From NCBI RefSeq assembly GCF_000317205.1, contig NZ_AJLK01000120.1:1-41199 (forward strand): a stretch of 41,199 bases of DNA, in the 5' to 3' direction. The first letter of the stretch is position 1. Every line of letters starts with the position of its first letter. Origin of the DNA: Fischerella muscicola PCC 7414 (GTDB lineage: Bacteria > Cyanobacteriota > Cyanobacteriia > Cyanobacteriales > Nostocaceae). Below, piece by piece: positions 1 through 41,199 of this stretch. Position numbers and translations under genes: made by a program. The notes below the pieces were generated by a model. That model was given only the letters and a program-made list of their open reading frames with translations. It did not search any database and was not told the origin of the DNA.

Positions 1-69
1 AGTGGAGTTAGAGGGGGGTGGTGTTTGTGGTTGTGGATCACCTGACCCAGTGGAGTTAGAGGGGGGTGG
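1..69. repeat. In-frame direct repeat in FecR protein tail
   Basis: The 21-bp sequence at 1-21 recurs exactly at 49-69. The spacing is 48 bp, a multiple of three, so each copy encodes PPPSNST in the minus-strand frame. It marks a Pro/Ser/Thr repeat tail that continues outside the window. Confidence 0.8.
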
Positions 70-1110
70 AGATGTATCTGACTTCGGTTTGTCAGTTATG
101 TTTGGTGTTGTGGAATCAGGAACAGGTGGTGGAGTGTCTACTTTTTTTTGATCGTTTGTGTTTGTCTGTGTCGATGTATTTTGATTATTGGGGTTACTTT
201 GAGAATTAGTAGTGTTATTGGTTGAGTGTGTATTGTTTTCTTGGTTGGTATTATCTTTTTGTTGTGCTGTGTTTGTTCCGTTGTGTCGGGTTGTCTGAGA
301 GGAATTTGTAGAGGGTTTCGGGTTGCTATTAGGATCCTTAGAAGAATCTGAGACACTGGGGCTTAGCTTTACAAAAGATGGATTTTCGATAACTTGTTGA
401 CCAGTGATTGGTTGTTGAGAAGTCACAGCTTCGGCAGTTTCAGCCTGAACTTTTGCGATCGCTGGGTCTGAACTAGGTTGTTCCTGTCTTGGCAGATCCA
501 ACCCCCGCACCATATCGCTAGTTTCATAAAAAGTCCTTAGGTCAAAATCGTATAACCCTTGAAATTGACCCTTAACTACAACCAGCATTTGTCCTGCTTT
601 TAATTCCTGGCTCTGGGAAGCATCTTTATTGAAAACTTCAATTCCACTATTTGTAAGTGCTGCTACAACTGTGGTATCTTTTTTCTCATCGTAGCGGACA
701 AATAATGCTGAACCGCGAATTGCTGCTGCTGCATTTGGTGTATTTACCCGTGTTCGACCCTGTCCAGGTGGAATCAACAGCAAAACAGTACCGTTCGACA
801 AGCGAAAATTTCGTGTCTTCGGTAGAAATCGAAATACTGCTTGTTCCCCAACTCGCGCTAAAGAACCATCGTTAAAACGCAGTTCTGCTAGGGAGGCTCT
901 ACCAGTAGACAACCCATCTCCTGGAATTATGGCATCTGACTTGCGTGCCCGACGCTTAGGTTGATTATGGGGCATGAGTTGAACCAAATTACGAAGATTT
1001 TGGATCACAGCCCTAGTTAAAGGTGTGGCAGCTGTTGCCCGTTCTGGCAAAGGCAACACCGCAGTTCCCAAGCAGCTAGCCACCAAGAATGGGAGTAATT
1101 TACGAAACAT
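1..1110 (-). CDS. FecR-domain secreted protein (C-terminus beyond window)
   Basis: An open frame of 370 codons starts at ATG 1110-1108 and runs off the left edge without a stop. The N-terminus (MFRKLLPFLVASCLGTAV) is a signal peptide, so the product is predicted to be exported. Residues about 55-165 look like a FecR domain: the segments GDGLSTG, LRFNDGSLARVGE and AAIRGSALFVR match the iron-dicitrate sensor fold that is often found alone in cyanobacterial periplasmic proteins. After about residue 225 the chain becomes low-complexity and rich in Pro, Ser, Thr, Asn and Gln, ending in repeated PPPSNST units. No anti-sigma transmembrane architecture or sigma factor is seen, so a classical FecR signalling role is not supported. 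It is divergent from the beta-barrel gene at 1603, with about 490 bp between them. The family call is fairly sure; the function is unknown. Confidence 0.8.
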   Translation of the reverse strand, partial: MFRKLLPFLVASCLGTAVLPLPERATAATPLTRAVIQNLRNLVQLMPHNQPKRRARKSDAIIPGDGLSTGRASLAELRFNDGSLARVGEQAVFRFLPKTRNFRLSNGTVLLLIPPGQGRTRVNTPNAAAAIRGSALFVRYDEKKDTTVVAALTNSGIEVFNKDASQSQELKAGQMLVVVKGQFQGLYDFDLRTFYETSDMVRGLDLPRQEQPSSDPAIAKVQAETAEAVTSQQPITGQQVIENPSFVKLSPSVSDSSKDPNSNPKPSTNSSQTTRHNGTNTAQQKDNTNQENNTHSTNNTTNSQSNPNNQNTSTQTNTNDQKKVDTPPPVPDSTTPNITDKPKSDTSPPPSNSTGSGDPQPQTPPPSNST

Positions 1111-1602
1111 CTTTGGAGCCTCGGGTAATTTCACTAATGCCAAAGCAGTGTCAAATTCAGTTCTTATATTAAAATTTTGCTTTTACGCTTGTTAATAATC
1201 CTCTTATAGCAAGATTTTCCTATAACTTTTGTTTAAATACATTTAAATATTTAATAGATAAAAATATGCAAATTGACTATTACTAAACTACTTAAGTATT
1301 ATAAGAAAATTTTTCTTGCTAACATCACTGGAGGCTTATTATAACATTCTTAGAGATTTCAGATTAAGTATAATAATCATTTACAATAACAAAAGTCGCT
1401 CAGAATACAAAATATTCATAGTACTTCACCAATTAAAAATTGGCAGATATTGGTTGATAAATGGGTTGCATTTTAAAAATTAAACCTTTTCTCCTGACCC
1501 TTTACCCTTTTCCCATCTGTCAATATTCTTTGGTGAAATACAAGGCGGGAACTTCTAAATAGGCTCATGGGTCTAATCTAATTTTTAGAAAATAGATTTA
1601 GT
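1111..1602. other. AT-rich divergent intergenic region
   Basis: This stretch lies between the divergent FecR-domain and beta-barrel genes and presumably holds both promoters. It is strongly AT-rich (about 1160-1440), with many TATAAT-like strings, so no single promoter can be picked with confidence. No ORF with a recognisable protein was found. Confidence 0.5.
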
Positions 1603-3033
1603 ATGCAACTCAAGGTCTGGAAAAATTTTTTGGTCAAGTTTTTGTTGACCTCTAGTGGCATCAACTGGTATTTTTTCAGCGTTGATGCTGTAGGGGCTAC
1701 AAATTTAGACTTTAGTAACTTTGGAGACCAACTAGGAGAAAAAACGCCATCCTTGCTAGTTGATCAAATTAATAATCAACCATATCAGCAGCCACAATCA
1801 GAGAGGATAAATTCAAAATCACCCTTTGTGTGGTCATTAAACTGGATGGACGGGGTAGATGTCACATTCAACGATGTAGTCCCTGAAAAAGAGGAAAATG
1901 TTCCTGTATTTTCGACTTATACTATCTTCTCTACAGGTGACTCAACAAAATTATACTCTCAGGCTACGCAAAAATTACCTTCTGTACAACCAGAGTCTAC
2001 ACTAAAATATGTTCCTGAGCAAATCGAGCAGCCTAATGAACTACTACAATTAGAAACACAGCCAACATATAATTCCACACCCTTATCTACACAAGCAAAC
2101 CAGAGCTTGGAAGCACCAGAGATACAAAGAGAAAAAAGGCTGCAAAGATTAATACAACGCCTGCAACGAAACAGTCTACCATCATTGGAATCAAATGTTG
2201 ATGATATTGATGAAGAACTTGGAAAACTGAGACTACGAGAAGTAACACCGACCCCAGAAGAACCACAACTTCCACCTATAGAACAGCCTGCAAACCAGTT
2301 TAAACCTGTAGGCTATTTACTGGCTCGTGTTGGCTACTTTTATAGCAGTAACATTTTTTCATCGGGAATTGTTCCAATTGAAGATAGTTTAATATATTCT
2401 GGACTAACGCTAGGGTCTGTATCTTTTCCTGTGGGAGAGAAGACTTTTATCAATGGGTCTGTTGATGGTTACTTAATTCGTTACTTAGACCAATCAGAAT
2501 ATAACTATAATCAGGTGAGATTCAATCTTAATCTTCAGCAGCGATTTACGCCGCGAATGTACGGTGAAATTGGTTGGAGCAATCAACAGCTTTTTTATGC
2601 TAGAGATAGTAATACCTTTGATGCTGGGGATCGCTTTTTGGGTGAGAACGTCCTGCGGCTAGCTGTGGGACGGCGAGATATATTCTCACAAAAGCTAACA
2701 CTAGATAGCTTTTATGAATTTCGTCTGAGTCTGACTGATCCACCAGAAGATCGTAATCGAATTATTAATTTCTTTTGGCTTTCTCTTAGTTATTATTTGC
2801 AAAGGTCTCTCCAGGCTGGTGTCGATTATCAATTTAGTTTGTCCAATTTCACAGAACGCGATCGCGAAGACTTATATAATCGATTCTTTGGTCACTTAAA
2901 TTATGGAATATCTAAAAATAGTAATATTAGTGTGCAAGCTGGTGTCACATTAGGTGACTCTACAGAGAATAATATAAATTTTGATGGTTGGTTTTTTGGT
3001 ATTAACTATAATTTAGAATTGGGTCGATTCTAA
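1603..3033 (+). CDS. Predicted outer-membrane beta-barrel protein
   Basis: The protein has 476 residues. The N-terminus (MQLKVWKNFLVKFLLTSSG...) resembles an unusual signal peptide ending near VDAVGA. Residues 30-225 are polar and probably disordered, rich in Gln, Pro and Glu, with a short charged helical stretch (EIQREKRLQRLIQRLQ) near 175-190. From about residue 235 to the end there are alternating aromatic/polar strands (for example VGYLLARVGYFYSSN and INGSVDGYLIRYLDQ), and the chain ends in LELGRF. A terminal Phe on a beta-strand is the usual BAM-recognition signature of outer-membrane barrels. No named family is recognised. It could be a porin-like or surface-exposed barrel. Its neighbour is the divergent FecR-domain secreted protein, so both products act outside the cytoplasmic membrane. 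Confidence 0.65.
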   Translation: MQLKVWKNFLVKFLLTSSGINWYFFSVDAVGATNLDFSNFGDQLGEKTPSLLVDQINNQPYQQPQSERINSKSPFVWSLNWMDGVDVTFNDVVPEKEENVPVFSTYTIFSTGDSTKLYSQATQKLPSVQPESTLKYVPEQIEQPNELLQLETQPTYNSTPLSTQANQSLEAPEIQREKRLQRLIQRLQRNSLPSLESNVDDIDEELGKLRLREVTPTPEEPQLPPIEQPANQFKPVGYLLARVGYFYSSNIFSSGIVPIEDSLIYSGLTLGSVSFPVGEKTFINGSVDGYLIRYLDQSEYNYNQVRFNLNLQQRFTPRMYGEIGWSNQQLFYARDSNTFDAGDRFLGENVLRLAVGRRDIFSQKLTLDSFYEFRLSLTDPPEDRNRIINFFWLSLSYYLQRSLQAGVDYQFSLSNFTERDREDLYNRFFGHLNYGISKNSNISVQAGVTLGDSTENNINFDGWFFGINYNLELGRF

Positions 3034-3110
3034 AATAAAGTTGGTTGTTGGTTGTTGTTTGTTGTTGGTTCCAAACAACCATCAACCAATAACCACCAAC
3101 TACTAACAAT
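3034..3110. repeat. GTTG/CAAC heptamer hairpin between convergent genes
   Basis: GTTGGTTGTT-type units at about 3041-3072 are followed by the complementary CAACCA-type units to about 3104. They can fold into a long imperfect hairpin exactly between two converging genes, and may act as a bidirectional terminator. There is no clear U-tract, so this is inference. Confidence 0.5.
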
Positions 3111-3921
3111 AACTAATCCAATCACTCCAGCTACCTGCGTAAAGTTTACCTGTGGGAATCCCTGCTAATTCTAAAGAAAGTAAATTTACACAAGCAGTGA
3201 CGCCAGAACCGCAATAAACTATAATTTCTTCCGCTTGCTCTAATTGTGACCAACGGTGACGCTGTTCTGATAACGGAAGTACGTAACCTTTAGTGTCGGT
3301 GACTTCTTGCCAAGGATAGTTGACTGCACCAGGAATATGACCAGCAATTTTATCGATAGGTTCACGAATACCAAGGTAGCGATCGCTTTCTCGGGAATCT
3401 ACTAAAGCAACTCCAGGTAAGTCTTTACGGCTAATTACCATTTGGCGATCCACTACCATTTGTGTTTGCATCGCGTAAATAAAATTACCTTTTTGCTCAG
3501 GTTGAGGAATGGTATCTGTAACAGGGTAGCCAGCTTTTTGCCACTCGCTGAAACCACCATTTAGCACCACCACTTGTTCGTGACCAAGATAACGCAACAA
3601 CCACCACAAGCGAGAGGCAAAAGCAAGGCGAGAATCATCGTAAGCTACAACAAAAGTCTTTTGAAAATTTACGCCGATGGTTGATAATTTGTGAGCTAAT
3701 TCATCAGGATGAGGTAAAGGATGTCTTCCTCCATGTTCTGCGACTGGACTAGAAAGATCCTGATTGAGGTCTAGGTAGTAAGCACCTTTGATGTGGCTGG
3801 TTTGGTACTGCTGTTTTCCCAGTTGTGGATCAGCAAGAGAAAAGCGACAATCCACTATTACGACTTGCGGATCTTCAAGATGTTCTAGTAACCATTCGCG
3901 AGAGACGATGAGGTTGGGCAT
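3103..3921 (-). CDS. sseA: 3-mercaptopyruvate-type sulfurtransferase
   Basis: The protein has 272 residues and two tandem rhodanese domains (about 1-130 and 155-272). The catalytic loop near the C-terminus is CGSGVTAC with the persulfide-forming Cys at about residue 237. A CG(S/T)GVT loop is typical of 3-mercaptopyruvate sulfurtransferases, whereas thiosulfate rhodaneses usually carry CRKGVT. The family transfers sulfur from mercaptopyruvate (or thiosulfate) to thiol acceptors or cyanide in the cytoplasm. The N-terminal domain shows the VIVDCRF and DDSRLAFASRLWW segments usual for the inactive half. Length and start are normal for the family. It is transcribed alone, converging on the beta-barrel gene. 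Exact substrate preference cannot be read from sequence. Confidence 0.88.
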   Translation of the reverse strand: MPNLIVSREWLLEHLEDPQVVIVDCRFSLADPQLGKQQYQTSHIKGAYYLDLNQDLSSPVAEHGGRHPLPHPDELAHKLSTIGVNFQKTFVVAYDDSRLAFASRLWWLLRYLGHEQVVVLNGGFSEWQKAGYPVTDTIPQPEQKGNFIYAMQTQMVVDRQMVISRKDLPGVALVDSRESDRYLGIREPIDKIAGHIPGAVNYPWQEVTDTKGYVLPLSEQRHRWSQLEQAEEIIVYCGSGVTACVNLLSLELAGIPTGKLYAGSWSDWISYC

Positions 3922-4291
3922 AGGGGGATGGGGAGGTGGGGGTGGGGAGATATGAGGAGTGTGAGAGGTGTGAGGAATAAGTATTCAAAAACTACTAACC
4001 CTACCCTGACGGGAAGCCACTACCCTGCCTTAAGCCGCTACCTGCGGAAGCCGCTTCGCGTCTACGCGTCTACGTGTCTACGGGTTCGTCAGTCGCTCAT
4101 GGGGGACTCACCGGCCCCCACGACCGACAGGGAGGAGCCAGTGCGGTGGACGGGTTTCCCGGCATAAAGCACCTGGCGTTGGGGATTGGGGGCTAGGGGC
4201 CCCCTTTGGGGTTGGGGGAGGGACCCCCCTTGGGGCGCGCTGACTCACCACTAACCACTAACTACTAACTACTAACCACTCACTACTGTAC

Positions 4292-4311
4292 AGACGTGCC
4301 ATGGCACGTCT
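4292..4311. repeat. Perfect 20-nt palindrome, copy 1
   Basis: AGACGTGCCA is followed directly by its reverse complement TGGCACGTCT. The core is identical to that of the longer palindrome 56 bp downstream. It is flanked by CCACTAA heptamers. Confidence 0.9.
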
Positions 4312-4347
4312 CTACAATCAACAACCAACCACTAACTACTAACCACT

Positions 4348-4377
4348 GTACCAGACGTGCCATGGCACGTCTGGTAC
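4348..4377. repeat. Perfect 30-nt palindrome, copy 2
   Basis: GTACCAGACGTGCCA is followed immediately by its exact reverse complement, giving a 15-bp stem with no loop. It lies 31 bp upstream of the mnmD start. It may form a cruciform or an RNA hairpin in the mnmD leader, but its repeat-family context suggests a mobile or interspersed palindrome rather than a dedicated operator. Confidence 0.9.
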
Positions 4378-4407
4378 AACAATCAACAACCAACCACTAA
4401 CTAAATC

Positions 4408-5346
4408 ATGTCAGAGTTAGATAATTTTACACCCGAACTGACAGCAGATGGTTCTTTTACCTTCTTTTCCCAAGAGTTTGGTGAGGCTTTTCATAGCCAT
4501 TATGGAGCTAGGCAAGAGAGTTTTCTTAAGTTTGTTGAACCTACCCAACTGGCCTTAAAAGCTAAGTATAAACCGATGCTGCGGTTGTTGGATGTTTGTT
4601 ATGGATTAGGATACAACACCGCTGCTGCTTTGCAGACAATTTGGTCTGTTAATCCTAATTGTTATATAGAAGTAATTGGTTTAGAAATAAATACTGCTGT
4701 ACCCCAAAGTGCGATCGCTCACCACCTATTTGAGAATTGGGGCTACGAGTATACTAATATACTTACTCATTTAGCTTATGAGCAAAAAGTACAAACCAAC
4801 CGTTTACAAGCCAGGCTACTCATCGGCGATGCCAGAACCACAGTTCAGGAAGTCTACGGATTAGGTTTTCAAGCTGATGCAATTTTTCTTGATCCTTTTT
4901 CACCACCCCAATGCCCGCAATTATGGACTATTGAATTTATTCAACTACTGACTCTGTGTTTACAAAACGATGGGATTTTAGCTACATATTCTTGTGCTGC
5001 TGCTGTACGCAGCGCACTTTTAGCAGCTGGTTTACAAATAGGTTCTACCCCTCCAGTGGGTAGGCGATCGCCTGGTACTGTTGCAGTTCATAACCTGAAT
5101 GGGGAGGTGGGTAGTTGGGGAGGTAGAGAGTTGGGGAGAACCATCACCCCATCATTTCCTCCGCCTCTGTCCCAAGCAGAAAGAGAACATTTACTGACTC
5201 GTGCTGCCATTCCCTATCGTGATCCACAGTTAACAGACTCTGCCGAAGTTATACTAAGGCGACGACAACAAGAACAACAAGCTTCTTCCCTTGAACCAAC
5301 GTCTCATTGGCGAAAACGCTGGCAGTCAAACAATTTTGGATTTTAG
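4408..5346 (+). CDS. mnmD: tRNA (mnm5s2U34) methyltransferase, MnmD type
   Basis: The protein has 312 residues. It matches the methyltransferase half of MnmC: the start region DGSFTFFSQEFGEAFHSHYG (from residue 15) is the family signature, LLDVCYGLGYNTAAAL (about 59-74) is the SAM-binding loop, GLEIN follows at about 93, and FLDPFSPPQCPQLW (about 161-174) is the catalytic-side motif. The family methylates the 5-aminomethyl group on wobble uridine 34 of tRNAs. The FAD-dependent oxidase half of E. coli MnmC is absent, as in other stand-alone MnmD proteins. Residues about 232-254 (GEVGSWGGRELGRT...) look like translated intergenic repeat DNA and interrupt the family sequence. Whether this insertion is tolerated is unknown. 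Confidence 0.85.
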   Translation: MSELDNFTPELTADGSFTFFSQEFGEAFHSHYGARQESFLKFVEPTQLALKAKYKPMLRLLDVCYGLGYNTAAALQTIWSVNPNCYIEVIGLEINTAVPQSAIAHHLFENWGYEYTNILTHLAYEQKVQTNRLQARLLIGDARTTVQEVYGLGFQADAIFLDPFSPPQCPQLWTIEFIQLLTLCLQNDGILATYSCAAAVRSALLAAGLQIGSTPPVGRRSPGTVAVHNLNGEVGSWGGRELGRTITPSFPPPLSQAEREHLLTRAAIPYRDPQLTDSAEVILRRRQQEQQASSLEPTSHWRKRWQSNNFGF

Positions 5347-5808
5347 AATTTGTGAAAAGTTTGTAGACACGTAAGCATCCCATTAATTTTTTAATAATAA
5401 ATAATGGGTTTTGTGACGCGAATCACTGACAACCCAAGTAATTCGTCACTGCTAGATAGTGTTGACTGTAGTTTCATGATTCCCATCGACTAAATAGCCA
5501 TCATGAACTGCCCACAACAACACCAATGAAGAGGGTAAACAGCAAAAGTGAATAGAAGAGTCCTTTTCCCTATTTTTCAAGTTCATCACGGGAAAGTCCC
5601 ACAAACCTTACGATGAAAATACCTCTTCCCTGTTAAGAGTTCCTTGTTTTCAAGACAGTCATACCAGGTTTTGACACAAACCTTGCCATGAAAATTCTTA
5701 CCTCTTGTGCCCTCTGCCTCCTGCCTTCTGCCTTATTTTCAAGACAAATCTACTCGAAGCTAAAACTGTAATTTGAATTGGTTAACTTTGAAATGAAGTT
5801 CAACGAAA
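5347..5808. other. Intergenic region with hairpin and duplicated block
   Basis: Downstream of mnmD there is a hairpin-forming pair at 5413-5423/5441-5449 (GTGACGCGAAT against ATTCGTCAC). An imperfect direct duplication follows: CACAAACCTTACGATGAAAAT... to TTTTCAAGAC at about 5600-5658, and CACAAACCTTGCCATGAAAAT... to TTTTCAAGAC at about 5676-5745. A possible decayed membrane-protein fragment (5452-5586, minus strand) is listed separately. Confidence 0.6.
5452..5586 (-). pseudogene. Possible TM2-like membrane protein remnant
   Basis: A 44-codon minus-strand frame starts at ATG 5586 and ends at TAG 5452. Its middle (LPSSLVLLWAVHDGYLVDG) resembles the second helix and tail of small TM2-type membrane proteins, where a hydrophobic run is followed by WA..DG/D. 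The first helix and the glycine-rich loop are missing; a stop lies nine codons upstream. This is a weak similarity judged by eye. It could be an unrelated short ORF. Confidence 0.22.
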
Positions 5809-6039
5809 ATGAAATTCTCTACCCTTGCCATGTTAAGAAATCTCCGTGAAAAACCTGATTTAACATTTACACGAATTGACCATACTGGAATTACAGACAG
5901 GAAATATTGGCAGCAATATTTTATTGTTCTGAAACAAGATAAAAATCAAAAAATCATGCTGCCGATTACGACAAGCAAAATGCTTGCTCAGGTAAACCAA
6001 GCATGGAAAAATGCAGAGTTAAATACACTCAAGTACTAA
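5809..6039 (+). CDS. Small hypothetical protein (76 aa)
   Basis: A 76-residue basic protein (MKFSTLAMLRNLREKPDLTF...) that I do not recognise. It has no signal peptide, membrane helix or cysteine motif. The pattern of charged and aromatic residues (ITDRKYWQQYFIVLKQDKNQ, ITTSKMLAQVNQAWKNAE) looks like a real folded protein rather than repeat DNA. It lies 21 bp upstream of the first possible start of the HD-GYP response regulator on the same strand, so they may be co-transcribed. ATG 5809 is preceded by an AACGAA stretch without a clear ribosome binding site. Confidence 0.55.
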   Translation: MKFSTLAMLRNLREKPDLTFTRIDHTGITDRKYWQQYFIVLKQDKNQKIMLPITTSKMLAQVNQAWKNAELNTLKY

Positions 6040-6060
6040 ACTGTTTTTTGAAGACTTATT

Positions 6061-7323
6061 TTGTTAACTGATTTTAAGAATTGGAGTGCCTTTGTGATTC
6101 AATGGACATCCAAGTTTGGGGGCTCTACCGAAGAAAGTGTAGGTGGTTTAAACCACCTAAACAATGTTAATAATATAGATGCTAATTATGCTGTAGCATT
6201 ACCAAATGCAGAAAATTATTCTTTGGACTTATCTAAACAAGACCTAAACGTTAAACAGACAGGAGCCTTATCCTGTTGGAGCAAACCTTGTGTTAACTTT
6301 GGTTACAATGCTCTGGAATCTAAGATACAACCAGGCAAAGGTTCTAAAGTGAATGGTTTTGATTCGGATGCCCCAAAAGTCTTAATCGTAGATGACCATG
6401 CAGCTAGTCGCATGACTGCTGTAGCCCTATTGGCAATGGAAGGCTATGAAGTAATTGAAGCAGATAGTGGTTCTACCGCCGTTGAATTAGTAACCCAAAA
6501 GCAACCGGATTTAATTTTGCTAGATGTGATGATGCCCGGTTTAGATGGGTTTGAAGTATGCCAGTTGCTCAAGCAGAATGAGCATACACGACTCATACCA
6601 ATAATTTTTGTCACAGCTTTAAATGATCGGCGATCGCGGATTCGAGGTATAGAAGTCGGCGCAGACGATTTTTTAAGTAAGCCTTTTGACCGTGTAGAAT
6701 TGGCAGCGCGTGTCAAATCTTTGGTGAGACAAAAGCGTCTGAATGAAGATTTAGACCATGCTGAACAAGTTTTGTTTTCTATAGCGAGGTCAATTGAAAG
6801 CCGCGATCCCAATACTGGCGATCATTGTGAACGGCTAGTAAAACTGGGAAAGGCTTTTGGTGAATACTTGAATCTCTCACGGAATCAAATTCGGGATTTA
6901 ATGTGGGGTGGTTATCTCCACGATATTGGTAAGGTAGGTATTCCTGACTCTGTGTTACTCAAAAAGGGAAAACTTACCCCCGAAGAATGGAATATTATGA
7001 GGCAGCACGTTTTGATTGGTGAAAAAATTTGCCAACCATTACGCAGTATGCAGGGTGTGATTCCCATTATTCGCCACCACCATGAACGTTGGGATGGATC
7101 AGGTTATCCTGATGGACTCATACGGGAAAATATTCCCTACCTAGCACAGGTCTTTCAAATTATTGATATTTATGATGCCCTAACTAGCGAACGACCTTAC
7201 AAGCTAGCCTTTTCTCCAGAGGAAGCACTCGCTGTCATGCAAGAAGAAACAGCAAAGGGTTGGCGTAATCCCCAACTAATGCAGCAGTTTGAAGAATTTA
7301 TTCGTAATTCTAAACAACAGTAG
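6061..7323 (+). CDS. Response regulator with HD-GYP phosphodiesterase domain
   Basis: The longest frame has 420 residues from TTG 6061. A receiver domain spans about 105-222, with acidic D111-D112, phospho-acceptor D155 (LLDVMMPG) and K207 (LSKPFD). An HD-GYP domain spans about 235-415, with H255, the H287-D288 pair (YLHDIGK), HHHERWDGSGYP near 339-350 and a downstream DIYDALT. All metal ligands expected for cyclic-di-GMP hydrolysis are visible, so it is probably an active c-di-GMP phosphodiesterase controlled by phosphorylation, as in the RpfG class. The cognate kinase is not adjacent. The first 96 residues match nothing I know and contain a perfect DNA palindrome; GTG 6349 (MNGFDSDAPKVLIVDD) is a credible alternative start giving 324 residues. 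Confidence 0.88.
   Translation: MLTDFKNWSAFVIQWTSKFGGSTEESVGGLNHLNNVNNIDANYAVALPNAENYSLDLSKQDLNVKQTGALSCWSKPCVNFGYNALESKIQPGKGSKVNGFDSDAPKVLIVDDHAASRMTAVALLAMEGYEVIEADSGSTAVELVTQKQPDLILLDVMMPGLDGFEVCQLLKQNEHTRLIPIIFVTALNDRRSRIRGIEVGADDFLSKPFDRVELAARVKSLVRQKRLNEDLDHAEQVLFSIARSIESRDPNTGDHCERLVKLGKAFGEYLNLSRNQIRDLMWGGYLHDIGKVGIPDSVLLKKGKLTPEEWNIMRQHVLIGEKICQPLRSMQGVIPIIRHHHERWDGSGYPDGLIRENIPYLAQVFQIIDIYDALTSERPYKLAFSPEEALAVMQEETAKGWRNPQLMQQFEEFIRNSKQQ
6140..6159. promoter_or_regulatory. Perfect 20-nt palindrome near HD-GYP gene start
   Basis: TAGGTGGTTT is followed directly by AAACCACCTA. It falls inside the longest HD-GYP frame but about 190 bp upstream of the alternative GTG start at 6349. 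If that start is used, the palindrome would be a promoter-proximal operator or leader hairpin. Confidence 0.5.
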
Positions 7324-7450
7324 TAGTTGTTGTTTGTTGGTTGTTGTTTGTTGATTGGACAATCACTAATAACCAGCTAATTCTAAGCAATAAAAAATTC
7401 CTAACAACTATCAACTAACAACTATCAACTACCAACCACTAACTTATAAA
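7324..7450. repeat. Heptamer hairpin repeats between HD-GYP gene and glmU
   Basis: GTTGTTTGTTGGTTGTT-type units (7324-7357) are followed by CAACTATCAACTAACAACTATCAACT-type units (about 7404-7440). They can pair to form a long imperfect hairpin that may end transcription of the HD-GYP gene. The rest of the gap to glmU (7450-7522) carries its promoter region, with no distinct motif seen. Confidence 0.5.
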
Positions 7451-7522
7451 GTGGTATGATTTGAGCCTGAATCTTAAAGTACCAAGCTTAATCAACGCAA
7501 TTCACTTGGCTGATAGCTAATT

Positions 7523-8881
7523 ATGGTAGTTGTAGCAATTTTAGCGGCAGGACGTGGGACACGGATGAAATCCAACCTTCCCAAAGTTTTGCATTCTTTG
7601 GGTGGGCAGTCACTTGTCGAGAGAGTCATCGAAACTGTCCAACCACTTTCGCCTTCACGACAGATGGTAATTGTGGGGTACCAGGCTGAAGAGGTGAAAG
7701 CAGCCATGCTTTCAATTCCTGATTTAGAGTTTGTAGAACAGAGTGTGCAGTTAGGAACAGGTCATGCTATTCAACAATTACTTCCTTACTTAGAGGGGTA
7801 TAGCGGTGATGTATTGATACTTAACGGTGATGTACCTTTACTACGCACTGAAACTCTGCAAAATCTCTTGCAAATACACCAAGAAAAACAAAATGCCGCT
7901 ACTATTTTGACTGCTTATCTAAGCAATCCCAAAGGCTATGGACGGGTTTTTTGTGACGATCATAGTATTGTGCAGCAAATCGTAGAAGAAAAAGATTGTA
8001 CTCCTGCCCAGAGACAAAATTGCTGTATCAATGCAGGGGTGTATTGCTTTCGTTGGCAGGATTTGGCCAAAGTATTGCCGCTTTTACAAGCTAATAATGC
8101 CCAAAAAGAATATTATCTAACTGATGCCGTTACTCAAGTTTCTCCAGTGATGGCAGTAAATGTAGAAGATTACCAAGAAATTTTGGGTATCAACGATCGC
8201 CTACAGCTAGCTTCTGCCTACGAAGTTTTGCAAAGGCGCATCAAGGAAAAATGGATGGTCGCAGGTGTTACTATCATTGATCCTGCTAGTACTACAATTG
8301 ATGATACTGTAGAGTTACAGCCAGATGTAATTATTGAACCGCAAACTCACTTACGTGGAAATACAGTCATTCAGACTGGCAGTCGCATCGGGCCTGGAAG
8401 TTTAATTGAAAATAGTCAGATTGGTGAAAATGTTACTGTCATGTATTCAGTAGTGACAGATAGCATTGTCCAAGCGGGTAGCCGTATTGGCCCCTATGCC
8501 CATTTACGCGGACATGCAGAAGTTGGTAGTAAATCTCGGATAGGAAATTTTGTGGAATTGAAAAATACTAAGTTGGGTGAACACACCAATGTTGCCCACC
8601 TATCTTACTTAGGCGATACTACTACCGGAAACCAAGTCAATATTGGTGCAGGTACTATTACTGCTAATTACGATGGTGTGAAAAAACACCCAACTAAAAT
8701 TGGCGATCGCACAAAAACAGGCTCTAACAGCGTTTTAGTTGCCCCCATTACTTTGGGAAATGATGTCTATGTAGCAGCTGGCTCCACAATTACAGAAGAT
8801 GTCCCTGATGGTTGCTTAGTAATTGCGCGCCAGCGTCAAGTTGTGAAACCAGAGTGGCAACAGAAAGGGACTGGGGAATAG
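7523..8881 (+). CDS. glmU: Bifunctional UDP-N-acetylglucosamine synthesis enzyme GlmU
   Basis: The protein has 452 residues, the normal GlmU length. The N-terminal uridyltransferase (about 1-230) begins with the nucleotide-binding signature [18 protein letters not shown], followed by LNGDVPLL. The C-terminal half (about 250-445) is a left-handed beta-helix of hexapeptide repeats with the acetyltransferase elements [20 protein letters not shown] and [11 protein letters not shown]. It acetylates glucosamine-1-phosphate and couples it to UTP, making UDP-GlcNAc for peptidoglycan and lipid A. ATG 7523 is the first start in frame with the signature only five residues downstream, as in the family. 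It converges on the asparaginase gene. No anomaly is seen. Confidence 0.97.
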
Positions 8882-8969
8882 AGGGACGACTTGGCGGACA
8901 AGGAGGACAAGGAGGACTTTCTCCCCCCTCTCCCTTATCTCCCAATCCGCAATCCCTGATTCCCAATCC

Positions 8970-9929
8970 CTAATTCTCAATGCAGCCAACTTCTGTACCT
9001 TCAGGAAGTTCTAGTGTGTCACCTATTTTTTCGCCGTCGTGAAAAGCAGCGAGTAAGGCTTGGCTAGTTTTTCCCCAAGCGATCGCACCACTAGCATCTA
9101 GTGCGATCGCTCCAAAATCCCGCTTGTTCTCATGCGCCTCTGCAAATGATCGCTTCATGGCTTCTTTAAGAGACATACCATCCGTGACACGCACCACAAT
9201 CCTTGCTGCTAGGCACTCATCAATGATGTCTTCTCCAATACCAGTACAACTAACGCCAGCATATTTGGTAGCATAATTACCAGCAGGCATCGCAGAATCA
9301 CTGACGCGCCCAATCCTTTCAAAACCCTTACCACCAGTAGAAGTACCAACTACTATCTGACCTTCAGTATCTAAAGCTACAACACCAATTGTGCCACGAC
9401 GAGCGCTACTAGTTTCCACTAGTTCTGGCTCTGCTACCACCCCAGCCATTGCCCTTTTAAAGTTTTGCTGGCGTTCTTGAATCCACTCTTGTAAGCGCAA
9501 ATCAGTCAAAGCGTTGTAGCTAGGAATTTGTAATTCCCGCGCCAACTCAGCCGCACCATAATCTGACAGTACCCGGTCTGGAGAACTTTGCAAAGCTTTT
9601 GCCAAATCGATGGGATTTTTCACCCGTGAAACATTGATTACACCGCTAAAGCTTTGGGTTGAGCCATCCATCAAAGCTGCACTCATGCGGATTTGACCAT
9701 CTGATTGCAGCACTGAACCAGTACCCGCATTAAAACGGGGGTCATCTTCTAACATTTGACACCCCCGCACCACTACCTCCTTAGCAGTTACACCGGAAAG
9801 TAAAAGAGAATACACTTCTTCTATTACTTTATAAAGCGAATGGCGCACTGCCTCTACTCCGCCTTTTCCATGTAAAGAACTACCAGCCCCCCCATGAATA
9901 ATTAACTTAGGTTGCACCTGTGTCTTCAT
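8970..9929 (-). CDS. iaaA: Isoaspartyl peptidase / type 2 L-asparaginase
   Basis: From ATG 9929 the protein has 319 residues; a TTG ten codons upstream (9959) would give 329. It is an Ntn-hydrolase: HGGAGSS near the N-terminus, MLEDDPRFNAGTGSVL, and the autocleavage site RRGTIGVVALD. The nucleophilic Thr is residue 180 from ATG 9929, close to the position in E. coli IaaA, which supports that start. The precursor cleaves itself before this Thr and then hydrolyses isoaspartyl dipeptides and asparagine; in cyanobacteria the enzyme also helps degrade cyanophycin dipeptides. The frameshifted DUF2256 gene ends 36 bp upstream of ATG 9929 on the same strand, so the two probably share a transcript. 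Confidence 0.92.
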   Translation of the reverse strand: MKTQVQPKLIIHGGAGSSLHGKGGVEAVRHSLYKVIEEVYSLLLSGVTAKEVVVRGCQMLEDDPRFNAGTGSVLQSDGQIRMSAALMDGSTQSFSGVINVSRVKNPIDLAKALQSSPDRVLSDYGAAELARELQIPSYNALTDLRLQEWIQERQQNFKRAMAGVVAEPELVETSSARRGTIGVVALDTEGQIVVGTSTGGKGFERIGRVSDSAMPAGNYATKYAGVSCTGIGEDIIDECLAARIVVRVTDGMSLKEAMKRSFAEAHENKRDFGAIALDASGAIAWGKTSQALLAAFHDGEKIGDTLELPEGTEVGCIEN

Positions 9930-9965
9930 CTCCTCTTGATTTGTGTAATTTAAGTCCAAGTATTT

Positions 9966-10137
9966 TTACGATTCATTATTTTCATCTTGAGCCGTAGAAC
10001 GACGACGACGGCAGCGTTCCGAACAGTATTTCACCTCATCCCAACAATCTGCCCACTTTTTTGCGCCAAGAAAACGGACGCTGACATACCGGACAAATTT
10101 TTGTAGGCAAGTCAGATTTAGAACGGCTACGTGCCAT
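9966..10137 (-). pseudogene. DUF2256 zinc-ribbon protein with frameshift
   Basis: From ATG 10137 the frame reads MARSRSKSDLPTKICPVCQR, then PFSWRKK, and is then lost. One base over, the frame continues as WADCWDEVKYCSERCRRRR and ends at TAA 9966. The joined sequence of about 56 residues matches small DUF2256 proteins, which have two CxxC-like pairs and a WRKKW...CWDEV...YCSERCR core. The break is in a run of six A on the coding strand (T 10057-10062), so one extra base is present. It may be an inactivating mutation, a sequencing error or a programmed shift. The function of the family is unknown; the cysteines suggest zinc binding. Confidence 0.75.
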
Positions 10138-10461
10138 ATTTCTACTGTGCAGATTAAAAATTGATTTCACTTGAGATGGAAATCAATTATAGCTGTTTGT
10201 TACAAATGTAGATGACTTTTAGAATTCAGAATACGGAATTGGGAATTGCAAATTCATCAATTCTGAAATATCTAGGTAAAGTCCTTGGCTGGGTAATTAA
10301 AAATTTGAAACCCTGATTTTGAATGACTAAGTATAAGCAATTATTCGTGAATTTATTTGTATATTTATTTACTTTATAATAAACAGTATTTTCTTCAGCC
10401 AGATACTAAGTATACATAGACCAATGAGCAAAAGTACCAATTGCCGCGAGTTGGGGAAAGG
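10138..10461. other. AT-rich intergenic region, no gene seen
   Basis: This stretch holds the promoter side of the DUF2256/asparaginase unit and the region after the truncated methyltransferase. It contains an AATTCAGAATACGGAATTGGGAATT repeat-like tract (about 10221-10245) and is AT-rich from 10300 to 10390. Nothing coding is supported apart from an out-of-frame extension of the methyltransferase. Confidence 0.5.
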
Positions 10462-10836
10462 TTAAAGGGGAAATTCTTGTGCCAGATAAAACCCAAGTCC
10501 GCCTTTTTCTTTTGCTTTACACAGAGCAACAACCAGTTCAAAGTGGTAGAGAGAACGAACTGGCATTCCCTTAATCCAACTGCCACCAATATCAATAACC
10601 AATGAGCCTGTTGGTTTAAGAATACGGTAAAATTGTGCTGCAAAATCTTTAAACCATTCCACATATTCATCAGCATCAACGTTTCCGTATTCTTTTTTAC
10701 GAACAAGTGCAAATGGTGGAGATGTACAAATCAGGTCGATACTTTCATCGGGAATACCTGCCATTAATTCCAAGCTGTTTCCCAAATAAGCCGCGCCGAA
10801 TCTTGTTTCGTAGCAAGGGTCACAATTAAATCTCAT
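10462..10836 (-). pseudogene. DNA methyltransferase, C-terminally truncated
   Basis: The frame gives 124 residues. The catalytic motif IV TSPPF (residues 38-42) and the segments MAGIPDESIDLICTSPPF and YRILKPTGSLVIDIGG identify a site-specific amino-methyltransferase (N4-cytosine or N6-adenine). In this permuted class the SAM-binding motif I lies after motif IV near the C-terminus. Here the protein stops at LAQEFPL, where relatives continue for about 200 residues, so the SAM pocket is missing. A frame-shifted continuation does not restore it. The gene is therefore probably dead. No restriction endonuclease gene is adjacent. A short inverted repeat AGTAC-GGTT-GTACT (10849-10862) sits just upstream of the start. 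Confidence 0.78.
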
Positions 10837-10951
10837 ATCAACCTTTTTAGTACGGTTGTACTCTCAATAAAGACAGCATTATCCATAAAAGCATAAGTTT
10901 TCCAACTGTTAGCTATTTTTTTCCAACCCCTTCAACTTTTGCCTTCCGCTT

Positions 10952-13771
10952 TCAACTACTAGCTAAAGGTAACAATAAGCGACTGACTACCCGACGATCT
11001 GGTAATTGATAGAAATGCAATTCTCCGCCAAGTTGCTGCATGAGTTTTTGGCAGATTAATAGATGTAAACCGGGTAATTGCTCAAGCCTGGAGGGAGCAA
11101 GTATATCTTTCGGTGTATCTTGATGGAGTTCTGTCAGTAATTGTGATTCAATATCACCATTATCTGTAATGGATACTTCTAGGAACTGTTCATCTAGGCG
11201 ACGACACCAAATGTCTATTCTGCCACCAGTTGTGGAACGTTGACAGGCGCAAACTAGTAACTCATGCAGAATCAATTCTATTTTTACAACATCACCAGCG
11301 ATCGCTAAGGAAGAGTGAGGCAGAAGCGAATAATTTTTGGATGATTCTTCACCTTCCTGTTGTCCCAAACCATGCACACCTACCCATAGTCTTTGTTGTT
11401 TAAGTAAATGATCAACCCGTTCGAGCGATCGCTTTAATAAACTAGCGATGGGTACGGTTTCCCAACTCATCTGCAACTGCCATAGTTCCAGTTTTAATAA
11501 GGCTGTCATGGAAGCTGTGGTGTTATCTAATTGCCGTAGCAGCTGCTGGTAGCGCATGTGAGTTAGTTCGTTAGCAGGAATACCCAAATCATTCATTTGC
11601 AGAAGTAACTGTGTCACGGTTCTTTGGATATCTTCTAAACGGCGATGTTTATACCAATTGAGTTGTCTAAGTTCTTCTGTCCGAGACTCTAACATTTGGG
11701 TAATTTGCAGCCATCGCCGTGACCAAGCTAGTTGACAAATTAGAGTTTCTGTGGTTTTTAAACTATCTTCTAACCATTGACGTTGCCAATGGTCAGCTAT
11801 GACTACCACACCTGTGGGTTGATAATCAGCAGTAGTGCGTAATGCCATCACTAAAATTTGACCAATGCCAGCACCACTCAACCATTTTTTTGTAGCAGGA
11901 GGTAAATCATTAGCTGTGATAGGCAATAATTCCTCACTGAGTAACGCCCATTGAATTAAAGCTTCAGTTTGAAGTGGGATTGGCGTATTGATGACAATCT
12001 CAAATTCGGAATTGGCAATGACTCCAGGTATAATTTTTGCCACATTTTCTCCCGGTTGCCAAGATAACAGGATCGTTAATGAACAATTGAGAATGACAGC
12101 GATTTGTTCTAGGGCTGTGCGTTCTAGATGCTGGATAGGTTGTGTTGGAGAATCCTGGGATTGCTCTAGAATGCGAAGACATTGCTGAAAACTTTGCAAA
12201 ATTTTCTGCTGCTGTTCAGTTTGGTGATGCAACTGCCATTGGCGGATAGTGACACCAATTTGTTGAGCCACAACCTGGACTAATTCTTTTTCTATTGATG
12301 TCCAACTACGATGGGTTTCTGTGGCTAAAGCTAACAGTACTTTCGGTTCTTGACCAAAAGCGCAGTTACAAACTACAAGCGATCGCACACCATTTTCTAA
12401 TAAGTGAGGATGCCAATTAAAAAACCGTAAATCTGTTGCTAAATTCTCAATTGCTACTGCTTCCGTAGAACGTAATAAAAGCTGACAATCCACATCTTTG
12501 AGAGCTTCCAAAGAATACGTTAGAGGACGACGATTATGTGGTTGATTTTGGTAAAAAATTTGATAATTATTTTGTTCAGGATTGTAATGCAGTAACAAAA
12601 ACCGAGTTGCAAGCAAGCGTTGTAAAACTTTTGCGGCACAGAGGTCTAAAATTTCTTGAATGTCATAATTACTATAAATACCTTGGGCAATCTCACTAGT
12701 TAAATAGGCATCATTTTGAATTTGTTTGATAGTACTTTCTGTCTCTTCTAGAGGCGCCACCAGAGAAGTTAAACCAGCAACAGTCTTAGTAAAGTTTTTT
12801 TCTGCCTCTGTCCAGATGCGCGATTCAGTACTTTCTACAGTCAAAAAGCCCAGTAAATCCTTTTGCCAGATAATTGGAGCGGCTAACAGACTACGTACTC
12901 CAAAACGTTGCAGCAACTTCACTGTGAAATTACTTTTTAAAGAACTGCGTCCTTCGCCAATCCAGACAATTTCATTGACTGACAAAGCAATATAAAAATC
13001 ACTAAGTTCGTGTACTGTAATTTTTGCTGTTGTTTCCTGATAGTTTTTTTTGTTACTTAATCGCCGCCAAAAGTAATAGCCTTCCCTGTCAAACCAGTAA
13101 ATATTTGTACGGGTAGGTAGAATAAATTCTTGCGTAGCTTCTACGACTGTTTCTAATCTTTTTTCTAGATGATTGAGAGCTTGTAAATTATTTAGTAAAC
13201 GTAGTAATGGCTCGTCGAGGCGCTTGGTTTGCTTGTGCTGCAAATCCATTTCTTTTTCATAAAGTGCAGCCCCCAATTCACCTACAACCATCATCAACCT
13301 GGCTCTGGCTTCTCCACCCAACAAGTAACCCCAGCGTTCAGAACCGAGTAATACTAAACCCAAACAGCGGTTTTTATAGCAAATAGGAACTACTATTGTT
13401 CCTTGGATATTTAATTGTTGTGCTAAATGTTGCCATGCCTCAATCCGAATTTCTGCTCGTAAATCAGCTACACCCAAGGGGCGCTGTTCAATTACTACTT
13501 GCTCTAACAAATCTCCAGGATTGAGAACTACCCGTTGTTGTAAATAACTGGTGTTACCGCTAGGGGTAACGCCACCTTGCCCAAACAACATATGATTGAG
13601 GCGATCATAAAGAGCAATCCAAATTAGGCTGTATTCAAACTGCTCTTGCAGATAGGAAATTGTGGTTGCAATCAGAGCATCAACATGATCTTCTTCCCTG
13701 AGACTTTGCAGAACTCGTCCCAAGGAAATGATTTGTTGTTCGGCGGCTGTAAGTTTTTGTTGCTGCCTCAT
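10952..13771 (-). CDS. Multi-GAF histidine-kinase-like sensor protein
   Basis: The protein has 939 residues. Four GAF-like sensor domains are suggested by repeated helix-strand patterns at about 20-170, 195-345, 360-510 and 540-690 (for example LLAAPIIWQKDLLGFLTVES in the second). A helical linker follows (695-800), and a GHKL-type ATPase region lies at about 800-935, with ITDNGD and LHLLICQKLMQQLGGELHF as G1/G2-like boxes. The usual H-box (SHELRTPL) is not present; the linker has WYKHRRLEDIQ instead. The N-box is also atypical (IELILHELLVCAC, without the conserved Asn pair). It may be a degenerate kinase or a scaffold. No GAF cysteine typical of bilin attachment could be assigned with confidence. 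It is divergent from pyrD, with about 90 bp between starts. Confidence 0.8.
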   Translation of the reverse strand: MRQQQKLTAAEQQIISLGRVLQSLREEDHVDALIATTISYLQEQFEYSLIWIALYDRLNHMLFGQGGVTPSGNTSYLQQRVVLNPGDLLEQVVIEQRPLGVADLRAEIRIEAWQHLAQQLNIQGTIVVPICYKNRCLGLVLLGSERWGYLLGGEARARLMMVVGELGAALYEKEMDLQHKQTKRLDEPLLRLLNNLQALNHLEKRLETVVEATQEFILPTRTNIYWFDREGYYFWRRLSNKKNYQETTAKITVHELSDFYIALSVNEIVWIGEGRSSLKSNFTVKLLQRFGVRSLLAAPIIWQKDLLGFLTVESTESRIWTEAEKNFTKTVAGLTSLVAPLEETESTIKQIQNDAYLTSEIAQGIYSNYDIQEILDLCAAKVLQRLLATRFLLLHYNPEQNNYQIFYQNQPHNRRPLTYSLEALKDVDCQLLLRSTEAVAIENLATDLRFFNWHPHLLENGVRSLVVCNCAFGQEPKVLLALATETHRSWTSIEKELVQVVAQQIGVTIRQWQLHHQTEQQQKILQSFQQCLRILEQSQDSPTQPIQHLERTALEQIAVILNCSLTILLSWQPGENVAKIIPGVIANSEFEIVINTPIPLQTEALIQWALLSEELLPITANDLPPATKKWLSGAGIGQILVMALRTTADYQPTGVVVIADHWQRQWLEDSLKTTETLICQLAWSRRWLQITQMLESRTEELRQLNWYKHRRLEDIQRTVTQLLLQMNDLGIPANELTHMRYQQLLRQLDNTTASMTALLKLELWQLQMSWETVPIASLLKRSLERVDHLLKQQRLWVGVHGLGQQEGEESSKNYSLLPHSSLAIAGDVVKIELILHELLVCACQRSTTGGRIDIWCRRLDEQFLEVSITDNGDIESQLLTELHQDTPKDILAPSRLEQLPGLHLLICQKLMQQLGGELHFYQLPDRRVVSRLLLPLASS

Positions 13772-13861
13772 CTGATTACCGTTAAACTTTGCTTGCTAAT
13801 ATATAAGATGCCCAGATCAAACTTCCAAACAACAAACAACCATAGTTAAAATCAAGCAAAT

Positions 13862-15004
13862 TTGGATATTTATCAAGCTTTAATTCGTCCGTTTTTCTTT
13901 GATCTGCTCGATACAGATCCAGAGTGGTTGCACTATTCAACGATTCGTAGTCTCAGTTGGCTGGCAAACAATAAGCATCGCCCTCCTGCTAGCTGGATTG
14001 CCAAACGGTTACAAAATTCTTTGTCTATTACCGATAAAAGTTTAGAACAGACGCTGTTTGGGCTAAACTTCCCCAACCCCGTAGGCTTGGCGGCTGGATT
14101 TGATAAAGATGGGGTTGCCACTAGTATTTGGTCGAGTTTTGGTTTTGGTTTTGCAGAAGTAGGAACTGTAACTTTTGTTGCCCAACCGGGTAATCCCCTT
14201 CCCCGCTTATTTCGCTTACCTTTAGACAAAGCCGCTCTCAATCGTATGGGCTTTAATAATAGTGGTGCTGCCGCAATGGCGGCGCGGTTGGCAGCATGTA
14301 AACAACAGTTTCCTCCTGCCATACCTATTGGTATAAATTTAGGCAAATCTAAGGTAACACCATTAGAAGCAGCAGCCGAAGATTATCTTAATAGTTTTCG
14401 CTTACTCAAAGAATTGGGAGACTACTTTGTGGTGAATGTTTCGTCTCCCAATACTCCTGGTTTGCGATCGCTCCAAGATGCAACCATGCTGAGTTCGATC
14501 TTGGCAGCATTACAAACAGAAAATAATACACAAAAACCTATTTTTGTCAAGATAGCGCCAGATTTAGAATGGGAAGCGATCGCTGACATTATTTCCCTGG
14601 CTCAAACCTATCAATTAGCAGGAATTATTGCCACTAACACCACCATTCGTCGTGATGGATTAAAAACACAGGTGATTGCCAAAACAGGCAAATCACCACA
14701 AGAAGAAGCGGGTGGAATTAGTGGTATGCCAGTGCGCGATCGCTCTACAGAGATAATTCGGTTTATTTGGCAGCAAACTCAAGGAAAAATACCAATAATC
14801 GGCGTTGGTGGTATTTTTACCCCGGAAGACGCCTGGGAGAAAATTACTGCTGGTGCTTGTCTTGTCCAAGTCTATACAGGCTGGATTTATTCTGGCCCAT
14901 TGATGATACGCGGTATTCTCGAAGGGCTGCTTGCTAAGTTAGAACAAACAGGATTAAACTCCATCTCCCAAGCAGTGGGTTTGGAAGTAAAAAGTACAAA
15001 GTGA
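13862..15004 (+). CDS. pyrD: Dihydroorotate dehydrogenase (quinone), class 2
   Basis: The protein has 380 residues from TTG 13862, which reads [16 protein letters not shown] and fits the membrane-associating N-terminal helix of class 2 enzymes. FMN/active-site motifs are all visible: [37 protein letters not shown] (the Ser in this loop is the class 2 catalytic base), [22 protein letters not shown] and [12 protein letters not shown]. It oxidises dihydroorotate to orotate in pyrimidine synthesis and passes electrons to plastoquinone or ubiquinone. No ATG lies near this N-terminus, so the TTG start is the best choice. No anomaly is seen. Confidence 0.95.
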
Positions 15005-15104
15005 GTCAATTAAGTTATCAGTTATCAGTAGTAGTTGTGAACTGAATAAATGGTAACTGTTTATTGTTCACTGATTTCACCCTTCATCCTTCATCTTTCA
15101 TCCT

Positions 15105-15854
15105 TCAACTCTTCTCTTCTAGAGGAAAAAACTCCTTAGTTTTTGGTGAATATCTCCAGGCGATGCCATCTGGATCTTTGCTACGACTCCACTCAGGAAA
15201 GTCTGGATCGTCTCTTCTTTTATATACAGTACTAGAATACACATTGAGACGTTTCGCTAATTCTGATTGAATTAGTGAACCAAAAATTAGTTGTTGTTCT
15301 AACGGTTTTTTGGCTTCCTCTTGATGGGTATGTGATGGAGTTTCTGTTGTTTCTGTTTCTGCTTCTTCTTGCTGTACTTGCTTAGGCGGTGGTGCCAGCA
15401 ATTCCATCATTATCGTAGACCTTTGATGAGGAAGTTCTTTCACTGGTTCACTACTATCAAAGATGCTGCCGAGAGTACTGGCAGTGATAAAGTAATACAC
15501 CTTACCACCGTCTTCTGAGTTAACAATACTGCCAGCAAATTCTGCTAATTTTCCATCCAGATAGCGTTTTGCCGCTTCTCCAGAAAAATTCCCCTTAATT
15601 GCCAAATCCATTGGTGTAATTTTGCCTTGATTTTCTCGAATCAATTGATTGAACAGCGGGTTAACTTGCAAACACCATCTTTGCCATTGATAGCGCTGCC
15701 AAATATTGAAAGCCAAACCCACAAAGATTAACGCCAACCAAAGTCGCCAGGTTGCGACTAGGAAAATAATTAAAAACGATATCGGCAAGAGCAGAACTAG
15801 GTATCCTCTGCCATAGTCTTCTATTTTGTTTTCACTCATGCCCATGTTTGCCAA
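15105..15854 (-). CDS. Membrane protein with C-terminal HTH-like domain
   Basis: The protein has 249 residues and I do not recognise a named family. Two adjacent hydrophobic stretches (about residues 17-55, YLVLLLPISFLIIFLVATW and LWLALIFVGLAFNIW) form a membrane hairpin. A soluble part follows that contains MDLAIKGNFSGEAAKRYLDGKLAEFAG, which looks like a winged-helix segment. A Glu/Thr-rich linker (155-185) leads to the end segment GSLIQSELAKRLNVYSSTVYKR, which resembles a helix-turn-helix that recognises rather like a phage-type regulator. It may be a membrane-tethered regulator, but that is inference. Several Met codons (M1, M4, M6) make the exact start uncertain. Confidence 0.65.
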   Translation of the reverse strand: MANMGMSENKIEDYGRGYLVLLLPISFLIIFLVATWRLWLALIFVGLAFNIWQRYQWQRWCLQVNPLFNQLIRENQGKITPMDLAIKGNFSGEAAKRYLDGKLAEFAGSIVNSEDGGKVYYFITASTLGSIFDSSEPVKELPHQRSTIMMELLAPPPKQVQQEEAETETTETPSHTHQEEAKKPLEQQLIFGSLIQSELAKRLNVYSSTVYKRRDDPDFPEWSRSKDPDGIAWRYSPKTKEFFPLEEKS

Positions 15855-16266
15855 ATGACTCTTAGGGAAATAATATTATCTTGGCAAAAATCTGGACAAA
15901 AATTTGTAGTTTTTGTATTTTTGCCAAAAATTTTCCTGGCAAAACTGAATTTTCCACGAGGGAGGTGGGGAACTGGGGAGGTGTGAGGGGTATGAGAAGT
16001 GTGAGGAGTGTGAGGAGTGTGTAGACGCCCGGAGGGCGGCTTCAAGGTGGAGTACCCAGAGGGCTTCCCGTAAGGGTGGAGTGTGAGAAGAATAAATAGT
16101 AACAAATGACCAATGACAAATGACCACCAACCACCAACCACTAACCACTAACCACTAACCACTAACTACTAACCACTAACCACTAACTACTAACCACTAA
16201 CCACTAACTACTAACCACTAACCACTAACTACTAACTACTAACTACTAACCATTGACAATTGACAA
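15855..16266. repeat. Repeat-filled intergenic region
   Basis: No gene is supported. The region carries a G-rich GTGTGAGG tract (15960-16020), GC-rich dispersed-repeat modules (16020-16080, GTAGACGCCCGGAGGGCGGC and GGCTTCCCGTAAGG), CAATGAC-type units (16105-16123) and the long CCACTAA array listed separately. The module order matches the region at 3922-4100. Confidence 0.8.
16124..16249. repeat. 18-copy heptamer array with 21-bp higher-order period
   Basis: Eighteen perfect-length 7-bp units (CCACCAA, CCACTAA or CTACTAA) follow each other without gaps. From 16152 the order CCACTAA-CCACTAA-CTACTAA repeats four times, giving a nested 21-bp period, then two further CTACTAA units. This is a short tandemly repeated repetitive (STRR) sequence of the heterocystous cyanobacterial type. 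It lies just downstream of cobO. Confidence 0.95.
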
Positions 16267-16944
16267 TTAAAATTCAATTCCTGGTTGAGCTTTTACACCT
16301 TGGTCACGGAAAGGATGCTTCACCAATGTCATTTCTGTGACTAAATCAGCACGTTCAATCAAGGCTGGAGGTGCGCCTCTACCTGTGAGAATCACGTGAT
16401 TATCAGATGGTTTTTGCTCTAAACCCAGCAAAATTTCTTCTACACGCAAATATCCAAGCTTAATCGCAATATTGATTTCATCTAATAACACTAGCTTAAA
16501 TTCTGGGTTGCGGATGTATTCTAATCCTTTTAGCCAAGCGGCTTGTGCTTTTTCCAGATCGCGATCGCGATCTTGGGTTTCCCAGGTAAAGCCTTCGCCC
16601 ATAGCGTGAAATTCTAACTGGTCTGGCCAAAGACTGAAAACCTTTTTTTCTGAAGGTTCCCAAGCACCTTTGATAAATTGGATGATCGCCACTTTATACC
16701 CATGACCGAGCGATCGTAATATCATTCCTAAAGCCGCAGTCGTTTTTCCTTTGCCATTGCCAGTGTGAACTATAATTAATCCTTTTTCTGGTATTGCCTG
16801 CGCTATGCGTTGATCTTGTACTTGCTTGCGTCGTTGCATTTTTTGGCGATACTGTTCATCTGTGAGGGTTGAGGATGACGCTTTCTCCATTAAGCGATCG
16901 GCTTCTGTGTCTGGGTTAAGGTCAGCAGATTTGTCGGTATTCAT
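16267..16944 (-). CDS. cobO: Cob(I)yrinic acid a,c-diamide adenosyltransferase
   Basis: The protein has 225 residues and is of the CobO/BtuR family, which adenosylates the cobalt of corrinoids in B12 synthesis and salvage. The P-loop is HTGNGKGKTTAA (about residues 60-71). FIKGAW, LLDEIN (Walker B-like, about 152-157) and HVILTGRGAPPALIERADLVTEM are the other family blocks. The first 45 residues are polar and charged, as in many bacterial CobO proteins. It stands alone between an STRR array and a duplicated repeat block; no other cobalamin gene is in the window. The start at 16944 fits but ATG choice within the polar leader cannot be checked. Confidence 0.94.
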   Translation of the reverse strand: MNTDKSADLNPDTEADRLMEKASSSTLTDEQYRQKMQRRKQVQDQRIAQAIPEKGLIIVHTGNGKGKTTAALGMILRSLGHGYKVAIIQFIKGAWEPSEKKVFSLWPDQLEFHAMGEGFTWETQDRDRDLEKAQAAWLKGLEYIRNPEFKLVLLDEINIAIKLGYLRVEEILLGLEQKPSDNHVILTGRGAPPALIERADLVTEMTLVKHPFRDQGVKAQPGIEF

Positions 16945-17320
16945 CTATGATTTTTTTGGAAGTAATATATAGGTTAATGTTAAGTTCTGATGTAGATTAA
17001 GGTTTTGATTTATCTGTGTGTATCTGTGTTCGTTATTGATTAATTTTTGTTGTGGCTGCAAGTCATCTCGATAGTCCAATCTTTTTTGGGAAGGCGAACA
17101 CCGATGCACACCGATGAACACGGATAATTTATCTGTGTGTATCTGTGTTCATCTGTGTTCGTTATTGATTAATTTTTGTTGTGGCTGTAAGTCATCTCGA
17201 TAGTCCAATCTTTTTTGGGAAGACGAACACCGATGAACACTGATGTAGACGCCCCTAAGGGTGGCTTCCCGAAGGGTACACAGATGGTTATTGAGTGGTC
17301 TTGCTTGAGTTCTCAATGAG
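16945..17320. repeat. Tandemly duplicated intergenic block
   Basis: A block of about 98 bp (17009-17106) recurs at 17128-17235 with one internal 10-bp repeat of ATCTGTGTTC and few substitutions. Both copies contain CGTTATTGATTAATTTTTGT and CAATCTTTTTTGGGAA, and are bounded by CACCGATGAACAC/ATCTGTGT motifs that are complementary to each other. A GC-rich module (17243-17285, GGCTTCCCGAAGGGTACAC) follows. No gene is supported. Confidence 0.85.
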
Positions 17321-20300
17321 CTAAAATCTTGTTTCGTACTGAATTTCTGCTCGACTTTCATCAGTTAAATTAGTAGAACCTCTGATGACTAGTTGATCGC
17401 TGAGTTCATAAAGCAAGTTGTAACGGAAGGATTCGTTGCCATAAAAAACCCGTGATACTGAAAAAGAAATATCGTTAGAAATACCAATTGCTGCCTCCGC
17501 TGCTAAACTAAGTACTGAACTTTCCCCACTACCTGTAGGTTCAATAGTCGGAAAGATTTGGAATTCTCTTAAACCAATTGCCTCAGCCAGTTGACTAATT
17601 CTGCCTTGAAAGTCAGAAAATATCTGAGAGTTAGTTAGAGTAGCAATGCCAATGCTGGTTGCATCAGGCTGACCAAAGACGTTGATAAAAGAACCTCCTA
17701 ATAAAGCAACAATTTCTGCTTCTGTACGACTAGGTTCACTGGTTAATTGCAAATTCTCAGATAATCTACTGGCAGGCCCTTGCACACTAGCTTGAATGCG
17801 AACGGTGTTGAAAGTACCCAAGGCATTGGCAGAAGAATCGTTAATCTCGGTCGATGTAGGTGTGGTCGGTAAACGACTCCTGTTATATTGTGGAACCAAT
17901 GTGACTAGTCGCACATCTAAAATCGGGTCAAGTCCCAGCCTGGGAGTGAATGTGGCGGTTTGTTCGTACCCACGCGCTAGGGTAAATCGAGTCACAAATA
18001 AATTGACTTGACCTTGTTTGAGATTTATCACTCCTTGCGGTCGAGGATTTGCTAAAGTACCGTTGAGGGTTATATCTCCCTCTGTGACAAAGCTGAACAG
18101 TGGTTCTTGGGTGACACGCACATCATCATCTAGAATTACCCGGAAATCTGCAAATTCTATAGGTAAATTAATAGACGATGGGCTGGGAGAAGGTGAAGAA
18201 TTGGCTGTGCTTTGTGTCTGCTTTGGAGGAGTGTTTGTAGTTGTAGTCGCAGGTGTTTGTAGAAATATCTGGCTATTTGTTACAGAATTATTTGCAGGTG
18301 TTGTGCCTGTGCTTGCAGAAGCTTCACCATTTTGATTTAAAGATATCTCACCGTCTTGGAGTTGCACATTTCCACCCAGTCGGGGAGATTGCGCTGTGCC
18401 TCTAATCACCACATTCCCACTTACTTCTCCTGCATATAATTGTGGTAAATTCAACATGAGGTTGTCTAACACGACAGTGAGAGGGTTTGTCGCTGCTTGC
18501 TGTAGCGCGTTCTGAGTGGCAAAAATTGGTAGGATACCCGACGCTATTAATTGTCCCTGACTATATCTTCCTTGTAGACCTTCTACGTTGAAGCGATCGC
18601 CTGCAAAGCGAATTGTTCCTGTAACATCTGTCAGTGGTTGGGAGAGGTTGGGAGATTTCAATGTGGCATTTCTAATTGTGGCAATACCAGTAGTATTGGG
18701 CTGGCTGAATGTACCATCAACTTGCAGATTGACGCTTCCCTCACCTCCAACCCAACTGACTTGGTTAGTCAATGCGTTTAACACCGCCAAGCCTTCATTT
18801 TCTACATAGGCATTCAGGCTGATTTGGTTGCTGTCTGGTTTGACTGTAGCAAAAGGTAACTCAAATGGAATGTTACCTGTAATTTCTACTGGTTCTGTAC
18901 CTGTTCCCGTTACTGAAATGGTGCTACCAAAATTTAAGCGAGCATTGTTATAGTTCAAACTTACTTCTGCTGTTTGGATCGATTGGTTATTAATACTGCC
19001 ATCTACCAACGCGATTTCCCCAATCGCAGTAGGATTATTTAAACTACCCGCCAGAGTCACAAAGGCATTCAAATTACCCGTAACTTCTACAGGTAGGTTT
19101 GGCAAAAAAGCCTCGACTAGTTCCACAGGCAATGCTTGGACTCGCACCTGTCCAGATAGTTGTTCCTGACTCAACTGTCCATTAAAAGCTAGGAGTGATC
19201 CATCTAAATTCACCCGTAGGGGTACTAACCTCACAACACCATCTGCAAAACTGCCATTGGCAACAACTTCGTTAATTTTGTAATCACCCCACACCCAGTT
19301 AGCACCTGTGAGGTTAAAGCTGGTATTCAACCCTGTTTGTAAAGTGCCTGTAACTTCAATTTGTCCGCTAATTGGCCCACTTAATTCTGCGAGGGTTGGT
19401 ACTCGTGCTTGTTGCTGTTGCTGCTGCTGTTGTGTTACCAAGTTTGAAATTTCATTATACAACTGCAATTGGGTTGCTAAAGATGCATTCGGTTGACCGA
19501 CAGGTACAGTCGCAAGTGCTTCTGCACCAGCGAAGTCTGGAGGTTCAAAGCCAGTGGCAATGTCTGAAAAGTTATAGATATTGAGGGCAGATAATATGTT
19601 CTCTACTCTGGCTTGGTCGAAGCTAAGTTGAAAATTTAAGGGTTGATTACCTGTAGTGGGGAATTTACCACTGAGTTGGTAACGACCTTGACCTTGTCGC
19701 AATTCGCCTTCTGAGAGACTGGCGATACCATCAGCAAAACCAATGCGTCCCCGAAATTCATCGGCGGTGAATCTGCCGATCTTGGGTTGAGTAATAGCCA
19801 CATCACCTATAACGGAGGATTCGCTTAAATTAGCGACAAAATTTCCAGATAAATCTCCTGCAACTGGCCCGATATTTCTCGTACCACCAGGAATTAAACT
19901 TTGCGCTACAGATAAGGGAAAGTCTCGCAGGTTGACTAGGAGATTGTCTCCTTGAGTTCTACCAGTGGCGACAGTACCATCACGTCTAATTAAAAATGAT
20001 ATCGGGCGATTGTCAGGGCTAAGGTTTAAGGCAATTTGGTCTTGTTGACCTCGCAGTTGCAGTTGGCTTCCTTGTTCTGGTTGGTAACTAACCTGACCAG
20101 TTAACACAGGATCAAATGCTAAATCATTAACCTTAAAGTTCTCTAATTGGATATTACCAGAAGCGACGGGAGTGCTGGGAGTGCCTGTGATTGTGCCATT
20201 GAAATCAAGTGTACCTGCGATCGCTAAATTACCAGGCAACTGAAAGGGCAGGTTTTGCAAGTTGTAATTCTGTGCCAATACATCTAAATTGAAGTTTTGC

Positions 20301-22618
20301 ACTTGTGGCGTGGTTGTGTCTGCAAAGGAAATCGCCACCGTACCCGCAGCCCTCAAACCTGGTGTAGTTGCCTGTACAATTCGTAACTGCTCACCGTTCC
20401 ATTGAAATTGGGCTGTTAGTGATTGTTGCAGTTGGGCTAAACCTTGAGAAAGGCGTACTTGTCCAGCTGCTTGAATGGTGGATGGTTGAAACGATGCTAC
20501 AGTTCCCGTTAAGTCAACGCGGCCATTGAGTTGACCACGTAAATTTTCGGAGAAAGTATTAAGTTGAATTTGGGAAGCATTAGCAACTGCTTGCCAGCGA
20601 CCGTTATTGAGGCGAATATTATTTAGGTTTAATGTGCCTGATGCTACATTAACACTTGCCTGGCCTGCGGCCTGAATATCTACAAGTTGGAAGGAATCGG
20701 TCGTTCCCGATAAACGTAAGTTAGCATTAGTGACTTGTCCTTGTATATTTTCGGCAATCCGACTCAGTGGAATTCGGGAAGCATTCGCTACTGCCTGCCA
20801 ACGACCGTTATTCAGCTGAATATCCCTGAGGTTTACGGTACTTTCTGCTAAATTGAGTCTAGCCTGACCAGTAGCTTGAATATCTGCAAGTTGGAAGGAA
20901 TCAGTAGTGCCAGCTAAATTAAACCGACCATTAACAATTCCTTGTTGATACTGCGGTGGCACTTGGGGAAAACTACTCAACTCAATGCCATTCGCATTAA
21001 CCACACCTTGCCAGCGATTATCTACGAGTTTTCCTGTTGCTGTAATTGTACCCCCCGCGACTTTGGCAACAGCATCCTCTAATCGCACAACTCCAGAGTT
21101 ATCAATAGCTACTTCCAGTCGTGCAGGGTAGGTTGCAGCAGGTGCTTCCACTTCTACTACTGTTTGCAAGTTACCTAAAGTACCTGAAACTTGCGTGTTT
21201 GCCGCTATATTGCCAATTTGAATTTGCGGTGATGCTTCGTAGGTTTTAGCGATCGCATCTCCTGGTAAATTCTGCCCCTGCAAGTTAAAAGCGACTCGGT
21301 TTTGAGTACCTAAAGCGACTCGACCACTACCAGTAATTTTGCCGCCGACGTTAGGAGTAGCTTGGATGTTAGCAAAAACTAGTTCATTGGGAGTCAGCCG
21401 CAAACTACTGCTAATTTGATTAAAAATGAGGCGATCGATTTGAGCAGCTTGGACAGTACTAACAATTCCTGTCGCGATAGGTTTTTGTAGCGCTCCCTGT
21501 ACTTTAATATTAGCTTGCACTGTTCCGTCAACAGGTACAGGTGACTTCACATTCAAAGAGTTTAAAACATTCTTGAGTTGAACTGGCTTTACCTGTGCCG
21601 TGAGATTATAACCAGTTTGAGTATTGATCGTTCCTTGTGCTTGCACTGGTACGCTACCGTAGAGCGTAGTCACATTTTCCAGGGCAATTTGTTGATTTTG
21701 GAAGTTGAGTTGACCTGTGGTGTTAGAAATTTTTGTGGGAATGTTAGCAACTTGTGCAGTGATTTGATTTAATCCCACGGTTCCAAAAATAGCAATTTCT
21801 GGCTGATTCTGTTGTAATTGAACTGTTAAGTCACCTCCCACACGGCCAGCGAGTATATCTACTGGCGTTTCCACTAACCGAGAAAGATCAGATGCTAGCA
21901 ATTGGGAGGCATTTATCTTCAGGTTAGTTTGTCCTATGCTGGGGCGTGTATTGCCAACAATTTGTAAATCACCACCGTTAGCAGGTTGACTATTGAATTT
22001 AAAGGTAATCAGTTGATTTCGTTCCAGAAAACGAGCTGCACCATTGACTTGATTAAATCCCACAGCAGCTTTGGGTTTTTTTGCTTGGGAAGTTGGTTGT
22101 AGAGTTAAATCTCCACTTTTAACCTCAATCCCCTCCAATTCAGTTTGAATAAAACCTGTCTGTTCTTCTGCACTAGGCTTAATTGCTGTTGTTATCCAGC
22201 GACCTTGTTGATCCTGTTCAATATAAATATCTGGTTGGACTAAGGTTACATTAAGCTTTAAAGTTCGATTTGTAATTAGTTGCCAAGGATCAAATTGTAC
22301 TTGGACAGCCTTAGTCTTAAGATTATCTGGATCTGTGGGGGTTGCGGGCACGGATGATGGGCCAAATCGCAGGCTATTCCAAGAAAAATCCTCAACTTTG
22401 CCTACTTGCACAGGTCGTCCGAGTAATTGCTGAAGATTTGTTTGTACTAATGGTGCTAGCTTATTGTTGATAAAAGTCCAAGCCCACCAAGCACCCCCTG
22501 CAATTCCAACTAGCAAAATCACACCCAGAGTCATACCAGTACGACTTAACAGCAGGAACCAGAAGTGTCTATTGGCATTAGACTGAGGTTGGTTATCTGG
22601 ATTAGGAGAGCCTGTCAT
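17321..22618 (-). CDS. tamB: Translocation and assembly module protein TamB (DUF490)
   Basis: The protein has 1765 residues, longer than the roughly 1260 of E. coli TamB but usual for cyanobacteria. A single membrane helix lies near the N-terminus (about residues 27-50, TGMTLGVILLVGIAGGAWWAW). The body is beta-rich repetitive sequence with AsmA/TamB-like segments, and the C-terminal 430 residues (ending IQYETRF) are the DUF490 domain, with GEASASTGTTPAN-type linkers before it. TamB proteins span the periplasm as a hydrophobic groove and are thought to carry lipids or assist outer-membrane protein assembly together with an Omp85 partner. That partner is not in the window. An internal 68-70-residue unit occurs three times (about 529-729, LNNGRWQAVANAS), and there is a run of eight Gln near residue 1065. 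Confidence 0.92.
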   Translation of the reverse strand: MTGSPNPDNQPQSNANRHFWFLLLSRTGMTLGVILLVGIAGGAWWAWTFINNKLAPLVQTNLQQLLGRPVQVGKVEDFSWNSLRFGPSSVPATPTDPDNLKTKAVQVQFDPWQLITNRTLKLNVTLVQPDIYIEQDQQGRWITTAIKPSAEEQTGFIQTELEGIEVKSGDLTLQPTSQAKKPKAAVGFNQVNGAARFLERNQLITFKFNSQPANGGDLQIVGNTRPSIGQTNLKINASQLLASDLSRLVETPVDILAGRVGGDLTVQLQQNQPEIAIFGTVGLNQITAQVANIPTKISNTTGQLNFQNQQIALENVTTLYGSVPVQAQGTINTQTGYNLTAQVKPVQLKNVLNSLNVKSPVPVDGTVQANIKVQGALQKPIATGIVSTVQAAQIDRLIFNQISSSLRLTPNELVFANIQATPNVGGKITGSGRVALGTQNRVAFNLQGQNLPGDAIAKTYEASPQIQIGNIAANTQVSGTLGNLQTVVEVEAPAATYPARLEVAIDNSGVVRLEDAVAKVAGGTITATGKLVDNRWQGVVNANGIELSSFPQVPPQYQQGIVNGRFNLAGTTDSFQLADIQATGQARLNLAESTVNLRDIQLNNGRWQAVANASRIPLSRIAENIQGQVTNANLRLSGTTDSFQLVDIQAAGQASVNVASGTLNLNNIRLNNGRWQAVANASQIQLNTFSENLRGQLNGRVDLTGTVASFQPSTIQAAGQVRLSQGLAQLQQSLTAQFQWNGEQLRIVQATTPGLRAAGTVAISFADTTTPQVQNFNLDVLAQNYNLQNLPFQLPGNLAIAGTLDFNGTITGTPSTPVASGNIQLENFKVNDLAFDPVLTGQVSYQPEQGSQLQLRGQQDQIALNLSPDNRPISFLIRRDGTVATGRTQGDNLLVNLRDFPLSVAQSLIPGGTRNIGPVAGDLSGNFVANLSESSVIGDVAITQPKIGRFTADEFRGRIGFADGIASLSEGELRQGQGRYQLSGKFPTTGNQPLNFQLSFDQARVENILSALNIYNFSDIATGFEPPDFAGAEALATVPVGQPNASLATQLQLYNEISNLVTQQQQQQQQARVPTLAELSGPISGQIEVTGTLQTGLNTSFNLTGANWVWGDYKINEVVANGSFADGVVRLVPLRVNLDGSLLAFNGQLSQEQLSGQVRVQALPVELVEAFLPNLPVEVTGNLNAFVTLAGSLNNPTAIGEIALVDGSINNQSIQTAEVSLNYNNARLNFGSTISVTGTGTEPVEITGNIPFELPFATVKPDSNQISLNAYVENEGLAVLNALTNQVSWVGGEGSVNLQVDGTFSQPNTTGIATIRNATLKSPNLSQPLTDVTGTIRFAGDRFNVEGLQGRYSQGQLIASGILPIFATQNALQQAATNPLTVVLDNLMLNLPQLYAGEVSGNVVIRGTAQSPRLGGNVQLQDGEISLNQNGEASASTGTTPANNSVTNSQIFLQTPATTTTNTPPKQTQSTANSSPSPSPSSINLPIEFADFRVILDDDVRVTQEPLFSFVTEGDITLNGTLANPRPQGVINLKQGQVNLFVTRFTLARGYEQTATFTPRLGLDPILDVRLVTLVPQYNRSRLPTTPTSTEINDSSANALGTFNTVRIQASVQGPASRLSENLQLTSEPSRTEAEIVALLGGSFINVFGQPDATSIGIATLTNSQIFSDFQGRISQLAEAIGLREFQIFPTIEPTGSGESSVLSLAAEAAIGISNDISFSVSRVFYGNESFRYNLLYELSDQLVIRGSTNLTDESRAEIQYETRF

Positions 22619-23054
22619 TTTGGTTTAAAAAATACTACTGGAGATGGCGCTAAAACATAGCTAGTACAAAAAGGCAGAAAGCACAAGGGGCATAGGGCAA
22701 AGGTATATAGTAGATTCCCAATTCCCTTTTTTATGGGTTTTGCTGTACGTTCTACAACTAGTTATTTTTGTTTTTTTGCAATAGGGATAGCTTTTTATCG
22801 TTATATAAAACATCTACCAAAAGCAAGGGAATTGACACTCTCCGCCCTACAAGGGCGAAGATTCTTCATTCTTAGACCCAACTTGCTCATACAAGATTTC
22901 TCCAGTTTGAGAAGATACCCTCAGTTTTTATGACTGAATATCCTTTACACCTTCACCCTATTCGCGGTCGAGTATTGATTATTTTCTAATTTTTGTTATA
23001 TTTATTTACATAAATTTACAAAATCTCATGCAATTATGCATAAGTGTTGCAATC
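22619..23054. other. Intergenic region with possible IS end
   Basis: Upstream of tamB and of the pentapeptide gene. It contains a small GC hairpin typical of IS200/IS605 ends (listed separately) and AT-rich sequence before 23055. No gene is supported; the 66-codon plus frame (22733-22933) overlaps the IS-like hairpin and has no recognisable product. Confidence 0.5.
22831..22866. mobile_element. Possible IS200/IS605 end remnant
   Basis: The string ATTGACACTC, the hairpin CGCCCT-ACA-AGGGCG (22843-22857) and AAGATTCTT follow each other. This resembles the subterminal hairpin next to TnpB-type genes of IS200/IS605 elements in cyanobacteria. No tnpA or tnpB reading frame is nearby, so it would be a solo end or remnant. 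Confidence 0.4.
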
Positions 23055-23687
23055 ATGGATGCTAATGACATTCTCAAACGCTATGCTGCGGGCAACAGAC
23101 ATTTCTTAAGGATGAGCTTGCAACTGGTTAACTTGAATGATATTTGTTTAGTTGGAATTAACTTTGGTCAGAGTAATCTGAGTGGGGCTAATCTATCAGG
23201 AGCTTGTTTGCGCGGAGCGAATTTCAATGAAGCAAAATTGGTAGAAACAACTCTCTGGAGGACTGATTTAAGGGATTCCTTATTAATTTGGGCTGATTTG
23301 AGCAAAGCTTGTCTAATTCGAGCAATCCTTACAAAAGCCGATTTGCACAACGCTATATTAACTAGAGCAGACCTGCGACTAGCTGATTTACGCTATGCTG
23401 ATTTGGGTAATGCAAATCTAGAAGGTGCGGATCTGCGCTATGCTGACTTAACTGGTGCTAATTTGGCTGGTGCAAATCTAAGTAAGACAAATTTAACTGG
23501 TGCAAATTTGAGTAAAGTAGACTTGTATAACGCGAATATGTCTAAAGCTGTTTTATCGAGAACAGATTTGCGTTATGCGGATATAAGTTGCACCAATATA
23601 GATGGTATTGATCTGTGTGATGTGAATTTGAGTGGCGCTTGTTTGCCTGAATCATTATTTTCCTGTGCTTTGGAATTAACGAATTAA
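23055..23687 (+). CDS. Pentapeptide-repeat protein
   Basis: From ATG 23055 the protein has 210 residues (MDANDILKRYAAGNRHF..., a common N-terminus for this family in cyanobacteria); an upstream ATG at 23028 would add nine residues that do not fit. From about residue 35 to 195 the sequence is almost entirely A(D/N)LXX pentapeptides, as in NLSGANLSGACLRGANF and ADLTGANLAGANLSKTNL. These fold into a right-handed square beta-helix. Cysteines replace small residues at several positions. Functions in this family vary and none can be assigned. No signal peptide or membrane helix is seen. It lies 24 bp from the converging one-helix peptide gene. Confidence 0.9.
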   Translation: MDANDILKRYAAGNRHFLRMSLQLVNLNDICLVGINFGQSNLSGANLSGACLRGANFNEAKLVETTLWRTDLRDSLLIWADLSKACLIRAILTKADLHNAILTRADLRLADLRYADLGNANLEGADLRYADLTGANLAGANLSKTNLTGANLSKVDLYNANMSKAVLSRTDLRYADISCTNIDGIDLCDVNLSGACLPESLFSCALELTN

Positions 23688-23711
23688 AAATAGGAAAATT
23701 TCAAACTTTTG

Positions 23712-23894
23712 CTAGAAGCCATGCTGGTCATATTTTTGTGACCCCATTTCTCGCAAGTTGCGAACAGCCAGAAAAGCGATTGTATAAGCGATCACGAACA
23801 ATAAAATTAGTGTGATTGAAATAGACCCTTTAAAAGATTTTCCGATAGGGGTTGTAGCTCCGGTTGTTTTCTTGCTATACTTATCTGAGTTCAT
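23712..23894 (-). CDS. Small single-helix membrane protein (60 aa)
   Basis: A 60-residue frame with a polar, basic N-terminus (MNSDKYSKKTTGATTPIGKSFKG), one clear transmembrane helix (about 27-46, SITLILLFVIAYTIAFLAV) and a charged tail (RNLREMGSQKYDQHGF). It is not a photosystem small subunit that I recognise. Its composition and compact gene fit a real small membrane protein. It converges on the pentapeptide-repeat gene and diverges from tRNA-Gly. No ribosome binding site is obvious, so the call is moderate. Confidence 0.5.
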   Translation of the reverse strand: MNSDKYSKKTTGATTPIGKSFKGSISITLILLFVIAYTIAFLAVRNLREMGSQKYDQHGF

Positions 23895-23978
23895 ACATAA
23901 GCCAATGGCTTGTGAAGAAGCTTATTGAATAGTATTTTTGTACTGTTTGTGAGTGAACTTTAATAGAAGTCTCTTTTC

Positions 23979-24049
23979 GCGGGCATAGTTTAGTGGTAAA
24001 ACCATAGCCTTCCAAGCTATTGATGCGGGTTCGATTCCCGCTGCCCGCT
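23979..24049 (+). tRNA. trnG: tRNA-Gly (anticodon UCC)
   Basis: A 71-nt cloverleaf can be drawn: acceptor GCGGGCA (23979-23985) with TGCCCGC (24042-24048), anticodon arm ATAGC-CTTCCAA-GCTAT with anticodon TCC, and T arm GCGGG-TTCGATT-CCCGC (24025-24041). The discriminator is T and no CCA is encoded. It reads GGA/GGG codons. The glycyl-tRNA synthetase beta-subunit gene follows 533 bp downstream on the same strand. Confidence 0.97.
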
Positions 24050-24582
24050 TTCAGCGTATAATTGTAGCATTTTTCAACCCAGAGGGGTAGTGATTTGACA
24101 CGAGTCGGATATATTTCATGAACCTAACCTCCCATCTCAAACGAATTTGGGGCGGGGGACGAAAGACTACTCCAAGTGGATTGAAAGGCTTATTCAATTA
24201 GTCTATTACAAGTAAACTAGTACTCGACCACATAAGTTTTGACTCTTTGCGAGGGGTCAGATCCCCGACTTTTTAAAAAAGTCGGGGATCTGGCCAACCT
24301 ATCAAAATCAATTTGGTGAACTACCACTCTACCTTGAAGCCTATGAGCGCGTCTAAGTTAAATGACATCTCCTGGTTGTGGGGAATTGACTGTGAGAGTC
24401 TAGTATGTTAGTTGTTAGCCGTTAAAGTACTGGCAATAATCCCAAGTGTGGTCAGATGATAAAATTCATAAAAGTCTAACCTATACAGAAAAATGTATAG
24501 CATTTATGTATTATTTTAGACGGCAATTCAACAACAAAACACTTAATTAACCAAGCTATTTGTGTAGCAACTGTGTAGCATT
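24050..24582. other. Spacer between tRNA-Gly and glyS
   Basis: Contains one copy of a 103-bp MITE-like element (listed separately) and otherwise unremarkable AT-rich sequence. The last 60 bp before glyS contain GTAGCAACTGTGTAGCA, a partial direct repeat of TGTAGCA, just upstream of the start. No further tRNA or gene was found. Confidence 0.5.
24218..24320. mobile_element. MITE-like element, copy 1
   Basis: A 103-bp unit runs from TAGTACTCGACCACATAAG to CAATTTGGTGAA. It has imperfect terminal inverted repeats (ACCACATAAGTTTTGA against the reverse complement of TCAAAATCAATTTGGT) and a central 15-bp stem (GATCCCCGACTTTTT and its complement). The second copy at 30177-30279 has the same length and only a few differences. 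There is no coding capacity. Confidence 0.75.
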
Positions 24583-26766
24583 ATGCTTATAAAGCCTAAA
24601 AATACTGATAGAAAAGAGAACTTAGCATTTTTATTAGAAGTTGGTACAGAAGAATTACCCGCAAGCTTTTTGAGTAGCGCTGTTGCACAGTGGAAATCGC
24701 TGATTCCTCAAAGTCTCCAAGAACATAACTTAAAGAGTGAATCTGTAGAAATTTATGGTACTCCCCGACGTTTAGCAGTTCTAATCAAAGGTTTACCATC
24801 CCAGCAAGCCGACAGAGAAGAAGAAATAAAAGGCCCACCCGCACAAACTGCTTTCAAAGATGGCAAACCCACCCCAGCAGCACAAGGTTTTGCCAAAAAG
24901 CAAGGTGTGGAACTCGATGCTTTGGAAATTCGCAACACTGACAAAGGGGATTTTGTTTTTGTACGCAAGTTGATTGCTGGTCGTCAGATAGCAGAGATTT
25001 TAACAGAACTTGTTCCCCAGTGGATTTTCGCCTTAAAAGGTAAGCGGTTGATGCGCTGGGGTGATGGAGATTTGCGGTTTTCTCGTCCCATCCGTTGGCT
25101 GGTAAGTTTGTTAGATGATGCTGTTTTGCCGATAGAATTGGTGAATGGTTCCGAGACGATTAAAAGCGATCGCACCTCTCAAGGTCATCGGGTTTTACAT
25201 CCCCAACCAGTTACAATTCCCCAAGCTACTGATTATGTGAGTGTGTTGCGTTTAGCTTCGGTTGTTGTGAATGTTGAGGAACGGACAAATATTATTGTTG
25301 AAGAAGTCCAAAATGCCAACAAGTTAAATGGTTCTGTAGAAATTTACCCAGATTTATTAGAGGAAGTCACAAACCTAGTCGAATGGCCTTCTGCGGTAAT
25401 TGGTGAATTTGAAAGCGAATTTTTGGATTTGCCTACAGAAGTTATTACTACTGTAATGGTGCATCACCAGCGTTATTTTCCTGTATTTAAAGATAGCAAA
25501 CAGCAAGAATTGCTGCCGTATTTTATCACCATTTCTAATGGCGATCCAGCAAAATCAGATATCGTTGCCGTTGGTAATGCCAGAGTGATTCGCGCTCGTT
25601 TAGCTGATGGTAAATTTTTCTATGATGCTGATTTAAAAAATCCTTTAGATAGTTTTTTACCCCAGCTAGCAAAAGTTACTTTTCAAGAAGATTTGGGTTC
25701 ACTGTTAGATAAAGTCGGACGCATCTCGAAAATTGCTGCACAGATTGCTGAACAATTACAATTAAGCCCAGAACAAAGTCATTATATCCACCGTGCCGCT
25801 TTATTATGCAAAGCTGATTTAGTCAGTCAAATGGTCTATGAATTCCCAGAGTTACAGGGAATCATGGGACAAAAATATGCCTTAGCAAGTGGAGAAGGAG
25901 AAGCTGTAGCAACAGCAATTTTTGAGCATTATTTGCCTCGTGGTGCAGATGATATTTTGCCACAAACAATAACAGGTCAAGTTGTAGGTTTGGCAGACAG
26001 ATTAGATACTTTAGTCGGTATCTTTGGTTTGGGGATGATTCCCACAGGCTCTTCTGATCCCTTCGCCTTGCGACGGGCAGCAAATGCAGTTGTCAACATC
26101 ACATGGGCAGCAGATTTAGGAATTAATTTACAGCAGTTGTTGGAGCAAGTCGCCACAGATTTTGTTGCCAACCATAACAAGAATAAAGAAGAATTAGTTG
26201 GGAATTTGCAAGAATTTTTCTTACAACGCATTCGCACTTTATTGCAGGAAGAAAAACAAATAGATTATGACTTGGTGAATGCTGTCTTGGGTGAAAATGA
26301 CTCAGAATATACCCAAAGGGCATTACAAGATTTATTGGATGTGCGCGATCGCGCCTTGTTCCTGCAAAAAATCCGCACAGATGGGACTTTAGATAAAATT
26401 TACGAAACCGTCAACCGTTCTACCCGTTTGGCAGCACAAGGAGATTTAGATACCAAACAGCTTGATCCTACGTCTATAGTGCAGCCAGAACTATTCCAAA
26501 AGTCCTGCGAGACGGCATTCTATCATGCCTTAGTCGAATTAGTCCCGCAAACTCAAGCTGCACAAAAGTCCCGCAATTATCAACAGTTGGTAGCAGCACT
26601 AGAAAAGATTGCTCCCACCGTGAGTAATTTTTTTGATGGGCCAGAAAGTGTTTTGGTTATAGACCCAGATCCCAATATTAAGCGTAATCGGTTAAATTTG
26701 CTGGGTTTGCTGCGTAATCACGCACGAGTACTAGCAGATTTTGGCGCAGTCGTAAAAAATTTGTAG
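24583..26766 (+). CDS. glyS: Glycyl-tRNA synthetase beta subunit
   Basis: The protein has 727 residues, normal for bacterial GlyS. The opening [21 protein letters not shown] is the family signature. Other blocks are [45 protein letters not shown] and the HD-like region ending at [32 protein letters not shown]; the C-terminal 150 residues form the anticodon-binding domain. It pairs with GlyQ (alpha subunit, not in the window) as an alpha2-beta2 enzyme charging tRNA-Gly. ATG 24583 gives 16 residues before the signature; relatives often start closer to it, so the true start might differ slightly. It is 54-84 bp upstream of murD on the same strand. Confidence 0.96.
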
Positions 26767-26850
26767 CTAAAGTCTATAAAAATATGGTGTAAATTGTGCC
26801 AAGAAACGTTAGGATAAGGTGTGCTTAACCAGGGATTTCTGCTACAGTCT

Positions 26851-28257
26851 ATGCCCAAAGCCCATGTAATTGGATTAGGAAAGTCCGGTGTTGCAGCGGC
26901 GAGATTGTTGAAGCGGCAAGGTTGGGAGGTGGTGCTAAGCGATCGCAACACCTCTTCTAACCTCCGTACACAACAACAAGAACTCGCAGCCGAACAAATC
27001 ACTGTTGAACTGGGTTATACCCTGGACTTGACTGGTTCAGATTTACCCCAGCTAATAGTTGTTAGTCCTGGCGTTCCTTGGGACATTCCCGTACTAGTCC
27101 AAGCACGAGATTTGGGCATAGAAACCATCGGAGAGATGGAACTGGCATGGCGATACTTACGATCTATACCTTGGGTGGCGATTACTGGCACGAACGGTAA
27201 AACCACCACAACCTCTTTAATTGCTAGCATTTTTCAAACAGCAGGGTTAAATGCTCCGGCTTGCGGTAATATTGGCTACGCTGCCTGTGAAGTTGCCCTC
27301 TCGCAATCAGAAGGGAGAGAAGAAACGCCAATCCAAAATTCCCTAGACTGGGTAATTGCAGAGATTAGTAGTTACCAAATCGAATCTTCTACTACCTTAA
27401 AACCACGTATTGGTGTATGGACAACTTTTACACCCGATCACCTCAGTCGCCATAAAACATTAGAGAATTATTACAACATCAAAGCTTGTTTGTTGCGTCA
27501 GAGTGAGATGCAAATCTTTAATGGAGATGATGCATACTTGCGGAAAGTGGGTTTGAGTGATTGGCCTGATGCCTATTGGACAAGTGTGCAAGGTAAAGAT
27601 TTCCTGATTGGTGAAAAAGGCTTTTACATTCAAGATGGCTGGGTTTTCCAGACGCACCATGATGGTTCTGGACAAGATGAACCGATTGTCGAAGTATCTG
27701 CATTGCGGATGGTGGGAGAACACAATCAGCAAAATCTCCTGATGGCAGTGGCGGCGGCACGGTTGGCAGGAATTGATAAAGATGCGATCGCTCGTGCTAT
27801 TAGTGAGTTTCCCGGTGTTCCCCATCGCTTAGAACACATTTGTACCTGGGAAGGTATTGATTTTATCAACGACAGCAAAGCTACTAATTATGACGCAGCT
27901 GAGGTTGGGTTAGCATCGGTGCAAAGTCCAGTCATCTTAATTGCTGGCGGCGAAGCCAAAGCTGGTGATGATACCGCCTGGTTAGCAAAAATTAAAGCCA
28001 AAGCTGCCGCAGTTTTACTGATTGGTGCTGCTGCCAATGCTTTTGCTCAACGCTTGCAAGAAGTAGGCTACACCAATTACGAAATTGTGGAAACGATGGA
28101 CAAGGCTGTTGCCAGATCAGCAGAATTAGCTAAGCAATATCAAGCAGCTGTGGTATTGCTGTCGCCCGCATGTGCCAGTTTTGACCAGTATCCCAACTTT
28201 GAAGTGCGAGGTGAGCATTTCCGGCAGTTGTGTTTAGAGTGGGTGGAAAATAGGTAA
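26851..28257 (+). CDS. murD: UDP-N-acetylmuramoylalanine--D-glutamate ligase
   Basis: From ATG 26851 the protein has 468 residues and begins [20 protein letters not shown], the nucleotide-binding start of MurD; GTG 26821 would add ten residues. The ATP loop is [18 protein letters not shown], followed by [16 protein letters not shown] and [16 protein letters not shown]. The C-terminal ligase domain contains [28 protein letters not shown] and [22 protein letters not shown]. It adds D-glutamate to UDP-MurNAc-L-Ala in cytoplasmic peptidoglycan synthesis. All expected motifs are present. Confidence 0.97.
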
Positions 28258-28421
28258 TATTATGTCCGTTTGTATCATGTCCGCTTGAACACTTGTATTA
28301 TCCGTCCTTGCCGGTAATGAGTAATAGGTAATTGGGCTGATTTTCTCCCGTGTCCCCCTTGTCTTCCTTGTCCTCCTTGTCTCCCTAGTCGCCAAATCTA
28401 TCGGACTTATAGGAAACGGTA

Positions 28422-28748
28422 TTAGCCCTTGCTATTTTCACACTCAGCCAAATTTCTTTGGCGGTGTAGTTGCATTTTCATTCCATATTTTGGTCGGAGT
28501 GTTAATGACGGGAAAAAGGCAACTCGGCTCATTCCGTACACAGGTGGATATAGTCGCATTCCTTCCAGCACAACTCTCTGTGTGTATGGTAGCTGACGCA
28601 AATCGGCAAAAGTTGGTGAGCGATCGCCCAAAACCGTTTTTAACTCTTGTTGCAATTTCGCCTCTACTTGGGGATGCTGTGAAAGCAAAAACCATATCCA
28701 CGTCATGGCAATGGCAGTTGTTTCGTGACCTGCTAACAACAGTGTCAT
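28422..28748 (-). pseudogene. Cytochrome P450 internal fragment
   Basis: About 75 codons clearly encode the middle of a cytochrome P450: the I-helix oxygen-activation motif AGHETT (residues 6-11), then HPQVEAKLQQELKTVLGD, and the K-helix ExxR pair E62/R65 in EGMRLYPPVYG. After MSRVAF the similarity stops; the heme-binding FxxGxRxCxG segment is absent, and the N-terminal 250 or so residues are also missing. The upstream boundary is a GGGTGTGAGGGTGTAAGG repeat tract, so the gene seems to have been cut by repeat expansion or deletion. The fragment cannot bind heme and is surely non-functional. Confidence 0.85.
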
Positions 28749-29152
28749 TCCTCCTACACCCTTGTCCCCTTACACCCTCACACCCTGTCTGAATCGACTA
28801 ACACCAACAGTATTGCAGCAGCACCTAGCCCAAAACTTTAGTTTTGGACAGTTGCAAAATATGAGACTCTCCTTCCCTTCCTCTCCAGAACTGTTGTTAA
28901 AATCTGCTTTAGTAAGTGTGCGTGACGTCAATACACAAGGTATTATTGTTTAACTTTCCTTCCTTGGGTGCGATCGCCTATTTTCTATCCCAGTTATACT
29001 AAGTTGCATTCAAAAAGAGTAACTGAGGCATCGGGAGATGGAGAGTTGGGGATTAGGGACACATCACCCTATCACCCCATCACGAAAGCTCCATCGCCTC
29101 ATCTCATAACATCCCACGAATTTCTTACACTGGATCTGCAAGACACTCGCAA
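28749..29152. other. Intergenic region, repeat-bounded
   Basis: Contains the repeat tract next to the P450 fragment (28749-28790), a stretch at 28790-28953 whose plus frame reads LNRLTPTVLQQHLAQNFSFGQLQ... and could be a decayed coding fragment (not recognised), and a repeat-like GGGGATTAGGGACACATCACCC tract (29044-29090) resembling the insertion in mnmD. Confidence 0.4.
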
Positions 29153-30034
29153 ATGCTCAAGACAATGAAAACTTCTTCAAAATTCGACTTTGAGGATGAT
29201 AAGTTTAACGCACCGCCTTCTCAAGTCATCCCTTGGTGTCAGATGATTAATCCTCGGTATGGCCAAGATGGCATCCAGCCCTATGGCTTAGCAATAAAGT
29301 TAGATAATGCTCATGCTGTGGGGTTTCAGCCGGATGACAATTGGCAGCAGATGGAGCATGAATTTAGCTCTGGAGTAGAAACGGTGTATATTACTACCAC
29401 CCCACGCTTAGTAGTAGTGCGGCGCGGCCCCTTGTCTGTCAAAGACCGAGAAACTGGTGTCAAATTGGGTACACTTAGAGAGAATTATGATGCTTTTTTA
29501 GCAGACAAACTTAAATTTAAAACTTTTACACGTTATCTAATTTTTATAGTTGGAGAAAATAAAAAATTTTTACATGAATTACCATTGCAACTTACTTTAA
29601 ATGGTGCAGCTGGAGCAAGTTTTAGTAAAGCTTATTGTGAATATCAACAAGGCAGAATTACAGGTGGATTTCTAGCGGAACTAGAAAGGGCTTATGCTGC
29701 CTATCGCAAGCTACCATTAACGCCAAAAGGACCGCTATTTCACGCTCACGGCGTTTTTTGCCCAATTATTGATTCGGAAGAAAGAGGTATTGAACCCAAT
29801 ACAGTTTTGGTTGCTTCTACTGTGGATTACAAACATCCGACGGTTTCGACTTTAACGCAATATTTAATAGCTTCTGATTCTCCAGAGTCGGAGATAATTA
29901 TCAGAAATTACGAAGAACACAAAGATTTTGGCAAGGAACCTATTAAGGCAGAATCACCTAAGATGGTAGCAGCGGGTGTTTCTAATTCCTATATTTATCC
30001 CGATGACGATGACTTTAGTTATCCGCCCTATTAA
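29153..30034 (+). CDS. Conserved cyanobacterial protein (DUF5895-like)
   Basis: The protein has 293 residues (289 from ATG 29165, which gives MKTSSKFDFEDDKF and may be the true start). It resembles a family seen in filamentous cyanobacteria that I recall as DUF5895; the name is from memory and unverified. Visible segments are APPSQVIPWCQMINPRYG, EHEFSSGVETVYITTTPRLVV, RRGPLSVKDRETG and FHAHGVFCPIIDSEERGIEPNT. It has no signal peptide or membrane helix and ends in an acidic and tyrosine-rich tail (YPDDDDFSYPPY). No catalytic motif is apparent, so the function is unknown. It is monocistronic, with a good terminator downstream. Confidence 0.7.
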   Translation: MLKTMKTSSKFDFEDDKFNAPPSQVIPWCQMINPRYGQDGIQPYGLAIKLDNAHAVGFQPDDNWQQMEHEFSSGVETVYITTTPRLVVVRRGPLSVKDRETGVKLGTLRENYDAFLADKLKFKTFTRYLIFIVGENKKFLHELPLQLTLNGAAGASFSKAYCEYQQGRITGGFLAELERAYAAYRKLPLTPKGPLFHAHGVFCPIIDSEERGIEPNTVLVASTVDYKHPTVSTLTQYLIASDSPESEIIIRNYEEHKDFGKEPIKAESPKMVAAGVSNSYIYPDDDDFSYPPY

Positions 30035-30107
30035 ATTGGGAAAAGGTTAAAGGATGAAGAATCTGGGAGGTTGCGCCTATTCTGAAAAAAATTTCCCAGC
30101 TATGTAT

Positions 30108-30148
30108 AAAAACCTTACCCCTTTCCCTTTGAGGGGTGTAGGTTTTTT
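30108..30148 (+). terminator. Rho-independent terminator after the DUF5895-like gene
   Basis: AAAAACCTTACCCCT pairs with AGGGGTGTAGGTTTTT across a 9-nt loop with one small bulge, followed by a T-run (30143-30148). It lies 73 bp after the stop at 30034. Confidence 0.75.
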
Positions 30149-30176
30149 ACAATTAATTAGGAGGAGTAGTACTCGA

Positions 30177-30279
30177 CCACATAAGTTTTGAGGAGTTGCG
30201 AGGGGTTAGATCCCCGACTTTTTAAAAAAGTCGGGGATCTGGCCAACCTATCAAAATCAATGTGGTGAAATAGTAGAAG
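30177..30279. mobile_element. MITE-like element, copy 2
   Basis: Same length (103 bp) and nearly the same sequence as 24218-24320, with the same central stem at about 30219-30249. Terminal inverted repeats match better here (ACCACAT at one end and ATGTGGT at the other). It is flanked on the right by a minus-strand coding fragment whose last codons lie inside it. Confidence 0.75.
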
Positions 30280-30475
30280 GGAAAGAACTCCACCTCGGAA
30301 GATGAATAGGAAAATGGTTGAGTAAATCAGCAATGAAGGTTAGCAATCCTAACACAAAGCAAGAAAGATGAGGTGGAGGATTCAAATTCAGAGGTAGAGA
30401 AAAAACTTGGTGACGAGAGGGAAGTTGTTCAAGGCTAGAGGGAGGGGATTGATTTTCAGCCTTACCACCAAGCAT
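30257..30475 (-). pseudogene. Truncated coding fragment abutting MITE
   Basis: A 72-codon minus-strand frame (MLGGKAENQSPPSSLEQLPS..., then HLSCFVLGLLTFIADLLNHF) ends with SPH-stop inside the terminal repeat of the MITE-like element. The amino-acid pattern looks protein-like but I do not recognise it; a transposase N-terminus or a membrane protein piece are both possible. The simplest reading is a gene cut by insertion of the element, leaving its N-terminal part. Confidence 0.35.
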
Positions 30476-30531
30476 GACGATTTATATAAATGCTAATATT
30501 TTTTAAAATTTATAAAAAAAGATAAATTTAT

Positions 30532-30584
30532 AGGGTAGACACTTTTCACCTATCTGAATAGAGAGGCGATTTAATGTCTACCCT
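30532..30584. repeat. 10-bp inverted repeat pair
   Basis: AGGGTAGACA (30532-30541) and TGTCTACCCT (30575-30584) are exact reverse complements 33 bp apart. It may be a small hairpin or an element end; it lies about 90 bp beyond the psaC stop on the downstream side. Confidence 0.6.
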
Positions 30585-30623
30585 ACCCTTTAAAAAAGTT
30601 TGCTAATTAATAAAGTGACTGCT

Positions 30624-30665
30624 CCCACACCGACCTGACACAATTAGGTATGGTGTGGGCTTTTT
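30624..30665 (+). terminator. Hairpin with T-tract next to psaC
   Basis: CCCACACCGACCT pairs with AGGTATGGTGTGGG around GACACAATT, and the plus strand continues with TTTTT (30661-30665). The T-run is on the plus side, so as a terminator it works for plus-strand transcripts. The same stem is the first structure after the psaC stop on the minus strand and may still protect the psaC mRNA 3' end. Confidence 0.6.
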
Positions 30666-30672
30666 CTGGCTT

Positions 30673-30972
<300 letters not shown>

Positions 30973-31105
30973 TTAGTTTACCGCAGTGGCTTAGCTGTCG
31001 TAATCAAAAGGCTACATAACTTTAAACAACGTAATAGGATTGGGGATTGGGAATTAGGGATTGGGGAACTCACCGGCCCCCACGACCGTAGGGAGTGGGG
31101 ATTAG

Positions 31106-31390
31106 GGGCAACGGGGATCGGGAATTGGGGCAGATGGGGCCCCGAGTTATAACGGAACTGGTTCTGGCGATAAGTATAAAGACTGGCAGTATTCTTGCTC
31201 AGCTTCTTTCACCTTATCAAGATTGAGAGACCAGGACAGACAAGTTAACTTGGTGTTTGATTATGCTAATAATGTGAAGGGAGCAAATGATAACAAGCAA
31301 ATTGCCAGTAGTAAATTAATAAATGCTGCGGAAATTAAAATCAAAAAGCTTTTTCCTTTCATAGGACAACAGCTAAGAGATTTTTTATAA
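31106..31390 (+). pseudogene. Orphan C-terminal coding fragment, unrecognised
   Basis: A plus-strand open stretch of about 95 codons ends at TAA 31388. The last 80 codons (from about 31154) read like a real protein: GSGDKYKDWQYSCSASFTLS..., then VNLVFDYANNVKGAND and LINAAEIKIKKLFPFIGQQL. There is no ATG or GTG start at the head; the first 15 codons are GC-rich dispersed-repeat DNA (the ACTCACCGGCCCCCACGACCG module ends at 31088). It is probably the 3' end of a gene whose 5' part was replaced by repeat DNA. The TOBE gene's operator array starts ten bases after its stop. Confidence 0.4.
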
Positions 31391-31399
31391 AATCAACGG

Positions 31400-31448
31400 T
31401 TGGTAGGATACTACCAAAATTACCAACAATATACCAACTGATTTGGTA
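31400..31448. promoter_or_regulatory. Array of five TACCAA/TTGGTA half-sites
   Basis: TTGGTA occurs at 31400-31405, TACCAA at 31412-31417, 31421-31426 and 31432-31437, and TTGGTA at 31443-31448. Start-to-start spacings are 12, 9, 11 and 11 bp, close to one helical turn. The first two form an inverted repeat TTGGTAG-GATA-CTACCAA. The array ends 5 bp before the start codon of the RHH-TOBE gene, an arrangement expected for an autoregulatory operator of a ribbon-helix-helix repressor. Confidence 0.65.
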
Positions 31449-31453
31449 AAGCT

Positions 31454-31900
31454 ATGCCAAGAAAAGAACAAGGATGGATTACATTTCAAACCTCTGAGGA
31501 GGAACGAAAAATGCTGGAGGAGTTTTGCCAGCAATCTCAACGCACAAAGACAGAGGTTCTACGGGAATTTGTACGCAGTTTGAACAAAGAGTCTCCAGTA
31601 TCTTCAGTTTCTCTAGCCTCATTACCAACTATGCCTAAAGAAGAAGATGCTAGCACTCACTCAACAGAAGTTACTACTCAAAAGAAACCATTAAAAGTTA
31701 GTTCCCGAAATGTTCTCAAAGGGGTTGTCACTAAAATTGTGAATGGACCAGTCAATAGTGAAGTAACACTAGAGATTGTTCATAAAGTCCAGCTAACTTC
31801 TGTGATCACTAAGGTTTCAAGTGAAGAATTAGAACTGGCTGTCGGAGGAGAAGCCTATGCTGTAATTAAATCTACAGACATAGTAATTGCCAAAGACTGA
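31454..31900 (+). CDS. RHH-like plus TOBE (Mop) domain fusion protein
   Basis: The protein has 148 residues. Residues 1-46 (GWITFQTSEEERKMLEEFCQ, then RTKTEVLREFVRSL) have the strand-helix-helix pattern of ribbon-helix-helix DNA-binding proteins. A Ser/Thr/Lys linker (48-78) leads to a single TOBE/Mop domain (about 80-146: SSRNVLKGVVTKIVNGPVNS, then ELELAVGGEAYAVIKSTDIV). Mop domains bind molybdate or tungstate as oligomers; the RNxLxGxV and NSEVTLEI segments are typical. I infer a small oxyanion-responsive regulator of its own promoter, supported by the half-site array upstream. No molybdate transporter or molybdopterin gene lies nearby. Known ModE regulators have a winged helix rather than RHH, so this architecture is different. 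Confidence 0.8.
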   Translation: MPRKEQGWITFQTSEEERKMLEEFCQQSQRTKTEVLREFVRSLNKESPVSSVSLASLPTMPKEEDASTHSTEVTTQKKPLKVSSRNVLKGVVTKIVNGPVNSEVTLEIVHKVQLTSVITKVSSEELELAVGGEAYAVIKSTDIVIAKD

Positions 31901-31949
31901 TACTCTCCTGAGTATATTTTAGGAGATGCAATAAAAATCGCTGTTGGTG

Positions 31950-31986
31950 CTACACCTGTGATCTCAAAGGTGTGGAGTTTTTAGCT
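31950..31986 (+). terminator. Terminator after RHH-TOBE gene
   Basis: CTACACCT (31950-31957) pairs with AGGTGTGG (31968-31975) with a 10-nt loop, followed by AGTTTTTAG. It lies 50 bp after the stop. Confidence 0.6.
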
Positions 31987-32242
31987 TCTTCCATGGCAGG
32001 GTAAAGATAACTAGTATAGTTAGGCACTCTTGTTTTAACTAGTTTTAATTGCTTCTCTTGATAGACTAAATAGTTAGGCAAAATTAAATTCATTCGGTAA
32101 TAGGTAATAGTCAAGAAGGCTGTTTGAGGTGTACCTAGCTTCGCAAAAATCAAAACTCCCACCTCATTAAAAGAGATGGGAGTGTTTGAAAGAATACTTA
32201 TTTTTCCCAAAAACTCTCTGGTGTGCGTCTTGGAAACATTAT
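31987..32242. other. Spacer between convergent RHH-TOBE and ugd genes
   Basis: Contains the ugd terminator (listed) and a minus-strand frame (from ATG 32095, about 47 codons) that I do not recognise and do not call as a gene. Otherwise AT-rich with no structure noted. Confidence 0.4.
32150..32183 (-). terminator. Terminator of ugd
   Basis: On the minus strand ACTCCCATCTC pairs with GAGGTGGGAGT around a 7-nt loop, then TTTTGATTTTTG follows. It lies 60-90 bp after the ugd stop codon. Confidence 0.75.
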
Positions 32243-33634
32243 TTATCTACCCACACCAATATACTGGAAGCCAGCCCTCATCATCATTTCTGGATCGAGG
32301 AAGTTACGACCGTCGATCATAACTGGATGGCTCATTAATTTTGCCATTTGAGTGTAGTCAAGAGTTTTGAACTGCTGCCATTCGGTTACAATCACTAAAG
32401 CATCACAACCATCAGCAAGTCTTTGTGGATCGGTTTCTACTAACACACCAGTAAGACCATCACGCAAACCAGATTGGGAAACAATGGGGTCATATGCTTT
32501 GACTTTTGCTCCTAGTCTATTGAGCTGCTCAATTAAGTTGAGTGCAGGGGCGTCGCGCATGTCATCGGTATCAGGTTTAAAGGTAAGACCAAGTAGTCCG
32601 ATAGTTTTACCTTTAAGAATTTTGAGGGCTTGTTGGAGTTTTTCAACAGCAATCAAGCGCTGGCGTTGGTTGACGCTAACAGCGGCTTTGAGTAGCTGGG
32701 CTTCATAGCCGTAGTCATCGGCGGTGTGAATGAGGGCTGCGACATCTTTCGGGAAGCAGGAACCACCCCAGCCAATACCAGCATTTAAGAATTTATTCCC
32801 AATTCGGGAGTCTAAGCCTATACCTTTTGCTACCTGGGTAACATCAGCACCGACGCGATCGCAAATGTTAGCAACTTCGTTAATAAAACTTATCTTGGTT
32901 GCTAAAAAAGCATTAGCTGCATATTTAATCATTTCTGCTGAACTCAAATCTGTTACCAACACTGGTACTGGGGGTAAAGATTGATCCTCAGCATATTTAC
33001 GCTCCACAATAGGAGCATATAATTGTTCCATCATCGCGATCGCTTTGGGGCTATTGCCACCTAAAACAATGCGATCTGGGTTGAAGGTATCATAAACCGC
33101 TGAACCTTCCCGCAAAAATTCTGGGTTACTCACCACATCAAACTGGGCTGTAATTTCTGGTAATTGTTCATCATCACGCACCCCACCAGCGGGTACGAGT
33201 GTTTTTTGCCGTTCAGCGATACCATCTAGTACAATCATCCGTACCCAGTCACCAGAACCAATCGGTACAGTAGATTTATTGACAATTACTTTATAGCCAC
33301 CATCAAGGTGAGAGCCAATACCACGAGCCACAGCTTCCACATAACGAGTATCACTTTCACCAGTCGGTAGGGGTGGTGTCCCTACAGCAATAAACAAAAT
33401 TTCTCCGTGATTGACTCCTGCACTAAGATCAGTTGTGAACTGGATTTTACCAGTATTGATAGAATTTTGCATGATTTCTGAAAGCCCAGGCTCAAAAATA
33501 GGTGATTGCCCAGACTTCATTAACTTAACTTTTTCTTCGTTGTTATCTACGCAAATGACATCATGACCAATGTGAGCCAAGCAAGCGCCTGTAACCAAAC
33601 CAACATAACCAGTACCAATTACACAAACACGCAT
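32243..33634 (-). CDS. ugd: UDP-glucose 6-dehydrogenase
   Basis: The protein has 463 residues. The NAD-binding loop is IGTGYVGLVTGACLAHIG at the N-terminus, followed by VGTPPLPTGESD, FDVVSNPEFLREGSAV and the catalytic Cys 293 in GWGGSCFPKD. The C-terminal domain contains LGLTFKPDTDDMRDAP. It oxidises UDP-glucose twice to UDP-glucuronate. The next gene upstream on the same strand encodes UDP-glucuronate decarboxylase, so this pair converts UDP-glucose to UDP-xylose, used for exopolysaccharide and possibly heterocyst-envelope or glycolipid decoration. The 119-bp gap between the two carries a CAAC/GTTG hairpin, so co-transcription is plausible but not proven. Confidence 0.96.
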   Translation of the reverse strand: MRVCVIGTGYVGLVTGACLAHIGHDVICVDNNEEKVKLMKSGQSPIFEPGLSEIMQNSINTGKIQFTTDLSAGVNHGEILFIAVGTPPLPTGESDTRYVEAVARGIGSHLDGGYKVIVNKSTVPIGSGDWVRMIVLDGIAERQKTLVPAGGVRDDEQLPEITAQFDVVSNPEFLREGSAVYDTFNPDRIVLGGNSPKAIAMMEQLYAPIVERKYAEDQSLPPVPVLVTDLSSAEMIKYAANAFLATKISFINEVANICDRVGADVTQVAKGIGLDSRIGNKFLNAGIGWGGSCFPKDVAALIHTADDYGYEAQLLKAAVSVNQRQRLIAVEKLQQALKILKGKTIGLLGLTFKPDTDDMRDAPALNLIEQLNRLGAKVKAYDPIVSQSGLRDGLTGVLVETDPQRLADGCDALVIVTEWQQFKTLDYTQMAKLMSHPVMIDGRNFLDPEMMMRAGFQYIGVGR

Positions 33635-33753
33635 TTTACTTAATTCCTCACTTTGTTTGGGGTTAAATGTTCAAAAAGAAGTTTCCCTTTATTGTTTGTT
33701 TTATTTGTTTAGTTGTTCCAACCAACAATCAACTATCAACAAACAACCAATGA
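33635..33753. repeat. Heptamer hairpin between UXS and ugd genes
   Basis: TTGTTTGTTTTATTTGTTTAGTTGTT-type units (33690-33717) face CAACAATCAACTATCAACAAACAACC (33722-33749) across the short CCAAC junction. This can form a long imperfect hairpin in the spacer between the two nucleotide-sugar genes. Confidence 0.5.
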
Positions 33754-34689
33754 CTATTGAGCATTTTTTATACGTTCGCGGAAATCTTCTACAGTCAGTT
33801 TTAACCCCTCTTGCAGCGGAACGGTAGGTTCCCAATTTAACCAAGTCTTCGCTCGAGTAATATCAGGGCGACGGCGGCGTGGGTCATCAGCAGGTAGTGG
33901 CTCAAATTTAATTTGTGCATCGGGATTGACAAGATTTTGTACAGCCTGAGCTAGTTCTAGGATTGTGTATTCGTCAGGATTTCCTAAATTAACTGGTCCT
34001 GTATACTCATTATTCATGAGCCGCATCAGTCCTTCTACTAGATCTGATACGTAACAAAAACTACGTGTTTGTGAACCATCTCCGTATACGGTTAAAGGAA
34101 TACCCCGCAAAGCTTGAACGACAAAATTACTTACTACCCGACCATCGTTTTCTAACATTCGAGGCCCGTAGGTGTTAAAGATGCGAGCAACCCTAACATC
34201 AACTTTGTTTTGTCTGTAATAGTCAAATGCTAGAGTTTCAGCGATACGCTTGCCTTCGTCGTAGCATGAACGTAGCCCGATGGGATTAACACTACCCCTG
34301 TATTCTTCATTTTGGGGATGAACTTCTGGATCACCGTAAACTTCACTGGTGGAAGCCAACAAAAAGCGCGCTTTCACACGCTTTGCTAACCCCAACATGT
34401 TCAACGTGCCCATAACGTTGGTTTTTACGGTTTTGACGGGGTTGTACTGGTAATGCACTGGGGAGGCTGGACAAGCTAAATGGTAGATTTGATCTACCTC
34501 TAACCGAATTGGTTCAGTAATATCATGACGGATCAATTCAAAATAGGGATGATTCATCCACTTGAGGATATTGCGTTTATGACCTGTATAAAAGTTATCT
34601 AAACAAATAACTTCGTGTCCCCCAGCTATTAATCGGTCAATTAAATGTGAGCCAATAAACCCAGCACCGCCCGTCACCAAAATTCTCAT
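33754..34689 (-). CDS. uxs: UDP-glucuronate decarboxylase (UDP-xylose synthase)
   Basis: From ATG 34689 the protein has 311 residues and begins [20 protein letters not shown], the Rossmann start of the extended SDR family; the longer frame from 34773 adds 28 residues that do not match and is rejected. The catalytic YxxxK is Y143/K147 in SCYDEGKR, with STSEVYGD (about 114-120) and [11 protein letters not shown] as typical UXS blocks. It decarboxylates UDP-glucuronate to UDP-xylose, taking the product of the neighbouring Ugd. dTDP-glucose dehydratase is an alternative by fold, but the YDEGKR block and the ugd neighbour favour UXS. Confidence 0.9.
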
Positions 34690-35428
34690 AGTCTTCCAGG
34701 TAGTTACGATATTATTAGTCGCGATCGCGCTTGTGCTTAGAGTACCCATAATGGGAATAAAAATACAGCACAAGCTATAGTACTCACAGAAATATTTTTG
34801 GTCAAAAATTTTTGTACGTGAGTATTTATTTTATTCAATTGCTAAACAATTCTTTATGCAAAGTTATCAAACATCTTTCAAGAATACCGAAGCCGCTGAT
34901 AATATTTCATGAAATCTTCAAGAAGATAAAGATTTTTAAAGTAGGGGAACCGTTCCCTACGTTGTAGTAGCTGGTGTATGGGTAAGAACCACAAAATTTA
35001 TTGGCGTTAATCACCAGATTGATATCAAAACCCGCCTGTACAGTAGTTAGTGGTTGGTAGTGAGCGCTTAAGCGCTTTTGGTAGCTAGGACTAAAGTCCT
35101 AACTACAAACTTATCAACACCATAAAAAATTAACGGAATAAACAAGTGGTAGCACTGCGTAAAATCACACATTGAAGGTGATCTCGATATAAATTTACTT
35201 AGTTTACTTAAGTATTAGCAATCACATTCATCAATAATACTATTTCTCTTAAAGGTGGGTAAAAATAAACCTCAATACCTACATTAACTCCCTAAAATTG
35301 CAGTAAAACAGGGAGTGGTTTTTGATATTTTTACTCATTATTAAGAGTAGTAAATTTGATATTCACATAGCTGTTTAATAAACAACAGAGGAGTCCAGGA
35401 TTTTACTGTAAATAATAGAGTAATTAAT
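34690..35428. other. Long intergenic region with palindromic repeats
   Basis: About 740 bp without a supported gene. It holds a near-palindrome GTAGGGGAACCGTTCCCTAC (34941-34960), a perfect 14-nt palindrome AGCGCTTAAGCGCT (35063-35076) and an inverted repeat GTAGCTAGGACT-AA-AGTCCTAACTAC (35081-35106). The last is a common Nostoc-type interspersed hairpin. The remainder is AT-rich and presumably contains the promoters of the uxs-ugd unit and of the exoprotein gene. Confidence 0.65.
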
Positions 35429-37551
35429 ATGCGATCGCTCTTGGTCATCTTACCCCTACTTACTTTGGGCTGTCTTGCATCTATCAACCCAGTTAAAGCG
35501 CAAGTGTCAAGTGATGGAACATTATCCACTACCGTCACTAGCCCTGATGGCTCAAATTTTACTATTGAGAATGGGGATCAAGCCGGAGGAAATCTTTTTC
35601 ACAGTTTTAGCCAATTTTCTGTCCCTACTGGTGGTTCAGCGGTATTCCAAAATCCTGTCGATGTGCAAAATATTATTAGTCGGGTGACAGGTGGGTCGAT
35701 ATCTAATATTGATGGTTTGATTAGAACCCAAGGTAGCGCGAATTTATTTTTACTCAATCCGGCGGGTATAGTTTTTGGGCCGAATGCTAGCCTCAACATC
35801 GGTGGTTCATTTTTTGCCACGACGGCTAACAGTTTGTTGTTTCCTGATGGGGTGGAGTTTAGTGCTACGAATTTGCAAACACCGCCAGTGTTAAGTGTGA
35901 ATATTCCGATTGGATTGAGATTTCGGGATAATCCGGGGAATATTACCAATCAATCTATAGCTGTTGATAACAGTGGTAATCCTGTTGGGCTTCAGGTGCA
36001 AAAAGGAAATAGTCTGGCACTTGTGGGCGGTGACGTTAATTTATTAGATGGTGGGAGACTAACAGCAGCAGGAGGAAGAATCGAGTTAGGAGGGTTAGCA
36101 CAAGCGGGAACAGTTGGGTTAGAGACAAATAGTAATACATTTAGGCTTAACTTCCCCTCTAATATTTTGCTGTCGAATGTAACTTTGGCTAATGATGCAC
36201 GAGTAGCTGTGCGGGGAAACGGGGGAGGAGATATAGCAGTCAATACGAATATATTTACAGCAACCAATGGTGGACGGTTGGTTGGTGGTATTGAAGGTAC
36301 AGCAACAAAGAAACGAGGCGATATCACAGTCAAATCTAATGAGTTTAATATCTCCGGTGTTGGGCGAAGTGGATTGGGTGCTGGAATATATCAGCAATTA
36401 GTAGCAAATGCCTCTGGCGATGCAGGTAATATCAATATCAATACTAACTTCTTTAATGCTTCATCAGATGCCCGAATAGAAAACAACATACTTTCTGTTC
36501 TAATTTCGCAAATCGAGTCGCCCAAGTTGAACAACGGTTAAAATCAACTCCTGGAAACACTGATGTATTGAGTGATGTTGTTAAAAATCAAGGAGCGGTC
36601 AGTGGGTTATTTGCGATCACAGAACTTAACTCCACAGGTAACGGTGGCAGTATCATCATTAGTAATCCCGTTGAGTTAGCTATCACTGACGGCAATCGCA
36701 TTGCGGTAGACAGTCGAGGAGGAGGAAACGCAGGAGACTTGCAAATTCAAGCAGACAAAATTACCCTTGATCGTGGAGCATTACTTTCAGCAATAACAGC
36801 TAGCGGTAAAGGCGGCAATATTGCACTGCGATCGCAAGACTTCTTGTTATTGCGTAATAACAGTCAAATTTCCACCACCGCAGGCACTACTGGCACTGGT
36901 GGAGATGGCGGTAATATAACGATTGATACTCCATTCATCGTTGCTTTCCCTTTGGAAAATAGTGACATCACTGCCAATGCTTTCAGAGGTAGCGGTGGGA
37001 AAATCGTGATTAGAACTCAAGGTCTGTTTGGCATAAATCCTCTTAGTCGGCAAGAGCTTGAAAGGTTACGTCCTCAAGATTTAGACCCCAGTAAATTACA
37101 GACAAATGATATTACTGCTATTTCACAGCAAAATCCCACGTTGAGTGGCACTGTGGAAATTAACACCCCAGATGTAGACCCCAGCCAGGGATTAGTCGAA
37201 CTACCAGAAAATCTGACAGACCCCACCAACCAAATCGCTCAAAACCCTTGTCAAAAAGGTGCTGGTAGCTCATTTACCATCATCGGACGTGGTGGTTTAC
37301 CATCCAGCCCAAATGACAGCTTCAATAGTGACAATGTTCGCGTTGATTTAGTCAAGCCATCTACCACTAGCAGCAATTCCCATTCAACTATCAACCAACC
37401 CACAACCAAACCCACTGCTAAACAAATTATCCCCGCCCAAGGCTGGGTATTTAACAACAAAGGTGAGGTAGTGTTAACAGCTTATGACCCTAACACCACC
37501 AGTCCTCAACGCACTTCTAAACCAACTGCGGCTTGTCCTGCACCCTTTTAA
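35429..37551 (+). pseudogene. Two-partner-secretion exoprotein, frameshifted
   Basis: Two frames (35429-36541 and about 36505-37551) together encode a filamentous-haemagglutinin-type exoprotein of about 700 residues. The first has a signal peptide (MRSLLVILPLLTLGCLASIN...KAQ) and a TPS domain with NIISRVTGG, NLFLLNPAGIVFGPNASLN and FFATTANSL. The second carries beta-helix repeats and the C-terminal PAQGWVFNNKGEVVLTAYDP block found at the end of cyanobacterial members. The frame is lost near 36490-36510: the first frame reads LISQIESPKLNNG-stop, the second SNFANRVAQVEQRL. A TpsB-type outer-membrane transporter would secrete it; none is in the window. It is a pseudogene, phase-variable, or contains a sequencing error. 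Confidence 0.85.
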
Positions 37552-37621
37552 TCAGTGGTCAGTTATCAGTTATCAGTAATCTTGGCAAGTTCTGCTTTGA
37601 CCTCTCCCCCAGTTTCCTTTT

Positions 37622-37737
37622 GGACTTACGCACAGTCTACAGAATCCTTGGCGTCTTGGGGTCTACCCTTCGGGAAGCCACTTCGTGTCTATGGCGGTTC
37701 TATCAAGTAAGCTTTTGGTCAATTCCTGCATAAGTCC
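37622..37737. mobile_element. Short inverted-repeat (MITE-like) element
   Basis: GGACTTACGCA (37622-37632) and TGCATAAGTCC (37727-37737) are inverted repeats with one mismatch, bounding 116 bp. Inside is the GC-rich module GTCTACCCTTCGGGAAGCC, also seen at 3922-4100 and 17243-17285. No coding capacity. It lies between two converging genes. Confidence 0.55.
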
Positions 37738-37768
37738 TGCCTTTGAAGTAGAAAAGAGTTAAAATCTT

Positions 37769-39904
37769 TCAAGTTACAGGGATAGGGCTGGGAACACCTG
37801 CCAGTACAGTTACTGATTGGGTACGTTGTGGTTCTCCCAGCATGACAATAGAACAGGTCAGTTGTCTAGCTAAATGAGTTGTAACATCGCTAATTGCTAA
37901 CCCACCCGGACTAGTACGATTACGTACAAAAGGTAGGACGACCAAATCATATAATCGTGCCGCCTGTAAAATTGCTTGGGCAACATTTTCATGGGCAATA
38001 ATTTGAATTTCTGGTGGATTAGCTGAAGCTAATTTTGATACCACTTGAGAAAGCTGCGATCGCCTGGATGCAATTTTACTAGAACTAGTACGGCGTTCAC
38101 AGACACTCAAAACAGTTACTTGTGCTTGATTTGCCTCTGCAAGAATTTGTGCAAATTGTATAGGTTGCAATGTTGGCGCCATGAAATTTTCTATTGGAAC
38201 CAAAATCCGCTGAATCTTTTTCGGTGATTCCAGCAAACGAGTTACAGCCACTGGGCAATGGGAAGCCCATAAAACACTATCAATCACATTCCCAAACAAA
38301 CGCGCCCTCAACCCAGTTCGCTTACCCCAACCCATCAAAATTAAATCAGCTTTTTGTTCACGTGCTGCCCTGCTAATTCCCTGAGCAAAAGCATCATCAA
38401 TTCGCAGCAGTGGTTCTGATTCCACACCCAAGACTCTACTTAAGGCTGTAGCTTTTAGCAATAAACGTTCGCTGCGTTCTATAGAATTTTCTAACTGCGG
38501 AGCATCCATATGGGCCGCAGCAGTAGCAATAGCTAATGGTATAATCCTGCCATTTGCCTGACGTGCCAATAAAGCCGCCATTTCAATCAAATATTGCTGT
38601 GTTTGAGGATTGTAAACTGGCACAACTATAGTGGAAGGGCTGCTGTCTCTTTTTCCAGCATCGATGTGAGTTAGATTAGTGGATGGTAGTTCTTTGAGGG
38701 CTGAAGCAGTTAAACCAACAGCAAAGCGACTAGTCATTAATGAGCCTACAGTTGAACTCACCAGCATCAAAACAATGACGCTATTTAGTAATATTGGCGA
38801 TAGTAAGCCATTTTCATACCCTACTAAAGCTGCGGCTAATGTCACACCCACTTGAGGTAATGACAGCGACCACATAGTTAACGTTTCCTGCCAGTTGTAA
38901 TGGTAAAGTAGTTTTGCCGCGAAAGCAGCAATAAATTTACTAACAAATAAACCCACCACCAATAAAATTGTGAACTGAAGTGTGATCAAACTACTAAAAA
39001 AAGTAGGCAGATCAATGCGTAAGCCCAGGTGAACAAAGAAAATAGGAATAAAAAGTATACTGCCAACAAAAACAACCTTTTCTTTGACTGGCCCTTCGCC
39101 AACAGCTTCATTTACTGACAAACCAGCTAAAAAGGCTGCGACAATTTTTTCTATCTCGAGTAATTGAGCTACGAAAGCAATAATAAAAACAGACAATAAG
39201 ACAAACAAAAACTGATTTCCTTCATCATCTCCGGCACGACGAAAGAATTCTTTACCCACCCAATTGCAGCCAATCAAAACAACGGTAGTGTAGACAATCA
39301 GCAAGTTAAAAAAAGGAATAACTTGCCAAAAGTTCAAATTATCGCTGTTTGCGGCTAAACATAAAGCTAATACCAGTAATGCACCCAAGTTAGTGATCAC
39401 TGTAGCCCCTATCGTTGTCCTAACTGCTGCGTTGCTTGTGACTCCCAAGCGATTAATCAGAGGATATGCTAAAAGTGTGTGGGATGCCACAATCGAGCCA
39501 ATTAATATAGCAGCATTCCATTCATACCCAAAACTCCGACTGAGGAACACTCCTACTACCAGAGGTAAACTGAAGGTTAAGCTGCCAAAGCCAAAAGCAG
39601 GAATCTTTTTGCGGCGAAACTCTTCTAGGTCGATTTCTAAACCCGCTACAAACATTAAGTAAACTAACCCAATGTCTGAGAGCAAACTCATGGTTGGTGT
39701 TTCAGTGGGAAATAAATTCCAGCCATGACGACCGAGTACTATTCCTGATAACACCAAACCTACTAAACCAGGTAGTCGTAGTCGCTCAAAGATGATTGGG
39801 ACAACCAAGATGACTACTAGCAGAATGGCAAAAGGAATAATGGGTTCTTTAGCGAGAACTTGGGCAGTAGGTTCAACAGCAAGAACTTGTAACATTAGTT
39901 CCAT
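37769..39904 (-). CDS. CPA2 cation:proton antiporter with universal-stress domains
   Basis: The protein has 711 residues. About the first 400 form a transporter with roughly 12 hydrophobic segments, such as PFAILLVVILVVPIIFERL and VGLVLSGIVLGRHGWN, typical of Na+(K+)/H+ exchangers of the CPA2 family. The soluble C-terminal part contains two tandem UspA-like domains (about 430-560 and 570-695; ADLILMGWGKRTGLRARLFG and RILVPIENF are visible). Such fusions couple nucleotide or stress sensing to ion homeostasis in cyanobacteria. ATG 39904 gives MELMLQVLAVEP; the second Met at residue 4 is a possible start. It stands alone. The exact ion is not evident from sequence. Confidence 0.9.
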   Translation of the reverse strand: MELMLQVLAVEPTAQVLAKEPIIPFAILLVVILVVPIIFERLRLPGLVGLVLSGIVLGRHGWNLFPTETPTMSLLSDIGLVYLMFVAGLEIDLEEFRRKKIPAFGFGSLTFSLPLVVGVFLSRSFGYEWNAAILIGSIVASHTLLAYPLINRLGVTSNAAVRTTIGATVITNLGALLVLALCLAANSDNLNFWQVIPFFNLLIVYTTVVLIGCNWVGKEFFRRAGDDEGNQFLFVLLSVFIIAFVAQLLEIEKIVAAFLAGLSVNEAVGEGPVKEKVVFVGSILFIPIFFVHLGLRIDLPTFFSSLITLQFTILLVVGLFVSKFIAAFAAKLLYHYNWQETLTMWSLSLPQVGVTLAAALVGYENGLLSPILLNSVIVLMLVSSTVGSLMTSRFAVGLTASALKELPSTNLTHIDAGKRDSSPSTIVVPVYNPQTQQYLIEMAALLARQANGRIIPLAIATAAAHMDAPQLENSIERSERLLLKATALSRVLGVESEPLLRIDDAFAQGISRAAREQKADLILMGWGKRTGLRARLFGNVIDSVLWASHCPVAVTRLLESPKKIQRILVPIENFMAPTLQPIQFAQILAEANQAQVTVLSVCERRTSSSKIASRRSQLSQVVSKLASANPPEIQIIAHENVAQAILQAARLYDLVVLPFVRNRTSPGGLAISDVTTHLARQLTCSIVMLGEPQRTQSVTVLAGVPSPIPVT

Positions 39905-40136
39905 AGTTAGGACTAGCAGGGGTGATGGTGAGACAGTGAACAGTAATCAGTTATCAGTTATTAAAGATTTAGATTTATCAAAAAGGTTACAAGCCCCTGA
40001 AGATAAGAATTCAGATCTAAAGAATCATACTCTTTACTATACTTATAACGATAGAGTAATAATTGATATCTATTTACTCAGACGATAAATATAAAAATTT
40101 TACTATCATCAACTAAGCTAATGATTGGAAAACTAC
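39905..40136. other. AT-rich spacer
   Basis: Presumed promoter region of the antiporter. A CAGTAATCAGTTATCAGTTATTA repeat-like tract lies at about 39940-39962. No gene is supported. Confidence 0.4.
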
Positions 40137-40793
40137 CTATGGGTTGATTTGACTCAAAATAAACCGTAGGCGATCATAGTCATCTTTCAGCAGCACGCTG
40201 AGAGTACGTCCAGCTTGAATTAACCATTGTCGGTCAGCTTTGCGTAACCAATAAACTTCCCGGATAGCTGCTGCGGTTAGAGAATCCACTGGCGCACCAT
40301 TGATAGTAAGCAGAGTCCGCAAAAAATCTAGTTGTTCTGTAAATTTAATGATTGCTTCTGGTTCGCATTTATAAACTGGTTGATGAATTTGTGGTGGACG
40401 TGGTGGTAAATATTGATACAAATTACTATGAGAATTCCGTTCATCTGATGCGACTGCAAAACCTACGATCGCAGCACGAAATTCTGTTTTGAGCATGGCA
40501 AAGATTTGGGGCTGTTCTTCCCGCAATTCCTGCAACGACAATCCCAAAGCCACTGGTCTATGTACAGAATCAATCGGCATAGTTGTGGCGTAATATACCA
40601 CAGCGTAAACCTGGTTGCCCGACTCTTCATCTACAGAACGAACCCAGCTACCAAAGGGAGGCATGGGGGGAAAACTTAAGTCTTCTGGTTCCAAACACTG
40701 GGCTAAAAATTCGCATGTACTGGTTGCGATCACCTCTGCAAAATGGTTAGGATGGCGATCGCCTCGATTAAATTGTGGCAGGGGAAGGCGCAT
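40137..40793 (-). CDS. Conserved cyanobacterial protein, HAS-barrel-like
   Basis: From ATG 40793 (MRLPLPQFNRGDRHPNHFAE) the protein has 218 residues; the start three codons upstream is less likely. The first 110 residues (EVIATSTCEFLAQCLEPEDL, FGSWVRSVDEESGNQVYAVVYYATT) resemble the beta-barrel found at the N-terminus of HerA-type helicases and ATP synthase (HAS barrel), here without any ATPase. The C-terminal half is helical and polar (AAAIREVYWLRKADRQWLIQ). The family is conserved in cyanobacteria but I cannot assign a function. It lies 83 bp downstream of ndhS on the same strand, so it may be co-transcribed. Confidence 0.65.
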   Translation of the reverse strand: MRLPLPQFNRGDRHPNHFAEVIATSTCEFLAQCLEPEDLSFPPMPPFGSWVRSVDEESGNQVYAVVYYATTMPIDSVHRPVALGLSLQELREEQPQIFAMLKTEFRAAIVGFAVASDERNSHSNLYQYLPPRPPQIHQPVYKCEPEAIIKFTEQLDFLRTLLTINGAPVDSLTAAAIREVYWLRKADRQWLIQAGRTLSVLLKDDYDRLRFILSQINP

Positions 40794-40795
40794 AG

Positions 40796-40862
40796 TGATC
40801 AATGGTCAATTGTCAATGGTCAATTGTCAATGGTCGAAAAGTTGTGGACTATTGACCATTGA
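40796..40862. repeat. CAATGGT/CAATTGT heptamer repeat with hairpin
   Basis: Units TCAATGG and TCAATTG alternate in 7-bp register from about 40799 to 40834 and are followed by the reverse complement GACCATTGAC (about 40853-40862). The block can form a hairpin between ndhS and the HAS-barrel-like gene. Confidence 0.7.
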
Positions 40863-40876
40863 CTCTGAACTTTTGA

Positions 40877-41074
40877 CTATTTTGCTTTTTTACGTCCGGC
40901 TGTTGTTTCTACAGCTTCTAATTCAGAGAGACGAAAGGTAATTAATTTATCCCAGTTACCACCTTCAAACAGTACGGCAACCTTGCCATCACTGACTCTC
41001 TGCACAAGTCCTTCATATCGATAGTAGATGTCTGCTGGATTCTTGACACGAACAGTTGCTCCAGGCAAGATCAT
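40877..41074 (-). CDS. ndhS: NAD(P)H-quinone oxidoreductase subunit S
   Basis: The protein has 65 residues and matches Ndh[21 protein letters not shown], then [20 protein letters not shown] and [10 protein letters not shown]. It has an SH3-like fold and contributes to the ferredoxin-binding site of the photosynthetic NDH-1 complex on the thylakoid stromal side, which drives cyclic electron flow and respiration. Length and start are normal. The tail TTAGRKKAK is basic. No other ndh gene is present, as usual for this dispersed subunit. Confidence 0.95.
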
Positions 41075-41114
41075 GGTTTTTATCCTCGCTTGTTTCCTGT
41101 TATTAGCTTAATAC

Positions 41115-41199
41115 TTGTGATTGGTCATTGGTTAGTAGTTGGTAGTTGCTTGTTGGTTGTTGGTTGTTCCAAACAACTAACAACTAACAACTAACAACT
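41115..41199. repeat. Heptamer hairpin upstream of ndhS
   Basis: TTGGTTAGTAGTTGGTAGTTGCTTGTTGGTTGTTGG-type units are followed by CAAACAACTAACAACTAACAAC units to the window end. It is the same architecture as at 3034-3110, 7324-7450 and 33690-33749. Confidence 0.6.

Follow-up and report, generated by a model that had tools for sequence, protein, structure and literature searches.

Judged from its sequence, the product of the rhh-mop gene is very probably a molybdate- or tungstate-activated repressor of modA, modBC, and its own gene. We infer that this protein, RHH-Mop, binds DNA, that Mo or W is its ligand, that it represses rather than activates, and that the ligand drives its oligomerization. 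The gene lies in the window, as we call the whole 41,199-nucleotide stretch analyzed here, and its predicted joining of a Mop tail to a ribbon-helix-helix (RHH) head would represent a second build for Mo sensing. RHH-Mop offers a concrete candidate sensor, operator, and regulon, and no ModE over the profile cutoff was found in the 100 relatives searched; many cyanobacteria appear to control Mo uptake via RHH-Mop in place of the textbook ModE. The supply of molybdenum affects how nitrate is used and how nitrogen is fixed, and the heterocystous cyanobacteria count among the important nitrogen fixers. Among the matches listed from the open-license PMC literature, there was no description of a regulator combining an RHH (CopG) domain with a TOBE/Mop domain, and only PMC4284476, in the extract available, discusses a modE-type regulator of Anabaena variabilis.

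Predicted architecture of RHH-Mop

The rhh-mop gene occupies positions 31454 to 31900 on the plus strand and encodes 148 amino acids plus a stop codon, as delimited by the open reading frame (ORF) list and by homologues. Its product comprises a predicted RHH domain (residues 7 to 45; 31472 to 31588, plus strand), a variable linker modeled with low confidence (residues 46 to 79; 31589 to 31690, plus strand; pLDDT of <50 at residues 47 to 57, 62 to 76, and 78 to 83), and a single Mop/TOBE domain (residues 80 to 147; 31691 to 31894, plus strand) whose solved relatives are Mop, ModG, and Tub. The original prediction, that one small protein joins an RHH-like domain to one TOBE domain, was upheld by the TOBE/Mop profiles and by the RHH-like predicted head. 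AlphaFold modeled the full-length protein with low overall confidence (mean pLDDT, 64.4; pTM, 0.39). Judged by eye, the adjoining genes appear to encode a PsaC-like ferredoxin (30673 to 30969, minus strand) and a UDP-glucose 6-dehydrogenase (32243 to 33634, minus strand); given these neighbors, rhh-mop seems to stand alone in the window.

The head was assigned from AlphaFold, Foldseek/VIA, and the RHH_1 profile. No Pfam RHH profile scored over its cutoff with the window protein (TraY gave an E value of 0.059), and RHH profiles were also below cutoff for 10 scanned homologues, 8 of them RHH-Mop and 2 RHH-only proteins. Among 19 diverse homologous N termini, 12 matched RHH_1, with a best E value of 3.6e-6. 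In the AlphaFold model of residues 1 to 48 (mean pLDDT, 82.9), helices span residues 15 to 28 and 32 to 45 and no strand is assigned in the monomer; an extended N-terminal segment followed by two helices corresponds to the ~45-residue plan of an RHH monomer. The best structural matches of this model were mostly RHH proteins (CopG, PutA, Arc, and NikR) and were not significant by E value. The predicted fold of the N-terminal residues is thus RHH monomer-like, as had been proposed. A search with an N-terminal profile against solved structures returned 8 matches, with no RHH entry and nothing credible among them (best E value, 0.15). In the putative DNA-reading strand, GWITFQ, the residues W8, T10, F11, and Q12 are invariant across the 19 N termini.

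The tail was assigned from Pfam TOBE, which matches residues 83 to 143 (E value of 2.1e-12; one TOBE only), and from the Mop profile TIGR00638, which matches residues 80 to 147 (E value of 6.3e-19; 67.8 bits versus a cutoff of 55). It aligns without gaps to Tub. According to the available extract of PMC11980592, Tub is a single-TOBE protein that assembles as a trimer of dimers and binds oxyanions where its subunits meet, and it contacts tungstate through the side chains of Ser4 and Lys60, the backbone of Arg6, and Ser40 of a neighboring subunit. Tub residues Ser4, Arg6, Ser40, and Lys60 align with S83, R85, T119, and K139 of RHH-Mop, corresponding to the type-2 oxyanion site, and these four residues are invariant or nearly so among 43 homologues. 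The Ser40 position is occupied by Thr in RHH-Mop and likewise in ModG in the same alignments.

The half-site array and its conservation

Five exact TACCAA/TTGGTA half-sites span positions 31400 to 31448 and end 5 bases before the rhh-mop start codon, directly upstream of it as originally described, with start-to-start spacings of 12, 9, 11, and 11. The first (31400 to 31405, minus strand, reading TTGGTA on the plus strand) and the second (TACCAA, 31412 to 31417, plus strand) form an inverted pair with a gap of 6. The third (TACCAA, 31421 to 31426, plus strand) is absent from some relatives. The fourth (TACCAA, 31432 to 31437, plus strand) and the fifth (31443 to 31448, minus strand, TTGGTA on the plus strand) form an inverted pair with a gap of 5; among 90 distinct upstream regions, the fourth recurs at -22 in 46 and the fifth at -11 in 48.

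The window as a whole contains 46 copies of TACCAA/TTGGTA, versus 28.1 expected. The largest cluster in 300 first-order Markov windows held three copies (reached in 4 of the 300), versus the five observed in 49 bp; the cluster is beyond chance. Other hexamers reach 5 to 7 copies per 49 bp in the window, and several of these are apparently fragments of simple tandem repeats. Heptanucleotide tandem repeats, which are common in cyanobacterial intergenic DNA, were seen at positions 4243 to 4403 and 16123 to 16252 (ACTAACC and ACCACTA).

Other identities for the region were considered and rejected. The operator is missing from the tandem-repeat list of the window, which argues against a simple tandem repeat, and an Rfam search at gathering scores yielded only a tRNA in the window, which argues against a Mo riboswitch. 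The pair at 31400 to 31417 also scores weakly as a terminator-like site of the minus strand; two such sites were found in the region versus 1.0 expected, and we gave it no weight. In the same promoter/terminator scan of the region, the array did not coincide with any sigma-70-like promoter.

RHH-Mop matched 194 of 217 genomes of the family, whose named members include Nostoc, Fischerella, Calothrix, and the like, at an E value of ≤1e-15; 11 of these matches (1e-16 to 1e-18) are at the level of a stand-alone Mop, and those of the other 183 genomes are stronger. From 117 loci fetched, 110 had a gene starting PRKEQGW, and 90 of them were distinct. Exact sites numbered two or more in 74 of the 90 distinct upstream regions, one in 10, and none in 6, against a background farther upstream of 0.13 exact sites per 110 nt. 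In a nonredundant set of 38 upstream regions (31 from the family, the vnf cluster paralogue included, and 7 or fewer others; six come from outside the family), TACCAA/TTGGTA was the most enriched hexamer: it occurred in 35, versus a shuffled mean of 3.9 (standard deviation, 2.3), and was absent from L024, L090, and L282. The array is therefore conserved upstream of homologues, the outcome on which the original prediction had been made to depend. Neighboring sites in the 38 were mostly TACCAA and TTGGTA 11 apart (23 cases) or TTGGTA and TACCAA 12 apart (11 cases). Pair spacings gathered at 11 to 12, 19 to 22, 30 to 32, and 42 to 43, a possible helical phasing that periods of 10 to 11 fit alike. 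The search was extended to 386 genomes of the phylum beyond the family, from which 8 RHH-Mop places in 7 genomes were fetched. Seven of the 8 had at least 3 exact sites within the 150 nt upstream (L282 has none), and 6 were divergent to modA.

modA, modBC, and the vnf cluster

One-mismatch genome scans located a second array in the genome of the window, at G000:C4:64631-64677, directly upstream of modA (TIGR01256, 238 bits; cutoff, 62.5). This modA is followed by a 603-amino-acid ORF that we read as a fused modBC. The strict array occurs at two places in this genome, before rhh-mop and before modA. One-mismatch scans with single pairs were noisy (64 and 56 matches versus 22 and 24 for the reversed pairs) and were not used for naming targets. 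Across 208 family genomes, a strict four-site pattern had 46 exact matches, distributed over 36 genomes, and the reversed control gave 0; 19 matches lay before rhh-mop, 21 before modA, 5 in a divergent gap shared by the two genes, and 1 elsewhere. The remaining match, in G192, precedes a modA-derived ORF (L286, 4019 to 4324) that opens like ModA and closes with a Mop domain; the array before it is intact, and the ORF has the look of a deletion fusion. The strict pattern was absent from the other 172 genomes, many of which carry degenerate versions.

Divergent rhh-mop/modA neighbors were found at 27 of 70 modA loci (18 of 40 spread across genera and 9 of 30 best matches), and such pairs share one array. 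Where rhh-mop was not adjacent, exact sites are retained at 21 of 22 genus-spread modA loci, two or more of them at 19. The two genes are split in the genome of the window, with a full array at each. In G069, a congener, the DNA upstream of modA still encodes, on the other strand, 16 residues that match the end of RHH-Mop (81%; E value of 3e-4), a remnant that suggests a lost original copy. A modBC was present in 202 of 208 genomes, and the 30 best-matching loci were examined. All 16 modBC loci without modA in the 1.5-kb flank hold at least 2 exact half-sites in 200 nt, arranged as TACCAA-N26-TTGGTA in 12 (four with a further TACCAA at N16), with N16 in 3 and N25 in 1; because few genera are represented, these 16 are not independent. 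Where modA was nearby, 13 of 14 modBC loci hold no exact half-site and 1 holds one. Molybdate transport genes thus carry the sites in two forms, a strict array at modA and half-sites at unlinked modBC.

Paired sites upstream of modA were also scored with respect to the presence of RHH-Mop. Of 70 modA upstream regions from genomes with RHH-Mop, 62 reached a pair score of 11 or 12 out of 12 and 69 reached 10 or more, G091 being the clear miss; genomes without a full RHH-Mop reached 11 or more in 8 of 24 cases and 10 or more in 10 of 24. Shuffled sequence reached a score of 11 in 4 of 1,880 cases. Two Mop-less RHH homologues near nitrogenase genes (69 and 65 amino acids; L284, 5420 to 5626, and L285, 3003 to 3197) both carry TACCAA-N5-TTGGTA before their own start codons (2 of 2 examined). 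Since RHH-only homologues keep the same promoter site, the TACCAA site follows the RHH head.

The genome of the window also encodes an RHH-Mop paralogue (L149, G000:C109:1-20000; 11246 to 11686, minus strand; 54% identity over residues 1 to 143). The surrounding genes form a V-nitrogenase cluster, in which VNFD and vnfG score over cutoff, and only one TTGGTA-N6-TACC-like pair lies upstream of the paralogue. A regulator with HTH_3 and PBP_like domains is encoded before vnfH at the same locus (9640 to 10887, minus strand). Matches to this regulator at an E value of 1e-40 were found in 113 of 208 genomes, and it lies <3 kb from modA in several genomes lacking RHH-Mop (e.g., G101, G010, and G009). 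By eye, modA promoters near it share an element of approximately ATGTNAGTTATNCTTGCTACAG, and in the genome of the window the regulator itself has a similar element upstream. It is possible that this regulator replaces RHH-Mop at modA. Elsewhere in L149, two TTGGTA half-sites at 1531 to 1554 precede a gene with no Pfam match (1670 to 2353) and, after it, a stand-alone mop; these half-sites may mark a further RHH-Mop target.

Proposed mechanism and relation to known regulators

In the mechanism that we propose, the RHH head would, as a dimer, read TACCAA half-sites through its beta-ribbon, and the Mop tail would bind molybdate or tungstate at subunit interfaces. With plentiful oxyanion, stabilized oligomers would fill the phased array cooperatively, and the occupied array would shut off rhh-mop, modA, and, where it has its own promoter, modBC. 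When Mo is scarce, RHH-Mop would leave the DNA and the uptake genes would be expressed. Because Tub is a trimer of dimers and RHH proteins bind DNA as dimers, a hexamer could carry three RHH dimers and present them to sites about one turn apart; Mo or W may favor this hexameric state and, with it, repression. The oxyanion-sensing autorepressor that we infer, as did the original prediction, gains support from modA and modBC as further targets and from the conserved Mop ligand positions. More tentatively, RHH-Mop might represent a separate class of oxyanion sensor, in which Mo or W links the Mop tails as a trimer of dimers and the phased array is gripped at once by three RHH dimers that lie on a single face, so that the ligand raises valency and does not reshape the head. 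The same head, with or without a Mop tail, would then be deployed at V-nitrogenase clusters, and, in lineages that lost the head, control of modA would pass to the HTH plus PBP-like regulator, which has an operator of its own.

The array might instead belong to another regulator, such as NtcA or a second RHH protein, with RHH-Mop being its target and a Mo store. An array-like pair is indeed kept before modA in 8 of the 24 genomes without a full RHH-Mop (G020, G036, G046, G055, G083, G176, G212, and G213), of which G020 has an RHH fragment elsewhere in its genome. Recent loss of rhh-mop is likely in G046 and G055, since the 14 other listed members of their genus (g18) all have RHH-Mop, and in G083, where an apparent decayed rhh-mop start lies beside modA; the other five stand as unexplained exceptions to our reading. 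The remaining 16 of the 24 have no modA pair scoring 11 or more, and the RHH-only homologues carry the same site at their own promoters. The NtcA site GTAN8TAC occurs in 0 of 38 upstream regions and nowhere at 31340 to 31453. A different owner of the array is, on this evidence, unlikely.

Sequence does not reveal polarity, and RHH-Mop could in principle activate modA under Mo shortage instead of acting as a Mo-activated repressor. Against such activation, the array stops 5 to 6 bases short of the rhh-mop start codon in all 24 exact rhh-mop cases, a place suited to blocking, and a Mo transport gene of A. variabilis is repressed by Mo or W (PMC4284476, in the extract available); we regard it as quite improbable. 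The chance that RHH-Mop is an ordinary ModE family member appears very slight. It has the Mop/TOBE domain in common with that family, and probably the target modA too, and the A. variabilis label "modE homologue" would apply to it if the extract of PMC4284476 means the same gene. Profile searches nevertheless found no winged-helix (TIGR00637) match in the window protein, for which an RHH-like head is predicted instead, and no ModE over the TIGR00637 cutoff in 100 relatives, with weak matches in 60 of them; in search controls, ModE was over the cutoff in 2 of 14 named genomes. The distinction originally drawn from winged-helix ModE holds on these grounds.

Taken as a Mo/W-activated repressor, RHH-Mop resembles E. 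coli ModE, the repressor of modABCD, in its Mop/TOBE sensing part, its probable transporter target, and the expected Mo/W-dependent repression, but differs in its predicted RHH head in place of a winged helix, its one TOBE rather than two, and its array of TACCAA half-sites. Mop, MopII, ModG, and Tub have the domain and the ligand positions in common with RHH-Mop; unlike it, they are without a DNA-binding head and store or buffer the oxyanion. The plan is like that of NikR, in which an RHH head is fused to a metal-ligand oligomerizing domain, and NikR is among the fold matches of the RHH-Mop head; the NikR ligand domain is ACT-like and binds nickel. The Arc, CopG, and omega repressors share the RHH fold with the head and have no ligand domain, and the Arc and omega operators consist of repeated short sites about one turn apart.

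Within the cyanobacteria, the available extract of PMC4284476 places a modE homologue of A. variabilis just upstream of modA and notes its proposal as the regulator of the Mo transport gene (Zahalak 2004, cited therein). Its position matches that of the divergent rhh-mop/modA pair of relatives, and by this analogy the modE homologue is probably RHH-Mop. The same extract describes VnfR1 and VnfR2 of A. variabilis as Mo-dependent repressors of V-nitrogenase genes with an N-terminal helix-turn-helix. VnfR1 and VnfR2 (Ava_4042/Ava_4055) are like RHH-Mop, on the reading proposed here, in being Mo-responsive cyanobacterial repressors and unlike it in the N-terminal helix-turn-helix described there, and they probably correspond to the HTH plus PBP-like protein encoded before vnfH.
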